Origin: Crossiella sp. SN42
GTDB taxonomy: Bacteria; Actinomycetota; Actinomycetes; Mycobacteriales; Pseudonocardiaceae
Assembly: GCF_023897065.1 (NCBI RefSeq)
Contig: NZ_JAMHIV010000025.1
Span: 62,001 to 126,000 of the forward strand
Length of the DNA stretch: 64,000 nucleotides
Direction of reading: 5' to 3'
In this document: piece by piece, positions 1 through 64,000 of the stretch
Layout: every line of letters begins with the position of its first letter
Position numbering within the stretch: position 1 is the first letter of the stretch
Notes under the pieces: model-generated
Database searches by the model: none
What the model saw: the letters and a program-made list of their open reading frames with translations, nothing else
What the model was told of the DNA's origin: nothing
Translations under genes and position numbers: made by a program

Positions 1-362
1 GCGCCGAGGGCCTGGACCACGCGTTCGGCAGGCGCGCCGCCCTCGGCGAACTCGGGCAGCGCCAGCAGCCCGGGGCCAAGGACGTCCATGGTGGTCGCCA
101 GCGCCCGGTCGTCGGCGCAGTTCAGCTCCACCAGCCGGGCGCCCGCCGCGGCCGCGGGTCCGGTGTCCGCCGGGTCGCTGTGCACCGCCGCGCACATCCG
201 GTCCAGCAGCCCGATCAGCTCAGCCTCGAAGTCGGCGTGCACCAGCGGCACGTAGTTGGCCTCGGCCAGCACGTAGGCCCACTTGCGCGCGAGCGTGCGG
301 CGCTTGCGGCGCCAGTCCTCCGGCGGCGGGAGCGGCTCTGCCTGAAGACTGAGATCCGGCAT
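1..362 (-). CDS. N-terminal part of a putative GGDEF/EAL-type signalling protein (cut by window edge)
   Basis: The frame opens with ATG at 362-360, 4 nt after the stop of the methyltransferase gene, and runs off the window, so only about 120 residues are visible. Residues about 25-105 align with the N-terminal domain of the PAS-GGDEF-EAL protein at 49.4 kb: both share AR.W, then YV.L, E.E.LL, DP...PA...G..LV and a later T...LG...LA. This is the only basis for the family call; no GGDEF or EAL motif lies inside the window. The tight spacing suggests co-transcription with the methyltransferase. The same gene order, methyltransferase then this domain, recurs at 47-51 kb. The domain could also be fused to another output. 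Confidence 0.6.
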   Translation of the reverse strand, partial: MPDLSLQAEPLPPPEDWRRKRRTLARKWAYVLAEANYVPLVHADFEAELIGLLDRMCAAVHSDPADTGPAAAAGARLVELNCADDRALATTMDVLGPGLLALPEFAEGGAPAERVVQALG

Positions 363-366
363 CGGT

Positions 367-1182
367 TCAGCTCTTCCTGGCGACGCCGACGTAGAGATAG
401 GCGTTGCTCGACGGGTCGGCGACGTCCCCCGGCCCCTCGGCCCGCCAGTTCGCGCAGCCGACCAGTCCCGGCTCGACCAGCTCGAAGTCACCGAACATGG
501 CCAGGATCTGCTCGTAGGAGCGCGGCGTGACCTGGTCCGCGCTGCGCGAGGAGCGGATGGCGTCGCCGAGGTCCTCCAGGTCCTGCTTCTGCTCGTCGTG
601 GGTGGCGTGGCTCAGCGCCAGGTAGCTGCCGGGCGCGAGCAGGTCGCGGTAGCCGCCCACCAGCTCGGCGGGCGCGGAGTCCTCGGGCAGCCAGTGCAGC
701 ATCAGCATGAACAGCAGGCCCACCGGCTGCTCGAAGTCGATCAGCTGCCGGACCGCGGTGCTGCCCACGATCGAGTCCAGGTCGCGCATGTCCGCGTGCA
801 CCACGCCGGTGCCGGGCACGGTCTCCAGCATCAGCTCGCTGTGCGCGACCGCCACCGGGTCGCGGTCCACGTAGACCACCCGGCAGGCCGGGTCGACCTG
901 CTGCGCGATCTCGTGCACGTTGCCCACGGTCGGGATGCCGGAGCCGATGTCCAGGAACTGCCGCACGCCCTGGGCCATCAGGTAGCGGACCACCCTGGCC
1001 ATGAAGGCGCGGTTGAGCCGGGCGACCCGGCGCAGGCTGGGCGCGATGCGCTTGAGGGTCTCGGCGGTGTCGCGGTCCACCGCGAAGTTGTGGCTGCCAC
1101 CGAGCACGTAGTCATAGACCCTGGCCATGCTCGGCGTCGTTATGTCGACGCCGGCCGGGACCCAGTCCTGCGTCCGCGTCAC
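367..1182 (-). CDS. SAM-dependent methyltransferase, DUF574 (Methyltransf_19) family
   Basis: 271 residues. The protein has the family's typical N-terminus (MARVYDYVLGGSHNFAVDRD) and the glycine-rich SAM loop DIGSGIPTVGNVHE, followed by VYVDRDPVAVAHS, where an acidic residue would bind the SAM ribose. The family is greatly expanded in actinomycetes and mostly of unknown substrate. I chose GTG 1182 because GAGGTG lies 7 nt upstream; a longer reading to 1359 would run back into the P450 start region. It is divergent from the P450 gene and is followed within 4 nt by a probable GGDEF/EAL-type gene. Two paralogues lie at 47.4 and 48.2 kb. Confidence 0.88.
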   Translation of the reverse strand: MTRTQDWVPAGVDITTPSMARVYDYVLGGSHNFAVDRDTAETLKRIAPSLRRVARLNRAFMARVVRYLMAQGVRQFLDIGSGIPTVGNVHEIAQQVDPACRVVYVDRDPVAVAHSELMLETVPGTGVVHADMRDLDSIVGSTAVRQLIDFEQPVGLLFMLMLHWLPEDSAPAELVGGYRDLLAPGSYLALSHATHDEQKQDLEDLGDAIRSSRSADQVTPRSYEQILAMFGDFELVEPGLVGCANWRAEGPGDVADPSSNAYLYVGVARKS

Positions 1183-1310
1183 GGAAACACACCTCGATTC
1201 GTAGCGGCGCACAGCATAGCCAGATTTCCACCCACTCGGTTGGGTACTGTTGCCTGCGGCCGAATGGGCCCTAGTGTGGCCACCTCCCATTACCGGCGCA
1301 AGGAGTGCGA

Positions 1311-2627
1311 ATGCCCGTCCGGGTGGCACCCGGTCGGTGGCCGTTACTCGGGCACACACCGGCCTTGCTGCGCAAAAAGTTCCGCTTCACCGCGGAACTG
1401 CGTGATCACGGCGATATTGTCAAGCTGTATTTAGGGCCACTCCAGGCTTATTTCATCACAAGTCCTGAACTGGTCCATCGCGTGCTGGTAACGGACGGCG
1501 CGAGTTTCGGAAAAGGCGCCATGTTCGACAAGTTCCGGCCGTACATGGGCAACGGCCTGGCGATGTCGGACGGCGCGTTCCACCGGCGGCAGCGCAAGCT
1601 CATGCTGCCCGCCTTCCGGCAGGGCCGGATCGAGCACTACGCGGAGAACATGGTGCAGGCCGCCACCGCGCTGACCGGCTCCTGGCGGCCGGGCGAGGTC
1701 CGTGGGATCGACGCCGACATGCAGGGCCTGGCGGTGACCATCGTCGGCGCCGCGCTGTTCTCCACCGAGCTGGGCGGCACCGCGGTCGAGGAGGCCCGCC
1801 GGTCCATCCCGGTGATCGTCAAACAGGGCATCATCCGCTCGCTGTCGCCCTCCTTCGTCGAGCGGCTGCCGATCCCGGGCAACAAGGCCTTCGACGCCGC
1901 GATCCTGCGCATGCGCGAGGTCGTGACCAGGGTCATCGACAGCTGGGACGGCGTCGACCACGGCGACCTGCTGTCCCTGCTGCTGCTGGCCAGGGACGCC
2001 GACACCGGCGAGGGCATGACCGAGCGGCAGGTCTTCGACGAGGTCATCAACCTGCTCACGGCCGGCATCGAGACCAGCGCGCTGGCGCTGGGCTGGGTCT
2101 TCCACGAGCTGGGCCGCAACCCCGAGGTGGAGGCGCGGCTGCACGCCGAGGTGGACGAGGTGCTGGGCGGTCGCCAGGTCACCTTCGCCGACCTGCCCCG
2201 GCTGGAGTACGCCAGGCGGGTGGCCACCGAGGCGCTGCGGAAGTCCTCGCTCTGGCTGCTGATGCGGCGGGCCAACCGCGACCTCGACCTCGGCGGTCTG
2301 CGCCTGCGGGCCGGTGACGAGGTCATCATCAGTCCCTACACCATGCATTTCGACTCCCGGTACTTCCCGGAGCCGGAACGGTTCGACCCGGACCGCTGGT
2401 CGCCGGAACGGACGGCCGCGCTGCCCGAGGGCGCGTTCATCCCGTTCGGCGCCGGTATCCGGCAGTGCATCGGAAACTCTTTCGCGATGACCGAGCTGCT
2501 GATCGCGATCGCGACGGTGGCCGCGGGCTGGCGACTCGTTCCGGTGTCAGATCGACCGGTACGGGTGAAGTTCACCAACGCTCCGTACCCGAGCGCGCTG
2601 CCGATGACGGCAGTCCCACGGAATTAG
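1311..2627 (+). CDS. Cytochrome P450
   Basis: 438 residues, normal for a soluble bacterial P450. Visible signatures are the I-helix oxygen-binding motif AGIETS (about 250), the K-helix ExxR as EALR (about 307), the PERF-type motif PEPERFDPDRW, and the haem loop FGAGIRQCIG with the thiolate Cys at 386. ATG 1311 is preferred over GTG 1305 because AAGGAG at 1300-1305 is correctly spaced. The enzyme should hydroxylate a small lipophilic substrate using a ferredoxin encoded elsewhere. Sequence flavour resembles terpene-oxidising P450s, but no terpene synthase is in the window. It is 35 nt upstream of a secreted hydrolase and may be co-transcribed with it. Confidence 0.93.
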   Translation: MPVRVAPGRWPLLGHTPALLRKKFRFTAELRDHGDIVKLYLGPLQAYFITSPELVHRVLVTDGASFGKGAMFDKFRPYMGNGLAMSDGAFHRRQRKLMLPAFRQGRIEHYAENMVQAATALTGSWRPGEVRGIDADMQGLAVTIVGAALFSTELGGTAVEEARRSIPVIVKQGIIRSLSPSFVERLPIPGNKAFDAAILRMREVVTRVIDSWDGVDHGDLLSLLLLARDADTGEGMTERQVFDEVINLLTAGIETSALALGWVFHELGRNPEVEARLHAEVDEVLGGRQVTFADLPRLEYARRVATEALRKSSLWLLMRRANRDLDLGGLRLRAGDEVIISPYTMHFDSRYFPEPERFDPDRWSPERTAALPEGAFIPFGAGIRQCIGNSFAMTELLIAIATVAAGWRLVPVSDRPVRVKFTNAPYPSALPMTAVPRN

Positions 2628-2662
2628 TTGTTCCGCGAATCATCTATTTGGAGGTTCTTCCC

Positions 2663-3706
2663 GTGCGTTTGTTCTGGCGCCGGATCGGTGCCGCGACCGC
2701 GGCCTGCCTGGGATTGAGCGCCCTGATCGCGCCGATCCCGGCCGGGGCCGCCGAGGCGACCTGCCGGGACCTGTCCATCCCGGTCTCCCTGCTCGACCTG
2801 CCCCTGCTCAGCCTGGACCAGACCATGTACGGCCGGCTGTGCACCCCGGCCGGTGGCAGCTCCACCGTGCAGGTGCTGGTGCCCGGCGGCACCTACAACA
2901 GCTCCTACTGGGACATCTCGCACTCGCCGGAGACCCGCTCGTTCCGGCGGGTGCAGAACAAGGCCGGGTTCGCCACGCTCGCGCTGGACCGGCTCGGCAC
3001 CGGTCGCAGCTCCAAGCCGCTGAGCGCGCTGCTGACCGCCTTCACCCAGGCCAACGCGGTCAACCACGTGGTCAAGGCGATGAAGTCCGGTTCGCTGGGG
3101 CCGAAGTTCAGCAAGGTCATCCTCGGCGGGCACTCGCTGGGCTCGGCGGTCTCGGTGATCGTGGCGGCCAGCCACCGCAACGTGGACGGCGTGCTGATCG
3201 CCGGTCAGCTGCACCGGCTGAACCTGACCGGCATCGTGCCCACGCTGACCACGCTGACCCCGGTGCTGCTGGAGCCGAGGCTCGGGCACCTCGACCCGAC
3301 CTCGCTGACCACCGCGGCCGGGCTGCGCTACACCGCCTTCCACCGCGGCGGCCCGCTGGACGCGGCTGCGGTCGCCCACGACGAGGCGAACAAGGACGGG
3401 CTGGCCGCCGGCGAGGCGGTCGACGGCATCCTGCTCGGCACGCTGCTGCCGCTGAGCAGGCAGATCACCGTGCCGGTGCTGCTGGCCATGGGCGGGGACG
3501 ACCAGGTGTTCTGCGGCGGCCTGCTGGGCAGCGACTGCTCGTCGGCGGAGGCGTTGAAGCGGTTCGAGGCGCCCAACTTCGCGCCGGCCGCCCGGCTGCG
3601 CACGTTCGTGCTGCCCGATTACGGGCACTCCTTCAACTACGCGCCGAACGCACCCGAGTTCTTCCAGGCCACCGCGAGGTGGGCTGAGGAGATGGTCGGT
3701 CGCTAG
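2663..3706 (+). CDS. Secreted alpha/beta hydrolase (esterase/lipase-like)
   Basis: 347 residues starting at GTG 2663, 8 nt after GGAGG. The N-terminus is a Sec signal peptide: basic RLFWRRIG, a hydrophobic stretch, then a probable AxA cleavage near residue 30. The mature part has the nucleophile elbow GHSLGS (Ser158), a likely acid in GGDDQ (Asp279/280) and a catalytic His in DYGHS (His322), in the usual Ser-Asp-His order. Three or four cysteines suggest disulfides outside the cell. Substrate unknown; an ester or lactone is likely. It follows the P450 and is closed by a strong hairpin terminator. Confidence 0.85.
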   Translation: MRLFWRRIGAATAACLGLSALIAPIPAGAAEATCRDLSIPVSLLDLPLLSLDQTMYGRLCTPAGGSSTVQVLVPGGTYNSSYWDISHSPETRSFRRVQNKAGFATLALDRLGTGRSSKPLSALLTAFTQANAVNHVVKAMKSGSLGPKFSKVILGGHSLGSAVSVIVAASHRNVDGVLIAGQLHRLNLTGIVPTLTTLTPVLLEPRLGHLDPTSLTTAAGLRYTAFHRGGPLDAAAVAHDEANKDGLAAGEAVDGILLGTLLPLSRQITVPVLLAMGGDDQVFCGGLLGSDCSSAEALKRFEAPNFAPAARLRTFVLPDYGHSFNYAPNAPEFFQATARWAEEMVGR

Positions 3707-3715
3707 ACCGGCCCT

Positions 3716-3749
3716 GGGGACGGCCGTTCCCGCCCGGACGGCCGTCCCC
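3716..3749 (+). terminator. Intrinsic terminator-like hairpin after the hydrolase gene
   Basis: A 12-bp perfect stem, GGGGACGGCCGT pairing with ACGGCCGTCCCC, with a 10-nt loop, starts 10 nt after the stop codon. There is no U-run, which is common in high-G+C actinobacteria. It separates the P450-hydrolase unit from the heat-shock operon. Confidence 0.8.
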
Positions 3750-3789
3750 GGAACAAACCGCGCTTCCCATCCGTTGGAGCTGTCAGAAG

Positions 3790-3810
3790 CTTGAGTGTGA
3801 TGGACTCAAC
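3790..3810 (+). promoter_or_regulatory. HAIR operator 1 (HspR binding site) of the dnaK operon
   Basis: CTTGAGT-N7-ACTCAAC, one base off the classical HAIR consensus CTTGAGT-N7-ACTCAAG. It lies about 115 nt upstream of dnaK, upstream of a TTGACG element (3818-3823) that could act as a -35 hexamer. HspR binding to HAIR is established in Streptomyces and mycobacteria. Confidence 0.9.
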
Positions 3811-3845
3811 CTCGCATTTGACGAGGTAGTGCTCCTATCCTCAGA

Positions 3846-3866
3846 CTTGAGCCTGGATCACTCAAG
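3846..3866 (+). promoter_or_regulatory. HAIR operator 2 (HspR binding site) of the dnaK operon
   Basis: CTTGAGC-N7-ACTCAAG, one base off consensus in the left arm. It is centred 56 bp downstream of the first HAIR and 57 nt upstream of the dnaK ATG, so the two operators bracket the probable core promoter. Confidence 0.9.
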
Positions 3867-3922
3867 GGTTGCCTTGGCTGATCCGCCTACGTACAGCGTG
3901 ACCAGCAGTGGAGGGAAGATTC

Positions 3923-5772
<1,850 letters not shown>

Positions 5773-5776
<4 letters not shown>

Positions 5777-6441
5777 CCGAACAGCAGCCAGAATCCGAGC
5801 GCGTGGTGGTTCGCGACCGCCGTCGCATCGACCCGGAGACCGGCGAGGTTCGCTCCGCGGCGGCCAGCGAGGAGCTGGCCGCCGCGGAGGCGGCCGCTGA
5901 GGCCACCGTCGCCGCACCGCCGGTGGACGCCGGCGCGCTGGAAGAGCTGCGGCAGCAGCTCGAGGAGCGCACCGCCGACCTCCAGCGGCTCCAGGCCGAG
6001 TACGCCAACTACCGCAAGCGGGTCGACCGCGACCGCGAGCTGGTGGTCAACAACGCCAAGGCCAGCGTGGTCACCGAGCTGCTCTCGGTGCTCGACGACT
6101 TCGAGCGCGCCGAGCAGCACGGCGACCTGACCGGCGCCTTCAAGGCGGTGGCCGACAAGGTCGCGGCCACCCTGCAGAAGGCGGGGCTGGAGGCCTTCGG
6201 GCACCAGGGCGAGGAGTTCGACCCCTCGGTGCACGAGGCCGTGCAGCACGACACCTCGCCGGAGGTCTCCGGGCCGACGGTCACCGCGGTGCTGCGCCGC
6301 GGTTTCCGCTTCGGCGAGCGGGTGCTGCGCCCGGCCATGGTCGGGGTCACCGACCACGAGCCCGGCGCGCAGGCCCCGGCGCCGGAGAGCACCGGGCGGC
6401 ACGCCGCGGCGGAACCGGCCGACGGCGACACCCCGCAGTAG
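5773..6441 (+). CDS. grpE: Nucleotide exchange factor GrpE
   Basis: 222 residues. GTG 5773 overlaps the dnaK stop by 4 nt (GTGA), suggesting translational coupling. After an acidic/alanine-rich N-terminal extension comes a long coiled coil (about residues 55-95, [22 protein letters not shown]), then the conserved beta-wing motif [20 protein letters not shown]. GrpE releases ADP from DnaK. The tail after residue 200 is low-complexity, rich in Ala, Glu and Pro. Confidence 0.97.
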
Positions 6442-6473
6442 ATGACCAACAGCGAGAAGGGAGGGGCGTCCGG

Positions 6474-7655
6474 ATGAGTGCGAGGGACTGGATCGAGAAG
6501 GACTTCTACGCCGAGCTGGGTGTCCCTCCCGAGGCGCCCGGTGACGACATCAAGAAGGCCTACCGCAAGCTCGCCCGCGAGCTGCACCCGGACGCCAACC
6601 CGGGTGATGCCAAGGCGGAGGCCAGGTTCAAGGCCGTCTCCGAGGCCTACGGGGTGCTCTCCGACACCGAGAAGCGCAAGCAGTACGACGAGGCGCGCAG
6701 GCTGTTCGGCTCCGGCGGGTTCCGGCCGGCCGGTGGTGGCGGGTTCGGCGGCGGCTCCGGCGGCTTCGACTTCGGCGACCTGTTCGGCGGCGCGGCCAGT
6801 GGCGCCGCGGCCAGTGGCTCCGGCGGCATCGGCGACCTGCTCGGCGGCCTGTTCGGCCGTCGCGGCGGGCAGGCCAGCGCGGCCCGCGCCCAGCGCGGCA
6901 AGGACGTGGAGACCGAGGTCCGGATCGACTTCACCGAGGCCGTCCGGGGAGCCACCGTGTCGCTGCGCCTGTCCAGCCCGGCCACCTGTGGCACCTGCGG
7001 CGGCAACGGCGCGCGTCCCGGCACTTCGCCGCGGACCTGCCCGACCTGCGCGGGCGCCGGGGTGGTCAGCCGCAGCCAGGGCGCCTTCGCCTTCAGCGAG
7101 CCCTGCCGCGACTGCCGCGGCGTCGGGCGGATCGTCGACGACCCGTGCGTGGAGTGCGGCGGCGACGGGGTCAGCACCCGCACCCGCTCGCTCACCGTGC
7201 GGATCCCGGCCGGGGTGGACGACGGCCAGCGCATCCGGCTGGCCGGCCAGGGCGAGCCCGGCCGCAACGGCGCGCCGGCGGGCGACCTGTTCGTCCGGGT
7301 GCACGTGGCCCCGCACGAGCTGTTCGGGCGCAACGGCGACGACATCACCGTGACCATCCCGTGCAGCTTCCCGGAACTGGTGCTGGGCACCACGTTGACC
7401 GTGCCCACGCTGGAGGGCAAGGTGTCAGTACGGGTGCCGCCAGGCACCACGAGCGGCCGCACGCTTCGTGTGCGCGGCAAGGGCGTCGCCCGCAAGGACG
7501 GCACGTTCGGCGACCTGCTGGTCACCCTGCAGGTGGCTGTTCCGTCCACTGTGGACGAACAGGCCCGCGCCGCACTGGAGGCCTACGCCGCGGCAACAGC
7601 GGATTTCGACCCACGACCGGCGCTGACCGCACTGTTGGGACGGGATGAGCCATGA
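6474..7655 (+). CDS. dnaJ: Co-chaperone DnaJ
   Basis: 393 residues with a complete type I layout. The J domain (about 8-75) has HPD at 38-40. A Gly/Phe-rich linker (about 80-145) precedes four zinc-finger CxxCxGxG repeats (CGTCGGNG, CPTCAGAG, CRDCRGVG, CVECGGDG), then the C-terminal substrate domains. ATG 6474 follows AAGGGAGGGG. DnaJ delivers clients to DnaK and stimulates its ATPase. A central palindrome GTCCACTGTGGAC sits in the coding sequence at 7544 and uses the rare codon ACT. Confidence 0.98.
   Translation: MSARDWIEKDFYAELGVPPEAPGDDIKKAYRKLARELHPDANPGDAKAEARFKAVSEAYGVLSDTEKRKQYDEARRLFGSGGFRPAGGGGFGGGSGGFDFGDLFGGAASGAAASGSGGIGDLLGGLFGRRGGQASAARAQRGKDVETEVRIDFTEAVRGATVSLRLSSPATCGTCGGNGARPGTSPRTCPTCAGAGVVSRSQGAFAFSEPCRDCRGVGRIVDDPCVECGGDGVSTRTRSLTVRIPAGVDDGQRIRLAGQGEPGRNGAPAGDLFVRVHVAPHELFGRNGDDITVTIPCSFPELVLGTTLTVPTLEGKVSVRVPPGTTSGRTLRVRGKGVARKDGTFGDLLVTLQVAVPSTVDEQARAALEAYAAATADFDPRPALTALLGRDEP
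7544..7556. repeat. Recurring palindrome GTCCA-N3-TGGAC (copy in dnaJ)
   Basis: GTCCACTGTGGAC, inside dnaJ, encoding Ser-Thr-Val-Asp with the rare Thr codon ACT. Further copies are at 25168, 43568 and 55944. Confidence 0.6.
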
Positions 7656-8104
7656 GCCAGTTCGGTGACCAGGGTGGCGGGATCCCCTTCCCGCCCGGCG
7701 CGACCGAGGACAGCCCGGTGTTCGTGATCTCGGTCGCGGCCCAGCTCTCCGGCCTGCACGCGCAGACCCTGCGCACCTATGACCGGCTTGGCCTGGTGTC
7801 CCCCGGCCGCACCGCGGGCGGGGGCCGCCGGTACTCCGCGCGGGACATCGCGCTGCTCAAGGAAGTCCAGCGCCTGTCCCAGGAGGAAGGCGTCAACCTG
7901 GCGGGCATCAAGCGGATCATCGAGCTAGCCACCGAGGCCGAACGCCTCCGCACCGAGGTCGAGGACCTGCACCGCCAGCTCGCCGCCGCCCACGCCGCCG
8001 CCGACCACGCGGCTGCCGCCGTACACGCCTCCTACCGCCGAGACCTGGTCCCCCTCCGCCCCCAGCAAACCGCCCTGGTCGTCTGGAAACCCCAGCCCCG
8101 CTAG
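7652..8104 (+). CDS. hspR: Heat-shock repressor HspR (MerR family)
   Basis: 150 residues. ATG 7652 overlaps the dnaJ stop by 4 nt. A MerR-type winged helix occupies about residues 25-95 (FVISVAAQLSGLHAQTLRTYDRLGL, then GGRRYSARDI) and is followed by a coiled coil (AERLRTEVEDLHRQLAAAHAAAD). The C-terminal tail ends WKPQPR. HspR represses its own operon by binding HAIR sites with DnaK as co-repressor (established in Streptomyces). Three HAIR sites in the window, two before dnaK and one before clpB, are its expected targets. Confidence 0.96.
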   Translation: MSQFGDQGGGIPFPPGATEDSPVFVISVAAQLSGLHAQTLRTYDRLGLVSPGRTAGGGRRYSARDIALLKEVQRLSQEEGVNLAGIKRIIELATEAERLRTEVEDLHRQLAAAHAAADHAAAAVHASYRRDLVPLRPQQTALVVWKPQPR

Positions 8105-8116
8105 CGCCCCGCGAGT

Positions 8117-8350
8117 GTGGGCCGAACCCGCACGCGGAGTTGGCCAGCGCGCGAGGAGCGCCGGCCGCTCCAGGAGCGCGCGTTGGCCGAATTCGTATGC
8201 CGGGCTGGCTGATCCGGGCCGCATGTGGCCGAGGCCGTACCCGGTGTCGGTCGATCCCGGGCCGAGTGTTGGCCGAAGCCGTGCCCCGGGTTGGCCGGTC
8301 CCGGACCGCGCGCTGGCCGAACTCATCCCCCGCATTGACCGCTCCCACCC
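8117..8350. repeat. Degenerate ~22-bp tandem repeat tract between hspR and metG
   Basis: This intergenic stretch holds a degenerate unit of about 22 bp beginning TTGGCCGA. GGCCGA-type cores fall at 8120, 8185, 8227, 8271 and 8315 (spacings 65, 42, 44, 44, i.e. close to 3, 2, 2 and 2 units), with GGCTGA/GGTCGA/GGCCGG half-unit cores between them. Alternate units end in CCGG-like and GGGCCG-like strings, giving a 44-bp higher-order period. Open frames here are short and repetitive with no ribosome site, so I read it as non-coding. Function unknown. Confidence 0.7.
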
Positions 8351-8441
8351 GCCCCGCTACCGCCCGCCCGGCGGCACCGCGCCCGCAGCCGACCAAGCCC
8401 GCCACCTCGATACTCCGTGCGGCTGACCTGCGCCCCGGGTG

Positions 8442-8447
8442 TACCCT
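8442..8447 (+). promoter_or_regulatory. -10 element of a leaderless promoter for the metG leader peptide
   Basis: TACCCT (TAnnnT) ends 6 nt before ATG 8454, so transcription should begin at or next to the ATG. No Shine-Dalgarno sequence is present, consistent with a leaderless message. Confidence 0.6.
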
Positions 8448-8453
8448 GCTCCC

Positions 8454-8528
8454 ATGCTGAGGACGTGCGACAGCATGACCATGCGCGGCCGGATGATGAT
8501 GTTCTCCGGCCTCCTCCGCATGTCCTGA
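8454..8528 (+). CDS. Methionine-rich leader peptide upstream of metG (24 aa)
   Basis: A 24-codon frame with 7 methionines (positions 1, 8, 10, 14, 15, 16, 23), including three consecutive ATG codons at 8493-8501. It ends 76 nt before the start of methionyl-tRNA synthetase. It lacks a ribosome-binding site but sits 6 nt after a TAnnnT element, the standard layout of actinobacterial leaderless genes. A run of the cognate amino acid's codon before an aminoacyl-tRNA synthetase gene is the hallmark of ribosome-mediated attenuation. Its coding end also carries one strand of an alternative RNA stem (8508-8516). The attenuation role is inference; composition and structure are directly visible. Confidence 0.7.
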   Translation: MLRTCDSMTMRGRMMMFSGLLRMS

Positions 8529-8588
8529 CCACTGCTGAGGAGGCCCCCCAACCGGCGGCCCCTCACCGGGCCGACACCATCCGCCCGG
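8508..8588 (+). promoter_or_regulatory. Predicted trp-type attenuator controlling metG
   Basis: Four mutually exclusive segments can be read. Segment 1, GGCCTCCTC (8508-8516, inside the leader), is perfectly complementary to segment 2, GAGGAGGCC (8537-8545). Segment 2 also pairs with segment 3, GGCCCCTC (8557-8564), as 8 G-C/A-T pairs with one bulged A. Segment 3 pairs with segment 4 as CGGCCC/GGGCCG (8556-8561 with 8568-8573). A further stem, CCGGGC/GCCCGG (8566-8571 with 8583-8588), ends 4 nt before the metG ribosome site. A ribosome stalled on the Met triplet would cover segment 1, favouring 2:3 and preventing 3:4. No U-run follows, so control could act on termination or on translation initiation. 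Confidence 0.6.
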
Positions 8589-8604
8589 GGCCAGGAAGGT
8601 AGCG

Positions 8605-10119
8605 ATGAGCCGCTACAACGTCATGACATCCATCCCGTACGTCAACGGCAAGCCGCACGTCGGCCACGCCCTGGAGCTGATCCAGGCCGACGTGCTGGCC
8701 CGGCACCGGCGGCAGCGCGGGGACGAGGTGCGCGCGCAGACCGGCACCGATGACAACGCCTTGAAGAACGTGCAGGCGGCCGAGGTCGAGGGGATCACGC
8801 CCGCGGAGTACGTGGAGCGGGTCGCGCAGAACTTCCTCAAGCTGGGTGAGGCGCTGGAGCTGTCCTTCGACGACTTCATCAAGACCAGCTCCGACCCGCG
8901 GCACAAGCCGGGTGTGGACAAGCTGTGGGAGCTCTGCGCGAAGCAGGGCGACTTCTACCGCAAGTCCTACACCGGCCTGTACTGCATCGGCTGCGAGCTG
9001 TTCTACACCGAGGCCGAGCTGGTCGAGGGCAAGTGCCCCGAGCACGGCACGGTGCCGGAGGAGATCGAGGAGAACAACTGGTTCTTCCGGCTCTCCCGCT
9101 ACCAGGACAAGCTCATCGAGCTGATCTCCACCGACCAGCTGCGGGTCGAGCCCGCGCACCGCAAGCGCGAGGTGCTGGCCTTCATCTCCTCCGGGCTGGA
9201 GGACTTCAGCTGCTCGCGCAGCATGGCGCGGGCCCGCGGCTGGGGCATCCCGGTGCCCGGCGACCCCGAGCAGGTCATCTACGTCTGGTTCGACGCGCTG
9301 GCCAACTACATCACCGCGCCCGGCTTCGGCAGCGACGAGGCGGGCTACCGGCACTGGTGGTCCGAGGACGTCGAGCAGGTGCACGTGATCGGCAAGGGCA
9401 TCATCCGCTTCCACGCGGTGTACTGGCCCGCGATGCTGCTCTCCGCCGGGCTGCCGCTGCCGTCCACCATCTTCGTGCACGAGTACCTGACCGCGGGCGG
9501 GCAGAAGATCAGCAAGTCGCTGGGCAACGCCGAGGACCCGGCCGACATCGTGGCCGCCTACGGCAGTGACGCGGTGCGCTGGTGGATGCTGCGCGATGTG
9601 GCCAGGGCGGGCGACACCGACTACACCGCCGAGCGGATGATCACCCGGTCCAACGAGGACCTGGCCAACAACATGGGCAACCTGGTCAACCGCGCGGTGT
9701 CCATGGTGCGCAAGTACCGCGACGGCGTGATCCCGCCGGTGGCGGCGGAGAACCCGGCCGCCGAGGCGCTGCGGGCCGCCCGCGCGGAGGCCGCCGCGAC
9801 CATCGACGAGGCGCTGGCGAACTTCGACTTCCGCCGCGCGGTGGAGTCGATCAGCCGGATCGGCGACGAGGCCAACCGCTACGTCGAGGCCACCACCCCG
9901 TGGGCGCTGGCCAAGGCGGAGAAGAAGGAGGACGCGCCGCCTGCCGCGCTGGACGCGGTGCTGGCCGAGCTGGTGGCCACCGTGCGCGACCTGGCCGAGC
10001 ACCTGCTCCCGTTCCTGCCCGCCGCGGCCGCGCGGATCGCGCAGCAAGTGGGCGACGGCGGCGACACCGTGGCCGAGCCCAAGCCGGTGTTCCCGCGGCT
10101 GGAACTGGCCGCGGAATAG
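8605..10119 (+). CDS. metG: Methionine--tRNA ligase (MetRS)
   Basis: 504 residues, the short bacterial form without the C-terminal tRNA-binding/dimerisation extension. The class I signatures are present: the HIGH equivalent HVGH at 18-21 and KISKS at 301-305. The zinc-knuckle region reads CIGCELFYTEAELVEGKCPEHG, a single reduced metal site. ATG 8605 is preceded by AGGAAGG. It charges tRNA-Met for initiation and elongation. It stands alone between the leader/attenuator and a bidirectional terminator, so its expression probably depends on the leader. Confidence 0.97.
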   Translation: MSRYNVMTSIPYVNGKPHVGHALELIQADVLARHRRQRGDEVRAQTGTDDNALKNVQAAEVEGITPAEYVERVAQNFLKLGEALELSFDDFIKTSSDPRHKPGVDKLWELCAKQGDFYRKSYTGLYCIGCELFYTEAELVEGKCPEHGTVPEEIEENNWFFRLSRYQDKLIELISTDQLRVEPAHRKREVLAFISSGLEDFSCSRSMARARGWGIPVPGDPEQVIYVWFDALANYITAPGFGSDEAGYRHWWSEDVEQVHVIGKGIIRFHAVYWPAMLLSAGLPLPSTIFVHEYLTAGGQKISKSLGNAEDPADIVAAYGSDAVRWWMLRDVARAGDTDYTAERMITRSNEDLANNMGNLVNRAVSMVRKYRDGVIPPVAAENPAAEALRAARAEAAATIDEALANFDFRRAVESISRIGDEANRYVEATTPWALAKAEKKEDAPPAALDAVLAELVATVRDLAEHLLPFLPAAAARIAQQVGDGGDTVAEPKPVFPRLELAAE

Positions 10120-10128
10120 TCCTGGCTC

Positions 10129-10158
10129 CGGTGCCGCCCTTCACCTGGGGCGGCACCG
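10129..10158. terminator. Bidirectional terminator between metG and the flavohaemoprotein gene
   Basis: An 11-bp perfect stem (CGGTGCCGCCC with GGGCGGCACCG) and an 8-nt loop lie between two convergent genes, 10 nt after the metG stop. Confidence 0.85.
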
Positions 10159-10165
10159 CTGCTCG

Positions 10166-11338
10166 TCAGTCCAGCGTGAACGGGTCGTACCGGATCCGGT
10201 CCAGCGGCGTGCCCGCGACCAGCATCCGGGACACGGTGGCCCTGATCATCGCCGGGGAGCCGCAGACCAGCACGTCCCGGTCGTTCCAGGCGCCGTAGCG
10301 GGTGACCACGTCGGCCAGCGTGCCGTGCTCCACCCCGCGGGCGCCGGGGTCGGACTCCAGCACCGGCACCACGGTCAGCCACGGGTTGCCCATGGCCAGC
10401 CGCTGCACGCTGTCCAGGTCGTACAGGTCGCCGCGGGCGCGGCCGCCGTAGAACAGGTGCACCTTCGGGTTCTCCCCGTAGGCCGCCATCTCGTCCAGCA
10501 TCGCCCGCATCGGGGCCACGCCGGTGCCGCCTGCCACCATCAGGATGTCCCGCTTGCTGGTGCGGTCGATGCCCATCCGGCCCATCGGCGGGCCGATCCG
10601 CCAGGTGTCGCCGATCTGGGTGTGGCCGACCACCGACCGGCTCACCCAGCCGTTGTTCACCGCGCGGACGTGGAACTCCATCACGCCGTCCGGGCTGGGC
10701 GCGTTGGCCGGGGAGAAGTAGCGCCAGAGCCGGGGGCGCTGCGGGGTCTCCACGCTGAGGTACTGCCCGGCGCGGTAGGGAATCGGGTGGTCTGGCTTGA
10801 GCCGGACCACGGCCAGGTCCCAGCTGAGCCGCTGGTGCTCGATCACACTGGCGGTCCAGAACGCCGGGTTGTCGTCGGCGGCCGCGGACTCCAGCATGGT
10901 CTGGGCCATGATCGTGTAGGCCTCGGCCCAGGCCCGTTCCACGGCAGGGGTCCAGGCCTCCCCGGCGAACCGCTTGATCGCGGCCAGCAGGGCGGTGCCG
11001 ACCGCCTCGTAGTGCACCGAGACCACACCGAACTTGCGGTGGTCGCGGCCGAGCTGCTTGAGGAAGGGCACCAGGTCGTCCGGGCGGTCCACCATCTGCA
11101 CGACGTGGACGAGGGCGCGCAGCAAGCGACTGCGCTGCACCTCCATATTGGCCGGGAACAGCTCACGGGTGGTCGGTGCGAGGCTGAAGAGCATCCCGTA
11201 GAAGAACTGGGCTACTTCCTCGGCGCGCGGCTCGATCACCGCGAAGCTCTCGCGGATCAGGCGCACCATCGCGGTGACCCCTGGCGGCGGTTCCCGGTGC
11301 GGGGGTTGGGTCGGGTTGAGCACGGCGTTCGCGGTCAT
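10166..11338 (-). CDS. Flavohaemoprotein (globin plus FAD/NAD reductase)
   Basis: 390 residues. An N-terminal globin domain (about 20-150) carries a probable proximal haem His in VHYEAVG (about 109). A ferredoxin-reductase-type FAD domain with RYFSPAN (the R-x-[YF]-S flavin motif) and an NAD domain with GGTGVAP and CGSPAM follow. Classical members detoxify nitric oxide (dioxygenase); mycobacterial type II members have other electron donors, so the substrate is not certain. The start is ATG 11338; the frame extends to 11404 but without a better ribosome site. It is divergent from an FMN split-barrel protein, which could share a redox function. Confidence 0.9.
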   Translation of the reverse strand: MTANAVLNPTQPPHREPPPGVTAMVRLIRESFAVIEPRAEEVAQFFYGMLFSLAPTTRELFPANMEVQRSRLLRALVHVVQMVDRPDDLVPFLKQLGRDHRKFGVVSVHYEAVGTALLAAIKRFAGEAWTPAVERAWAEAYTIMAQTMLESAAADDNPAFWTASVIEHQRLSWDLAVVRLKPDHPIPYRAGQYLSVETPQRPRLWRYFSPANAPSPDGVMEFHVRAVNNGWVSRSVVGHTQIGDTWRIGPPMGRMGIDRTSKRDILMVAGGTGVAPMRAMLDEMAAYGENPKVHLFYGGRARGDLYDLDSVQRLAMGNPWLTVVPVLESDPGARGVEHGTLADVVTRYGAWNDRDVLVCGSPAMIRATVSRMLVAGTPLDRIRYDPFTLD

Positions 11339-11529
11339 AGTCCGGGCGCAGTCTTCTCCACGTTGTTCGGCACGCCCATCCGACGCACCGATGGTGACCA
11401 GCATCCCCCGACAGAGTTGGACATTAACCCCTCCCTCGGGTCATCGGAGCCTTGATGCCACGTTCGAGTGCAATTTGCTTACTGCGTGTGTACATGTGTT
11501 CCGCGCAACGGGCGAGCGTACGCGGGGCG

Positions 11530-12540
11530 ATGTGCGTGACCACACCTCCTCGTGACACGGTGGGCACCGTGATGCCCGACACTCCGGTCCCGACCGGCAC
11601 TGCCGATCCTGACCTGTTGCTACTGGAGCTGTCCGATTCACCGGCCCGTGTCACTTCGGTGGCGACGGTCGTGCCCGGTGATCACACACGGCAGCAGCCG
11701 GTCACGTCCAGTGTGCCAGGCGAGGAATCCGCGGACGCCGCTCGTAGCGCGACGAGCGGTAATGAGTCTTCGGTCGCGCTTACCCGCCAACTGGACGCGC
11801 CCACCAGGGTGATCGCGCGTCCGGTGCCCCAGCGGGCCGTCGGCGTGGAGACCACCAGGCGGATCGAGCTGCCCCCGCGCGGCCTCGCCGGACCGGCCGA
11901 CCCACTGCCGCCCGCACCCGCTGGCCTGCCCGGATCCCGTGGCGAGCACCTCCTGCAGCGGGCCTTCGGCACCGAGTCCAGGGCCGCCCGGTTCTACTCC
12001 GACCAGGTGCTCGACCGGCTCAACCCGACCATGGTCGAGTTCGTGGCGCGGATGGAAATGCTGTTCGTGGCCACCGCGGACGGTCACGGAGAGTGCGATT
12101 CTTCGCTCCGTGCCGGGCCGCGCGGGTTCATTCAGGTGCTCGACGAGAAGCACCTCGCCTACCCGGAGTACCGGGGCAACGGCGTGCTGGCCAGTCTGGG
12201 CAACATCAGTGAGAACCCGCACATCGGTCTGCTGATGATCGACTTCGTCAGCGACCTGATCGGCCTGCACGTCAACGGCCGGGCCCGGATCGTCGACGAC
12301 GGCGACCTGCGCGCCGAGCATCCGGAGCTGCCCTCGGACTTCGAGCGCGGCCGCACCCCGGAACGCTGGGTAGTGGTCGAGGTCGAGGAGGCCTACGTGC
12401 ACTGCCGCAAGCACATCCCGCGGATGATGCCGGTGCTGCGCGACCGGGACTGGGGCACCGACGACGTCAAGCGCAAGGGCGGCGACTACTTCGAGGCCAA
12501 GGCGCTGCCCAAGCCGTGGCAGGACTCCACCGGGTCTTGA
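11530..12540 (+). CDS. Pyridoxamine 5'-phosphate oxidase-like FMN split-barrel protein with long N-terminal extension
   Basis: The C-terminal ~200 residues (RFYSDQVLDRLNP, MEMLFVATADGHGECD, GFIQVLDEKHLAYPEYRGNG, NPHIGLLMIDF, LHVNGRARIVDD) look like the PNPOx-like FMN-binding fold. The C-terminus EEAYVHCRKHIP is typical of that family. The first ~130 residues are low-complexity, rich in Ala, Pro, Thr and Val, with no recognisable domain. The start is uncertain: ATG 11530 and ATG 11572 are both in frame and neither has a strong ribosome site. It probably oxidises or reduces a small molecule with FMN or F420. It is divergent from the flavohaemoprotein gene across about 190 bp. Confidence 0.75.
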   Translation: MCVTTPPRDTVGTVMPDTPVPTGTADPDLLLLELSDSPARVTSVATVVPGDHTRQQPVTSSVPGEESADAARSATSGNESSVALTRQLDAPTRVIARPVPQRAVGVETTRRIELPPRGLAGPADPLPPAPAGLPGSRGEHLLQRAFGTESRAARFYSDQVLDRLNPTMVEFVARMEMLFVATADGHGECDSSLRAGPRGFIQVLDEKHLAYPEYRGNGVLASLGNISENPHIGLLMIDFVSDLIGLHVNGRARIVDDGDLRAEHPELPSDFERGRTPERWVVVEVEEAYVHCRKHIPRMMPVLRDRDWGTDDVKRKGGDYFEAKALPKPWQDSTGS

Positions 12541-12597
12541 CCTGCCCTGAGTACGGTATGTCCCGGTTCTGGGGGCAGACCGGGCAGAGGGAGAACA

Positions 12598-13077
12598 GTG
12601 ACATCGGTCGACCCTGGCAAGCAGGTCTCCGGAGACAGCGACGACCCGGTTCGCCGGCGGGCGGCCGAGGCGGTGGAGCGTGAGCTCGCGCTGCTGATGC
12701 GCCGGTCCAGGAGCATGGCCATGTCCCTGGCCGCCCGGATCCACCCCGAGCTGGACTCCGCGGCCTACGCGCTGCTGCTGCTCATCGACGACCGGGAGTC
12801 GGTGCGCGCCACCGACCTGGTGGACCAGCTCGGCCTGGACAAGTCCACGCTGAGCAGGCAGATCGCCCAGCTGCACCGGCTGGCGCTGGTGGAGCGGGTG
12901 GCCGACCCGCACGACGGCAGGGCCAGGCTGGTACAGCTGACCGCTTCCGGTCGGCAGCGGCTGGCCGAGGTGCGGCAGGAACGGCGCGGCAAGCTGCGCG
13001 AGCACTTCCGCACCTGGAGCACCGGCGACCTCGATGTGCTGTCGACTTTGCTCGGTCGGCTGAACCAGGATCTCTGA
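12598..13077 (+). CDS. MarR-family transcriptional regulator
   Basis: 159 residues. The winged helix is clear: AAYALLLLIDDRESVRATDLVDQLGLDKSTLSRQIAQLHRLALVERVADPHDGRARLVQLTASG, with the DxR wing as DGRARLV. GTG 12598 follows GAGGGAGAAC. It lies 110 nt upstream of a second MarR gene and the MFS exporter and may respond to the same ligand, but it stands before the operator pair and probably has its own promoter. Ligand unknown. Confidence 0.88.
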   Translation: MTSVDPGKQVSGDSDDPVRRRAAEAVERELALLMRRSRSMAMSLAARIHPELDSAAYALLLLIDDRESVRATDLVDQLGLDKSTLSRQIAQLHRLALVERVADPHDGRARLVQLTASGRQRLAEVRQERRGKLREHFRTWSTGDLDVLSTLLGRLNQDL

Positions 13078-13129
13078 GTCGCTTCCCGAAGGTGTGACGG
13101 AGACCTCACTCACTACCGACCGTAAAAAG

Positions 13130-13171
13130 GTTGCTATCAGCAACTAACGAGTTATAGTTGCGTCAAGCAAC
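13130..13171 (+). promoter_or_regulatory. Promoter overlapped by two inverted-repeat operators for the MarR-MFS operon
   Basis: Two 15-nt inverted repeats, GTTGCTATCAGCAAC (13130-13144, arms of 6 perfect) and GTTGCGTCAAGCAAC (13157-13171, one mismatch), lie 27 bp apart. Between and overlapping them sits a plausible promoter: TTGCTA (13131-13136), a 16-nt spacer and TATAGT (13153-13158). This is the usual layout for a MarR repressor that blocks RNA polymerase at its own operon, so the site fits autorepression by the downstream gene. Confidence 0.8.
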
Positions 13172-13187
13172 CATGGGGGTGGTCAGT

Positions 13188-13658
13188 GTGGACCCACGAC
13201 CCGATTCCGTCTTCGAGCTGCTGCGGCAGGTCAAGAACCTGGTCCAGATCCGGCACGCGATCGCGCAGCGGGTCTGGCCGGAGGACGGCGAACTGCACCT
13301 GGCCGCGGTGGGCCTGCTCACCGAGCTGGTGGTCAACGGACCCCGGCGCAGCGGCGAGATCGCCAGGGAACGCGCGGTCGACCCCTCCGTGGTGAGCAGG
13401 CAGGTGGCCCAGCTGCAACGCGCCGGCCTGGTGGAACGCCAGGTCTCGCCGACGGACGGGCGGGCCATGGTGCTCAGCGCGACCCCGGCCGGGACCGCGT
13501 TGATCGAGCGGTGGAAACAGGAGCAGACCGAGTGGATGCGGAGCGCGCTGTCGGACTGGCAGGACGAGGACCTGGTGCTGGCGAGCACCCTGATCGAGCG
13601 ACTCACCAGGGACCTGCGCGGCGGGCTGTGCCAGCCGAAGGTGGCGGCCACGGCGTGA
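13188..13658 (+). CDS. MarR-family transcriptional regulator, probable repressor of the adjacent MFS exporter
   Basis: About 156 residues with a MarR winged helix (AAVGLLTELVVNGPRRSGEIARERAVDPSVVSRQVAQLQRAGLVER, wing SPTDGRAMVLS). GTG 13188 has GGGGGTGG upstream; ATG 13173, only about 8 nt after the likely transcription start, is the alternative. The gene overlaps the MFS transporter by 4 nt and its promoter carries two matching palindromes, so it probably represses the operon until the exporter's substrate binds. Confidence 0.88.
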   Translation: MDPRPDSVFELLRQVKNLVQIRHAIAQRVWPEDGELHLAAVGLLTELVVNGPRRSGEIARERAVDPSVVSRQVAQLQRAGLVERQVSPTDGRAMVLSATPAGTALIERWKQEQTEWMRSALSDWQDEDLVLASTLIERLTRDLRGGLCQPKVAATA

Positions 13659-15295
13659 GCGTGGCCGAGCCGCGCGACCCGGAGGCGCTGGCGCCGATGT
13701 CGCACCGGGAGATCCTGCGCGCGCTGACCGGCCTGCTGCTCTCCCTGCTGGTGGCCATCCTCAGCTCCACCATCGTGACCAACGCGCTGCCCACCATCCT
13801 CAAGGACCTGCACGGCACCCAGGGGCAGTACACCTGGGTGGTCACCGCGACCCTGCTGGCGGCCACCGCGACCACCCCGATCTGGGGCAAGCTGGCCGAC
13901 CTGTTCAGCAAGAAGCTGCTCTACCAGGTGGCCATCGGCCTGTTCGCGCTCGGCTCGGTGCTGGCCGGGATCGCCTCCTCGATGCCGGAGCTGATCGCCT
14001 ACCGCGCGGTGCAGGGCGTGGGCGTCGGCGGCCTGCAAGCGCTGGCCCAGGTGGTCATCGCGGCCATGGTCAGCCCGCGCGAGCGCGGCCGCTACGCCGG
14101 GTACACCGGCGCGGTGATCGCGGTGGCCACGGTCAGCGGGCCGCTGGTCGGCGGCTTCATCGTGGACACCCCGGGGCTGGGCTGGCGGTTCTGCTTCTTC
14201 CTGGTGGTGCCGCTCGCGCTGGCCGCGATGGCGGTCATCCACAAGACCCTGCACCTGCCGGTGCTGCGCCGCCGGGCGCGCATCGACTGGCTGGGCGCCA
14301 CGCTGATCATTGGCGGGGTGAGCCTGCTGATGCTGTGGGTCTCCTTCGCCGGCAAGGACTTCGCCTGGATCTCCCCGGCCAGCGGGTTGTACCTGCTCGG
14401 CGCGGTGGTCACGCTCGGCCTGGCGCTGCTGGTGGAGTTCAGGGCCGCCGAGCCGGTGGTGCCGCCGCGGCTGTTCCGGGACCGCACCGTGCTGCTCTCG
14501 GTGCTGGCCAGCCTGGGCATCGGCACCGCGATGTTCGGCGCCTCGGTGTTCATCGGCCAGTACTTCCAGCAGGCCCGCGGCTTCACCCCGACCGTGGCCG
14601 GGCTGCTCGGCATGCCGCTGGCCCTGGGCTACGTGCTCACCTCGACCTGGTCCGGCCGCCGGATCACCCGCACCGGGCGGTGGAAGGTCTACCTGGTGGC
14701 GGGCGCGGTCGCGCTGTTCGCCGGCCTGGCGCTGCTGGCCACCATCACGCACACCAGCCCGGTCTGGCTGCTCGCCTGCTACCTGCTCGTGGTCGGCGTG
14801 GGCATGGGCCTGACCATGCAGAACCTGGTGCTCGCGGTGCAGAACGCGGTGCCGGTGACCGACCTGGGCGCGGCCAGCTCCTCGGTGATGTTCTTCCGCT
14901 CGCTGGGCGGCGCGGCCGGGGTCTCCGTGCTCGGCGCGGTGCTGGCCGGGCGGGTCGGCCAACTGGTCGGGCACGGTGAGCCAGTGCGGGACGCCCAGGG
15001 CGATGCCAGCGGACTGGTGTTCCTGATCGCCGCGGCGCTGGCGCTGGTGGCACTGGTGGCCATCGCGCTGATCAAGGAGGTGCCGCTGCGTGACAACACG
15101 TCAGGCTCCACAGGTGAACACACAGCTGTCCCCAATCCTGTGGACAACCCTGGGGATGCTGTGGACAACCGGGATGCGGCGGTGGACAGGCTGTTGACGC
15201 CTGATCGGCGCATCAGTGCAGTTGGGGGCAGGTTTGCCCAGGTTGTGGAGGGCTGTCGGCGGACGGTGGACAAGCCTGTGGACAACCCTGTGTAA
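13655..15295 (+). CDS. MFS multidrug exporter, DHA2 (EmrB/QacA) family
   Basis: 546 residues, GTG 13655 overlapping the MarR stop by 4 nt. About 14 hydrophobic helices span residues 25-480. Family features include the N-terminal half motif TTPIWGKLADLFSKK (motif A) and the RAVQGVGVGGLQ...SPRERGRYAG stretch (motif C region nearby). It should export drugs or metabolites by proton antiport. The last ~60 residues (VDNP, AVDN, DKPVDNPV repeats) are hydrophilic and encoded by the DnaA-box-like cluster, so this tail may be a passenger of a DNA signal and not a functional domain. Confidence 0.92.
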   Translation: MSVAEPRDPEALAPMSHREILRALTGLLLSLLVAILSSTIVTNALPTILKDLHGTQGQYTWVVTATLLAATATTPIWGKLADLFSKKLLYQVAIGLFALGSVLAGIASSMPELIAYRAVQGVGVGGLQALAQVVIAAMVSPRERGRYAGYTGAVIAVATVSGPLVGGFIVDTPGLGWRFCFFLVVPLALAAMAVIHKTLHLPVLRRRARIDWLGATLIIGGVSLLMLWVSFAGKDFAWISPASGLYLLGAVVTLGLALLVEFRAAEPVVPPRLFRDRTVLLSVLASLGIGTAMFGASVFIGQYFQQARGFTPTVAGLLGMPLALGYVLTSTWSGRRITRTGRWKVYLVAGAVALFAGLALLATITHTSPVWLLACYLLVVGVGMGLTMQNLVLAVQNAVPVTDLGAASSSVMFFRSLGGAAGVSVLGAVLAGRVGQLVGHGEPVRDAQGDASGLVFLIAAALALVALVAIALIKEVPLRDNTSGSTGEHTAVPNPVDNPGDAVDNRDAAVDRLLTPDRRISAVGGRFAQVVEGCRRTVDKPVDNPV

Positions 15296-15361
15296 AACCG
15301 CTCTGAGCTGGGGATGAGCCACCTGTGGACAACTAACCCGGCGTTTTCGGCGTTGTTCACA
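15139..15361. promoter_or_regulatory. Cluster of DnaA-box-like 9-mers (not oriC)
   Basis: Four perfect copies of TGTGGACAA (the complement of the actinobacterial DnaA box TTGTCCACA) start at 15139, 15160, 15277 and 15324. Two 8/9 matches are GGTGGACAA at 15265 and, in opposite orientation, TTGTTCACA at 15353. Weaker 7/9 matches lie at 15181 and 15289. The cluster covers the 3' end of the exporter gene and the 60-bp gap to a convergent gene. No dnaA, dnaN or AT-rich unwinding region is nearby, so it is more likely a DnaA-titrating or regulatory site than an origin. Confidence 0.6.
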
Positions 15362-15953
15362 CCCGCAGCTCGGCCGGGAACTCGGTGCCGCGCAGCTCCG
15401 GCGGCAGGTGGCCGACGTCGTTGTAGGCGACCACCACGGCGGGCCGGCCCGGCCGGTAGAGCAGCACGGTGAGCCCGCAGTTGTAGTCGGCCAGGTTCAG
15501 CCAGGCGTGCTCGGGCGCGCCCATCGCCACCGCCACGAAGTGTCGGATCAGGTTCCCGTGCGTGACCACCAGCTCCCGCCGGTCCGGCCCGGCGGCTCCG
15601 GCGTAGCGGGCCAGCGCGGCCGCGGCCTGGGTCGGACCTTCCTCGGCGAGCACCTGCGGGGTCAGCCCGGCGAAGAACCCGGCCTGGGCCGGGGTCAGCA
15701 GCTCAGGGCCGGGCACGCTGGGGATGCACTCGCGGAGCAGGTCGCTGGGGTGGTGCGGGGCGGCCTGGAGCTGTTCGGCGAGCACCTTCACCGTCGCGGC
15801 GGCCCTGGGCGAGGTGCTGTGGTGCACCGCGGCGAAGGGCACTCCGGCCAGCCGGGCGGCGGTCAGCTCGGCCTGGCTGCGGCCGCGGTCGGTGAGCGAG
15901 TCATCCTCGGCCGCCTCGCCGTGCCGGAGGAGGTAGAGCAGTCGGTTCGCCAT
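15357..15953 (-). CDS. Histidine phosphatase family protein (phosphoglycerate-mutase-like)
   Basis: 198 residues. The catalytic phospho-histidine motif LRHGEA is at 9-14, and the second active-site His lies in ELVVTHGNLIRHF. The shortened first half and the DSLTDRGRSQAELTAARL helix fit the small phosphatase branch (SixA/GpmB-like), not glycolytic phosphoglycerate mutase. Substrate cannot be read. ATG 15953 has no clear ribosome site. It is divergent from clpB and convergent with the MFS gene, its 3' end touching the last DnaA-box-like site. Confidence 0.85.
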   Translation of the reverse strand: MANRLLYLLRHGEAAEDDSLTDRGRSQAELTAARLAGVPFAAVHHSTSPRAAATVKVLAEQLQAAPHHPSDLLRECIPSVPGPELLTPAQAGFFAGLTPQVLAEEGPTQAAAALARYAGAAGPDRRELVVTHGNLIRHFVAVAMGAPEHAWLNLADYNCGLTVLLYRPGRPAVVVAYNDVGHLPPELRGTEFPAELRV

Positions 15954-15997
15954 ATCTTGTGGGACGTGTGGCCCGGATCTCGGTTGCCAGATTTTGG

Positions 15998-16018
15998 GTT
16001 GAGCGGAACACGCTCAAC
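15998..16018 (+). promoter_or_regulatory. HAIR operator upstream of clpB
   Basis: GTTGAGC-N7-GCTCAAC, a symmetric variant of the HspR operator, lies 48 nt before the clpB start. HspR control of clpB is established in Streptomyces; the site places clpB in the same regulon as the dnaK operon here. Confidence 0.85.
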
Positions 16019-16065
16019 TTTTCTGACGTTATCCCTATGACGGACCCCGTGCGATGAGGTGAGGG

Positions 16066-18651
<2,586 letters not shown>

Positions 18652-18661
18652 CGCGTTAAGC

Positions 18662-18697
18662 GGTGCGGCCCACTCCGCCAGACGGGTGGGCCGCACC
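18662..18697 (+). terminator. Terminator hairpin after clpB
   Basis: A perfect 12-bp stem, GGTGCGGCCCAC with GTGGGCCGCACC, and a 12-nt loop begin 11 nt after the clpB stop. Confidence 0.85.
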
Positions 18698-18772
18698 CGC
18701 GCGCGTCCGACATTAGGGCCAATTGGTGCCTACTGGACCGAATGTGATCTCGGCTATGGCGGCTCGCACCGC

Positions 18773-18778
18773 TAGGCT
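18773..18778 (+). promoter_or_regulatory. -10 element of a leaderless promoter
   Basis: TAGGCT ends 6 nt before GTG 18785; no Shine-Dalgarno sequence is present. Confidence 0.55.
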
Positions 18779-18784
18779 GCGGGT

Positions 18785-19483
18785 GTGGGCGTACCTGCGT
18801 GGATCTGGTTCTCGGTGGCCGTGCTGGCGGCCATTGCCGGCGCGGTCTTGCTCGGCACGGACCGGGCGCAACGCACAGCGCGCAACCGGGAGCGGCGCCG
18901 CTGGGCCGCGTTGCGCGGCTGGCGGTTCACCGATGAGGACCAGGTGCTGCTCACCCAGTGGAAGCACGGCGGGCTGGCCTACTCCAAGCAGGGCGTCGCC
19001 GTTGACGTGGTCACCGGCTCGATGTTCACCGCGGACGGCCGCCGCCTGGTGCAGGTGCTCGACCACCAGCAGTCCAGCAAGGTGACCATGGTGATCGCCG
19101 CGGTCCGGATGCGCCGCACCGTGCCCACCATCCTGGAGTTGTGGGAGCCCAGCGTCCCGTTCGCCCGCGAGCGCGAGGCCGAGCTGGACCTCTACGGCCC
19201 GGTCGGCAACCGCTACGGCTTCACCACCGACATGGCCATCGTGCACCCGCTGATCACGCCCGACTTCGTGGACACCATCGACGAGATCGGCGACGACATC
19301 ATGGTGGTCTGGCTGGAGGGCTCCTGGGTGCTGGCCGCCGCCCCGCCGAACGCCGACCCGGCCCGGCTGGAGCGGCTGCTCAGCGACCTGGGCGAGGTGG
19401 CCGACTTCGTGGACCCGTTCGACGTGGACGCCGACGACAACGCGACACCCTCGGCCGACGGCTCCCAGCACACCCCGCACTGA
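18785..19483 (+). CDS. Membrane-anchored protein of unknown function
   Basis: 232 residues. One N-terminal transmembrane segment (about 4-24) is followed by a basic stretch (RAQRTARNRERRRW) and a cytosolic or extracytosolic domain of about 190 residues. I do not recognise the family. The layout (one helix, then a W..L.GW motif, then a domain with a VVxW element near the end) resembles the 221-residue protein at 22675, so the two may be distant paralogues. The start is set by the leaderless promoter element 6 nt upstream. Confidence 0.7.
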   Translation: MGVPAWIWFSVAVLAAIAGAVLLGTDRAQRTARNRERRRWAALRGWRFTDEDQVLLTQWKHGGLAYSKQGVAVDVVTGSMFTADGRRLVQVLDHQQSSKVTMVIAAVRMRRTVPTILELWEPSVPFAREREAELDLYGPVGNRYGFTTDMAIVHPLITPDFVDTIDEIGDDIMVVWLEGSWVLAAAPPNADPARLERLLSDLGEVADFVDPFDVDADDNATPSADGSQHTPH

Positions 19484-19484
19484 C

Positions 19485-20036
19485 TCAGACCTCGCCCTCG
19501 AACCGGAACTCGTCCTCGGCGTGGCGGGTGATCGCCTTCAGCTGGAGCACGCCCGGCCGGTCGGGCAGCCGGATCCAGTGCTCGATCCGCACCGAACCGC
19601 CGGGCGGGACCGGCTTGTCCGCCTCCGCCACCTCGCGGCCCTTGTCGGTGACGTCCTCCGGCGGTTGCACCACCTCGTCCGAGCCGTGCGCGACGAACGA
19701 GGGGTAGAAGGACGGATCCGGGTACTCCAGCGGGGCCTTGCCAGAGTTGGTCATGGTCACGGTGAACAGCAGCACGCGGGTGCCGGGCACGCGCTCCTCC
19801 GCGGTCAGCTCGGCCTGCGGGACCGGCTTGAACTCCGAGATGGTGAACCTGGTGCCCGAGGGCAGGGCCAGCTCAGCGCCGAACCCGGTGCCCGGCGGGT
19901 CGCCGAAGCGGACCACCGTGCTGGTGGTCGGCGCGGGCGGCAGGGGCGTCGGCGGTGCGGGCGAGGGGGCCGGGGTGCAGGCGGCTGTGGTCAGCGCCGC
20001 GAGGGCGAGCGGCAGTGCGCCCCGCCGGGCGTTCAC
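19485..20036 (-). CDS. Putative lipoprotein, DUF4352-like (copy 4 of a tandem family)
   Basis: 183 residues. The signal sequence ends in the lipobox LTTAAC (Cys at about 20), so the mature protein should be lipid-anchored outside the membrane. After a Pro/Thr-rich linker comes a beta-rich domain with VLLFTVTMTNSGKAPLEY, the pattern of telomeric-repeat/DUF4352-type immunoglobulin-like domains. It ends in FEGEV, shared with its neighbour. It overlaps the next upstream lipoprotein gene by 4 nt. Function unknown. Confidence 0.75.
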   Translation of the reverse strand: MNARRGALPLALAALTTAACTPAPSPAPPTPLPPAPTTSTVVRFGDPPGTGFGAELALPSGTRFTISEFKPVPQAELTAEERVPGTRVLLFTVTMTNSGKAPLEYPDPSFYPSFVAHGSDEVVQPPEDVTDKGREVAEADKPVPPGGSVRIEHWIRLPDRPGVLQLKAITRHAEDEFRFEGEV

Positions 20037-20566
20037 ACCTCACCCTCGAAGTAGACCTCGGCGCGCTCGGGCAGCACGAGCGGCTGCAGCCGCAGCGAAC
20101 CCGGTTTCGCGGGCAGGCCGTAGGCCAGCCGGAGCTTGGTCAGCTTGCCCGGCGGCAGGTCCGGCACGCCCATCGAGAGCTCCGATCCGTGCAGCGTCTC
20201 GACCTCGACCGTCTCCTTGCCGCCCTGCTCGGTGAACGAGCCGAAGCCCAGGGTGTGCAGGTTGGTCAGGGTCTTGCCGGTGTTGTTGGTGATGGTCACG
20301 GTGAAGACCACCGCGCGCGGGGGCTTGGTCTCCTCCTCGTCGAGGCCCTTGGGCTGGTAGGGCTCCGGTTTGGAGACCTCGATCCTGACCTTGCCCGGGG
20401 TCTCCACCGCCTCGCCGAACCTGCCCACCTGCGGTGCCGCGGTGGTGGGCAGGGCCAGCTGCGGGAGGGTCGGGGTGACGGTGACCGGAGTCGGCACCGG
20501 GATGATGGTGCAGGCCGTCGAGCCGAGTAGCAGCGCCCCGGTTACAACGATGGAAACTCCACGCAT
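20033..20566 (-). CDS. Putative lipoprotein, DUF4352-like (copy 3 of a tandem family)
   Basis: 177 residues with lipobox LLGSTAC and a Pro/Thr-rich linker. The domain contains VVFTVTITNNTGKTL and ends in YFEGEV. It overlaps copy 4 by 4 nt, so the two are coupled. Its own start has a GG-rich stretch upstream (rc of the CCCCCA run at 20575). Confidence 0.75.
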   Translation of the reverse strand: MRGVSIVVTGALLLGSTACTIIPVPTPVTVTPTLPQLALPTTAAPQVGRFGEAVETPGKVRIEVSKPEPYQPKGLDEEETKPPRAVVFTVTITNNTGKTLTNLHTLGFGSFTEQGGKETVEVETLHGSELSMGVPDLPPGKLTKLRLAYGLPAKPGSLRLQPLVLPERAEVYFEGEV

Positions 20567-20598
20567 GGTGATACCCCCAGTGCTCTGCGTGTGGCCGG

Positions 20599-21129
20599 TC
20601 AGACCTCGCCGGCGAAGGTGACGTCCTGGTACTTCACGCCCTGGTCCGGCGAGGCCGCGACCAGCAGGGTCCCCGGCTGCTCACCCACGGCGAAACCGAT
20701 CCGCACGTCGATGCTGCGGCCGGCCGGCAGTTCCGGCGCGTCCGGGCTGATGCCCAGCTTGCCCGCCTTGTCCACCAGCGGCTCGGCGTCAGCCACCTTG
20801 CCGGTGCCGCGCTCGGTGAAGGTGCCGTCCAGCTTGGTCAGCGGCAGGCGCAGCGGGGTGCTGCCGCCGTTGCTCAGGGTCAGGGTCAGCTGCACGCCGC
20901 GGCGGCCGGGGCCGACCAGCGGCGACCGCAGCGGGCTCGGCCGGGAGAAGGCCACCGCCACGCCGTCGGACCAGCTGTAGCGCTGACCGAACTGGGCCGT
21001 GCGCGGTGTGCTCGCGGTGCGCCGGTCGGTCTCCTGGTTCGCGCCCGGCTCCTCGGCCACCGAGGGCGCGCAGGCCGTGCTGCCCAGCGCCAGGCCGCAG
21101 ATCGCGGTCACGAGTACCGCACGCTTCAT
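20599..21129 (-). CDS. Putative lipoprotein, DUF4352-like (copy 2 of a tandem family)
   Basis: 176 residues with lipobox LALGSTAC, an Asn/Thr/Pro linker and a domain with VQLTLTLSNGGSTPLRLPL. It ends in TFAGEV. ATG 21129 is preceded by GGGGGCAAC; an in-frame extension to 21153 lacks a ribosome site and would break the signal peptide. Confidence 0.75.
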   Translation of the reverse strand: MKRAVLVTAICGLALGSTACAPSVAEEPGANQETDRRTASTPRTAQFGQRYSWSDGVAVAFSRPSPLRSPLVGPGRRGVQLTLTLSNGGSTPLRLPLTKLDGTFTERGTGKVADAEPLVDKAGKLGISPDAPELPAGRSIDVRIGFAVGEQPGTLLVAASPDQGVKYQDVTFAGEV

Positions 21130-21246
21130 GGTGTTGCCCCCTCGATCACCCATGATCGCCCCCCAGCGGCCATTGTTTCGCCGGTCAACTTCGTGGTCAC
21201 GATATTCGGCCCGAACGGGCAGACCTGCGGACCGGGCCTTGACGCC

Positions 21247-21783
21247 TCAGGCGGTGCCCTCGAAGACCGCCTTGGGCTGGCTGCCGAGCAGGTCGGGAGC
21301 CACCTCCACGCGCAGCGGGCCGGGCTGTTCCGGCAGGCCGAAGGCGACCGTGCCCTGGAAGGTCTGCCCCGGCGGCAGGTCCGGGGTGTCCAGGCCGATG
21401 CCGACGTTGGCCGCGGGATCGCGGATGCTGGGCGCCTTGGCCGCCTCCGGATCGCTGATCCCGGCCCGGCGCGCGGCGAAGACCATGATCGCCGGCTTGA
21501 CCGCGCGGTCGGTGCGGTTGACCAGGGTGATCGCGAAGGACACCACCCGGCCGACGTCCGGGTACAGGCCGCGGGCCTGCTCGGAGAGGGTGTGCGGGGT
21601 GGCTGGGCCGAGGGTCAGCTCCAGGCCGCTCGGCCAGCTGAACCGGCCGCCGAAGCCGGGGACCGCCGGGGTGGTCGAGGTGGCGGGCGCCGGTGGTGGG
21701 GTCGGCTTGGGCAACAGGGTGAGGCCGCAGCCGCCCAGCAGGCTCACCGTGACGATCATCAGCGCCGACATGGTTTTCCGCAT
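21247..21783 (-). CDS. Putative lipoprotein, DUF4352-like (copy 1 of a tandem family)
   Basis: 178 residues with lipobox LLGGCG, a Pro/Thr linker and a domain with VVSFAITLVNRTDRAVKP. It ends in VFEGTA, a variant of the FEGEV tail. ATG 21783 follows GGGGGGC. It is the promoter-proximal member of the array and is divergent from a short-chain dehydrogenase gene. Confidence 0.75.
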   Translation of the reverse strand: MRKTMSALMIVTVSLLGGCGLTLLPKPTPPPAPATSTTPAVPGFGGRFSWPSGLELTLGPATPHTLSEQARGLYPDVGRVVSFAITLVNRTDRAVKPAIMVFAARRAGISDPEAAKAPSIRDPAANVGIGLDTPDLPPGQTFQGTVAFGLPEQPGPLRVEVAPDLLGSQPKAVFEGTA

Positions 21784-21875
21784 GCACGCCCCCCAGGTGC
21801 CGATCACCTACATGGGTGACTTCGTCCCGTTATATCCACTTCGTTACCTGTTCTCCACCCCGCGCGCCCGACCGG

Positions 21876-21881
21876 TAGGTT
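21876..21881 (+). promoter_or_regulatory. -10 element of a leaderless promoter
   Basis: TAGGTT ends 7 nt before ATG 21889. Confidence 0.55.
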
Positions 21882-21888
21882 GCTCGGC

Positions 21889-22668
21889 ATGCCGACCGCG
21901 CTCGTGACCGGACCCACCGCAGGCATCGGTGCGGCCTTCGCCCGCCGCCTGGCCGCCGAGGGACACGACCTGGTGCTGGTCGCCCGCAACGCGCAGCGCC
22001 TCGGTGAGCTCGCCGAACAGCTCACCGCCAAGCACGGGGTCAAGGTCGAGGTGCTGGTCGCCGACCTGGCCGATCCGGCCCAACGTGAGCAGGTGGAAGC
22101 GCGGCTGCGCGCGGACGCCGCGCCGATCGACCTGCTGGTCAACAACGCCGGTCTGGGCACCGGCAAGGACTTCCTGGACAACACCGCCGAGGAGCTGCTC
22201 GGCCAGCACGAGGTGAACGTGACCAGCGTGCTGCGGCTGACCCACGCGGTGCTGCCCGGCATGCGCGCCCGCGGCAGCGGCGCGGTGATCAACGTCTCCA
22301 GCGTGGCCGGGTTCTTCCCCGGTCGCGGCTCGACCTACAGCGCGGGCAAGAGCTACGTGACCCTGCTCTCCGAAGGCCTGGCCATGTCGCTGGCCGGCAC
22401 CGGGATCAAGGTGATGGCGCTGTGCCCCGGCTTCACCCGCACCGAGTTCCACCAGCGGGCCCAGATCGACATGTCCGGCACGCCGGGGTTCTTCTGGTTG
22501 GACGCCGACCGGCTGGTGCACGACAGCCTGGCCGACCTGCGCGCCGGCAAGGTCGTCTCGGTGCCCGGCGTGCAGTACAAGGCGCTGGTCGCGGTGAGCA
22601 AGATCCTGCCGAGGGCGCTGCTGCGCCGGCTCGCCTCCCGGGTCGGCGGCGGTCGCGGGCGCACCTGA
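21889..22668 (+). CDS. Short-chain dehydrogenase/reductase (SDR)
   Basis: 259 residues, a classical SDR. The cofactor loop is TGPTAGIG (7-14), NNAG is present, and the catalytic Ser plus YSAGK (Tyr-x3-Lys) follow [14 protein letters not shown]. The sequence style ([28 protein letters not shown]) matches the DltE/YqjQ-like group of unknown carbonyl substrate. Starting at ATG 21889 leaves the message leaderless. It lies 6 nt upstream of a membrane protein gene and then pyrE. Confidence 0.9.
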
Positions 22669-22674
22669 TCCGCC

Positions 22675-23340
22675 GTGGCCGCGCTGGTGCTGTTGTTCCT
22701 GGTCTTCCTGGCCGCCCTGGTGGTCGGGGCGGTCTTCCTGCTGCTGTGGACCAACCGCAGGCAGCAGCAGCGGCAGGCCGAGCTGACCGCGGCGGCGGCC
22801 TCGATCGGCTGGCAGCACGGCTGGACCGAGCCCAAGCTGCTGCGGGACCGGTTCACCGTGCGGAACTCACCGTTCGGCCCCGGCCTGCCCAGCGGTGAGT
22901 CGATCACCGGCACGCACCGGGGCCTGCCGCTGGTGGCCTTCCTCGCCCAGGTCAACGAGCGGGTGCACGAGGCCCAGTCCACCGCGGACTTCGTCGTGGT
23001 GGCGCTGCCGCTGCCCGCGCCGGTGCCCGAGCTGACCCTGGTGCGCAGGCGGCCGGGGCAGGGGCTGCTCCGGATGTTCGGCACCCGGCGGCAGCCCACC
23101 GGCGACGCGGTGTTCGACGACGCCTTCTTCGTCGAGTGCGCGGACCCCGGGTTCGTCGCGCACCTGCTCACCCCGCGGGTCCGGCAGTGGCTCTGGCACC
23201 ACCCGCACTCGCGAGTGGTGAGCTTCCGGTACGGGCCGAGTGATCTTGTGGTGTGGTGGCCTGGCCGGTTCGAGCTGCCCGCGGTGCGGTGGCTCGCGGA
23301 CTACGCCTGCGAGCTGATGTGCTTAGCTGACGCCTCGTGA
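22675..23340 (+). CDS. Membrane-anchored protein of unknown function
   Basis: 221 residues. A strongly hydrophobic N-terminal helix (about 2-25) precedes a basic/Gln-rich segment (NRRQQQRQAELT) and a soluble domain containing GWQHGW, FRYGPSDLVVWWPGRF and a final CELMCLA. No family recognised; similar architecture to the protein at 18785. It overlaps pyrE by 4 nt, so its expression is tied to pyrimidine synthesis, though no functional link can be stated. Confidence 0.72.
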   Translation: MAALVLLFLVFLAALVVGAVFLLLWTNRRQQQRQAELTAAAASIGWQHGWTEPKLLRDRFTVRNSPFGPGLPSGESITGTHRGLPLVAFLAQVNERVHEAQSTADFVVVALPLPAPVPELTLVRRRPGQGLLRMFGTRRQPTGDAVFDDAFFVECADPGFVAHLLTPRVRQWLWHHPHSRVVSFRYGPSDLVVWWPGRFELPAVRWLADYACELMCLADAS

Positions 23341-23900
23341 CCTCCCAGATCAACCCCCAGGCCAAGGCCGAGCTGGCCGCCCTCGTGCGTGAGCTGGCCG
23401 TCGTGCACGGCAAGGTGACGCTGTCCTCCGGCAAGGAGGCCGACTACTACGTCGACCTGCGCCGGGCCACCCTGCACCACGCGGCCGCCCCGCTGATCGG
23501 CCGCCTGCTGGCCCAGCTGACCGCGGACTGGGACTACGCCGCCGTCGGCGGGCTCACCCTGGGCGCGGACCCGGTGGCCACCGCGATGATGCACGCCAGC
23601 GTGGCCGACCCCGGGCTGCGCACGGTGGACGCGTTCGTGGTGCGCAAGGAGCAGAAGGCGCACGGCATGCAGCGCGCGGTCGAGGGCGCGGACGTGGTCG
23701 GCAAGCGGGTGCTCGCGGTGGAGGACACCTCGACCACCGGCGGCAGCGTGCTGACCGCGGTGCGCACCCTGCGCCAGGTCGGCGCCGAGGTCATCGGCGT
23801 GGCCACCGTGGTGGACCGGGGCACCGGCGCGCGGGAGGCGATCGAGGCCGAGGGCCTGCCCTACCGCTACCTGCTCGACCTGGCCGACCTGGGGCTCTGA
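23337..23900 (+). CDS. pyrE: Orotate phosphoribosyltransferase
   Basis: 187 residues. GTG 23337 overlaps the preceding stop. The PRPP-binding motif VLAVEDTSTTGGSV is intact, as is the loop with VRKEQKAHG. It converts orotate and PRPP to OMP in UMP synthesis. Followed 5 nt later by an RNA methyltransferase gene. Confidence 0.97.
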   Translation: MTSQINPQAKAELAALVRELAVVHGKVTLSSGKEADYYVDLRRATLHHAAAPLIGRLLAQLTADWDYAAVGGLTLGADPVATAMMHASVADPGLRTVDAFVVRKEQKAHGMQRAVEGADVVGKRVLAVEDTSTTGGSVLTAVRTLRQVGAEVIGVATVVDRGTGAREAIEAEGLPYRYLLDLADLGL

Positions 23901-23905
23901 CCCCG

Positions 23906-24556
23906 GTGTTCGTGGACGAGCCGGGGCCCACCGAGTGGGGCGCGGAGCAGGTCGGCGTGGGGCCGTGGGCCGGGCCGGTGCCGGATGACCCGCGCCTGGA
24001 TCCCGAGCTGCTGGCCGAGGGCGACCGCCGCAACGTGGTGGACGCCTACCGGTACTGGCGGCGGGAGGCGGTCGTGGCCGACCTGGACGCCCGGCGGCAC
24101 GGCTTCCACGTGGCCATCGAGAACTTCCAGCACGACCACAACATCGGCACCGTGGTGCGCACCGCGAACGCCTTCGCGGCCAAGGCGGTGCACATCGTCG
24201 GGCGCAAACGTTGGAACCGGCGCGGCGCCATGGTCACCGACCGGTACCAGCACGTGCACCACCACGAGGACGTCCCGGCGCTGGCCGAATATGCGCGGGA
24301 GCACGGCCTGACCGTGGTCGGGGTGGACAACACGCCCGGCGCGGCCCGGATCGAGACGGTGACCCTGCCCAGGGACTGCGTGCTGCTGTTCGGGCAGGAG
24401 GGGCCTGGGCTCACCCCGGCGGCGGCCGGGGCCGCGGAGCTGACCGTGTCCATCGCGCAGTTCGGCTCCACCCGCTCGATCAACGCCGGGGTGGCCGCCG
24501 GGATCGTGATGCACGCCTGGGTGCGGGCGCACGCGGATCTCGACACGGCCTGGTGA
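23906..24556 (+). CDS. SpoU-family tRNA/rRNA 2'-O-methyltransferase
   Basis: 216 residues. SpoU (TrmH) motifs are clear: motif 1 NFQHDHNIGTVVRTANAFA with the catalytic Arg, motif 2 LLFGQEGPGL and motif 3 SIAQFGSTRSINAGVAAGI, which form the knotted SAM site. It should methylate a ribose in tRNA or rRNA; the position cannot be assigned. GTG start 5 nt after pyrE. Confidence 0.92.
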   Translation: MFVDEPGPTEWGAEQVGVGPWAGPVPDDPRLDPELLAEGDRRNVVDAYRYWRREAVVADLDARRHGFHVAIENFQHDHNIGTVVRTANAFAAKAVHIVGRKRWNRRGAMVTDRYQHVHHHEDVPALAEYAREHGLTVVGVDNTPGAARIETVTLPRDCVLLFGQEGPGLTPAAAGAAELTVSIAQFGSTRSINAGVAAGIVMHAWVRAHADLDTAW

Positions 24557-24619
24557 GTTTCCCGGAGCGTCGGCCCGTGGTTGCCGGGTTCGGCCGCCGC
24601 CCGCGCGGACCATGGGCGG

Positions 24620-25774
24620 ATGGGTGGCAGGCGGATCGGCCGGAGCGGTGACCGGCCCGAGCTGTGGGCGGCGCGCGCGGCGGTGGCCGAGCGCGCGGTC
24701 TGCGCGCGGCAGCTGCGCAGGGGCCTGCTGACCGGCCGCCTCACCGAGCTCGACGTCTGGCCTGCGGGCCGGTTACGCCGGGGCCGTCGCTCGCCGTGGC
24801 GGGCCACCCTGCTGGACTGCGCGGTGGACGCCTGGCTGCGCGCGCCCACCGCCGATCGGCAGGCCCGGCTGACCGGGCTGGTCCGCGGCCTGCGCGTGCG
24901 GCCGAACCGGCTGGGCAACGCCGAGCTGGCCACCCTCACCCTGGCCCTGCACCGCGCGCACAGCAGGGCGGGGGCGCGCGGGCGGCCCAAGCTGACCAAG
25001 CCCGCGCTGCGGCGGCTGCGGGAGAGCTGGAGCGACCACGCCGGTGGCGGCCTGTGGTCGGACGAGCCTGCCGGGCGCAAGGACGCGGTGGTCAACGGCG
25101 CGGCCGCGTTGCTGTTCGCCCAGCTGGCCACCGAGGGCGGGGAGAAGGCCGACCTGCACCGCGCCCGGTCCACAGTGGACTGGGTGCTGCACCACCTGCT
25201 GGCGGACGGTCTGGTGGTGACCGGGCTGACCGTCGCGCCGGACGGCGGGGTCGGCGCGGTGGACCGGACGATCACCTTGCCCGGCAACGCCTACCTGCTC
25301 GGCGCCTGCGCCAGGCTGGCGGTCAGCACCGGCGAGCGCGGCTGGCCGACGGTCACCGCCCGGCTGGTCACCGCGGTCACCGACCAGCTGGCCGACGCCG
25401 ACCACGTGCTGCGCGGCAGCGGGCCTGGACCGGCGCTGGGCCTGCTCTCCCGCAACCTGGCCTCGGCCGCGCTCGCGCTGCGCGACGACCCGGCCGCGGC
25501 CCGGGCCGCCCAGGTGGTCTTCGGCTCGGCCGAGGCGGCCTGGCGCAACCGCGCGGTGGCCAGGGGCGGCCCGCTGTTCGGTCCGGAGTGGACGGTCCCG
25601 GCCATCTCACCCACTGAGCGACCGCTGGCCGGTGACCCCGGCGCGCCCGTGCCGCGCGCGGAGCGGCAGCTGTCCACGCAGCTCGCGGGCTGGCTGGCGC
25701 TGGAGTCGGCCGCTCTGCTGGAACGCGCGGGCTTCGCCGACCGCGGCTCTGCCCGCCGCCCGCGCACCCTCTAA
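24620..25774 (+). CDS. GH76-like protein with a degenerate active-site motif
   Basis: 384 residues. The layout recalls actinobacterial family 76 proteins: an N-terminal [11 protein letters not shown] helix, then [17 protein letters not shown], then [16 protein letters not shown] and [15 protein letters not shown]. In known GH76 enzymes (alpha-1,6-mannanases) an Asp-Asp pair sits after the second helix; here the same stretch reads [14 protein letters not shown] and the pair is absent, so this may be a pseudo-enzyme. Start uncertain (ATG 24620, weak ribosome site). The assignment is from pattern memory alone. A GTCCACAGTGGAC palindrome lies inside at 25168. Confidence 0.55.
25168..25180. repeat. 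Recurring palindrome GTCCA-N3-TGGAC (copy in the GH76-like gene)
   Basis: GTCCACAGTGGAC, encoding Ser-Thr-Val-Asp with the rare Thr codon ACA. Confidence 0.6.
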
Positions 25775-25777
25775 ACT
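25772..25777 (+). promoter_or_regulatory. -10 element of a leaderless promoter for purD
   Basis: TAAACT, overlapping the upstream stop codon, ends 8 nt before GTG 25786. Confidence 0.5.
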
Positions 25778-25785
25778 GCCGCTCC

Positions 25786-27033
25786 GTGCGCGTCCTGGTG
25801 ATTGGTTCCGGTGCCCGAGAGCACGCCCTGCTGCTTGGCCTGTCCCGCGATCCCGCGGTGACCGCCCTGGCGTGTGCCCCCGGCAACGCGGGCACCGCCT
25901 CCGTCGCGGAGAACTACGGCGTGGCGGCGACCGACCCGGCCGCGGTGACCGCGCTGGCCAAGGAGTTCAACGCCGACCTGGTCGTGGTCGGGCCGGAGGC
26001 GCCGCTGGTGGCCGGGGTGGCCGACGCGGTGCGCGCGGCCGGGATCCCGTGCTTCGGGCCGTCCAGGGAGGCGGCCAGGATCGAGGGCTCCAAGGCCTTC
26101 GCCAAGGACGTGATGGCCGCGGCCGGCGTGCCCACCGCGCACAGCGAGATCGTGGACAACCCGGCCAGGCTGGACGCCGCGCTGGCCCGGTTCGGCCCCA
26201 CCTGGGTGGTCAAGGACGACGGGCTGGCCGCGGGCAAGGGCGTGGTGGTCACCACCGACCTGGACGCCGCCCGCGCGCACGCGATGACCCTGCTCGACGG
26301 CGGCCACCCGGTGCTGCTGGAGTCCTTCCTGGACGGGCCGGAGGTCTCGCTGTTCTGCCTCACCGACGGCCGGACCGTGCGGCCGCTGCTGCCCGCGCAG
26401 GACTTCAAGCGGGTCGGCGACAACGACATCGGCCCGAACACCGGCGGCATGGGCGCCTACGCCCCGCTGCCCTGGGCCGCCCCCGACCTGGTGGACAACA
26501 TCGTGGCCACGGTGGCCCAGCCGGTGGTGGACGAGCTGGCCAAGCGCGGCACCCCGTTCCAGGGCCTGCTCTACGCGGGTCTCGCGGTCACCTCCGAGGG
26601 TCCCTCGGTGATCGAGTTCAACTGCCGCTTCGGCGACCCGGAGACCCAGGTCGTGCTGGCCCTGCTGCGCACCCCGCTGGCCGGGCTGCTGCTCGCGGTG
26701 GCCGAGGGCAGGCTGGCCGAGCAGCCGGAGCTGGACTGGGCCGAGGGCTCCGCGGTCACCGTGGTGCTCGCGGCCGAGGGCTACCCCGGTCTGCCGCGCA
26801 CCGGCGACGTGATCACCGGCGCGGACGCCGAGGGCGTGCTGCACGCCGGCACCCGCCGCCGCGAGGACGGCGCGGTGGTCTCCGCGGGCGGCCGGGTGCT
26901 GTCCGTGGTCGGCACCGGCGCGGACCTGGACGAGGCCCGCGCGGACGCCTACCGCCGGGTTGGCGGGGTGCACCTGACCGGTTCACACCACCGAACGGAC
27001 ATTGCGCTGAAGGCGGCACAGGGCGCGCGCTGA
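25786..27033 (+). CDS. purD: Phosphoribosylamine--glycine ligase (GAR synthetase)
   Basis: 415 residues. ATP-grasp enzyme with the N-terminal [13 protein letters not shown], the family-specific [22 protein letters not shown] and the metal-binding end [12 protein letters not shown]. It makes glycinamide ribonucleotide, step 2 of IMP synthesis. GTG 25786 leaves a leaderless message. Other purine genes in the window (purB, purC, purSQL) are 10-18 kb away. Confidence 0.98.
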
Positions 27034-27038
27034 CGCCC

Positions 27039-27044
27039 TACCCT
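27039..27044 (+). promoter_or_regulatory. -10 element of a leaderless promoter
   Basis: TACCCT ends 7 nt before GTG 27052. Confidence 0.55.
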
Positions 27045-27051
27045 GCCCAGT

Positions 27052-27354
27052 GTGGGGATGGTCAGGTTCAACCGGGACGCGCTGGAGAGCTGCCGCACCA
27101 CGGTGGCCGGTCAGGCAGGGCAGTTCGGCGCGGTCGGGGACCGCTTCCCGCAGGGCGGGGCGAACGCGGCCATGTTCGGCAAGCTGGCCGACTCCGGCGC
27201 GCTGGCCCAGGCGCTGGACGCGCTGGACAAGTCGATGAACGCCGAGTTCGAGGCGGCCCAGACGTTGCTCGGCAAGGTGGAGCGGGCCCTGGACGCGGTG
27301 CAGCGCACGGTGGAGGACACCGAGCGGGCCAACGCCTCAGGGGTCAGCCGATGA
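27052..27354 (+). CDS. Small helical ESX/type VII secretion-associated protein (EspC-like)
   Basis: 100 residues, predicted to be mostly helical, with no signal peptide or membrane helix. Size, helical hairpin pattern (FNRDALESCRTTVAGQ...FEAAQTLLGKVERALDAVQRTVEDTERAN) and the partner gene fit the EspC-like class of type VII secretion substrates. It overlaps the following WXG-type gene by 4 nt, the usual pairing of co-secreted ESX partners. The family call is inference. Confidence 0.7.
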   Translation: MGMVRFNRDALESCRTTVAGQAGQFGAVGDRFPQGGANAAMFGKLADSGALAQALDALDKSMNAEFEAAQTLLGKVERALDAVQRTVEDTERANASGVSR

Positions 27355-28469
27355 GCGCGCGGGACGCGGTCGCCGCGCTGCCCGGCGGGCAGGCGCTGGC
27401 CGAGATCTGCGACAAGGTCAACGGCGACCCGGAGGCCATCCGCGCGGTGGCCACCCGCTGGACCGAGGCGGCCACCAGCGCGGGCGAGTGCGCGGGCAAG
27501 GTCAAGGGCGCGGTGTCCGGGCTGGACGCCGCCTGGCAGGGCAGCTCCGCGGACGGCTTCGTCGGCTACATGGGCAAGTTCAACGCCGCCGCCACCTCGG
27601 CGCAGACCACCCTCACCCAGGCCGCCGGCGACCTGCGCGCCGCCGCGGACGCGCTGGCCGGGGCGGAGCAGTCGGTGAACACCATCTGCGAGAACCTGCT
27701 CAGCCGGGTCCGCACCTTCAAGCAGCAGAACCGCAACCAGCCGGAGGAGGACGTCCGCCCGGTGATCGAGGGCTTCGTCAAGGAGGCGGTCAGCGACGCC
27801 CAGCCCAAGGTCACCGAGGCCGAACAGGCGTTGAAGTCCGCGCTGGGGGCTCTTCGCGGGCGGACCGTGAATCCGAAGTTCTCCACCATGGACGCGCCCG
27901 ACGGGCAGCCGTTCGCCCCGGCCCAGGGCAAGAAGGTGGACTGGCAGCCGAGCCCGGAGCCGAAGAAGGAACAGCCACCGGCTGAGCGACCGCGGGAGAC
28001 CGGCGGCGGATCCGGCGGCGGCGGTGGTGGCGGTGGCGCGACGGGTGGCGGTGGTGGCGGCGGTCTTGGTCCCAGCGGAGCCCCGCCGCCCGGTGGTGGT
28101 CCGGCGCCGCAGGGGCAGGTGGCGGAGTGGATCAACCAGGCGATCGAGATCCTCAAGGCGCAGGGTTATCCGGTGGACAAGATGAACCCGAACGACATCT
28201 GGATGATCATTCAGAAGGAGTCCGGCGGGAACCCGCACGCGATCAACAACTGGGACTCCAACGCGGCCAAGGGGACGCCGTCGAAGGGGCTGATGCAGAC
28301 CATCGACCCGACCTTCGACCGGTGGTCGCTGCCTGGGCACAAGGACATCTGGAACCCGGTGGACAACATCATCGCGGGGATCCGGTACTCGGTTGAGCGG
28401 TACGGGTCGGTGTCGAACGTGCCGGGTGTGGTGGGGATGAAGACGGGATCGGGTTACCGGGGCTACTAG
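27351..28469 (+). CDS. WXG-type type VII secretion substrate with C-terminal lytic transglycosylase domain
   Basis: 372 residues. The N-terminal ~115 form a WXG100-like helical hairpin with WQG in GLDAAWQGSSADGFVGYM. A Pro/Glu then Gly-rich linker (about 195-250) follows. The C-terminal ~120 residues are a transglycosylase SLT domain: the catalytic Glu in IIQKESGGNPHAINNWD, then GLMQT and NPVDNIIAGIRYSVERYG. No Sec signal exists, so export by the ESX system, probably with the upstream partner, is likely. It should cut peptidoglycan, either for wall remodelling or as a weapon; no immunity gene is adjacent. ATG 27351 overlaps the partner's stop. Confidence 0.88.
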   Translation: MSARDAVAALPGGQALAEICDKVNGDPEAIRAVATRWTEAATSAGECAGKVKGAVSGLDAAWQGSSADGFVGYMGKFNAAATSAQTTLTQAAGDLRAAADALAGAEQSVNTICENLLSRVRTFKQQNRNQPEEDVRPVIEGFVKEAVSDAQPKVTEAEQALKSALGALRGRTVNPKFSTMDAPDGQPFAPAQGKKVDWQPSPEPKKEQPPAERPRETGGGSGGGGGGGGATGGGGGGGLGPSGAPPPGGGPAPQGQVAEWINQAIEILKAQGYPVDKMNPNDIWMIIQKESGGNPHAINNWDSNAAKGTPSKGLMQTIDPTFDRWSLPGHKDIWNPVDNIIAGIRYSVERYGSVSNVPGVVGMKTGSGYRGY

Positions 28470-28477
28470 TGGCTGTT

Positions 28478-28483
28478 TAGGCT
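28478..28483 (+). promoter_or_regulatory. -10 element of a leaderless promoter
   Basis: TAGGCT ends 6 nt before ATG 28490. Confidence 0.55.
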
Positions 28484-28489
28484 GCGGCC

Positions 28490-29665
28490 ATGGCCCAGCC
28501 GACCTCCCTGTTCTCCGTCGCCGCCCGTGCCGACATCCCGCCCTTCCACGTCATGGACGTGGTGTCCGCGGCGGCCAAGCGGCAACGCGAACGCGGGGAC
28601 GTGCTCTCGCTGGCGGCGGGGCAGCCGTCCAGTCCCGCGCCCGCGCCGGTGCGGGCGGCTGCGGCCGAGGCGCTGGCCAAGCAGACGCTGGGGTACACCG
28701 AGCAGCTGGGCATCCTGGAGCTGCGGTCGGCGATCGCGGGGCACTACGGGCGGACCTACGACCTGGACGTGAACCCGGACGACGTGGTGGTCACCACCGG
28801 GTCCTCCGGCGGGTTCCTGCTGGCGTTCCTGGCCGCCTTCGACCCCGGGGACCGGGTCGCGCTGACCCGGCCCGGGTATCCGGCCTACCGCAACATCCTG
28901 CGGGCGCTGGGCTGCGAGGTGGTGGAGCTGCCGTGTGAGCACGAGACGCGGTTCCAGCCGACCGTGGAGCTGCTGGAGTCCCTCGACCGGCCGATCAAGG
29001 GGCTGATCGTGGCCAGTCCGGCCAACCCGACCGGGACCGGGCTGGAACCGGCGGAGCTGGCGCGGATCGCGGAATGGTGTGCGGCCAACGGGGTTCGGCT
29101 GGTCAGCGATGAGATCTACCACGGGATCAGCTACGGCCAGCCGCTCGGCTGCGCCTGGCAGACCTCGCGGGAGGCGATCGTGGCCAACAGCTTCTCCAAG
29201 TACTTCGCGATGACCGGGTGGCGGCTGGGCTGGCTGCTGCTGCCTGCCGGGCTGCGCCGCGCGGTGGACTGCCTGACCGGCAACTTCACCCTGTGCCCGC
29301 CCGCGCTGTCCCAGTACGCCGCGGTGGCCGCGTTCACCGAGGAGTCCTACGCCGAGGCCGACGCGCACGTGGCGCGCTACCGCACCAACCGGGACCTGCT
29401 GCTCGCCGGACTGGCCGGGCTGGGCATCGACCGGGTGGCCCCGGCCGACGGCGCGTTCTACGTCTACGCCGACATCGGCCACCTCACCGAGGACTCGATG
29501 GCATTCTGCCGCGGGCTGCTGGCCGACACCGGGGTCGCGGTGGTGCCCGGCATCGACTTCGACCCGGTGCACGGCAACCGGTTCATCCGGCTGTCCTTCG
29601 CCTCGGCCACCGCGACCATCACCGAAGCGGTGGCGCGCATCGGGAGCTGGCTGCCCTCGCTGTGA
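28490..29665 (+). CDS. Pyridoxal-phosphate aminotransferase, class I/II
   Basis: 391 residues. Fold type I motifs are clear: the substrate-side VLSLAAGQPSSPAP, NPTGTGLEP, YxxSDE as VSDEIYHGISY, and the PLP lysine in NSFSKYFAMTGWRLGW, with the phosphate-binding Arg in FIRLSFA. The sequence belongs to the aspartate/aromatic aminotransferase branch; substrate undefined. Leaderless start at ATG 28490. Confidence 0.92.
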   Translation: MAQPTSLFSVAARADIPPFHVMDVVSAAAKRQRERGDVLSLAAGQPSSPAPAPVRAAAAEALAKQTLGYTEQLGILELRSAIAGHYGRTYDLDVNPDDVVVTTGSSGGFLLAFLAAFDPGDRVALTRPGYPAYRNILRALGCEVVELPCEHETRFQPTVELLESLDRPIKGLIVASPANPTGTGLEPAELARIAEWCAANGVRLVSDEIYHGISYGQPLGCAWQTSREAIVANSFSKYFAMTGWRLGWLLLPAGLRRAVDCLTGNFTLCPPALSQYAAVAAFTEESYAEADAHVARYRTNRDLLLAGLAGLGIDRVAPADGAFYVYADIGHLTEDSMAFCRGLLADTGVAVVPGIDFDPVHGNRFIRLSFASATATITEAVARIGSWLPSL

Positions 29666-29766
29666 CCCGGCGGAGCGCCGATACCCGACCAACGGCGCGG
29701 CAGCCGCGGAAAATCCGCGCCTAGCGTCGGGGCGTCCTTCCCTCACCGTCCAGAAAGGACGATCGG

Positions 29767-30174
29767 ATGCGCGCCTCGACCTTCCTGCGCCGCCTGGCCG
29801 CCACCGCCGCGATCACCGCGGTCGCCGGGTTCGGCCTGTCCGCTCCCGCGATCGCCGAACCGGTGGCGACCAGCGGTCCCGTCATGTCCCTGAGCGCCGA
29901 CGAGCTTTCCGTCGCACAGCAGGGTTTGCGGCACCAGTTCACCAAGGAGGAGACCCAGTTCCTCTACGACGCGGCCAAGACCGGTGGCGAGACCCTGGTG
30001 TCGCTGGGCTGTAGCGCGATCGTGCCCGCGCCGGCCAACGCGCTGTGCGGGCCGGTGGCCAAGTTCGTGGTGAACCTGGTGGCCTCGCCGTTCAACCCCA
30101 AGGGCCGCTGCCTGGCGCTGTGGGCCGACCTGCAGGAGTTCCCGCCCATTGGGGCCCGTTACAACGACTGCTGA
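29767..30174 (+). CDS. Small secreted protein of unknown function
   Basis: 135 residues. A clear Sec signal peptide (RRLAATAAITAVAGFGLSAPAIAEP, cleavage after AIA) yields a mature protein of about 103 residues with four cysteines, likely two disulfides. No family recognised. ATG 29767 is preceded by AGAAAGGA. Confidence 0.8.
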   Translation: MRASTFLRRLAATAAITAVAGFGLSAPAIAEPVATSGPVMSLSADELSVAQQGLRHQFTKEETQFLYDAAKTGGETLVSLGCSAIVPAPANALCGPVAKFVVNLVASPFNPKGRCLALWADLQEFPPIGARYNDC

Positions 30175-30198
30175 GTCAACGAGTGCTGAGGACTCAGC
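30170..30198. terminator. Possible bidirectional terminator
   Basis: GCTGAGTC pairs with GACTCAGC across a 13-nt loop, spanning the stops of two convergent genes. The stem is only 8 bp and has no U-run. Confidence 0.4.
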
Positions 30199-30712
30199 CG
30201 GAGTCGGTGCCGGTGCCGCGCACTCCCGCCGACGGCCAGCCGCAGCCGCCCTCGCGGTCCGAGCGCAGCTTGACCGACAGGTGCGACATCACGTCGCCCA
30301 GCGCGTCGATCTGGCCCGGGGTGAGCTGGTCGATCAGCGCGGCCCGCACCGTCTCCACATGGCTGGGCGCGAAGCTCTCCAGCGCGGCGAAACCCTCGTC
30401 GGTGAGCACCGCGAAGTAGCCCCTGGCGTCATCCGGCACGGCCTCCCGGCGCACCCAGCCGCGCTGCTGCAGGCGGTCGATCACGTGGGTGAGCCTCGGC
30501 CGGGCCGCCACCACCTGCGCGGCCAGGTCGGCCAGCCGGATCCGCCGCTGCGGGGTCGCGGACAACCGGACCAGCACCTCGTACTCGAAGTGCGTGATGC
30601 CGTGGTCCCGCCGCAGCTGCTGGGCAACCCGTTCCTCCACCAGGCGGCTGGCGTCCAGGAAGTGGACCCAGGCGCGCATCTGGGACTCGTTCAGCCAGCG
30701 CGGTTCGCTCAC
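30194..30712 (-). CDS. MarR-family transcriptional regulator
   Basis: 172 residues. The winged helix is present: HFEYEVLVRLSATPQRRIRLADLAAQVVAARPRLTHVIDRLQQRGWVRREAVPDDARGYFAVLTDEG. The wing is DARGYFAV. The start is most likely the second of two adjacent GTG codons (30712), 6 nt after GATAAT on the complement, giving a leaderless message. Ligand and targets unknown. Confidence 0.87.
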   Translation of the reverse strand: MSEPRWLNESQMRAWVHFLDASRLVEERVAQQLRRDHGITHFEYEVLVRLSATPQRRIRLADLAAQVVAARPRLTHVIDRLQQRGWVRREAVPDDARGYFAVLTDEGFAALESFAPSHVETVRAALIDQLTPGQIDALGDVMSHLSVKLRSDREGGCGWPSAGVRGTGTDSG

Positions 30713-30831
30713 CACGTCATTATCGCGGTGAGCGCCGCGTGGAACTCCGCCACCCGTTCGATCGTTCAATGGCAGTGAGGTTACGGAGACCTGCTTGCCA
30801 GGGTCGACCGTGACAGAGAGGGGAGAACGTT

Positions 30832-30993
30832 ATGTTGATGATCCTGGGGATCCTGCTGGTCGGCTGGATCGTGTTGTCCGTGATCGGGTTTGTGGTCAAG
30901 GGGCTGTTCTGGCTGGCCATCGTGGGCGGAGTGATCTTCCTGGGCGCCACCGCGGTGGCCTGGGTCAAGAAGCAGAACCAGCAAATCCACTGA
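30832..30993 (+). CDS. Small hydrophobic membrane protein (53 aa)
   Basis: A 53-residue frame from ATG 30832, preceded by GAGGGGAG, with two hydrophobic segments (about 2-20 and 24-42) and a basic/Gln tail KKQNQQIH. It resembles the small 'hydrophobic protein' families common in actinobacteria. Its last 29 bases overlap the 3' end of the convergent HAD gene. Confidence 0.75.
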   Translation: MLMILGILLVGWIVLSVIGFVVKGLFWLAIVGGVIFLGATAVAWVKKQNQQIH

Positions 30994-31576
30994 TCCGCCC
31001 GGCCAGGTAGGCGCGGGCGTCCGCCGCTCCCGTCCACAGCCTGGCGTCCAGCCCGGCGGCCAGCGCGCCGTCGATGTTGACCTGCCGGTCGTCGAAGAAC
31101 ACGCACTTCTCCGGGGCGGCGTCCAGTCTGCGCAGCAGCTCGGCCCAGATCTCCGGGTCCGGCTTCGCGCACTTCAGGTCGCCGGAGAAAATCAGCGTGC
31201 GGAACTTGCCGGACCAGGGGCGCAGCTCGACCGCGCGCCCGAACGAGGCCGGGGCGTTGGACAGCAGGGCCAGCGCGACCCCGGCCTCGTGCAGCTCGGT
31301 GAGCAGCGCCTCCGCCTCGGGCTCGAAGACCAGCCAGCCCTCGCCGTCGGCCTTGGTCAGCGCGGCCACCGTCTCGTCATCCACCTCGACGCCGAGCCGG
31401 GCGCCCACCGCGCGCCAGTACTCCGACTCGTGGCAGCCCCGGTCGTAAGGCTCCCGCTCGGCCCAGTAGGCGGGCTCGAACTCCGCCGCGGCCACCCCCA
31501 GCTGCTGAGCCAGCTCGGGCAGGGCCGCGGTCTTCTTGCTCAGGACCTCGCCGTAGTCGAAAACCACCCAGTACAA
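30965..31576 (-). CDS. HAD-superfamily hydrolase
   Basis: 203 residues. Motif I reads VVFDYGEVL, motif II ALLSNAPAS, and motifs III-IV KCAKPDPEIW and CVFFDDRQVNIDGA, with a helical cap between. The second position of motif I is Gly, not Asp, as in the YihX-type phosphatases, so sugar-phosphate phosphatase activity is plausible. It precedes a threonine aldolase (11 nt gap). Confidence 0.88.
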   Translation of the reverse strand: MYWVVFDYGEVLSKKTAALPELAQQLGVAAAEFEPAYWAEREPYDRGCHESEYWRAVGARLGVEVDDETVAALTKADGEGWLVFEPEAEALLTELHEAGVALALLSNAPASFGRAVELRPWSGKFRTLIFSGDLKCAKPDPEIWAELLRRLDAAPEKCVFFDDRQVNIDGALAAGLDARLWTGAADARAYLAGRISGFAGSAS

Positions 31577-31587
31577 CGGACTCTCCC

Positions 31588-32634
31588 CTAGCTCGCCCTG
31601 CTCTGGTTGCGCAGCACGTCCTCCTGCTCGACCCGCCGCAGCACCTCGACAATGCCAGCCCGGTCCACGTCCCGGTGGGTGACGAAGCGCACCTGCCCGG
31701 CCATCGGCGTGGCCAGCACCCCGGCTCCGGTCAGCCTGCGCAGGGCCAGCTCCAGGTCCGGCGCCCCGGCCAGCACGATGTTGGTCTGCGGCGGCCGGAC
31801 CGACCAGCCCAGCTCGGCCAGCCCGTCGGCCAGCAGCCGCGCGTTCGCGTGGTCCTCGGCCAGCTCGTCCACCCGCTCCAGCGCGAGCAGCCCGGCCGCG
31901 GCCAGCACCCCGCCCTGGCGGACCCCGCCGCCGAGCATCTTGCGCACCCGCCTGGCCTCGGCCACCAGCTCCGCCGAGCCGCCCAGCACCGAGCCCACCG
32001 GCGCGCCCAACCCCTTGCTCAGGCAGGCCTGCACCGAGTCCGCGCCCACGGTCAGCGCCGCCGGCGGCACTTCAAGGGCCACCGAGGCGTTCCAGATCCG
32101 GGCCCCGTCCAGGTGCACCCGCAGCCCGGCCTGCCGCGCGGTGGCCACCAGCCGGGTGTGCTCCTCGATCGGCACCACCGCGCCACCAGCGGCGTTGTGC
32201 GTGTTCTCCAGGCACAGCAGCGAGGTGCGCAGGGAGTAATAGGGACCTGGCGGGCCGGCTGCCGCGCGCACCGTCTCCGGCGCCAGCCTGCCGGGTCCCA
32301 GTTCGCAGGGCAGCTCCGTGGGCATGCCGCCGGCCAGCCAGGCGGGCGCGCCCAGCTCGTTCTGCAGCACGTGCGAGTCCTTGGCGGCCAGGAAGCGGTC
32401 GCCGCGGCGCAGGTGGATCATCAGCGCGATGATGTTGCCCATGGTGCCGCTGGGCACCCACAGCGCCTCGTCGGTGCCGAGCAGGGCGGCGGCGCGCTCC
32501 TCCAGCGCGCGCATGGTGGGGTCGCGGTCCAGGACGTCGTCACCGACCTCGGCGGCGGCCATGGCCGCGCGCATCCGGTCATCGGGCTTGGTGACGGTGT
32601 CCGACCGGAGGTCGATCGGGGCGGAATAGGTCAC
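31588..32634 (-). CDS. ltaE: Low-specificity L-threonine aldolase (PLP-dependent)
   Basis: 348 residues. Family motifs are IDLRSDTVTKPDDRMRAAM at the start, LENTHNAAGG, LHLDGARIWN and the PLP lysine in ACLSKGLGAPVGSVL, with RRVRKMLGGGVRQ. It cleaves threonine or allo-threonine to glycine and acetaldehyde. The start is GTG 32634; the frame continues upstream but without family homology. It is divergent from a sigma-factor gene. Confidence 0.93.
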   Translation of the reverse strand: MTYSAPIDLRSDTVTKPDDRMRAAMAAAEVGDDVLDRDPTMRALEERAAALLGTDEALWVPSGTMGNIIALMIHLRRGDRFLAAKDSHVLQNELGAPAWLAGGMPTELPCELGPGRLAPETVRAAAGPPGPYYSLRTSLLCLENTHNAAGGAVVPIEEHTRLVATARQAGLRVHLDGARIWNASVALEVPPAALTVGADSVQACLSKGLGAPVGSVLGGSAELVAEARRVRKMLGGGVRQGGVLAAAGLLALERVDELAEDHANARLLADGLAELGWSVRPPQTNIVLAGAPDLELALRRLTGAGVLATPMAGQVRFVTHRDVDRAGIVEVLRRVEQEDVLRNQSRAS

Positions 32635-32796
32635 GATACGATCACACCACACTCGCCGTCGTGGATCGAGCGGCAAATGCCCAGCTCGCGGGCTCGGACT
32701 CGCGGGGGGTGACGTGGATCTCCTGCCCGGTCCGTGCAACCGTTGTGCGCAGTTGTTTCGTCCAGTAGGTGCAAGCAGACGAGCGGAGAGTTCCGC

Positions 32797-33315
32797 GTGG
32801 ACCATCACGAGGAGCAGGAGTTCGCCGAGTACTTCCTCGCCAGGCGCGATGCGGTGCGACGGACGGCCTACCTGCTCTGCGGCGACTGGCACCGGGCGGA
32901 TGACCTGGCCCAGACCGCGTTCGTCGCGTTGCACCGGCGCTGGCGCAAGGTCCGGGACAAAGGTGCCCTGGACGCTTACGTCAGACGCACGCTGGTGCGG
33001 GCGTCGATCGACGAGTCCCGGCGGCCGTGGCGGCGCGAACGCGTCGTGGACGAGCTGCCGGAGACCCCGGTGAGCACACCGGAGGTCGGTGACTCGGTGG
33101 CCACCAGGTCGGCTCTGCTCGACGGCCTGCGCAAGGTGCCGCCGCGGCAACGCGCGGTGCTGGTGTTGCGGTTCCTGGAGGGCCTGGACGTCTCGGCCGC
33201 GGCCAAGGCGCTCGGGTGCACCGAGGGCACCGTGAAGAGTCAGACCGCCCGGGGGCTCGATGCCCTCCGGGAGGCGCTGGGAGACGCACTGGACGATCTG
33301 AGGTCCGCCACATGA
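32797..33315 (+). CDS. SigE-family (ECF) RNA polymerase sigma factor
   Basis: 172 residues. The region 2 core is RRTAYLLCGDWHRADDLAQTAFVALHRRW; the region 4 helix-turn-helix is QRAVLVLRFLEGLDVSAAAKALGCTEGTVKSQTARGLDALR. This is the short SigE-type group typical of Streptomyces and allies. GTG 32797 follows GGAGAG. It is followed 32 nt later by a membrane protein likely to be its regulator and has a close paralogue at 34798. Confidence 0.93.
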   Translation: MDHHEEQEFAEYFLARRDAVRRTAYLLCGDWHRADDLAQTAFVALHRRWRKVRDKGALDAYVRRTLVRASIDESRRPWRRERVVDELPETPVSTPEVGDSVATRSALLDGLRKVPPRQRAVLVLRFLEGLDVSAAAKALGCTEGTVKSQTARGLDALREALGDALDDLRSAT

Positions 33316-33347
33316 GCGGGATCATCGGGTCGAGGAGGTGGATGTAG

Positions 33348-34091
33348 GTGGACGAGCACAAGCTCGCGGACGCCTTCCGCGATGCCGTGCGCGAGGTGCC
33401 ACCGCCGTCCTTCAACGAGCAGGACGTGGTCACCGCCTCGCACCGGGCGAGCGCGCGACAGCGGAAGCTGGTCCTCAGCGGATCGACTTTCGGGGTGGCG
33501 CTGCTGGTCGGTGGCACGCTGGTGGTGACGAACCTGCTCGGTCCTGGGCAGACCCCGAACACCGCGTCCTCGGGGGAGCTCACGGCCGAAGGGTCCGTCT
33601 TCGGCGTCCCCCCGCAGGACAACAGCACCGGCGGCCAGGCAGGCCCCGGTACCGATCGCGCCCAACCCAAGACCTCGTCTGAGCCGTCCAAGCAGGGGGA
33701 TGGCTCAGCGAGCACCGGTCCTTCGATCGGTGGCACCGAAGGGTGCGGGATGGCGGACCGGGAGCTCGCAGCCGCCCTCGCCGTCGAGCTCCCGGCCGTC
33801 GCCGCACTCACCCCTGAGCAGGCCCCGGCCGAGTTGTGCCCGCAAGGTTCCCGCGGGTTCGCGCTGAAGACGCCGGAGGGCACGCTGACCGTGTCCCTCG
33901 GCCAGGACTCCGGGCTCTCCCGCGACGGCGGCCGGGCCGACAGCGGTCCCGGCGGCGCGCAGAGCTACACCGCGATCACCACCCACGGGGCGCCGCTGAC
34001 CATCCACAGCCTGCCGCGCAAGCCGGGCGGCAAGCCGCCGTTCGCCGGCGAGCTGGAACGACTGGCGAAGAAGCTCTCCGACAAGTACTGA
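33348..34091 (+). CDS. Probable membrane partner (anti-sigma-like) of the SigE-family sigma factor
   Basis: 247 residues. A short cytosolic part (about 1-45, LADAFRDAVREVPPPSFNEQDVV) precedes one transmembrane helix (about 48-66) and an extracellular Ser/Thr/Gly/Pro-rich linker with a small C-terminal domain. The order matches the protein at 35340 after the paralogous sigma factor. No zinc-binding anti-sigma motif is visible, so the anti-sigma role is inference from position. GTG 33348 is preceded by GAGGAGG. Confidence 0.75.
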   Translation: MDEHKLADAFRDAVREVPPPSFNEQDVVTASHRASARQRKLVLSGSTFGVALLVGGTLVVTNLLGPGQTPNTASSGELTAEGSVFGVPPQDNSTGGQAGPGTDRAQPKTSSEPSKQGDGSASTGPSIGGTEGCGMADRELAAALAVELPAVAALTPEQAPAELCPQGSRGFALKTPEGTLTVSLGQDSGLSRDGGRADSGPGGAQSYTAITTHGAPLTIHSLPRKPGGKPPFAGELERLAKKLSDKY

Positions 34092-34117
34092 GCCCGCTTC
34101 TGGCACGATGGCTGGCT

Positions 34118-34729
34118 ATGGCCGAGACCAGGCATTCCGCCAGCACGCCCAAGGGTGAGCGGCGGCGGCACGCGCTGATCGAGGCGGCCGCCGCGCTGCT
34201 GGCCGAGGGCGGCTTCGACGCCATCCGGCACCGCGCGGTGGCCGAGCGCGCCGAGCTGCCACTGGCCTCCACCACCTACTACTTCAGCTCGCTGGACGAG
34301 CTGGTCGCGGCCGCGGTCGAGCACGGCTCCCGGGCCGAGCTGAACGCCGCCCGGCAATGCCTGGACGACCTGGCCGGGCGGGACCACCCGCTGTGCGCGG
34401 ACGACCTGGTCGAGCTGGTGCTGGACCTGCTGCTGGGCCGCCTGTCCAGGGACGGCGGCCTGGAACCGGTGCTGCTGCGCTACGAACGCCTGGTCGGCAG
34501 TGCCCGGCGGCCCTTCCTCACCGACCTGATGCGCGGTCTCGGCGAGGAGCTGATGGTCCTGCTCACCGAGCTGTTCGCGCACTCCGGCACCCCGGTGGAC
34601 CGGCCGCGGCTGGACGTGCTGGTCGCGCTGGTCGACGGCGCGGTGGTGAACGCGCTGATCGAGAGCAACCCCGATCCCCGGGACGCCGCCCGCCGGATGC
34701 TGCGGGCGAACCTGCCCGGCCGCGCCTGA
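34118..34729 (+). CDS. TetR-family transcriptional regulator
   Basis: 203 residues. The N-terminal helix-turn-helix reads RRRHALIEAAAALLAEGGFDAIRHRAVAERAELPLASTTYYFSSLDELVAA, with the usual TYYFS pattern, followed by a helical ligand-binding domain. It sits between two sigma/partner pairs and may regulate either. ATG 34118 chosen; the frame extends far upstream but into the preceding gene. Confidence 0.88.
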   Translation: MAETRHSASTPKGERRRHALIEAAAALLAEGGFDAIRHRAVAERAELPLASTTYYFSSLDELVAAAVEHGSRAELNAARQCLDDLAGRDHPLCADDLVELVLDLLLGRLSRDGGLEPVLLRYERLVGSARRPFLTDLMRGLGEELMVLLTELFAHSGTPVDRPRLDVLVALVDGAVVNALIESNPDPRDAARRMLRANLPGRA

Positions 34730-34797
34730 CCCTGGTGCAACCTGTCCTTGGCCCGCTCGCGTGAGTAGAGGCGGATCTGGGTGATGGGAGGCGCGGA

Positions 34798-35340
34798 ATG
34801 CGGGCCGAGGACGATGCGAGCTACCGGGAGTTCGCCAGAGCGAAAGCCATGTCGCTGCGGCGGCTGGCCTACCTGCTGTGCGGGGACTGGCACCTCGCCG
34901 AGGACTTGGCGCAGACCGCGCTGATCAAGATGTACCGGGCCTGGCCCAAGGTGCAACGGAAGAACACCGTCGACAACTACGCGCGGCAGGTCCTGCTGCG
35001 GTGCTGGCTGGACGAACGACGGAAACCCTGGCGGAGCGCGGAGAACCGCGACGGCAAGGTGCCCGACCAGCCCGGCATCGACCTTGATCCCGCACTGGCC
35101 GGACGGGCCACGGGGACACGGGACCTCCTGCTGCGCGCGCTCACGCAGATCCCGCCGCGGCAGCGCGCCGCCGTGGTCCTCCGGCACTGGGCAGACCTGT
35201 CCATCGCGGAGGTCGCGGCTGCCCTGCGCTGCTCGGAAGGGACCGTCAAGAGCCAGACCGCGCGGGGGCTCGAGGCCCTGCGCGCGGTCGTCGAGCGGCT
35301 GGACGCGGAGATCGCGCCGGTCGCCGGGAGGAGCGTGTGA
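34798..35340 (+). CDS. SigE-family (ECF) RNA polymerase sigma factor
   Basis: 180 residues, paralogue of the 32797 protein: region 2 LRRLAYLLCGDWHLAEDLAQTALIKMYRAW, region 4 IPPRQRAAVVLRHWADLSIAEVAAALRCSEGTVKSQTARGLEALR. ATG 34798 follows GGGAGG. The stop overlaps the start of the next gene (TGATG), so the two are translationally coupled. Confidence 0.93.
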   Translation: MRAEDDASYREFARAKAMSLRRLAYLLCGDWHLAEDLAQTALIKMYRAWPKVQRKNTVDNYARQVLLRCWLDERRKPWRSAENRDGKVPDQPGIDLDPALAGRATGTRDLLLRALTQIPPRQRAAVVLRHWADLSIAEVAAALRCSEGTVKSQTARGLEALRAVVERLDAEIAPVAGRSV

Positions 35341-36242
35341 TGCAGGACAAGCAGTTGATCGACAGGTTGCGCGGGCTGAGCACGGCCGAGCCCCCGCTGG
35401 GCTTCGACCCCGACCAGGTGGCCGACACCGCGGCCAGGCTGCACCGGCGCAGGCGGGCCACGCTGGCCGCCGGTGGCGGCACGCTGGCCGCGGTCGCGGC
35501 GGTGGCCGTGACGGTCGGCATGGTGTTCGCCGGCCAGGGCGCGATCGGGGCCGCGGGGCAGGCGGGGCCGCTGACCGGGCTGTCGCAGCCGCCGCTGGTC
35601 AGTCCCAAGGTCGACCTGAGCAAGCAGAAGCAGCGCAACGAGGAGCTGCTCAAGGAGGTACTGCCCAAGGTCAAGCCGGGGGTGACCGAGCTGCGGACCA
35701 AGATGCGGCAGCTGTTCACCGACGGCGACCTGGACGCGCTGAGCGGCACGGCCGGCTTCCGGGACCAGGTCCACGGGGCCTGGATCACCCTGTCGATCAC
35801 CGGCCCGATCACCGCGAGGTCCGTGGTCACCCCGTTGCCCCTGCGCTGCGTGCCGAGGGGGGAGGGATCGGTGGTGCCCACCAGCCACCAGTACAACCCG
35901 GCTGGTGACACCAGGCCGTCGTTCCACAAGGGGCTGAAGGGCAAGTGCGAGAAGCTGCCGCAGCCGGACGGCAGCGTCGTGGTGGTCGAGGAGACGCTGG
36001 TCCCGAAGGACCCGATGGCCCGCCACGACTACGACTCGCAGGACCCGGCGGACTACAAGCGCATCGCCCTGGACGGCACCCACTACCGCCTGGACGGCTC
36101 GGTGGTGGGCGTGCAGAACCTCGTCACGGTGCCGCCGGACTTCACCGAGAACAGGGACGCCGGTCAGAAGCGGCCGGAGCCGCCGCTGACCAGGGACCAG
36201 GTGATCCGGCTGGTCACCGATCCGGAATTCAACCTCAGCTGA
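35340..36242 (+). CDS. Probable membrane partner (anti-sigma-like) of the second SigE-family sigma factor
   Basis: 300 residues. A cytosolic part (about 1-40, LIDRLRGLSTAEPPLGFDPDQVADTAARL) precedes a transmembrane helix (about 45-68) and an extracellular domain that may be Cys-linked (CVPRGEG, KGLKGKCEKL). Same layout as the 33348 protein but with a different C-terminal domain. It could sense an extracellular signal. The GTG at 35337 is an alternative start. Confidence 0.75.
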   Translation: MQDKQLIDRLRGLSTAEPPLGFDPDQVADTAARLHRRRRATLAAGGGTLAAVAAVAVTVGMVFAGQGAIGAAGQAGPLTGLSQPPLVSPKVDLSKQKQRNEELLKEVLPKVKPGVTELRTKMRQLFTDGDLDALSGTAGFRDQVHGAWITLSITGPITARSVVTPLPLRCVPRGEGSVVPTSHQYNPAGDTRPSFHKGLKGKCEKLPQPDGSVVVVEETLVPKDPMARHDYDSQDPADYKRIALDGTHYRLDGSVVGVQNLVTVPPDFTENRDAGQKRPEPPLTRDQVIRLVTDPEFNLS

Positions 36243-36275
36243 GCGGAACCGATGTCTCGTTCCGGACATCCCACT

Positions 36276-36306
36276 GTGGCCGGCGCTGATCTTCGGCGCC
36301 GGCCAC
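36276..36306 (+). terminator. Terminator hairpin 1 before purB
   Basis: GTGGCCGGCGC pairs with GCGCCGGCCAC (11 bp) across a 9-nt loop, 34 nt after the preceding stop. Confidence 0.75.
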
Positions 36307-36343
36307 GTGGCCGGTCGGCACTGGGGGTGCCGACCGCCACGTG
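36304..36343 (+). terminator. Terminator hairpin 2 before purB
   Basis: CACGTGGC-C-GGTCGGCAC pairs with GTGCCGACC-GCCACGTG, 17 pairs with one bulge, overlapping the right arm of hairpin 1. The two tandem hairpins strongly isolate purB from the sigma operon. Confidence 0.7.
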
Positions 36344-36364
36344 CCCATGTTCGCGCTGGTCAAC

Positions 36365-36370
36365 TAGGCT
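36365..36370 (+). promoter_or_regulatory. -10 element of a leaderless promoter for purB
   Basis: TAGGCT ends 8 nt before GTG 36379. Confidence 0.5.
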
Positions 36371-36378
36371 GCGTGAAC

Positions 36379-37812
36379 GTGACCTCGACCAAGCCGCGCA
36401 TTCCCAACGTCCTGGCCTCCCGGTACGCCTCGCTTGAGCTGGCCCGGCTGTGGTCGCCCGAGCACAAGGTGGTCCTGGAGCGGCAGCTGTGGCTGGCCGT
36501 GCTGCGGGCCCAGGTGGAGCTGGGCGTGGATGTCCCGGCCTCGGCGCTGGCCGACTACGAGCGGGTGCTGGAGCAGGTTGACCTCGGCTCGATCGCCGAG
36601 CGGGAGCGGGCCACCCGGCACGACGTGAAGGCGCGGATCGAGGAGTTCAACGCCCTCGCCGGGCACGAGCACGTGCACAAGGGCATGACCTCGCGGGACC
36701 TCACCGAGAACGTGGAGCAGCTGCAGATCCGGCTGAGCCTGGAGCACGTGCGGGACCGGGTGGTCGCGGTGCTGGCCCGGCTGGCCGCGCTGGCCGCCGA
36801 GCACGCCGAGCTGGTGCTGGCCGGGCGCTCGCACAACGTGGCCGCCCAGGCCACCACGCTGGGCAAGCGGTTCGCCACCGCGGCCGATGAGCTGCTGGCC
36901 GGTTTTGGCAGGCTGGAGGACCTGCTCGCGCGCTACCCGCTGCGCGGCGTGAAGGGGCCGGTGGGCACCGCGCAGGACATGCTCGACCTGCTCGACGGCG
37001 ACGCCGGGCGGCTGTCCCGGCTGGAGGCCGCGGTGGCCGGGCACCTCGGCTTCGGCCAGGTGCTGACCAGCGTCGGCCAGGTGTACCCGCGTTCGCTGGA
37101 CTTCGAGGTGGTCACCGCGCTGGTGCAGCTGGCGGCCGGGCCGTCCAGCCTGGCCAAGACGATCCGGCTGATGGCCGGGCACGAGCTGGTCACCGAGGGC
37201 TTCAAGGCGGGCCAGGTCGGCTCCTCGGCCATGCCGCACAAGATGAACACCCGTTCCTGCGAGCGGGTCAACGGTTTCGCGGTGATCCTGCGCGGGCACG
37301 CCTCGATGGTCGGCGAGCTGGCCGGGGACCAGTGGAACGAGGGCGACGTGTCCTGCTCGGTGGTGCGCAGGGTCGCGCTGCCGGACGCCTTCTTCGCCTT
37401 CGACGGGTTGCTGGAGACCTTCCTGACCGTGCTCGAGGAGTTCGGCGCCTTCCCCGCGGTGATCGGCCGCGAGCTGGACCGCTACCTGCCGTTCCTGGCC
37501 ACCACCAAGGTGCTGATGGCCGCGGTGCGGGCCGGGGTCGGCCGGGAGACCGCGCACGAGGCGATCAAGGAGAACGCGGTGGCCACCGCGCTGGAACTGC
37601 GCGAGGGCCTGGAGCGCAACGATCTGCTGGACCGGCTGGCCGCCGATGAGCGGTTGCCGCTGGACCGGGCCGCGCTGGACGCGCTGCTGGCCGACCGGCT
37701 GCCGTTCACCGGCGCGGCCGCCGCGCAGGTCAGCGCGGTGGTGGCGCGGATCGAGCAGGTCGTGGCGCAGTACCCCGAAGCGGCCAAGTACACCCCCGGC
37801 GCCATCCTCTGA
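36379..37812 (+). CDS. purB: Adenylosuccinate lyase
   Basis: 477 residues. Fumarase/aspartase superfamily: the catalytic signature GSSAMPHKMNTRS is present, plus RSHNVAAQATTLGKRFA and KGPVGTAQDML. It cleaves SAICAR and adenylosuccinate to fumarate, serving IMP and AMP synthesis. I chose GTG 36379; GTG 36373 is only 2 nt after the -10 box. Confidence 0.97.
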   Translation: MTSTKPRIPNVLASRYASLELARLWSPEHKVVLERQLWLAVLRAQVELGVDVPASALADYERVLEQVDLGSIAERERATRHDVKARIEEFNALAGHEHVHKGMTSRDLTENVEQLQIRLSLEHVRDRVVAVLARLAALAAEHAELVLAGRSHNVAAQATTLGKRFATAADELLAGFGRLEDLLARYPLRGVKGPVGTAQDMLDLLDGDAGRLSRLEAAVAGHLGFGQVLTSVGQVYPRSLDFEVVTALVQLAAGPSSLAKTIRLMAGHELVTEGFKAGQVGSSAMPHKMNTRSCERVNGFAVILRGHASMVGELAGDQWNEGDVSCSVVRRVALPDAFFAFDGLLETFLTVLEEFGAFPAVIGRELDRYLPFLATTKVLMAAVRAGVGRETAHEAIKENAVATALELREGLERNDLLDRLAADERLPLDRAALDALLADRLPFTGAAAAQVSAVVARIEQVVAQYPEAAKYTPGAIL

Positions 37813-37838
37813 GCAAGCTTTCCAACCGGCAGAACTGT

Positions 37839-37871
37839 CCCCGGTACTTCGGAACCTCCTAAGTACCGGGG
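37839..37871 (+). terminator. Terminator hairpin after purB
   Basis: CCCCGGTACTT pairs with AAGTACCGGGG (11 bp) across an 11-nt loop, followed by CTTT. Confidence 0.85.
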
Positions 37872-37938
37872 CTTTCGACACATTCGCCCCTGAGAATGAC
37901 TCGCGAGACAACACGTCGGGGTCACTGGGGAGTGAACT

Positions 37939-38532
37939 TTGGTCGCACGGATGGAGGGGAAGGCCCGAAACCGCACCGCGCTTCTGGAAGCAGCCAGGGA
38001 AGTCATCGTGGAGGAAGGGCATCGAGGCGCTTCTCTCGGCGTGATCGCGGGCCGGGCCGGTCTCACCACCGGGGCCATTTACTCGATTTTCGGCAGCAAG
38101 CGGGACCTGTTGATTGCCGTCATCGAGGACATTCACCGCAGGGTGATTGCCGATCTGCAACAGCTCAGCGATCCGCGGCTTTCCCTTGAGCAGGTGATCG
38201 CGGTGTACGTGGCCGGGCGGCTGCGCGCGGCCGATGCCAAGGACGCCGCGCCGCTGCTGGCCTTCGAGACCGAGCTGGCCGGGCTGGCGCAGAGCGACCC
38301 GGTGGTCAGCACCCGGCTGCGGGAGATCTCGGTGCGCTCGGACCGGCAGTTCGCCGAGTCGCTGACCGGCCGCAGGGACGAGCGCGGCATGGTGGTCGAC
38401 GAGCACCGGGCCGCCCAGCTGGCGCTGGGGGTGCGCGCGCTGGTGCTGGGCTTCGAGCAGCGGCGGCTGCGCGGCGAGGCGGTGGCCGAGGCGCTGGTGC
38501 TGGACCTGGCGATCGCCATGGTCCGGCAGTGA
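37939..38532 (+). CDS. TetR-family transcriptional regulator
   Basis: 197 residues. HTH: RNRTALLEAAREVIVEEGHRGASLGVIAGRAGLTTGAIYSIFGSKRDLLIAVI. TTG 37939 has GGGGAG 6 nt upstream; ATG 37951 is the alternative. It lies between purB and purC in its own transcription unit bounded by hairpins, so it need not control purine genes. Confidence 0.88.
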   Translation: MVARMEGKARNRTALLEAAREVIVEEGHRGASLGVIAGRAGLTTGAIYSIFGSKRDLLIAVIEDIHRRVIADLQQLSDPRLSLEQVIAVYVAGRLRAADAKDAAPLLAFETELAGLAQSDPVVSTRLREISVRSDRQFAESLTGRRDERGMVVDEHRAAQLALGVRALVLGFEQRRLRGEAVAEALVLDLAIAMVRQ

Positions 38533-38539
38533 GAAAAGA

Positions 38540-38569
38540 GGATCGCCCGGCCCCCGAGCCGGGCGATCC
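38540..38569 (+). terminator. Terminator hairpin after the TetR gene
   Basis: GGATCGCCCGGC pairs with GCCGGGCGATCC (12 bp) across a 6-nt loop, 7 nt after the stop. Confidence 0.85.
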
Positions 38570-38616
38570 GAATCCGCCGAACGATTCCCGAGAAAGTGGC
38601 GGAAAACTGTTGCCGG

Positions 38617-38622
38617 TATAAT
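38617..38622 (+). promoter_or_regulatory. Possible additional -10 element (TATAAT) upstream of purC
   Basis: A perfect TATAAT in otherwise G+C-rich DNA, 75 nt before purC. No convincing -35 hexamer is visible upstream, so it is only a candidate second promoter. Confidence 0.4.
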
Positions 38623-38683
38623 GGCACAATTGGTTGGTTGTTGACACTGGTGGTGCGACGCAGGTCACCCCTGGTGCATTGCC

Positions 38684-38689
38684 TAGGGT
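38684..38689 (+). promoter_or_regulatory. -10 element of a leaderless promoter for purC
   Basis: TAGGGT ends 7 nt before GTG 38697. Confidence 0.55.
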
Positions 38690-38696
38690 GAGGCCC

Positions 38697-39590
38697 GTGA
38701 CCTCCCTCGTCGACTACCCGCTGATCGCCGCGGGCAAGGTTCGTGAGCTCTACGCCGTCGACGACGAGCACCTGCTGTTCGTCGCCTCCGACCGCATCTC
38801 CGCCTTCGACTTCGTGCTGCCCAACGGCATCCCGGACAAGGGCCGGGTGCTCACCGCGATGAGCGTGTTCTGGTTCGAGCTGCTCGCCGACGTGGTGCCC
38901 AACCACGTGGTGGCCTGGGACGACCCGCGCATCCCCGGCGAGGTCCGCGGTCGGGCGCTGCTGGTGCGGCGGCTGGCGATGGCGCCGGTGGAGTGCGTGG
39001 CCCGCGGCTACCTGACCGGATCCGGCCTCGCCGACTACCGGCGCACCGGCGCGGTCTGCGGGGTCGAGCTGCCCGAGGGCCTGGTCGAGTCCTCCCGGCT
39101 GCCGGAGCCGATCTTCACCCCGGCCACCAAGGCCGAGATCGGCGCGCACGACGAGAACGTCTCCTTCGCCGCGGTGGCCGAGACCGTGGGTCTTGAGCGG
39201 GCCGAGCGGCTGCGCGAGCTGACCCTGGCGGTCTACCGCAGCGCGGCCGGGCACGCGGAGAGCAAGGGCCTGATCCTGGCCGACACCAAGCTCGAGTTCG
39301 GCGTGGACGCGCAGGGTGGGCTGGTGCTGGCCGATGAGGTGCTGACCCCGGACTCCTCCCGGTTCTGGCCTGCCGAGGGCTACGCGCCCGGCAAGGTGCA
39401 GCCCTCCTTCGACAAGCAGTACGTGCGCGACTGGCTGACCTCGCCCGCCTCGGGCTGGGACCGAGCCTCGGAGACCCCGCCGCCCCCGCTGCCCGAGGAC
39501 GTGGTCGCCGCGACCAGGGCCCGCTACGTGGACGCCTACGAGCGGATCTCCGGCCGGGCGCTGGCGGACTGGCCGTCCCCGGAGGCTTAA
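38697..39590 (+). CDS. purC: Phosphoribosylaminoimidazole-succinocarboxamide synthase (SAICAR synthetase)
   Basis: 297 residues, the longer (fungal/actinobacterial) form. Motifs: [43 protein letters not shown] and [12 protein letters not shown]. It joins aspartate to CAIR in purine synthesis. GTG 38697 leaves a leaderless message; the frame runs upstream without family similarity. Confidence 0.97.
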
Positions 39591-39657
39591 GCAGAGCTGC
39601 GCCTGCCCGCAACCTCAGCGGCAGGCCGTGGTCACGCGGGCCTGTCCCAATAGGGTC

Positions 39658-40413
39658 ATGCGCCCCAGACTGCTCGTCTCCCTCTCGGGCATCGGCCGGG
39701 CGAACCTGGCCGACTGCGCCGCCTTCGCCGCCGCGCTGGACCGGCGCGGCGTGCCGCTGTCCCTGCTGCTCACGCCCAAGCCGAACAGCGAGCGCCCGAC
39801 CAGGGACTCACCGGTGCTGGACTGGATCAGGACCAGGGAGCGGGCAGGGGACGCCTTGGTGCTGCACGGGTTCGACCACGTGGCCCAGCCCAGCGGGCAC
39901 CGGCTGCCGCTGCCCAGGCTGGCCCCGGCGGCCAGCTGGGCCGGTGGCCGGATCTGGCGGCGGGCCGAGTTCGCCGAGCTGCCCGCGCACGAGGCCGGGC
40001 TGCGGCTGCTGGCCGCCACCGCCGTGCTGGACCGCCTTGAGCTGCGCACCAAGTGCTTCGCCCCGCCCAGCTGGCTGGCCTCGGCAGGCACGATGGTCGC
40101 GTTGCGGCGCAGGGGTTTCGAGGTCTGCGCGGACGCCACCGGCGTGCACGACCTGCGCACCGGGGCCAGCCACCGGGGCCGGGTGCACCAGGTGGGCCGG
40201 GGCGAGCTGTGGGCGCGGGCCGCGCTGCGCGGCGGGCGGCGCGGTGGCCTGGTGCGGATCGCGGTGGACGCGGCCGAGCTGTCCCGGCCGCAACCGGCCC
40301 GCGCGGTGCTCGGCGCGATCTCCGGTGTGCTGCGGCTGGGCGCGCTCGGTGGGACATACGCAGACCTCGGTCTGGGCCGTACCGCCGAACGCCGTGGGCT
40401 GAACGCCGGATAA
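39658..40413 (+). CDS. DUF2334-type polysaccharide deacetylase-like protein
   Basis: 251 residues. An N-terminal LLVSLSGIGRANLADC strand-helix is followed by LVLHGFDHV, a metal-binding HGxxH of the DUF2334/NodB-like fold, and later FAPPSWLASAGTMVALRRRGFEV, a typical PPsW motif of the same family. It could remove an acyl or acetyl group from a glycan; substrate unknown. ATG 39658 starts 1 nt after a TAGGGT string, so a slightly different start remains possible. Confidence 0.8.
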   Translation: MRPRLLVSLSGIGRANLADCAAFAAALDRRGVPLSLLLTPKPNSERPTRDSPVLDWIRTRERAGDALVLHGFDHVAQPSGHRLPLPRLAPAASWAGGRIWRRAEFAELPAHEAGLRLLAATAVLDRLELRTKCFAPPSWLASAGTMVALRRRGFEVCADATGVHDLRTGASHRGRVHQVGRGELWARAALRGGRRGGLVRIAVDAAELSRPQPARAVLGAISGVLRLGALGGTYADLGLGRTAERRGLNAG

Positions 40414-40498
40414 TTACGTCGGTTGAACGAGTGACGGCACCAATCACCGCACCGGACGATCGGGATCGTCCCCTCCCAACCCTGCGGTGAGGTGTGTA

Positions 40499-41641
40499 AT
40501 GAACAGAATTACGAAATTGATGGTCGTCGCCGCGATGGCCATCCCGGCGGCGGGTTCGTTCGGATTTTCCGCGCCCGCTCCGTCGGCCGCGGCGAGTGTG
40601 CCCCAGGACGAGAAGGTCGGCGCCGAGGAAAACGTGGCGCACACAATTGCCGGTGGCGAGGGCGCGCTGACCCTGCGGCGCGCGGAATCCGGCTACCTGA
40701 AGGCACATGTCACCGGACTGAAACTGCGACCGGGTGACGTGTTGCGCATTTCCGACCCCAGCGGCAAGGAGAGCTACACCTACACCGGCCAGGACGACCT
40801 GACCGCCAGCCCGGACGCCACCGGCTTCTGGGCCATGTCGGTCACCGGCGACACCGCGGTGCTCAGCCTGACCGGCCAGGACGGCGGCCCGGCCTCCCCG
40901 GACTCCACGGCCACCGTGGACAAGCTGACCCGCGGCTACACCCCGGCTGAGTTCAAGGCCGCGGAGGAGATGCAGACCAGGAGCATCTGCGGCTCGAACA
41001 ACTACCAGGACGTGGCCTGCTACCAGACCTCCAACCCGACCGAGTTCGCCCGCACCAAGCCGGTGGCCAAGCTGCTGCGCAACGGCTCCTCGCTGTGCAC
41101 CGCGTGGCGGGTCGGGACCAAGAACCGGATGCTGACCAACAACCACTGCTTCACCAGCACCACCGGCATCGAGGTGTGGTTCAACTACCAGTGCCCCACC
41201 TGCAACGGCACCACCAGCACGCCGACCAAGGTGCTGGCCAGCAAGGTGCTCAGCACCGACGCCGGCCTGGACTACACCCTGTTCGAGGTCAACGACTTCG
41301 CCGCCATCTCCAGCTTCGGCTACCTGGAGCTGGACGCCAGGGTGCCCGCGGTCGGTGAGCGGATGTACGTGATCGGCCACCCGGCGGGCAAGCTCAAGAA
41401 GCTCTCGCTCAAGGACGACCAGAGCCCCAGCGGCAACTGCCAGGTCCGCGCGGTGCGGGTGAACGGCAGCAGCTCGCAGAGCGACATCTCCTACATGTGC
41501 GACACCGAGGGCGGCTCCTCCGGCTCGCCGGTGCTCTCCGGCCAGACGCACAAGGTGATCGGCCTGCACCACTTCGGCGGCTGCCCGAACCAGGGCGTGC
41601 GCATCGACCTGGTGGCGCAGAAGATCGGCAACCTGCTCTGA
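40499..41641 (+). CDS. Secreted trypsin-like/V8-type serine protease
   Basis: 380 residues. A signal peptide (about 1-30, MVVAAMAIPAAGSFGFSAPAPSAAAS) and a ~110-residue prodomain-like region precede the protease domain (about 165-380). The catalytic triad is visible as TNNHC (His216), DAGLDYTLFEV (Asp) and GGSSGSPV (Ser341); the SSGSP form is that of V8/glutamyl-endopeptidase-like enzymes, not GDSGGP trypsins. Even-numbered cysteines support disulfides. ATG 40499 follows GTGAGGTG. Confidence 0.92.
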   Translation: MNRITKLMVVAAMAIPAAGSFGFSAPAPSAAASVPQDEKVGAEENVAHTIAGGEGALTLRRAESGYLKAHVTGLKLRPGDVLRISDPSGKESYTYTGQDDLTASPDATGFWAMSVTGDTAVLSLTGQDGGPASPDSTATVDKLTRGYTPAEFKAAEEMQTRSICGSNNYQDVACYQTSNPTEFARTKPVAKLLRNGSSLCTAWRVGTKNRMLTNNHCFTSTTGIEVWFNYQCPTCNGTTSTPTKVLASKVLSTDAGLDYTLFEVNDFAAISSFGYLELDARVPAVGERMYVIGHPAGKLKKLSLKDDQSPSGNCQVRAVRVNGSSSQSDISYMCDTEGGSSGSPVLSGQTHKVIGLHHFGGCPNQGVRIDLVAQKIGNLL

Positions 41642-41647
41642 GTTCCC

Positions 41648-41684
41648 GGCCCGCCCGGCCGACCCCACAACGGCCGGGCGGGCC
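41648..41684 (+). terminator. Terminator hairpin after the protease gene
   Basis: GGCCCGCCCGGCCG pairs with CGGCCGGGCGGGCC (14 bp) across a 9-nt loop, followed by TTT; it lies between convergent genes. Confidence 0.88.
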
Positions 41685-41726
41685 TTTCCGCACCGGGCGG
41701 CCCACGCCACCGGGCCGCCCCGCGCG

Positions 41727-42722
41727 TCACAGGGCCGCCAGCACCTCCGCTTCCTCGGCCGGGGACAGCCCGGCCTTGCGCTCCCGGTCCAGCCCCAGCT
41801 CGCGCTCCCAGGCCAGCGTGTCCACCGCGGTCTGCGCGACGGGCCGGATGGTCAGGCCCGCGTCCAGCGCGGGCCGCGCCTGGTGCGAGGCCATCCCGTC
41901 GTAGTCCGGCGGCAGCCACAGCGGCAGCGACCGCGGCCCGCCCCACGGGTTGACCTTCAGCTCGGCCAGCTTCGCCTCGGGCACCAGCACCGGCTCCACC
42001 TCGCCACCGACCGCCTCCCGGATCTCGCCGAGGAACTCCGGCAGCGGCGCGGGCGTGCTGATCGCGTCGAAGGTGCCACCGAGCCGCTGCTCGGCGGCCA
42101 GCACGATCCAGGCCGCGAAGTCCCGCACGTCGATGTGCTGGCACAGCCGGTCAGGGGCATCGGGCAGCACCACCCGGCCGCCGCGGGCGAACCGGGCCGG
42201 CCAGTAGCCGAAGCGGTCGGAGAGGTCGCCCGGTCCGGTGATCAGCCCAGGGCGCGGGATGAACGCGGCCTCGCCGAAGACCTCGCGCACCGCGTTCTCC
42301 GAGGCCACCTTGATCTGCCCGTAGCGCTCGGCCACCTCGGCGGTGGGCCGCCCGGCCGCGTCCTCTTCCAGCGGCTCGACCAGCGGCCCGGCCACACCCT
42401 GGCCAGGGGTGGCGTTGTCGGCGTACACGCTGATGGTCGAGACGAAGGTCCAGTGCGCCGCGTTCTTCGCCAGTGTGGCGAGCGCGTCCCGGACCCACGG
42501 GAAGGAGATCCTCGCCACGTCCACCACCGCGTCGAAGCGCTCCCCGGCCAGTGCCGCGAGCCCGTCCGGCCGCTCCCGGTCCACCACCGCGACGGCCGCC
42601 CCGGCAGGCACCTGACCGGACACTCCCCGGACCGCGCACACCACCTCATGCCCACGTCGCAACGCTTCTTCGGCGACGGCCTTCGACACGAAGATCGTCC
42701 CGCCCAGTACCAGGATCCGCAT
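41727..42722 (-). CDS. NAD-dependent epimerase/dehydratase-like protein (extended SDR)
   Basis: 331 residues. The N-terminus MRILVLGGTIFVSKAVAEEAL has the GGTxF-type nucleotide-binding turn, with Ser in place of the last Gly. RISFPWVRDAL, VSTISVYADN and RYGQIKVASE carry the Ser and Tyr-x3-Lys (YGQIK) catalytic pattern. Substrate (nucleotide sugar or other) cannot be read. ATG 42722 follows AGGAAGGTGAGG. Divergent from purS. Confidence 0.88.
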   Translation of the reverse strand: MRILVLGGTIFVSKAVAEEALRRGHEVVCAVRGVSGQVPAGAAVAVVDRERPDGLAALAGERFDAVVDVARISFPWVRDALATLAKNAAHWTFVSTISVYADNATPGQGVAGPLVEPLEEDAAGRPTAEVAERYGQIKVASENAVREVFGEAAFIPRPGLITGPGDLSDRFGYWPARFARGGRVVLPDAPDRLCQHIDVRDFAAWIVLAAEQRLGGTFDAISTPAPLPEFLGEIREAVGGEVEPVLVPEAKLAELKVNPWGGPRSLPLWLPPDYDGMASHQARPALDAGLTIRPVAQTAVDTLAWERELGLDRERKAGLSPAEEAEVLAAL

Positions 42723-42830
42723 GACCCTCACCTTCCTGGACCGGTCCCGCGGCCGCGAGCGATCTCTCGCAGAGCGAACGGGGTGAGAGCGGTAACGCAG
42801 CGAGCGCGTGGAGTGAACAAGCAGGTCAGG

Positions 42831-42836
42831 TAGGCT
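42831..42836 (+). promoter_or_regulatory. -10 element of the purSQL promoter
   Basis: TAGGCT, 40 nt before purS. This promoter gives a short leader with AGGAG at 42865, unlike the leaderless genes nearby. Confidence 0.5.
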
Positions 42837-42876
42837 CCTCTCGTCCCGCTTCCCGGCAAAATCCAGGAGCATTCGC

Positions 42877-43116
42877 GTGGCCCGAGTCGTCGTCGACGTC
42901 ATGCCCAAGCAGGAGATCCTCGATCCGCAAGGACAGGCGGTGGCGAATGCGCTGCCCCGTCTCGGATTCGATGGCATCGCCTCCGTCCGCCAAGGCAAGC
43001 ATTTCGAGCTGGAGGTCGACGACAACGTCGACGACGAAGCTCTCGCGAAGATCGCCGAGACCTTCCTGGCCAATCCGGTGATCGAGGACTGGACCGTCCG
43101 CCGGATCGAGTCATGA
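42877..43116 (+). CDS. purS: FGAM synthase subunit PurS
   Basis: 79 residues with the standard PurS pattern ([19 protein letters not shown], then [13 protein letters not shown]). It holds PurL and PurQ together in the FGAM synthase complex. It overlaps purQ by 4 nt. GTG 42877 follows AGGAG. Confidence 0.96.
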
Positions 43117-43786
43117 GCCCCAAGATCGGGGTCATCACCTTCCCCGGCACCCTCGACGACGTCGACGCCCAGCGCGCCGTGCGGTTCGCCGAGGCAGAGG
43201 CCGTCCCGCTGTGGCACGCCGACGCGGACCTGCGCGGCGTGGACGCGGTGGTCGTGCCCGGGGGCTTCTCCTACGGCGACTACCTGCGTGCAGGCGCGAT
43301 CGCCCGGTTCGCCCCGGTGATGGGCGAGGTGGTCAGCGCGGCGGCCAAGGGCATGCCGGTGCTGGGCATCTGCAACGGTTTCCAGATCCTCTGCGAGGCC
43401 GGGCTGCTGCCCGGCGCGCTGGTCCGCAACGCCGGACTGCACTTCGTCTGCCGGGACCAGTGGCTGCGGGTGGAGAACAACACCACCGCGTGGACCACCC
43501 GGTACGACAAGGGCGCGGAGATCCTGGTGCCGCTGAAGTCCGGCGAGGGCCGCTACGTCGCAGATAAGTCCATTGTGGACGAACTGGAGGCGGAGGGCCG
43601 GGTGGTGTTCCGCTACGTCGGCGACAACCCCAACGGCGCGCTGAACGACATCGCGGGCATCAGCAGTGCCAACGGCCGCGTCGTCGGCCTGATGCCGCAC
43701 CCCGAGCACGCGATCGAGGCCCTCACCGGCCCGACCGACGACGGCCTCGGCCTGTTCCTGTCCGTTCTCGACTCGCTGGTGGCGGC

Positions 43787-43790
<4 letters not shown>
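43113..43790 (+). CDS. purQ: FGAM synthase glutaminase subunit PurQ
   Basis: 225 residues. A class I glutamine amidotransferase with the nucleophile Cys in [12 protein letters not shown] and the His-Glu pair in PHPEHA. It supplies ammonia from glutamine to PurL. Overlaps purS and purL by 4 nt each. A GTCCATTGTGGAC palindrome lies within at 43568. Confidence 0.97.
43568..43580. repeat. Recurring palindrome GTCCA-N3-TGGAC (copy in purQ)
   Basis: GTCCATTGTGGAC, encoding Lys-Ser-Ile-Val-Asp with the rare Ile codon ATT. Confidence 0.6.
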
Positions 43791-46078
<2,288 letters not shown>

Positions 46079-46093
46079 GTTTTCCGCTGTGCA

Positions 46094-46124
46094 CGGGGGC
46101 GGTGTCCGATGGGCGCCGCCCCCG
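46094..46124. terminator. Terminator hairpin between purL and the convergent small gene
   Basis: CGGGGGCGG pairs with CCGCCCCCG and the stem can continue with two G-U pairs to a 3-nt loop. Confidence 0.6.
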
Positions 46125-46131
46125 AGGCGTC

Positions 46132-46326
46132 TCAGCCGGTGGCCCGCCTGCGGCTGGTCGCGGTGAGCAGCAGGACCAGGCCGATCAGGCCGAGGGTGAC
46201 GCCGGTGAGCAGTTGCAGGTGCTCGGGGACCATGTGCATCAACAGCCAGCCCTCGCCACCGACCTGCCTGGCGATGAGCCCGCCGAAGCCCTGGATCATG
46301 GCTACGATCCCGAACACTTCGAGCAT
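46132..46326 (-). CDS. Small membrane protein (64 aa)
   Basis: 64 residues with two hydrophobic segments (about 3-18 and 38-57) and a basic C-terminus (TSRRRATG). ATG 46326 follows AAGGAA; the frame could start earlier, at 46365, but without a ribosome site. No family recognised. Confidence 0.6.
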   Translation of the reverse strand: MLEVFGIVAMIQGFGGLIARQVGGEGWLLMHMVPEHLQLLTGVTLGLIGLVLLLTATSRRRATG

Positions 46327-46404
46327 GGCCGCGTTCCTTCTTTCCCTATGTGGTCCACCCGACACGCACTGTTGTGACCCGACTGTAGTGAAAACGCGCC
46401 CTGG

Positions 46405-47280
46405 CTACGAACAAGGCTGCTCCGGGCTGTGGAAAGTCGCGCGGGCCGGGTCCGGGCGCACGTCCCAGGCCACGCTGCCGAGACCGCAGCGGCGGTGGAA
46501 GGTGGCGCCGGTCCAGTTCAGCGGCCCCCGGAACCTGGCCCTGGTGAAGTAGACGTTGCCGTGGAACTCAGCCCCGTCCAGGTGGGTGACCCGGTGCAGG
46601 GTGGCGTCCTGGATCCGCAGGCCGCCGACCATCCGGCCGCTGAGGTCGAGGCGGCTCAGCGTGGCGCCCATCAGGTCCAGGTTGTAGTGCGGCGCGTCCA
46701 TGTCCGGTTTGGGCAGCAGGTCCCTGATCAGCTGCTGGGCGCTGCGCCGCACCTCGCCCTCGGTGGTGTACCGGTCATTGGCGTCGATCTCGAACGGGCG
46801 GCGCAGGTAGGCGCACAGCACGTCCAGCACGGTCTGGGTGTACTCCGGGCGGCTCCTGGCGATACCGGCCAGCGCGTGCAGCGCGCCCACCCGCACCTGG
46901 TCCGCCTCGTGCCCGAGCAGCTCCACCGCCTTGGCGAAGCGCTCGTCGCTGACCCGCTCCCGGTCGTGCTCGGCCCGCTCGGTGTCCAGCCGCTGCCGCT
47001 TCTCCTCAACCTGGCGCCGCCGGTCGTTGAGCCAGAGCGCGTACAGCGCCACCACCGAGCCCGCGCCCAGCCCGCCGGTCTTGATCGCCTCGGTCAGCCC
47101 CGCCTTCGGATCAGCCAGCAACAGACCGCCGCCGACCAGCAGCATCGTGCTGATCGCGAGCAGCACCGTGCCGGTGAGCACCATGCCCTGCCTGCGCCGG
47201 ACCATGCCCAGGCCGAGCACCCCCGCGGCCACCACGACCCCGCCGATCCCCGGTCCCAGCAGCCACCATCCGTTGTCCAC
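46405..47280 (-). CDS. Membrane protein with C-terminal pentapeptide-like repeats
   Basis: 291 residues. Three hydrophobic segments lie within about 1-90 (LLGPGIGGVVVAAGVLGLG, MVLTGTVLLAISTMLLVGGGLLL, GGLGAGSVVALYALWL). A charged coiled coil (RRRQVEEKRQRLDTERAEHDRE) leads to a helical ARM-like part (FAKAVELLGHEADQVRVGALHALAGIARSRPEY), then A(D/N)L-type pentapeptide repeats (LDLMGATLSRLDLSG, LDGAEFHGNVYFTRARFRG). This architecture is common in actinobacteria, function unknown. The start is taken as GTG 47280; the longer frame to 47412 would overlap the neighbouring start region. Confidence 0.75.
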   Translation of the reverse strand: MDNGWWLLGPGIGGVVVAAGVLGLGMVRRRQGMVLTGTVLLAISTMLLVGGGLLLADPKAGLTEAIKTGGLGAGSVVALYALWLNDRRRQVEEKRQRLDTERAEHDRERVSDERFAKAVELLGHEADQVRVGALHALAGIARSRPEYTQTVLDVLCAYLRRPFEIDANDRYTTEGEVRRSAQQLIRDLLPKPDMDAPHYNLDLMGATLSRLDLSGRMVGGLRIQDATLHRVTHLDGAEFHGNVYFTRARFRGPLNWTGATFHRRCGLGSVAWDVRPDPARATFHSPEQPCS

Positions 47281-47345
47281 GCCAAGATCGTGCCGCCATT
47301 CGAGTGGTCGTTCAACGGTGAACCGCTGTCCGTTTCGTCTGGTCG

Positions 47346-47351
47346 TATGCT
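47346..47351 (+). promoter_or_regulatory. -10 element of a leaderless promoter
   Basis: TATGCT ends 8 nt before GTG 47360. Confidence 0.5.
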
Positions 47352-47359
47352 CGCGGGCT

Positions 47360-48166
47360 GTGGAACGCCCGAACTGGGCGCCGGGCGAGCTGGACCTGAC
47401 CGTGCCGAGCACGGCCCGGGTCTACGACTTCTACCTCGGCGGCTCACACAACTTCGCGGTGGACCGGGCCCAGGCGCGCCAGGCGATCGAGCAGTGGCCA
47501 CTGCTGCCCGCCGCACTGCGCGCGAACCGGGCCTTCCTGCGCCGCGCCGTCCGATTCTGCGTCGACCAGGGCATCCGTCAGTTCCTGGACATCGGCTCCG
47601 GCATCCCCACCGTGGGCAACGTGCACGAGATCGCCCAGGCCGCGGACCCGGAGTGCCGGATCGTCTACGTGGACGTGGACCCGATCGCGGTGGCGCACAG
47701 CAAGGCCATGCTGGCCGGCAACGAGCGCACCGCGGTCATCCAGGCCGACCTGCGCAAACCCGGGGACGTGCTGGACAGCCCCGAGCTGACCGGCCTGCTC
47801 GACCTGAGCCAGCCGACCGCGGTGCTCTTCGTCGCGGTGCTGCACTTCGTGCCCGACGCCGACGACCCGGCCGGGTTGGTTCGCCGCTACCTGGACGCGG
47901 TGCCCTCCGGCAGCTACCTGGTGCTCTCGCACGGCAGCAGCGAGGGCGCGCCGAAGCAGGCCGCCGAGCACGAGGACCTCTACCAGCGCACCGGCACCCA
48001 GATCTGGATGCGCTCGCACGAGCGGGTGCTCACCTACTTCGGCGACTGCGAGCTGCTGCCGCCGGGACTGGTGCAGATGACCCAGTGGCGGCCGGAGCCG
48101 GAGGATGAGTTCTTCGGCCCGCCCGAGCAGCTCAGCGGCTTCACCGGCGTCGGCTACAAGGCCTGA
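47360..48166 (+). CDS. SAM-dependent methyltransferase, DUF574 family
   Basis: 268 residues. Family signature STARVYDFYLGGSHNFAVDR, then FLDIGSGIPTVGNVHE (SAM loop) and VYVDVDPIAVAHS. The motif VLHFVPD follows. Paralogous to the next gene (3 nt gap) and to the gene at 367. The pair is the start of a cluster leading to the GGDEF/EAL gene. GTG 47360 gives a leaderless message. Confidence 0.87.
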   Translation: MERPNWAPGELDLTVPSTARVYDFYLGGSHNFAVDRAQARQAIEQWPLLPAALRANRAFLRRAVRFCVDQGIRQFLDIGSGIPTVGNVHEIAQAADPECRIVYVDVDPIAVAHSKAMLAGNERTAVIQADLRKPGDVLDSPELTGLLDLSQPTAVLFVAVLHFVPDADDPAGLVRRYLDAVPSGSYLVLSHGSSEGAPKQAAEHEDLYQRTGTQIWMRSHERVLTYFGDCELLPPGLVQMTQWRPEPEDEFFGPPEQLSGFTGVGYKA

Positions 48167-48169
48167 GCC

Positions 48170-48979
48170 GTGCGCCAGGAACACGGCTGGGTGCCGCCGG
48201 AGATCGACCTCAGCAAGCCGAGCGCGGCCCGGGTCTACGACTACTACCTGGGCGGCTCGCACAACTTCGCGGTGGACCGGGAGCTGGCCAGGGTGGCCAT
48301 CGAGGACTGGCCCGAGCTGCCGATGATCATGCAGGCGAACCGGGCGTTCCTGCGCCGCGCGGTGAAGTTCTGCGTACAAGCCGGGATACGCCAGTTCCTG
48401 GACATCGGGTCCGGAATACCGACGGTCGGCAATGTGCACGAGGTGGCCCAGGAACTGGAGCCCGAGTGCCGGGTGGTCTATGTCGATATTGACCCGGTTG
48501 CCGTAGCGCACAGCCGAATCATGCTCGCGGGTAACGATTTCTCCGAGATCGTGCAGGCCGACTTGCGGCAACCCGAACGGGTGCTGGACGCCACCGAGGT
48601 TCGCGGACTACTGGATTTGTCCCAGCCGGTGGCGGTGCTGATGGTCGCGGTGCTGCACTTCGTGCCGGACGAGGCCGACCCGGCCGGGCTGGTCCGCCGC
48701 TACCTGGACGCGGTCGCGCCGGGCAGCTTCCTGGTCCTCTCGCACGCCTGCCTCGAGGGTGCCGGGGAGCAGGCCGAGTTCCACCAGAAGCTCTACCGGC
48801 GGGCGGGCAGCGCGTTGACCATGCGCACGGTTGAGCAGGTCGCGGGCCTGTTCGGGGACTGCGCGCTGGTGGAGCCGGGCCTGGTGCGGCTGCCGCTGTG
48901 GCGGCCGGAGCCCGCCGCGCTGCCGGCGGGGGACCCGGCAGTTTTCGCCGGGTTCGCGGCGGTCGGCCAGAAGGTCTAG
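48170..48979 (+). CDS. SAM-dependent methyltransferase, DUF574 family
   Basis: 269 residues, closely related to the preceding gene (ARVYDYYLGGSHNFAVDREL, DIGSGIPTVGNVHE, VVYVDIDPVAVAHSR). The tandem copies probably arose by duplication. It ends 229 nt before a small coupled frame and the GGDEF/EAL gene. Confidence 0.87.
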   Translation: MRQEHGWVPPEIDLSKPSAARVYDYYLGGSHNFAVDRELARVAIEDWPELPMIMQANRAFLRRAVKFCVQAGIRQFLDIGSGIPTVGNVHEVAQELEPECRVVYVDIDPVAVAHSRIMLAGNDFSEIVQADLRQPERVLDATEVRGLLDLSQPVAVLMVAVLHFVPDEADPAGLVRRYLDAVAPGSFLVLSHACLEGAGEQAEFHQKLYRRAGSALTMRTVEQVAGLFGDCALVEPGLVRLPLWRPEPAALPAGDPAVFAGFAAVGQKV

Positions 48980-49208
48980 ACCATGTGGCCAGCGCAAACG
49001 ACTCAGATGGCAACCATTCCCGGTTTTTCGGTCTTTCTGCCGCCCTCGGACACCGCTACCCTTCGGAGCGGCGAACCGATACGTGTCAGGGGAACTTGAC
49101 CCGTTTTTTCCTGCGGCGATGGCGGAGAGTCGCCACCAGTCGCGTTATCGTAGAGTTATCACCCCATCAGCGAAGATCCCGCAGGTGACGAGTGAGAGGA
49201 TCAGGACG
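48980..49208. other. Intergenic stretch between methyltransferase and GGDEF/EAL genes
   Basis: 229 bp without a convincing gene, and more A+T-rich than the surroundings. It includes TTGACC near 49096, a T-run (49103-49108) and TAGAGT at 49150-49155, which may be promoter elements, but I cannot fix a transcription start. No hairpin of note. Confidence 0.4.
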
Positions 49209-49397
49209 ATGTGTCGACCCGCTCCCACTTCGCTGATCTTCGCCAGTGTGCGCCACGTCATGGAATTGCCGCCCAGCTTCGGGATTGTTGATGCAGGGCT
49301 CGTCTCCGCGGCGTTGACCACGGCAAACTGGGCCCAGGAGGACAGCGGGCGACCCGGACGGTCTGGTTTGTGTGCCGCGGTCGGGCGATGGGTATGA
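49209..49397 (+). CDS. Possible small protein (62 aa) translationally coupled to the GGDEF/EAL gene
   Basis: A 62-codon frame from ATG 49209 with GAGAGGATCAGGACG upstream. Its stop (49395-49397) overlaps the ATG at 49394 as ATGA, the typical coupling arrangement. The product has no transmembrane helix, signal peptide or recognised family. If real, it would be an upstream partner of the c-di-GMP protein; otherwise it is an accidental frame in an untranslated leader. Confidence 0.4.
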   Translation: MCRPAPTSLIFASVRHVMELPPSFGIVDAGLVSAALTTANWAQEDSGRPGRSGLCAAVGRWV

Positions 49398-51556
49398 GTG
49401 CGACGAACAGCGATTCTTTCCGCCCTGGAAGGCTGCTGGTGACCGACGGCGCCGACCGAACCCACCAGGCCTGCGCGCGATTCGCCCGCAGCTGGGTCCG
49501 AGCCATCGCCGGGACCAGCTATGTCTCTCTCGGCTTGGCCGAGACCGAACAGCTGCTGCTCGCGCACACCGAGCGCCTGGTCAAGGCGCTGTTCGCGGAC
49601 CCGTTCCGGGCCACCCCGGCAAGGGAGATCGGTTTCCAGCTGGTCCAGGCGCATTTCACCGGAATCGAGACGCTGAGCCGCACGGTCGCGCTGCTGGGTG
49701 ATGAGTTCCTCGCCGAGCTGCGGGTGGAGCCGGAGGAACGGCTGCAGGCCAGGATCGCCGCGCTGCAGGGCGCGCTGGCCGCCGGGTACGCCCAGGCGCT
49801 GCGCGAACGCACCCTGGACGAGCAGGAGGCGATCCGCCAGGCGGTGCTGGACGCCAGGGACGCCGCCGAGCACGCCCGCCGGGCCAGCGAGGCCCGCTTC
49901 CGGGCGGTGTTCACCGAGGCCGCGATCGGCATCGGCATCCTGGACACCAACGGCCGGATCCTGGACGCCAACGCCTCGCTGCAGCACATGCTCGACTACA
50001 GCCTGGAAGAGCTGTGCCAGCGCAAGGGGCACGACGTGCTCTACCCGCAGGACCGGCTGGACCTGCGCGAGATGTGCGCCTCGGTGGCCTCCGGCGCCCG
50101 CGACCACGTCCGGCTGGACTCCCGGCTGACCCGCAGGGACGGCCAGGAGATCTGGACGCACATCACCGTCTCGCTGATCAGGGACGAGCAGGGCGCGCCG
50201 AGGTACGTGGTGGCGATGATCGAGGACGTCACCGACCGCCACCTGTTGCAGACCCGCCTCCGGCACCAGGCCCTGCACGACCCGCTGACCGGCCTGTCCA
50301 ACCGCGCGCTGTTCCTGGACGAGCTGGCCACCGCCTTCGCCCGCAAGGAGCCGCAGGCCAGGGTCGGGCTGTGCTACCTGGACCTGGACGGGTTCAAGGT
50401 GATCAACGACAGCCTCGGCCACGACATCGGCGACCAGCTGCTGGTCGCGGTGGCCCGGCGGCTGGACGACTGCGTGTCCGGGCCGGGCAGGCTGGTGGCC
50501 AGGATGGGCGGGGACGAGTTCGTCATCCTGCTCGATGGCACCGCGGGCACCGACGAGGTCATCGCGGTCGCCGAGCAGGTGCTGGACGCGCTGGTCGAGC
50601 CGATCAAGGTGGCCGGGCACGAGCTGTCCATCTCGGCCAGCATCGGCATCGTGGAGCGGCCGACCAGCACCGCCTGCCCCGCGGACCTGATGCGGGACGC
50701 CGACATCACGCTGTACTGGGCCAAGGCCGACGGCAAGAGCCGCTGGGCCCTGTTCGACGAGGAGCGCAACGCCCGCGAGGTGGCCCGCTTCACCCTGTCC
50801 GCGACCATGCCGGCGGCGCTGGAGCGCGGCGAGTTCTACGTGGACTACCAGCCGCTGGTCCGGCTCACCGACACCGCCGTGGTCGGGGTGGAGGCGCTGG
50901 TCCGCTGGCAGCACCCGGAGTTCGGCAGGCTCGGCCCGGACCGGTTCATCGAGCTGGCCGAGGAGACCGGGCTGATCGTCTCGCTGGGCCGCTGGGTGCT
51001 GGAACAGGCCTGCCGCCAGGCCCGCAGCTGGATCGACGAGTTCGGCGCCGCCGCCCCGTTCGTCAGCGTGAACCTGGCCGTCCGCCAGCTCCGCGACGCC
51101 GGCCTGGTCGGCGACGTGGCCCGCATCCTGGCCGAGACCGGCCTGCCCGCGGGCAAGCTCCAACTGGAGCTCACCGAAAGCGCGATCATGGGCAACGCGG
51201 CCGAGCCGCTGGACGCCCTGTGCGCCCTGTCCGACATGGGCGTGCGCATCGCCATCGACGACTTCGGCACCGGCTACTCCAACCTGGCCTACCTCCGCCA
51301 CCTGCCCGTGCACGAGCTCAAGATCGCGGGCTCGTTCGTCGAGGGCCTGCGCGCCGCCGCCGCGGGCGACGAGGTCGACCAGCAGATCGTGGCCACCCTG
51401 GTCTCCCTGGCCCACGCCCTCGGCCTCACCGTCACCGCCGAAGGCGTGGAAACCACCACCCAGGCCGAACGCCTGCGCGCCATCGGCTGCGACTCCGGCC
51501 AGGGCTGGCTCTTCGCCAAGCCCGGCCCACCGGCCAGCATCGACGGCCTGCTCTAG
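49394..51556 (+). CDS. PAS-GGDEF-EAL protein (bifunctional cyclic-di-GMP enzyme candidate)
   Basis: 720 residues. N-terminal domain (about 20-125) is shared with the partial gene at position 1. A coiled segment leads to a PAS/PAC domain (about 160-275), a GGDEF domain with intact GGDEF and the allosteric-like RxxD region, and an EAL domain with EALVRW and DDFGTGYSNLAYL. The EAL lysine motif reads LKIAGSFV where LKIDxSFV is usual. So both synthesis and breakdown of c-di-GMP are possible. I chose ATG 49394 because of the ATGA overlap; ATG 49388 is the alternative. Confidence 0.92.
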   Translation: MSATNSDSFRPGRLLVTDGADRTHQACARFARSWVRAIAGTSYVSLGLAETEQLLLAHTERLVKALFADPFRATPAREIGFQLVQAHFTGIETLSRTVALLGDEFLAELRVEPEERLQARIAALQGALAAGYAQALRERTLDEQEAIRQAVLDARDAAEHARRASEARFRAVFTEAAIGIGILDTNGRILDANASLQHMLDYSLEELCQRKGHDVLYPQDRLDLREMCASVASGARDHVRLDSRLTRRDGQEIWTHITVSLIRDEQGAPRYVVAMIEDVTDRHLLQTRLRHQALHDPLTGLSNRALFLDELATAFARKEPQARVGLCYLDLDGFKVINDSLGHDIGDQLLVAVARRLDDCVSGPGRLVARMGGDEFVILLDGTAGTDEVIAVAEQVLDALVEPIKVAGHELSISASIGIVERPTSTACPADLMRDADITLYWAKADGKSRWALFDEERNAREVARFTLSATMPAALERGEFYVDYQPLVRLTDTAVVGVEALVRWQHPEFGRLGPDRFIELAEETGLIVSLGRWVLEQACRQARSWIDEFGAAAPFVSVNLAVRQLRDAGLVGDVARILAETGLPAGKLQLELTESAIMGNAAEPLDALCALSDMGVRIAIDDFGTGYSNLAYLRHLPVHELKIAGSFVEGLRAAAAGDEVDQQIVATLVSLAHALGLTVTAEGVETTTQAERLRAIGCDSGQGWLFAKPGPPASIDGLL

Positions 51557-51648
51557 ACACTCCCTGCCTGCGCGGAACCACCCGTGCGAGCCGTGCGTCG
51601 TTGGTACGGTGACCGTGGACGCGCACTGCGTGACGGAGGGGGAACACA

Positions 51649-52074
51649 GTGACCGACCCGAACAGCGCCCCACCAGGACCCGCAATGGCGATGTCCGCCC
51701 TGACCAGCCTGAACAGGTCGGTCGAGGGCATGAACCAGCTCCGCGAGGACGTCCGCGCGGGCAAGGTGAAGCTGGACCCGGCGGCCGGCGAGCAACTCAA
51801 GAAGGTGCTCACCGAGCAGGAGGCGCGGGCCCTGAAGTGGCAGCGTGAGGCGAACAGGCTCGAGCAGGCACTGCCATTGGGCAATCACTGGGTGGGCCAG
51901 CAGATGGCGGAGAAGATGAGCAAGCGGGCCAATGGTGCCCCGGGCTCGTTCGGCGAACAGATCGGCCTGTACATCCAGGAGCTGCAGAAGGCGCAGGTCG
52001 TCCTCGACGAGGCCATCAAGGCCACCAAGGGCGCGGACTCCGGCAGTGCCTCCAACCTCAGGAATCAGAAGTGA
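51649..52074 (+). CDS. Small helical protein in a type VII secretion-associated operon
   Basis: 141 residues, helical, with no signal peptide. LTSLNRSVEGMNQLREDVRAGKVKLDPAAGEQLKKVLTEQEAR and RLEQALPLGNHWVGQQMAEKMSKR resemble the small proteins that precede DUF3558-PPE-EspG clusters in this group. It overlaps the lipoprotein gene by 4 nt. Possible ESX substrate or chaperone; not established. Confidence 0.6.
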   Translation: MTDPNSAPPGPAMAMSALTSLNRSVEGMNQLREDVRAGKVKLDPAAGEQLKKVLTEQEARALKWQREANRLEQALPLGNHWVGQQMAEKMSKRANGAPGSFGEQIGLYIQELQKAQVVLDEAIKATKGADSGSASNLRNQK

Positions 52075-52637
52075 CTCAGAGCAAGATTGCCGTTGGTGGC
52101 GCAGTGCTGGCCGCCCTCGTTCTCGGCGGTTGTTCCGGCGGCTCGGTGGCGGGCACACCGACCCAGGCCACCAGCGCTGCGGCCACTTCGAGCGCTGCGG
52201 CCAGCGATGGCCCCGGTGCCTCCCTGGCACAGGTGGACACCTGCACCTTGATGACGAACGCCGAGGCCGCGACGATCGGCCTTCCCGCTGGGCGCTCGGC
52301 CAGCCTGGGCAAGCAGCGGGAATGTGAGTACAGCGTGGCTGACACACCGACACCGGTGAGTGGCGCGGTCACGATCGACCCGATCAGCGGCATCGATCAG
52401 CTGAAGACCCCGCCGGGCACCGACGAGGCTGGGATCCGCAAGGTCGTCGTGGATGGCAGGCGAGTCAACTACTACCCGATGAAGAGCGGCACGCTCTGCA
52501 CGGTGAACATCGAGGTCAACAAGCGCGAGACGGTGTACGTGCAGGTGAGCCTGCGTTTCGCGGGTACGGAGCAGCCGCCGTGCACGCTCGCGGAGAAGGC
52601 GGTCGGTTTTGTGCTGCCGAGAATGCCGAAGAAGTAG
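52071..52637 (+). CDS. DUF3558-type lipoprotein
   Basis: 188 residues. Signal sequence with lipobox VLGGCSG (Cys at about 21), an Ala/Thr/Ser linker, then a domain with CTLMTNAEAATIGLPAG and CEYSV, typical of DUF3558 lipoproteins of Pseudonocardiales. Function unknown; it is repeatedly adjacent to PPE/EspG genes. GTG 52071 overlaps the upstream stop. Confidence 0.85.
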   Translation: MTQSKIAVGGAVLAALVLGGCSGGSVAGTPTQATSAAATSSAAASDGPGASLAQVDTCTLMTNAEAATIGLPAGRSASLGKQRECEYSVADTPTPVSGAVTIDPISGIDQLKTPPGTDEAGIRKVVVDGRRVNYYPMKSGTLCTVNIEVNKRETVYVQVSLRFAGTEQPPCTLAEKAVGFVLPRMPKK

Positions 52638-52649
52638 CAGGGGGATGCC

Positions 52650-54113
52650 ATGACCCAGCCGCCGAACGGCGATTATCGCCAGACCCGGTCGCAGACCAAT
52701 CCGGATGAGCAGGGCACCCTCGGCCGGATGGTCATCGGGACGGAGGCCGACCGGGAAGCCGTCGCCGAGCAGGAGCGCCAGCTGCGCGAGGGCCTGAAGA
52801 TGGGTGAGGACCGGGCGCTCACTCAGTGCGGCAACTGGGCCGCGGTTGAGCACCAGGCGCTCTACGACCAGATCACCAACAACAACGACCCTGGTCAGGT
52901 CTACTCGGTCGCCCTGGCGTGGACCGAGCTCGGCAACGAGATGGCCAAGTCTTCCGAGGAGATGGACCGGAAGATCAAGGAAACCGCGCACGGGTGGACC
53001 GGGCTGGGTGGGGACGCCGCGCGGGAGGCCACGCTCAAGTTGGCCAAGTGGGGTGGCGATGCGGCTCAGACCAGTCAGTACATGGGGAACCGGACCAATG
53101 ACCTCGGGTTGATCGCCGAGGACAGCAAGAACCGGATGCCGGAGCCGGTCAAGTTCGACGAGAACCAGATGATGCGGGACGCGTTCAAGTCCGGTGGGCT
53201 GGTCGGGCTGGTCAAGTCGGCTGTGCAGGACATTCCGGCCAAGCGCCAGGAAGCGGACAACGCGCATCAGAACGCGATCCGGGTGATGCAGAACAACGAG
53301 GCGAGTGCCCGGCACGTGGACGCGACCACGCCGGTGTTCTCGCCGCCGCCGCCGATCGGCGGGCTGCCCGGGGAGCCCTGGCCGCCGAAGCCGACGCCGC
53401 CTCCGCCGTACCCGCCGCCGCCCTATCCGCCGCCGCACCCGCCGGATCCGCCGCGGGTGATCCAGCCGCCGGTGCCGCCGCCGGTTCAGCCGCCGAAGCC
53501 GCCGGTGGTCACGCCGATCCCGGTGCCGGTGCGGCCGTTGCCGCCGCCGGTGCCGCCGCCGCCGAAGGCCAAGCCGCCGGTGCCGCCCAAGCCGCCGTTG
53601 CCTCCGCTGCCGCCGCCGGTTCCGCCGCCGGACAAGGACAAGCTGCCGCCCCGGAAGCTGCCGGAGCGGTTGCCGCCGCAGCCGCCGAAGCCGGGTGATC
53701 CGACCAAGATCGCGAGCCGGACGCCGGTGCCGCCGCCGAACCTGCCCACTGGCGGCGCGACCGGTGGGAAGCCGCCGGGTGGGATCGCGCCCGGGGGCAT
53801 TCTCGGCGCGCTGACCGGGAGTTCCGGGGGCACACCTGGCTCCGGGACGGGTGCCGGGCGGGGCAGTGTCGCCGCTGGTGGCATGGCCGGCGCGCAGGGG
53901 CCCGCGGCCGCGGGGGCCGGGTCGGCCGTCGCGGGGGCCGCCGGCGCCGCGGGCCGGGGTGGGCCCGCTGGGGCCGCTGGTGGGCCGATGGGGGCTGGGG
54001 CCGGTGGGCGCAAGGAAGAGGACAAGGAGCACAAGCGGGCCGACTACCTGCAGGAGACCGAGGACGTGTGGGGTGACGGGAAGCGAGTGGCACCCCCGGT
54101 GATCGGCGAATGA
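52650..54113 (+). CDS. PPE-like type VII secretion substrate with proline-rich middle and glycine/alanine-rich tail
   Basis: 487 residues. The helical N-terminus (about 1-215) carries GWTGLGGDAAREA, a WXG-type turn. A ~120-residue proline-rich region (PPPPYPPPPYPP..., about 230-360) follows, then a Gly/Ala-rich tail and the C-terminal DYLQETEDVWGDG...VAPPVIGE, a motif I associate with PPE-like proteins of this group. It overlaps the EspG gene by 4 nt. Expected to be exported via an ESX system not encoded here. Confidence 0.82.
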   Translation: MTQPPNGDYRQTRSQTNPDEQGTLGRMVIGTEADREAVAEQERQLREGLKMGEDRALTQCGNWAAVEHQALYDQITNNNDPGQVYSVALAWTELGNEMAKSSEEMDRKIKETAHGWTGLGGDAAREATLKLAKWGGDAAQTSQYMGNRTNDLGLIAEDSKNRMPEPVKFDENQMMRDAFKSGGLVGLVKSAVQDIPAKRQEADNAHQNAIRVMQNNEASARHVDATTPVFSPPPPIGGLPGEPWPPKPTPPPPYPPPPYPPPHPPDPPRVIQPPVPPPVQPPKPPVVTPIPVPVRPLPPPVPPPPKAKPPVPPKPPLPPLPPPVPPPDKDKLPPRKLPERLPPQPPKPGDPTKIASRTPVPPPNLPTGGATGGKPPGGIAPGGILGALTGSSGGTPGSGTGAGRGSVAAGGMAGAQGPAAAGAGSAVAGAAGAAGRGGPAGAAGGPMGAGAGGRKEEDKEHKRADYLQETEDVWGDGKRVAPPVIGE

Positions 54114-54892
54114 CCGGCGTGCTCACCACGCTCACCCCGGTCGAGCTGGACTTCGCCTGGCAGGAGCTGGGGCTGGAGCGGATGCCGTACCCGCTCCGGC
54201 TGCGCAGCCACGGCGTGACCATGGAGGAGCGCGGCGTGCTCCGGCACCAGGTGCTGGAGGGGCTGCGGCAGCGGCGGCTGGCCAGGGAGCGCGGGCCGCG
54301 CTGGGAGCTGGATCCGTTGCTGGAGGACCAGCTCGGGCTGCTGGCGCGGCACACGGTGGCGGTGGAGCTGATCCAGTACACCGAGGAGCCGCTGCACGCG
54401 GTGGCGGTGGCCCGCGGGGAGAGCGCGGCGCTGGCCGCGCAGACCGAGGACGGGTGCCTGCACCTGCGGGAGGTGCGGGACACCGGGCTGGCCGAGGCGA
54501 TCGTGAGCGTGCTGCCGCCGGGGCAGGCCGGGCGGCAGGCTCCGGTGTCCGCGCCGCTGGCCGGGCTGCAGCGGGCCACCGGGCCGGAGAAGCTGGACCC
54601 GTTCGGCGACAGCGTGGACCAGCTGGTCGCCGCTGGCATGAACCGCAACGAGGCCTACACGCTGGACTACCTGAGCAGGCACCGGCACCAGGGCGGGCAG
54701 TTCTCGGTCAGCGTGGCCGAGCGCTACACCACGCACATGGAGCGGGACCCCTCGGTGATCTCCTGGTTCGACAGCGAGGACGGGCGGTACCTGCTGGTCA
54801 GCGAGCGGGGCAGGCTGTCCATCAGCGCGGCGGACAACCTGCGGATCGCGCACCGGGTGCAGGAGCTGATCTCGGCGGTCCGCACCGGCTGA
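54110..54892 (+). CDS. EspG-family ESX secretion-associated chaperone
   Basis: 260 residues. Sequence pattern of EspG: LTPVELDFAWQELGLERMPYPLRL at the start, then RRLARERGPRWELDPLLEDQLGLLARHTVAVELI, and TTHMERDPSVISWFDSEDGRYLLVSERGRLSISAADN at the end. EspG proteins keep PE/PPE substrates soluble and deliver them to the ESX machine. Here it pairs with the PPE-like protein. No ESX core genes (EccB-E) are in the window. Confidence 0.87.
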   Translation: MTGVLTTLTPVELDFAWQELGLERMPYPLRLRSHGVTMEERGVLRHQVLEGLRQRRLARERGPRWELDPLLEDQLGLLARHTVAVELIQYTEEPLHAVAVARGESAALAAQTEDGCLHLREVRDTGLAEAIVSVLPPGQAGRQAPVSAPLAGLQRATGPEKLDPFGDSVDQLVAAGMNRNEAYTLDYLSRHRHQGGQFSVSVAERYTTHMERDPSVISWFDSEDGRYLLVSERGRLSISAADNLRIAHRVQELISAVRTG

Positions 54893-54895
54893 GCG

Positions 54896-55783
54896 TTACT
54901 CGGTGGCCTCGCGGCAGGCACGGACGAAGGCGTTCACCGCGCCGCGCTGCTCGCCCAGCCGCCACAGCGCGGCCAGCCTGCCCGGCCGGATGCCGGGCAC
55001 CGGGCGGAACACCACGTCCGCCCTGGTGTTGGACTCGCTGGTGCTGCCGGCCACCAGGGCCACGCCGTGCCCGGCGGCGACCGCGGCGAAGACCTCATCC
55101 AGGTTGTTCGCCACGATGGACACCGCGGCCGGGCGGTCCCGGCGGGCGTCGCTGGCCAGCCAGAAGTCCCGCTGCGGTCCGGCCGACTCGGGCAGGGCCA
55201 CGAACGGTTCGGTGAGCAGGTCGGTGAAGGCCACCTCGGCCTCGGCGGCCAGTGGGTGGTCAGCGGGCAGGGCCACCCAGCGCGGTTCGGCCAGCAGCAC
55301 CCGGTAGGCGTAGCGGTCCTGGTCGGCCACGGGCAACCAGACCAGCGCCAGGTCGACCTGGCCCTCGCGCAGGCCGGCCGAGGAGTCGTCCCAGTCGCTG
55401 CGGTGCACGCCGATCCGCCAGCCGGGCAGCAGGTCGGCGAAGCGCGCGGAGATCCGCTCGAACAGGCCGGGCGCCAGGTTGCTGTGCACGCCGACCTGCA
55501 ACACCATCCGCTCACCGGCGGCGGCGCGGCCGACCTCGCCGAGCGCGGCGCCCCAGTCGGCGAGTAGTCGCTGGGCCCTGGGCAGCAGGGCGGCCCCGGC
55601 CGCGGTGAGCGCCACGGTCCGCCGGTCCCTGCGCAGCAAGGCCGACCGCAGACTGCGTTCCAGCAGCCGGATCTGCTTGCTCAGCGCGGGCTGGGACACG
55701 TGCAGCCGTTCGGCGGCGGCGCTGAAACTCAGTTCCTCGGCCACCGCGACGAAGTATCGAAGGTCCCGCATATGCACGTCCAT
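54896..55783 (-). CDS. LysR-family transcriptional regulator
   Basis: 295 residues. The N-terminal HTH DLRYFVAVAEELSFSAAAERLHVSQPALSKQIRLLERSL is classical, followed by a periplasmic-binding-protein-like effector domain. ATG 55783 has GGAG 4 nt upstream; ATG 55771 is possible. Divergent from the large LuxR-type regulator at 55981, a common place for targets. Confidence 0.92.
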   Translation of the reverse strand: MDVHMRDLRYFVAVAEELSFSAAAERLHVSQPALSKQIRLLERSLRSALLRRDRRTVALTAAGAALLPRAQRLLADWGAALGEVGRAAAGERMVLQVGVHSNLAPGLFERISARFADLLPGWRIGVHRSDWDDSSAGLREGQVDLALVWLPVADQDRYAYRVLLAEPRWVALPADHPLAAEAEVAFTDLLTEPFVALPESAGPQRDFWLASDARRDRPAAVSIVANNLDEVFAAVAAGHGVALVAGSTSESNTRADVVFRPVPGIRPGRLAALWRLGEQRGAVNAFVRACREATE

Positions 55784-55943
55784 AACTCCGCGCCATTAGA
55801 GCGGCTTCGATCGGTTGTGACTAGCCCGTTCGGCGATCGTTACCAGGTTCTTCCCTCACTTGGCGGAGTCGCGAATACCCAATGGACGCAACGATTCTTG
55901 CGTGGGCAACCCGTCCGGTCGATCGCTCGATCGGCCAGCGACC

Positions 55944-55956
55944 GTCCATTGTGGAC
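55944..55956. repeat. Recurring palindrome GTCCA-N3-TGGAC (intergenic copy)
   Basis: GTCCATTGTGGAC, 24 nt upstream of the regulator gene at 55981. It is in non-coding DNA between two divergent regulators and so could be an operator; the other copies lie in coding sequence. Confidence 0.55.
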
Positions 55957-55980
55957 TGATGTGTGCCGAAGGAGCTGGTC

Positions 55981-58638
55981 GTGCCGGGGAGAGCGGAGAT
56001 CCTGCACCGGGCGGTGGCCGCGCTGGCCGCCGGGCCGGTGCTGTTGCACGGCCCCTCGGGCTTTGGCCGGACCACCGTGCTGGCCGAGCTGGCCACCCGG
56101 ATGGCCCAGTCCGGTCGGATCCTGCGCGCCGCGCCCGGCCCGGCCGATGCCGCGGTGCCGTTCACCACCCTCGCCGACCTGCTCGACGAGCTGCCGCCGC
56201 AGCCGTGGCGGCTGCTGGCCGAACCGCAGCGGGCCGCGCTGCGCCAGGCGGTGCGCCGGGACCACCCCGGCCAGCCGGACCGGCTCGCGCTGCGGCTGGG
56301 ATTCCTGGCCCTGCTGCGGGTTCTGGCCGCGGACGGGTCGGTGCTGCTGCTGCTCGACGACGTGCAGTGGGCCGATCCGGACAGCGTCGACCTGCTCGCC
56401 TTCGCCGCCCGCAGGGCCGGACAGGCGGCCCGGTTCGCCGCGACTGAGCTGGTCGTGCCCGGCGCACCGCCTGCGGCCACCTGGCTCAACCCGGCCGAGG
56501 TGCTGGAGCTGCCGCCGCTGACCGAGGCGGAGACCGCGGATCTGCTGCGGGGGCAAGGAGATCCGGCCGCCCTGTGCCGGGCCACCGGCGGGCACCCCCG
56601 GCTGCTGGCCGAGCTGGACCGGTCTGGCGGTGAGCTGACCGAGGTGGCGAAAACGCTGCTGCGCCAACGGATCGAGCGTCTCGACCGGACGGTGCTGGTG
56701 CGGATCGCGCTGGCCGGGCGGGCCACCGCGAGCCTGCTGCACGCCTGCGGGCCGCCCGAGCCGGAGTCGACTGTGGACAGTGCGCTGCGCGCCGGGGTGC
56801 TGGCCGAGGGCGAGGACGGGGTGCTCGCCTTCCGGCTGCCGCTGCTGGCCGATCTCGTTGTGGCGGAAGCGGATCCGGCGCTGCGGCGGCAGGCGCACGA
56901 GCAGCTCGCCGCGGTCAGCGCGGACCCGGTCGAGCAAGCCAGGCACCTGGCGGCCGCCCGGCCCGCGCCGGATGAGGACCTGGCCCGCACGCTGGCCGCG
57001 GCGGCCAACTCGGCCCGGCAGCGCGGACTGCCCACGGCCGCGGCCGAGCTGGGCGCGCTGGCCGCGGACCGCACCCCGGTCAAGCACCCGAAGGCCGCGG
57101 TGGCCCGCAGGCTGACCGCGGCCACCGACGCGGTGACCGCGGGCGCGCACGAACTGGCCCGCGCGCTGGCCACCGCGGTGCTGACCTGCCCGCACAGCAG
57201 CCGGAAACAGCGGGTCACCGCCTGCCTGGCGCTGGTGGACGCGGCCAGGCACACCCGACCGGCCACCGAGCGGATCTTCCGCCGCGCGCTGGCCGAGTCC
57301 AGGGGCGAGCCCGCGCTGGAGGCCCCGGTGCGGCTGCGGCACGCGGTGCACGCGGCCATCGGCGGCGACTTCACCGCGGCCGCCGCCGGGCTGGACCGGG
57401 CGGTGCGCCTGGCCACCGCGGCCGGGGACGCGCACACCGAGGTCTACGCGCGCTGCTCGCTGGCGCTCTGCCAGGTGGCGCTGGGTGATCCGGCCGCCGA
57501 GGACACCCTCGCCGCGGCGGCCGTTCCGGTGGCCGAGCCGGTCGCGCTGCACGGCGGGGTGGGCTGGACCGCGGCCCGGCTGCTGCTCTTCGCCGACCGG
57601 CTCACCGAGGCCGAGGCCGAGCTGCGGCACCTGTTCGAGCAAGCCGAGGAACGCGGTGAGCACGGCGAGCTGGTCGCGATGACCTGGAGCGCCACCGAGG
57701 TGCTGCTGGCCGCCGGGCACTGCGCGCAGGCCCGGCAGCGGGCCGCGGAAGCCTTGCGCCAGGCCGAGATCACCGGCGCCGACCTCGGCCCGGCCCGCTA
57801 CGCCGCCGCGCTGGCCGAGGCGGTCGGCGGCGATCCGGCGCGCGCGGTGGAGCTGGCCGTGGCCGGGCTGGGCACCGCGGAAGCCGACGGCGACAAGGCG
57901 TTCGCGCTGCGCAACCTGCACGCGCACGGGCTGGCCCTGCTGGCCGCCGGTGACCCGGCCGCGGCGCTGGACCCGTTGCGGCGGGCGGCTTTGCTGGAAA
58001 CCGAGATGGCGGTGGCCGACCCCGCGGTGTTCGGGCTGCGCGCGGACCTGGCCGAGGCGCTGGCGGTGACCGGCGCGCAGGCCGAGGCCACCGAGGTGCT
58101 CGCGGCCGCGGCCGAGGCGGCGCAGCGGCTGGGCCGCCGGGGGGTGCTGGCCACGCTGGCGCGGGCCGACGGCATCCGGCTGCTGCTGGCCCAGCAGACC
58201 GAGCAGGCGGTGCGCGCGCTGGAGTCGGCCTGTGCGGAACAGGCCGAGCTGGGCCAGCCGGTGCAGCAGGGCCGCAGCCTGCTGTGGCTGGGCATCGCGG
58301 CCCGCCGCCGCCGTCGCCGGGCCGCCGCGCGGGAGACGCTGCGGCTGGCGCACCGCACCTTTGTGGCCGCGGCCGCGCATCCGTGGGCGGCCAGGGCGGT
58401 GGCGGTGCTGGGCGAGGACAGCGAGCAGGAGGCCTGCGGCGCGCTGACCGGACTGGAGCACCGGATCGCCCGTCTGGTCGCCGGTGGCGCCACCAACCGG
58501 GAGGTCGCGGCCCGGCTCAACGTCAGCGGCAAGACCGTGGAGGGCGCGCTGACCAGGATCTACCGCAAGCTGGACGTCCGCTCCCGGACCGAGCTGGCGC
58601 TCCGCCTTCCGGACCCCGCAGCCGAGCGGGGGCGGTGA
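55981..58638 (+). CDS. Large LuxR-type regulator with AAA-like N-terminus (LAL/MalT-like)
   Basis: 885 residues. An N-terminal NTPase with a Walker A-like GPSGFGRTT, where the usual Lys is Arg, and Walker B VLLLLDDVQWAD. A long TPR-like helical middle (about 300-800) is rich in Ala and Leu. A C-terminal LuxR HTH (about 820-885): LTGLEHRIARLVAGGATNREVAARLNVSGKTVEGALTRIYRKLDV. GTG 55981 has AAGGAG 6 nt upstream; GTG 55963 would be a longer start. Inducer unknown. Confidence 0.88.
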   Translation: MPGRAEILHRAVAALAAGPVLLHGPSGFGRTTVLAELATRMAQSGRILRAAPGPADAAVPFTTLADLLDELPPQPWRLLAEPQRAALRQAVRRDHPGQPDRLALRLGFLALLRVLAADGSVLLLLDDVQWADPDSVDLLAFAARRAGQAARFAATELVVPGAPPAATWLNPAEVLELPPLTEAETADLLRGQGDPAALCRATGGHPRLLAELDRSGGELTEVAKTLLRQRIERLDRTVLVRIALAGRATASLLHACGPPEPESTVDSALRAGVLAEGEDGVLAFRLPLLADLVVAEADPALRRQAHEQLAAVSADPVEQARHLAAARPAPDEDLARTLAAAANSARQRGLPTAAAELGALAADRTPVKHPKAAVARRLTAATDAVTAGAHELARALATAVLTCPHSSRKQRVTACLALVDAARHTRPATERIFRRALAESRGEPALEAPVRLRHAVHAAIGGDFTAAAAGLDRAVRLATAAGDAHTEVYARCSLALCQVALGDPAAEDTLAAAAVPVAEPVALHGGVGWTAARLLLFADRLTEAEAELRHLFEQAEERGEHGELVAMTWSATEVLLAAGHCAQARQRAAEALRQAEITGADLGPARYAAALAEAVGGDPARAVELAVAGLGTAEADGDKAFALRNLHAHGLALLAAGDPAAALDPLRRAALLETEMAVADPAVFGLRADLAEALAVTGAQAEATEVLAAAAEAAQRLGRRGVLATLARADGIRLLLAQQTEQAVRALESACAEQAELGQPVQQGRSLLWLGIAARRRRRRAAARETLRLAHRTFVAAAAHPWAARAVAVLGEDSEQEACGALTGLEHRIARLVAGGATNREVAARLNVSGKTVEGALTRIYRKLDVRSRTELALRLPDPAAERGR

Positions 58639-58712
58639 CCGGGATTTCCCCGTTTCGTGCCTGGGCAACACCTTCCTAGCGTCAGGGTTCCCTGCAACGC
58701 CAAGGAGTGCCC

Positions 58713-59396
58713 ATGCGCCTGCTCCGCCTGCTCCCGATCACCCTCGCCCTGGCCGCCGCCGTGGTCACCGCCCCGACGGCCGCCGCCGCCCCGGCCGGCG
58801 CGGACCCGTTCATCATCGGCGGCAAGTTCGTCACCTCCGCGCCGTGGGCGGCCGCGGTGTACCGCAACGGCTCCTTCACCTGCTCCGGCACCATCATCGC
58901 GCCGACCTGGGTGCTCACCGCGAAGCACTGCGTGGGCAGCGGCCTCACCGTCCGCGTCGGCAACGTCTACCGCGCCCAGGGCACGCTGGCCACGGTGGCC
59001 AGCTACACCTCTCACACCCGCGCCGACCAGTCCCTGCTGCGGCTGGCCAGCCCGGTGCAGACCAGCGAGTACAGCAAGCTGGCCGACGCGAACCCGGCCA
59101 CCGGCAGCACCAACCAGATCTACGGCTGGGGCATGACCAGCCAGAGCGCGCCGCCGGCCACCCAGCTCAAGGTCGCCGACGTCCGCCAGAGTTCAATCTG
59201 CCGCGACTACTACGGCGGCCAGGCCCTGTGCACCACCAGGATCACCGGCAACGCCTGGTCCGGCGACTCCGGCGGCCCGCAGATGTTCAACGGCCTCCAG
59301 GTCGGCGTGGCCTCCACCGCGGACGGCCGCAGCACCCAGCAGTACAGCAGCGTGCCCGCGGTCCGGGACTGGATCCGCCAGGTCTCCGGGGTGTGA
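58713..59396 (+). CDS. Secreted trypsin-like serine protease
   Basis: 227 residues. Signal peptide MRLLRLLPITLALAAAVVTA, then a mature chymotrypsin-fold domain starting IIGG, as in activated trypsin. Triad: LTAKHC (His), TRADQSLLRL (Asp) and SGDSGGP (Ser). ATG 58713 follows AAGGAG. Tandem with a second protease, 4 nt apart. Confidence 0.94.
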   Translation: MRLLRLLPITLALAAAVVTAPTAAAAPAGADPFIIGGKFVTSAPWAAAVYRNGSFTCSGTIIAPTWVLTAKHCVGSGLTVRVGNVYRAQGTLATVASYTSHTRADQSLLRLASPVQTSEYSKLADANPATGSTNQIYGWGMTSQSAPPATQLKVADVRQSSICRDYYGGQALCTTRITGNAWSGDSGGPQMFNGLQVGVASTADGRSTQQYSSVPAVRDWIRQVSGV

Positions 59397-59400
59397 GGTG

Positions 59401-60105
59401 ATGCTGACCCAGCTGCTCAGCGCGGCCCTGCTGACCCCGCTGCTGGTCGGCGGCGTCCCGGCGGACCAGGACTACCCGTTCATGGCCTCGCTGCAGACCA
59501 GCTACGGCGCGCACTTCTGCGGCGCCTCGCTGGTCAAACCGGACTGGCTGGTCACCGCGGCGCACTGCGTCAAGGACGAGCGGCCCAGCCAGGTCAAGGT
59601 GCGGATCGGCAGCCGGGACGCGGGCAGCGGCGGCACCCTCACCGGGGTGCGCAAGATCGTCGCGCACCCGAGGTGGGGACCCACCGCGTACTACGACATC
59701 GCGGTGGTGCAGCTCGACCGGCCGGTCAGCCAGCGGCCGATCGGCATCGCCGAGGCGCCGGTGGGTAGCGCCACCCGGCTGCTCGGCTGGGGCCAGACCT
59801 GCGCCAGGCCGGGCTGCGGCGGCACGCCGAAGGTGTTGCAGCAGCTGGACACCAGCGTGGTCGAGGCAAGGCGCTGCCTCGGCATCGACGGTTCGGAGTT
59901 GTGCACTGGCAACCCGAACGGCAACTCCGGCGCCTGCTACGGCGACTCCGGCGGCCCACAACTGCGCTCGATCGGCGGGGCCTGGCAGCTCGTCGGCGCG
60001 GCGAGCCGGGCGGGCAGCACGAGCACCACCTGTGCCACCGCGCCCTCGGTGTACACCGCGGTGACCGCCTATCGGGACTGGATCGCCCAGCAGACCGGAG
60101 GCTGA
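59401..60105 (+). CDS. Secreted trypsin-like serine protease (second copy)
   Basis: 234 residues. A short hydrophobic N-terminus (about 1-20) then the protease domain; triad TAAHC (His), YYDIAVVQL (Asp), YGDSGGP (Ser), with several Cys for disulfides. Related to, but distinct from, its neighbour. The GTG at 59398 is an alternative start. Confidence 0.92.
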   Translation: MLTQLLSAALLTPLLVGGVPADQDYPFMASLQTSYGAHFCGASLVKPDWLVTAAHCVKDERPSQVKVRIGSRDAGSGGTLTGVRKIVAHPRWGPTAYYDIAVVQLDRPVSQRPIGIAEAPVGSATRLLGWGQTCARPGCGGTPKVLQQLDTSVVEARRCLGIDGSELCTGNPNGNSGACYGDSGGPQLRSIGGAWQLVGAASRAGSTSTTCATAPSVYTAVTAYRDWIAQQTGG

Positions 60106-60110
60106 AAGAG

Positions 60111-60148
60111 CCGGGTGGCGCCGGGACCAGGCACCCGGCGCCACCCGG
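60111..60148 (+). terminator. Terminator hairpin after the protease pair
   Basis: CCGGGTGGCGCCGGG pairs with CCCGGCGCCACCCGG (15 bp) across an 8-nt loop, 5 nt after the stop. Confidence 0.88.
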
Positions 60149-60154
60149 ATCCGG

Positions 60155-60160
60155 TAAAAT
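60155..60160 (+). promoter_or_regulatory. -10 element of a leaderless promoter
   Basis: TAAAAT ends 7 nt before ATG 60168. Confidence 0.6.
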
Positions 60161-60167
60161 CGGACAT

Positions 60168-60953
60168 ATGCGCGCGTCAAGGCTTGCGGTTGGCTTGGCC
60201 CTGCTGATCTTCACCACCTCGACCGGAACCGCCGACGCGCGACCAGCCCTGCCCGAGCTGACCGCGGACGTCTCCACCCAGACCGCCACCGCGGTCTTCC
60301 GCGGCACCGCCAGGCTGACCAGGGCTGATCTGCGCAACGGCAAGGCGCACGTGCAGGGCGAGCTGCACGCCAACTGCGAGCCGGCCGACCCGGTGGTCAC
60401 CAAGGTCCGCTTCTCCTCCGCGGATGTCAGCGCCTGGTCCGGCACGGACTACCTGGCCTGCGGCGACGTGAGTCCGGTCGACGAGACGGTGACCTGGGTG
60501 GCGGACGCGCCGCTGCGGGTCAGCTTCTGCGTCAAGGACAACGCGGCGGCCGGCACCGAGCACTGCGCCACCACCCAGGTGTTCATCGCGGACCACTTCT
60601 GGCTGACCAACCAGGTCCCGGTGACCGTGGACCACGCCGACTCCAAGGAGCAGCCGAAGACCAGGGTCTACGGCCGGGTCAACGTGGCCATCTCCTACGC
60701 CTCCGGCGCGCCGAAGCTGTTCGCGCACGGCTCCTTCTGGGGGCTGGCCTGCACGGTTCCCGGCGACCTGTGGATCCAGTTCGGCTCGGCCGCCCAAGGA
60801 CGGGTGAGGTCCCCGGAGGCGAGCTGCGCGGCCGGGGTGACCAGGTTCGTCCGGCAGGCCCCGTGGCGGCCGGGCGAGCCGGTGGAGGTGCAGGGCTGCC
60901 TCCGGGTGTCCGCCGAGAACTGCGGCGAGCCGAGGAGGCTGAGCCTCCAGTAG
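60168..60953 (+). CDS. Secreted protein of unknown function
   Basis: 261 residues. Signal peptide MRASRLAVGLALLIFTTSTG (cleavage near TADA). The mature protein is beta-rich by appearance (TATAVFRGTARL, VHVQGELHANCE, CVKDNAAAGTEHC) with about eight cysteines, suggesting disulfides. No family recognised. Leaderless start, downstream of a terminator. Confidence 0.75.
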   Translation: MRASRLAVGLALLIFTTSTGTADARPALPELTADVSTQTATAVFRGTARLTRADLRNGKAHVQGELHANCEPADPVVTKVRFSSADVSAWSGTDYLACGDVSPVDETVTWVADAPLRVSFCVKDNAAAGTEHCATTQVFIADHFWLTNQVPVTVDHADSKEQPKTRVYGRVNVAISYASGAPKLFAHGSFWGLACTVPGDLWIQFGSAAQGRVRSPEASCAAGVTRFVRQAPWRPGEPVEVQGCLRVSAENCGEPRRLSLQ

Positions 60954-60957
60954 CGGC

Positions 60958-62001
60958 TCAGTCCTGGAGGTCGATCACAACCTTCACGTCGTCCTTCTCC
61001 GGGGTCAGCGCGGCGGTCCAGTCCGCCAGCGGCACCCGCCGGGTGATCAGGCCGCCCAGCCAGCTCCGGTCGGTGTCGGCCAGCGCGGCCGCGGCTCGCC
61101 GGTAGTGCCGCAGGTTGCCGTTCACGCTGCCCACCACGACCCCGTTGCGCAGCACCATGCCGTTGTTGATCTCGCCGCCGGGCAGCGGCAGCTCGCCCTC
61201 GTCGCCGGAGAGGCCGGTGAGCACGGTGATGGAGTTGCGCGAGGTGCGGCGCAGCACCTCGAAGACCACCTCGGGCGCGCCGGTGCACTCGATCACGATG
61301 TCCGGCTCGAAGCTGATCTCGGCCAGGTCGCCGTGGAACCAGGCACCCATGCCGAACACCAGCTCCGGCTTGGGTCCGGTGCGGGTCCGGTCCACCACGT
61401 GCACGTCCAGCCCGCGCTGCACGCCGAGCAGCGCGGCCAGCAGCCCGATCGGCCCGGCCCCGGTGACCAGCACGGTGCGCGGCCGGAAGTAGCCGCGCTG
61501 CCCGATCCGCTCGATCTGGTCCCACACCTTGGCCACCACCGAGGTCGGCTCGGTGAGCACGCCCAGCTCGCCCAGCGCCGGGTCCAGCCGGACCGCGAAC
61601 CCGGTCTCCACCGTCCACAGCTGCGCGCCGTAGCCGTCCAGGGCCTGGATGCCGCGCTCGGTGTACTCGCCGTTGCGGCAGAAGTCCCACTGCCCGTCCG
61701 CGCAGGCCCCGCACGGTTCCGGGTCGGGCCGCCGGACGATGCCGACCACCAGGTCCCCCGGGCTGAAGCCACTTCCCTCCGGCGCGGTCAGCACCCGGCC
61801 CAGCGACTCGTGGAAGAGCACCATCTCCTCGCGGTCCGGCGGCAGCGCGCCGTAGCCCTGGTTGACCACCTCCCGGTCGGTGCCGCAGACCCCCACGGCC
61901 AGCCCGGCGACCAGCAGTTCGCCCGGCCCCGCAACGGGATCCGGCAGTTCGCGCAGGGCGATGAGCTCGGGCTTGCCCGGCACGCCGACCGCGGCCTTCA
62001 T
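60958..62001 (-). CDS. Medium-chain alcohol dehydrogenase, glucose 1-dehydrogenase-like
   Basis: 347 residues. VGVCGTDREVV (catalytic Cys), FHESLG (His-Glu zinc ligand), PCGACADGQWDFC (structural zinc cluster) and GAGPIGLLAALLG (NAD(P) fold). Sequence style matches bacterial/archaeal glucose dehydrogenases. It overlaps the trehalase-like gene by 4 nt, so glucose from that enzyme is a plausible substrate. Confidence 0.88.
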   Translation of the reverse strand: MKAAVGVPGKPELIALRELPDPVAGPGELLVAGLAVGVCGTDREVVNQGYGALPPDREEMVLFHESLGRVLTAPEGSGFSPGDLVVGIVRRPDPEPCGACADGQWDFCRNGEYTERGIQALDGYGAQLWTVETGFAVRLDPALGELGVLTEPTSVVAKVWDQIERIGQRGYFRPRTVLVTGAGPIGLLAALLGVQRGLDVHVVDRTRTGPKPELVFGMGAWFHGDLAEISFEPDIVIECTGAPEVVFEVLRRTSRNSITVLTGLSGDEGELPLPGGEINNGMVLRNGVVVGSVNGNLRHYRRAAAALADTDRSWLGGLITRRVPLADWTAALTPEKDDVKVVIDLQD

Positions 62002-63878
62002 CCGCGCACCCCGTCAAAGCCGTCGGTGCGGTCGCGGGCCTCGCGGGTCCGGCCGCCGTAGAGCACCGCGGCGCTGTTGACCAGCGCGAGGTGGCTGAAC
62101 GCCTGCGGGAAGTTGCCGGTGAACCGGCCGTGCGCGGCGTCGTACTCCTCGGCCAGCAGGCCGACGTCGTTGGTCAGCGCGACCAGCCGGTCGAACATGG
62201 AGGCCGCCTCGTTGCGCCGCCCGGACAGCGCCAGCGCGTCCACGAACCAGAACGAGCAGGCCAGGAACGAGCCCTCGCGCCCGTGCAGACCGTCCACATC
62301 GGACTTCCCGGCGTCGGTGCTGTACCGGTCGACCAGGTCGCCGTTCTTCAGCTCCCGCTCGATCGCGCGCACCGTGCCGCGCACCCGCTCGTCGTCGCCG
62401 GGCAGGAAGCCCACCGCGGGGATCAGCAGGGTGGCCGCGTCCAGCTCGGTGCCGCCGTAGAACTGGGTGAAGGAGTTCAGCTCGGCGTTCCAGCCCTTGT
62501 CCAGCACCTCGGCGTGCACCTGGTCGCGCAGCTCCCGCCAGCGGGCCACCGGCCCCGGCAGGTCGTGCTGCTCCACCGCGCGCACCGCCCGGTCGAAGGC
62601 CACCCACACCATCACCCGGGAATGGGTGAAGTGCCGGTCCGGCCCGCGCACCTCCCACAGCCCGGAGTCCGGTTGCTGCCACAGGGTTTCCAGGTGCCGC
62701 ATCATGCCGCGCTGCAAGGCCCAGGACTCCGCGCTCTCGCCCAGCCCGCGCTCCCGCGACAGGTGCAGCGCGTCCATGACCTCGCCGTAGACGTCCAGCT
62801 GGAGCTGCCGGAACGCGGCGTTGCCGATGCGCACCGGCTTCGCGCCCTGGTAGCCGGGCAGCCAGTCGGCCTCCCACTCGATCAGGTGCCGCTCGCCGTC
62901 GATGCCGTACATGATCTGCACGTCCGCCGGGTCGCCCGCCACCGCGCGCAGCAGCCAGTTCCGCCAGGCCACCGCCTCGCCGGAGCAGCCGAAGTTGTCC
63001 AGCGCCAACAGGGTGAAGGTGGCGTCGCGCAGCCAGCAGTAGCGGTAGTCCCAGTTCCGCTCCCCGCCCAGGGTCTCCGGCAGCGAGGTGGTCGGCGCGG
63101 CCACCATGCCGCCGGTGGGCGCGAAGGTCAGCGCCTTGAGCGTGGCCAGCGAGCGGCGCACCGCCTCGGCGTGCGGGCCGTCGTAGCGGATGTTGGCCGC
63201 CCAGTCCCGCCAGAAGTCCTCACTGTCCTGGGTCTCCTGCAGCGGGTCCAGCGGTTCGGCCACCGACTCGTAGGAGGCGGACCACTGCATGATCCAGGCC
63301 AGCCGCTGCCCGGCGGCGATGGTGAACACCGCCTCGTGCGCGCGCTCACCCGCCACCCGGTAGGGCAGCCGGTCGCCGCGCAGCACCACGGTGTGCGGGC
63401 CGGCCACCGCGATGATGCACTCCGTGCCGTGCGCCTCGGTCCGGCGCACCCAGGGCACCGAGTCCCCGTAGGCGAACCGGATCACCCAGCGCAGCCGGAC
63501 CTCCACCTCGCCGGAGACGCCCTCCAGCACCCGGACCAGCGCGGGCTCGTCCTCCATGTTCTTCTCGTGCGGCGGCATCGAGTCGACCAGCCGCACCACG
63601 CCGTCCGCGGTGTGGAACTCGGTCTCCAGCACCAGCGAGGTGTCCCGGTACTGCCGGTGCACGTGTTCCACCGGCCCGGTCGGCGAGATCTGCCAGTGCC
63701 CGGACTGCTCGTCGCCGAGCAACCTGGCGAAACAGGACGGTGAGTCGAACCGGGGCAGGCACAACCAGTCCACCGACCCGGTCTTGCTCACCAGTGCCGC
63801 GGTGCGCAGATCGGACAGCAGGGCGTAGTCCTCGATCGGACCGGGTCCACCGGTGACGGCTAGCTCGTGATCGGCCAC
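61998..63878 (-). CDS. Glycoside hydrolase family 15 protein (trehalase/glucoamylase-like)
   Basis: 626 residues, a full GH15 length. Features: GSVDWLCLPRFDSPSCFARLL at the N-terminus, RYCWLRDATFTLLAL (catalytic centre), an acid Glu in GLWEVRG (about 406), and the base Glu in EEYDAAHGRFTGNFPQAFSH (about 576). In mycobacteria this group is a trehalase; glucoamylase activity on other glucans is possible. GTG 63878 is 7 nt after TAACCT on the complement, giving a leaderless message. Confidence 0.93.
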   Translation of the reverse strand: MADHELAVTGGPGPIEDYALLSDLRTAALVSKTGSVDWLCLPRFDSPSCFARLLGDEQSGHWQISPTGPVEHVHRQYRDTSLVLETEFHTADGVVRLVDSMPPHEKNMEDEPALVRVLEGVSGEVEVRLRWVIRFAYGDSVPWVRRTEAHGTECIIAVAGPHTVVLRGDRLPYRVAGERAHEAVFTIAAGQRLAWIMQWSASYESVAEPLDPLQETQDSEDFWRDWAANIRYDGPHAEAVRRSLATLKALTFAPTGGMVAAPTTSLPETLGGERNWDYRYCWLRDATFTLLALDNFGCSGEAVAWRNWLLRAVAGDPADVQIMYGIDGERHLIEWEADWLPGYQGAKPVRIGNAAFRQLQLDVYGEVMDALHLSRERGLGESAESWALQRGMMRHLETLWQQPDSGLWEVRGPDRHFTHSRVMVWVAFDRAVRAVEQHDLPGPVARWRELRDQVHAEVLDKGWNAELNSFTQFYGGTELDAATLLIPAVGFLPGDDERVRGTVRAIERELKNGDLVDRYSTDAGKSDVDGLHGREGSFLACSFWFVDALALSGRRNEAASMFDRLVALTNDVGLLAEEYDAAHGRFTGNFPQAFSHLALVNSAAVLYGGRTREARDRTDGFDGVRG

Positions 63879-63885
63879 TCAACCG

Positions 63886-63891
63886 AGGTTA
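63886..63891 (-). promoter_or_regulatory. -10 element of a leaderless promoter for the GH15 gene
   Basis: TAACCT on the complement ends 7 nt before GTG 63878. The remaining ~110 bp to the window end show no gene I can support. Confidence 0.55.
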
Positions 63892-64000
63892 GGCGTCCAT
63901 CCGCGCGATCGCCCGCTCGGACACGTTCAGCGGCCCAGATTGAACCCAGCCAACCGAACGCCCGGCAGACCGGCGGCCCCGTCGTACTCCGCGCGCAGCG

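Follow-up and report, generated by a model that had tools for sequence, protein, structure and literature searches.

A methionine-rich leader before metG in Crossiella sp. SN42 that probably acts as a ribosome-mediated attenuator

Results

A Met-rich reading frame precedes metG

The window, by which we mean the whole 64,000-nt stretch of Crossiella sp. SN42 DNA analysed here, holds a methionyl-tRNA synthetase (MetRS) gene, metG, preceded by a short Met-rich reading frame (Table 1). The MetG product scores 445.6 bits against TIGR00398 (cut-off 336.35), and the other three MetRS hits in the 9.7-Mb genome are stretches of 56-194 residues with 25-44% identity, within frames of 857-1,247 aa. Among solved structures, the Crossiella enzyme is nearest to 2csx, 4dlp and 6ax8, with 4qrd slightly more distant, and the MetRS of a family relative (L021) is nearest to 1rqg, 5gl7 and E. 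coli-like entries; by our own reading, 2csx-like enzymes are type 1 and 1rqg-like enzymes type 2. Directly upstream on the same strand lie dnaJ and hspR (6474-8104), which resemble the end of a heat-shock operon, and degenerate direct repeats at 8112-8352 (GTTGGCCGAA..CCGT..), some of them spaced 22 nt, occupy the space from hspR to the metG promoter.

Table 1. Features of the metG leader region in the window
Feature	Position	Strand	Remarks
-10 promoter hexamer TACCCT (TANNNT)	8442..8447	+	6 nt to leader ATG
Leader peptide ORF	8454..8528	+	24 codons, 7 Met; ATG 8454, TGA 8526-8528; translation MLRTCDSMTMRGRMMMFSGLLRMS
Leader Met codons	8454, 8475, 8481, 8493, 8496, 8499, 8520
Segment 1, GGCCGGA	8487..8493	+	Protector strand; pairs with 8505-8511
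Met triplet, ATGATGATG	8493..8501	+	Main proposed stall site; Met cluster kept in relatives
Segment 2, TCCGGCCTCCTC	8505..8516	+	Codons S-G-L-L; pairs with segment 1 or segment 3
Segment 3, GAGGAGGCC	8537..8545	+	Pairs with segment 2 (proposed ON) or segment 4 (proposed OFF)
Segment 4, GGCGGCCCCTCA	8554..8565	+	Closes hairpin 8536-8565 (-17.4 kcal/mol), the proposed OFF hairpin
Shine-Dalgarno (SD) of metG, AGGAAGG	8593..8599	+	Read from sequence
metG, methionyl-tRNA synthetase	8605..10119	+	504 aa; sole full-length MetRS match in genome

An earlier sequence-only reading of this DNA had pointed to the 24-codon frame with seven Met codons, three of them consecutive, ending 76 nt before the metG ATG at 8605, and this is confirmed. 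Dinucleotide shuffling of the upstream 320 nt, repeated 20,000 times, never produced seven ATG codons within one ORF of at most 45 codons, and produced six twice. The leaderless promoter that it had suspected is likewise supported: a TANNNT hexamer stands 5-8 nt before the in-frame leader start in 85 of 92 leaders against 74 of 1,840 shuffled ones, and with the -10 box where it is in the window the transcript is probably leaderless. The 163-nt leader block matches its counterparts in three Crossiella relatives at 100, 99.4 and 87.6% identity, and the initial 300 nt of metG match theirs at 94.3, 93.0 and 90.0%, such that in the third relative (L007) the leader block is slightly less conserved than metG. 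The 200 nt preceding the block reach 54.2, 55.7 and 49.8% in the same relatives, and since shuffled sequence gives 51.7%, this stretch is at the level of random identity and is not conserved. Two of the checks suggested in that reading were carried out. Folding of the RNA at 8454-8604 gave z = -2.8, with 3 of 200 shuffles equally stable, and comparison with relatives found Met codons and stems kept, with some compensatory changes.

A leader model searched against the whole genome returned a single match, at metG, and against 100 genomes of the family it returned eight: four Crossiella, three members of genus g22 and one further locus, L256. Two of the g22 loci share the window's layout and have an open metG frame behind it: L253, and L254, whose Met codons are spaced. 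At L256 (genome G983) a leader-like Met-rich stretch is seen and no metG lies within the fetched 1.8 kb; it is possibly an orphan leader.

The leader accompanies one subclass of MetRS

We pooled 131 metG loci, of which 118 were non-redundant and which included distant relatives of several phyla, many without a leader. A short ORF containing ATG-ATG lies upstream in 78 of these 118 regions, against 83 of 5,900 shuffles (1.4%). Ordinary MetRS copies, represented by 35 hand-chosen controls of which 14 come from genomes also holding a leader-bearing copy, have such an ORF in no case, and in one under a looser rule (L179, a Met-rich frame). In a class-wide draw, 34 of 296 genomes hold the subclass, with 56-69% identity to one of its Streptomyces members (the next match has 43%), and all 34 carry a leader: 29 of the ATG-ATG kind and five Met-poorer ones in the same place, the latter judged by eye (L141 with spaced Met codons; L132, L138, L142 and L146 with one internal Met). 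We conclude that the Met leader before this subclass of metG is real and general.

A quick tree of 119 MetRS sequences was also made, with the caveats that it has long branches, that some labels were given by eye and that a few are off (L058 filed as Met-poor though ATG-ATG, L141 filed as having none though its leader is Met-rich, L009 put in group C). It contains a strongly supported set of 92 rows, actinobacterial where named, and in 87 of them a leader was recognized, either from the sequence or by eye; the five without are three Kutzneria and two other Pseudonocardiaceae (L010 and L046). In a neighbouring set of six (support 91), five have Met leaders of other sequence. Met-rich leaders of unrelated sequence also stand before related metG genes in two alphaproteobacteria (L101 and L102), in an Anaerolineae member (L089) and at L231, in all four with U-run intrinsic terminators plain by eye.

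Competing helices in the layout of the window

Four RNA segments can be placed in and behind the leader frame; these helices, like the frame, the promoter box and their conservation, can be read from the sequence itself. The first hairpin, CCGGA...UCCGG, encloses the Met codons, with the Met triplet in its loop except for the first base. Further on, UCCGGCCU.. in the codons for S-G-L pairs with ..AGGCC past the stop codon, and the same ..AGGCC can alternatively pair with a further strand. Crossiella, Frankia, Actinorugispora, genus g87 and a few others carry this layout. The nine perfect pairs between GGCCTCCTC (8508-8516) and GAGGAGGCC (8537-8545) described in the sequence-only reading are present, and its notion of mutually exclusive helices holds, the helices by sequence and the choice between them by model. 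Its segment assignment was off by one: the 1:2 helix of that scheme corresponds to the antiterminator and its 2:3 helix to the OFF hairpin, and the true protector, 8487-8493 with 8505-8511, was missing from its segments. The layout becomes sensible if the segments are reassigned in this way.

Support for the three helices differs among 22 hand-picked, mostly non-redundant rows of this layout (L014 left out). In hairpin 1:2, each of the five inner pairs forms in 21 or 22 rows, against 4 and 18 rows for the two outermost pairs; a single pair is changed on both sides (G-C to C-G, in L037 only) and the remainder hardly varies, so that the support is constancy rather than covariation. For helix 3:4, compared in 15 distinct rows of the 22, a sequence's own arms gave -18.3 against -14.1 (s.d. 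0.7) for arms swapped between relatives, and none of 500 swaps was as low. For helix 2:3, five of the nine pairs are invariant and 10 cells are changed on both sides, as many as in none of 500 shuffles; two of five measures are not above shuffles (339 and 493 of 500 as high), a one-base slide of one strand scores alike (0.172 vs 0.166), and the swap test gave -12.9 for own and -12.1 (s.d. 0.38) for swapped arms, some swaps being lower, which amounts to little covariation. The distance from the stop codon's first base to the 5' arm of the OFF hairpin is 9-16 nt in all 22 rows. No U-tract follows helix 3:4 in the window, where CCGGGCCGAC comes after 8565, and the 10 nt behind it hold a mean of 0.9 T in the window's group (n = 16). 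Because this U-run is missing, the element cannot be filed as a classical transcription attenuator there.

A second layout in Streptomyces and others

Streptomyces, Actinomadura, Micromonospora, Nonomuraea and others have another layout, for which we used 57 of the 78 ATG-ATG leaders, excluding those of the window's layout, L014, L041, L110, L089 and L102. In 49 of the 57, the start of a first hairpin (GCCCCG/CGGGGC or similar) coincides with the end of ATGATG; in the other eight the program took a longer or displaced first hairpin, and these were kept in the counts. Downstream follow GAGGCCCC/GGGGCCUC or a similar hairpin, often U's, and then the SD. In 14 of 49 leaders the stop codon falls inside the first hairpin and the end of the peptide is lost, which suggests that the RNA rather than the peptide is kept. 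With n = 57 throughout, own arms outdid swapped arms for 1:2 (-11.1 vs -9.15, s.d. 0.18) and for 3:4 (-19.2 vs -15.2, s.d. 0.28), and for 2:3 they did not (-8.98 vs -9.29), with no covariation. The 10 nt after 3:4 hold 3.49 T against 1.61 expected, with at least four T in 31 of 57 leaders, and intrinsic termination is plausible where U's follow.

The layouts can be set beside the number of MetRS genes. A family-model search of 15 chosen genomes found two MetRS in 11 and one in four, namely Frankia (G356), Actinorugispora (G361), a Pseudonocardiales MAG (G365) and a Micromonosporaceae MAG (G360), a count affected by the possible incompleteness of the two MAGs; fifteen genomes of family f32 from the class-wide draw likewise show two. 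The window's layout coincides with a sole MetRS in G000, G356, G361 and G365, which are few independent cases. One exception is G360, with one match and the other layout. The other is G024, with the window's layout and two matches: its leader is retained (L014/L255), the metG behind the leader is broken, and a second MetRS lies elsewhere in the genome. Relatives with a second MetRS appear to use the other layout with the same logic, the OFF hairpin often being followed by U's.

Modelled ribosome positions

Which helix each ribosome position favours is a matter of modelling, in which the leading edge was placed 12 nt beyond the first base of the codon in the A site, an assumed footprint value rather than Crossiella data. 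With its A site on the first or second Met of the triplet, the modelled ribosome has its leading edge near 8505 or 8508, so that 8508-8516 stays wholly or almost wholly uncovered. Stalls at Met 10 and at the first and second Met of the triplet give Crossiella a modelled probability of 3:4 of 0.00, 0.00 and 0.02, and in these stalls the leader pairs with segment 3 at 0.62-0.73; the probability of 3:4 is 0.38 for a stall at Met 8, 0.62 at the third Met of the triplet, 0.63 with the ribosome at the stop codon (0.88 with an edge 3 nt shorter) and 0.88 with no ribosome. The last value led us to reject, for Crossiella, the idea that the window's layout is ON when no ribosome is present.

Strong equilibrium switching was modelled in six of the 22 relatives with the window's layout (three Crossiella, L041, L211 and L212). 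Of 11 Frankia rows, five hold 3:4 at 0.93-0.98 in Met stalls, and in six the program picked another hairpin. Among 59 other loci, moving the ribosome from the stop codon to the first-Met stall lowered 3:4 by over 0.3 in six, with the reverse in one. Most relatives thus show no equilibrium switch and would need kinetic capture. When the transcript is modelled before synthesis of segment 4, pairing of segment 3 with the leader is higher in a stall than at the stop codon in 22 of 22 leaders of the window's layout and in 52 of 57 of the other; the zero pairing at the stop codon follows from the masking rule. Under this condition, the medians in the window's layout are 0.86 for a stall, 0.62 for no ribosome and 0 at the stop codon, the stall exceeding no ribosome by 0.2 in 13 of 22 and never being lower by that amount; the corresponding medians in the other layout are 0.69, 0.58 and 0, with a stall higher by 0.2 in 21 of 57 and the reverse in nine. 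In the model, the placement of the mutually exclusive helices gives a stalled ribosome a different helix from a terminating one.

Discussion

We propose, with a probability of roughly three in four, that the metG leader is a ribosome-mediated attenuator that senses charged elongator Met-tRNA by a trp-like logic, with the segments corrected as above. Transcription would begin at the leader AUG. When charged Met-tRNA is scarce, the leader ribosome would stall at a Met codon, cover segment 1 and open hairpin 1:2; segment 2, which lies within the leader ORF past the Met cluster, could then capture segment 3, 3:4 would be blocked and metG would be expressed. When Met-tRNA is ample, the ribosome would reach the stop codon and cover segment 2, 3:4 would form, and expression would drop. 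The direct sensing of Met-tRNA charging suggested in the sequence-only reading is supported as the likely logic. Stalling and the direction of control are parts that we infer, as is the way in which 3:4 would cut expression in the window, be it termination without a U-tract, Rho or some other way. A further point counts against the mechanism: a shortage of Met also starves initiation at the leader, which the Crossiella model reads as OFF.

It would be tempting to extend this proposal to a broader one, which we put forward only tentatively. A widespread attenuator may make a type-1-like MetRS inducible by lost Met-tRNA charging, in many carriers arming a second, divergent MetRS that is induced once the main enzyme is poisoned or lacks Met; in Crossiella, Frankia and comparable lineages, the copy under this control might have ended as the sole MetRS, its switch retained and its layout rewired. 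Since the leader, too, is initiated with Met-tRNA, a bell-shaped response would be expected, on in moderate and off in severe shortage.

A variant of the attenuator, somewhat improbable and still the strongest competitor, holds that the switch is mainly translational, hiding or freeing the metG SD rather than ending transcription. The window, which has no U-tract, would suit it, and so would the other layout, where the median modelled cost of opening the SD is 10.7 with the ribosome at the stop codon and 7.9 in the first-Met stall, the cost at the stop being higher by more than 0.5 in 45 of 59 and the reverse holding in eight. In Crossiella the modelled cost falls from 9.9 with no ribosome to 7.7 with a stall at the first or second Met of the triplet, but the SD is most open with the ribosome at the stop codon (4.6), and across the window's group the cost without a ribosome is above the stalled mean in seven of 22 and below it in 12. 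Several relatives moreover have plain intrinsic terminators. A single SD-hiding outcome shared by both layouts was rejected, the trend being present in the other layout and absent in the window's layout.

The original segment assignment, in which GGCCTCCTC is the protector, 8536-8565 the antiterminator and an SD-adjacent 3:4 helix the OFF state, seems unlikely. As drawn, this scheme would turn metG on when Met is plentiful. Its helices do exist, and strong helices ending by the SD are predicted in Crossiella and Frankia. Its claim that a pause on the triplet blocks GGCCTCCTC survives in the model for the third Met, whose stall leaves hairpin 8536-8565 at a probability of 0.62, and fails for the first and second, whose stalls free GGCCTCCTC and remove that hairpin; the hairpin forms best with the ribosome at the stop codon or absent. 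With the hairpin's 5' arm starting 9-16 nt beyond the stop codon's first base, a terminating ribosome would hide GGCC and no more than a few bases at the hairpin's start. The SD-adjacent helix fares less well than proposed, as SD access is not consistently better in the ON state of that scheme and shows no consistent modelled effect in 22 relatives of the same layout.

We hold it more doubtful still that the leader peptide itself is active, through nascent-chain arrest or as a small protein, with RMMM-SGLLR as a peptide motif. A peptide near RMMM.SGL.R is conserved in the window's group, but the codons for SGLL double as one strand of two helices, other layouts encode different peptides (MMPRxRGC, MMAP, MMRP..GVR) with Met codons as the common feature, and the stop codons that lie within a hairpin in the other layout speak against it as well. 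Finally, short ORFs are common in GC-rich DNA and many occur in this window, but chance, or an ordinary upstream ORF without regulation, can hardly explain a frame that no shuffle matched, its frequency among metG loci compared with shuffles and control genes, and the promoter box and conserved block that go with it.

If the attenuator reading is true, methionine, the initiating amino acid, would join the leader-peptide attenuators that act on a synthetase. This would bear on how failed Met charging can be sensed when initiation suffers too, and on why many actinobacteria retain a second MetRS. The natural variants are numerous enough to test the same logic built from different segments.

Among the papers listed by our full-text searches, none showed a Met leader before MetRS; the survey of Lopatovskaya et al. 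2010 (Mol Biol 44:128) may contain one. In the parts of these sources covered here, the main text of PMC2965389 has no 'methionyl', 'metG' or 'metS', and PMC4833913 has no 'methion'. Of the other elements that sense tRNA charging before synthetase genes, T-box leaders (RF00230) are alike in that role, but the sensor here would be the translating ribosome. In the window, no Rfam match attains the gathering score of its family, T-box and SAM riboswitches included, nor does any at the loci of 16 relatives, and two weak matches near the leader are unrelated. In a Thermomicrobiales MAG (L078, 2691-2948), a T-box match before metG (E = 4.3e-17; 77.4 bits, gathering score 93) stands where relatives have Met leaders. 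The auxiliary, indolmycin-resistant TrpRS of S. coelicolor is reportedly under ribosome-mediated attenuation, as Vecchione and Sello are said to have described in 2010. That system resembles ours in having a second, inducible synthetase behind a leader with cognate codons; here the amino acid is Met, and in the window's genome the enzyme is the sole MetRS found.

The nearest known systems are the leader attenuators of actinobacterial synthetases. Those before trpS and leuS were described in Streptomyces in 2005, in a study which, in the part covered here, reported no conserved structures for methionine operons (PMC1262725), and alaL and thrL, before alaS and thrS, have been proposed for S. lividans along with metL before metNIQ (PMC8079986). 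The synthetase leaders of S. lividans are, from the same parts of these two sources, mostly leaderless (PMC1262725, PMC8079986). MetL is alike in being a leaderless, Met-containing leader before a Met-related gene, with no typical Rho-independent terminator, but it precedes an importer operon and not MetRS, its sequence MSTTSDRTPATEATTTPGARCMCRRMCAF has no tandem Met, and the part of the source covered here gives neither a segment model nor conservation for it (PMC8079986). With the synthetase attenuators, the metG leader shares a short ORF rich in codons for the amino acid handled downstream and competing or terminator-like hairpins; it differs in that the amino acid is Met, that the Met triplet sits inside the protector loop, and that the OFF hairpin of the window lacks the U-run of the intrinsic terminator found in the classical trp type. 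Thus, we suggest that a Met-tRNA-sensing leader before MetRS probably works like the trp attenuator, with methionine as the amino acid sensed.
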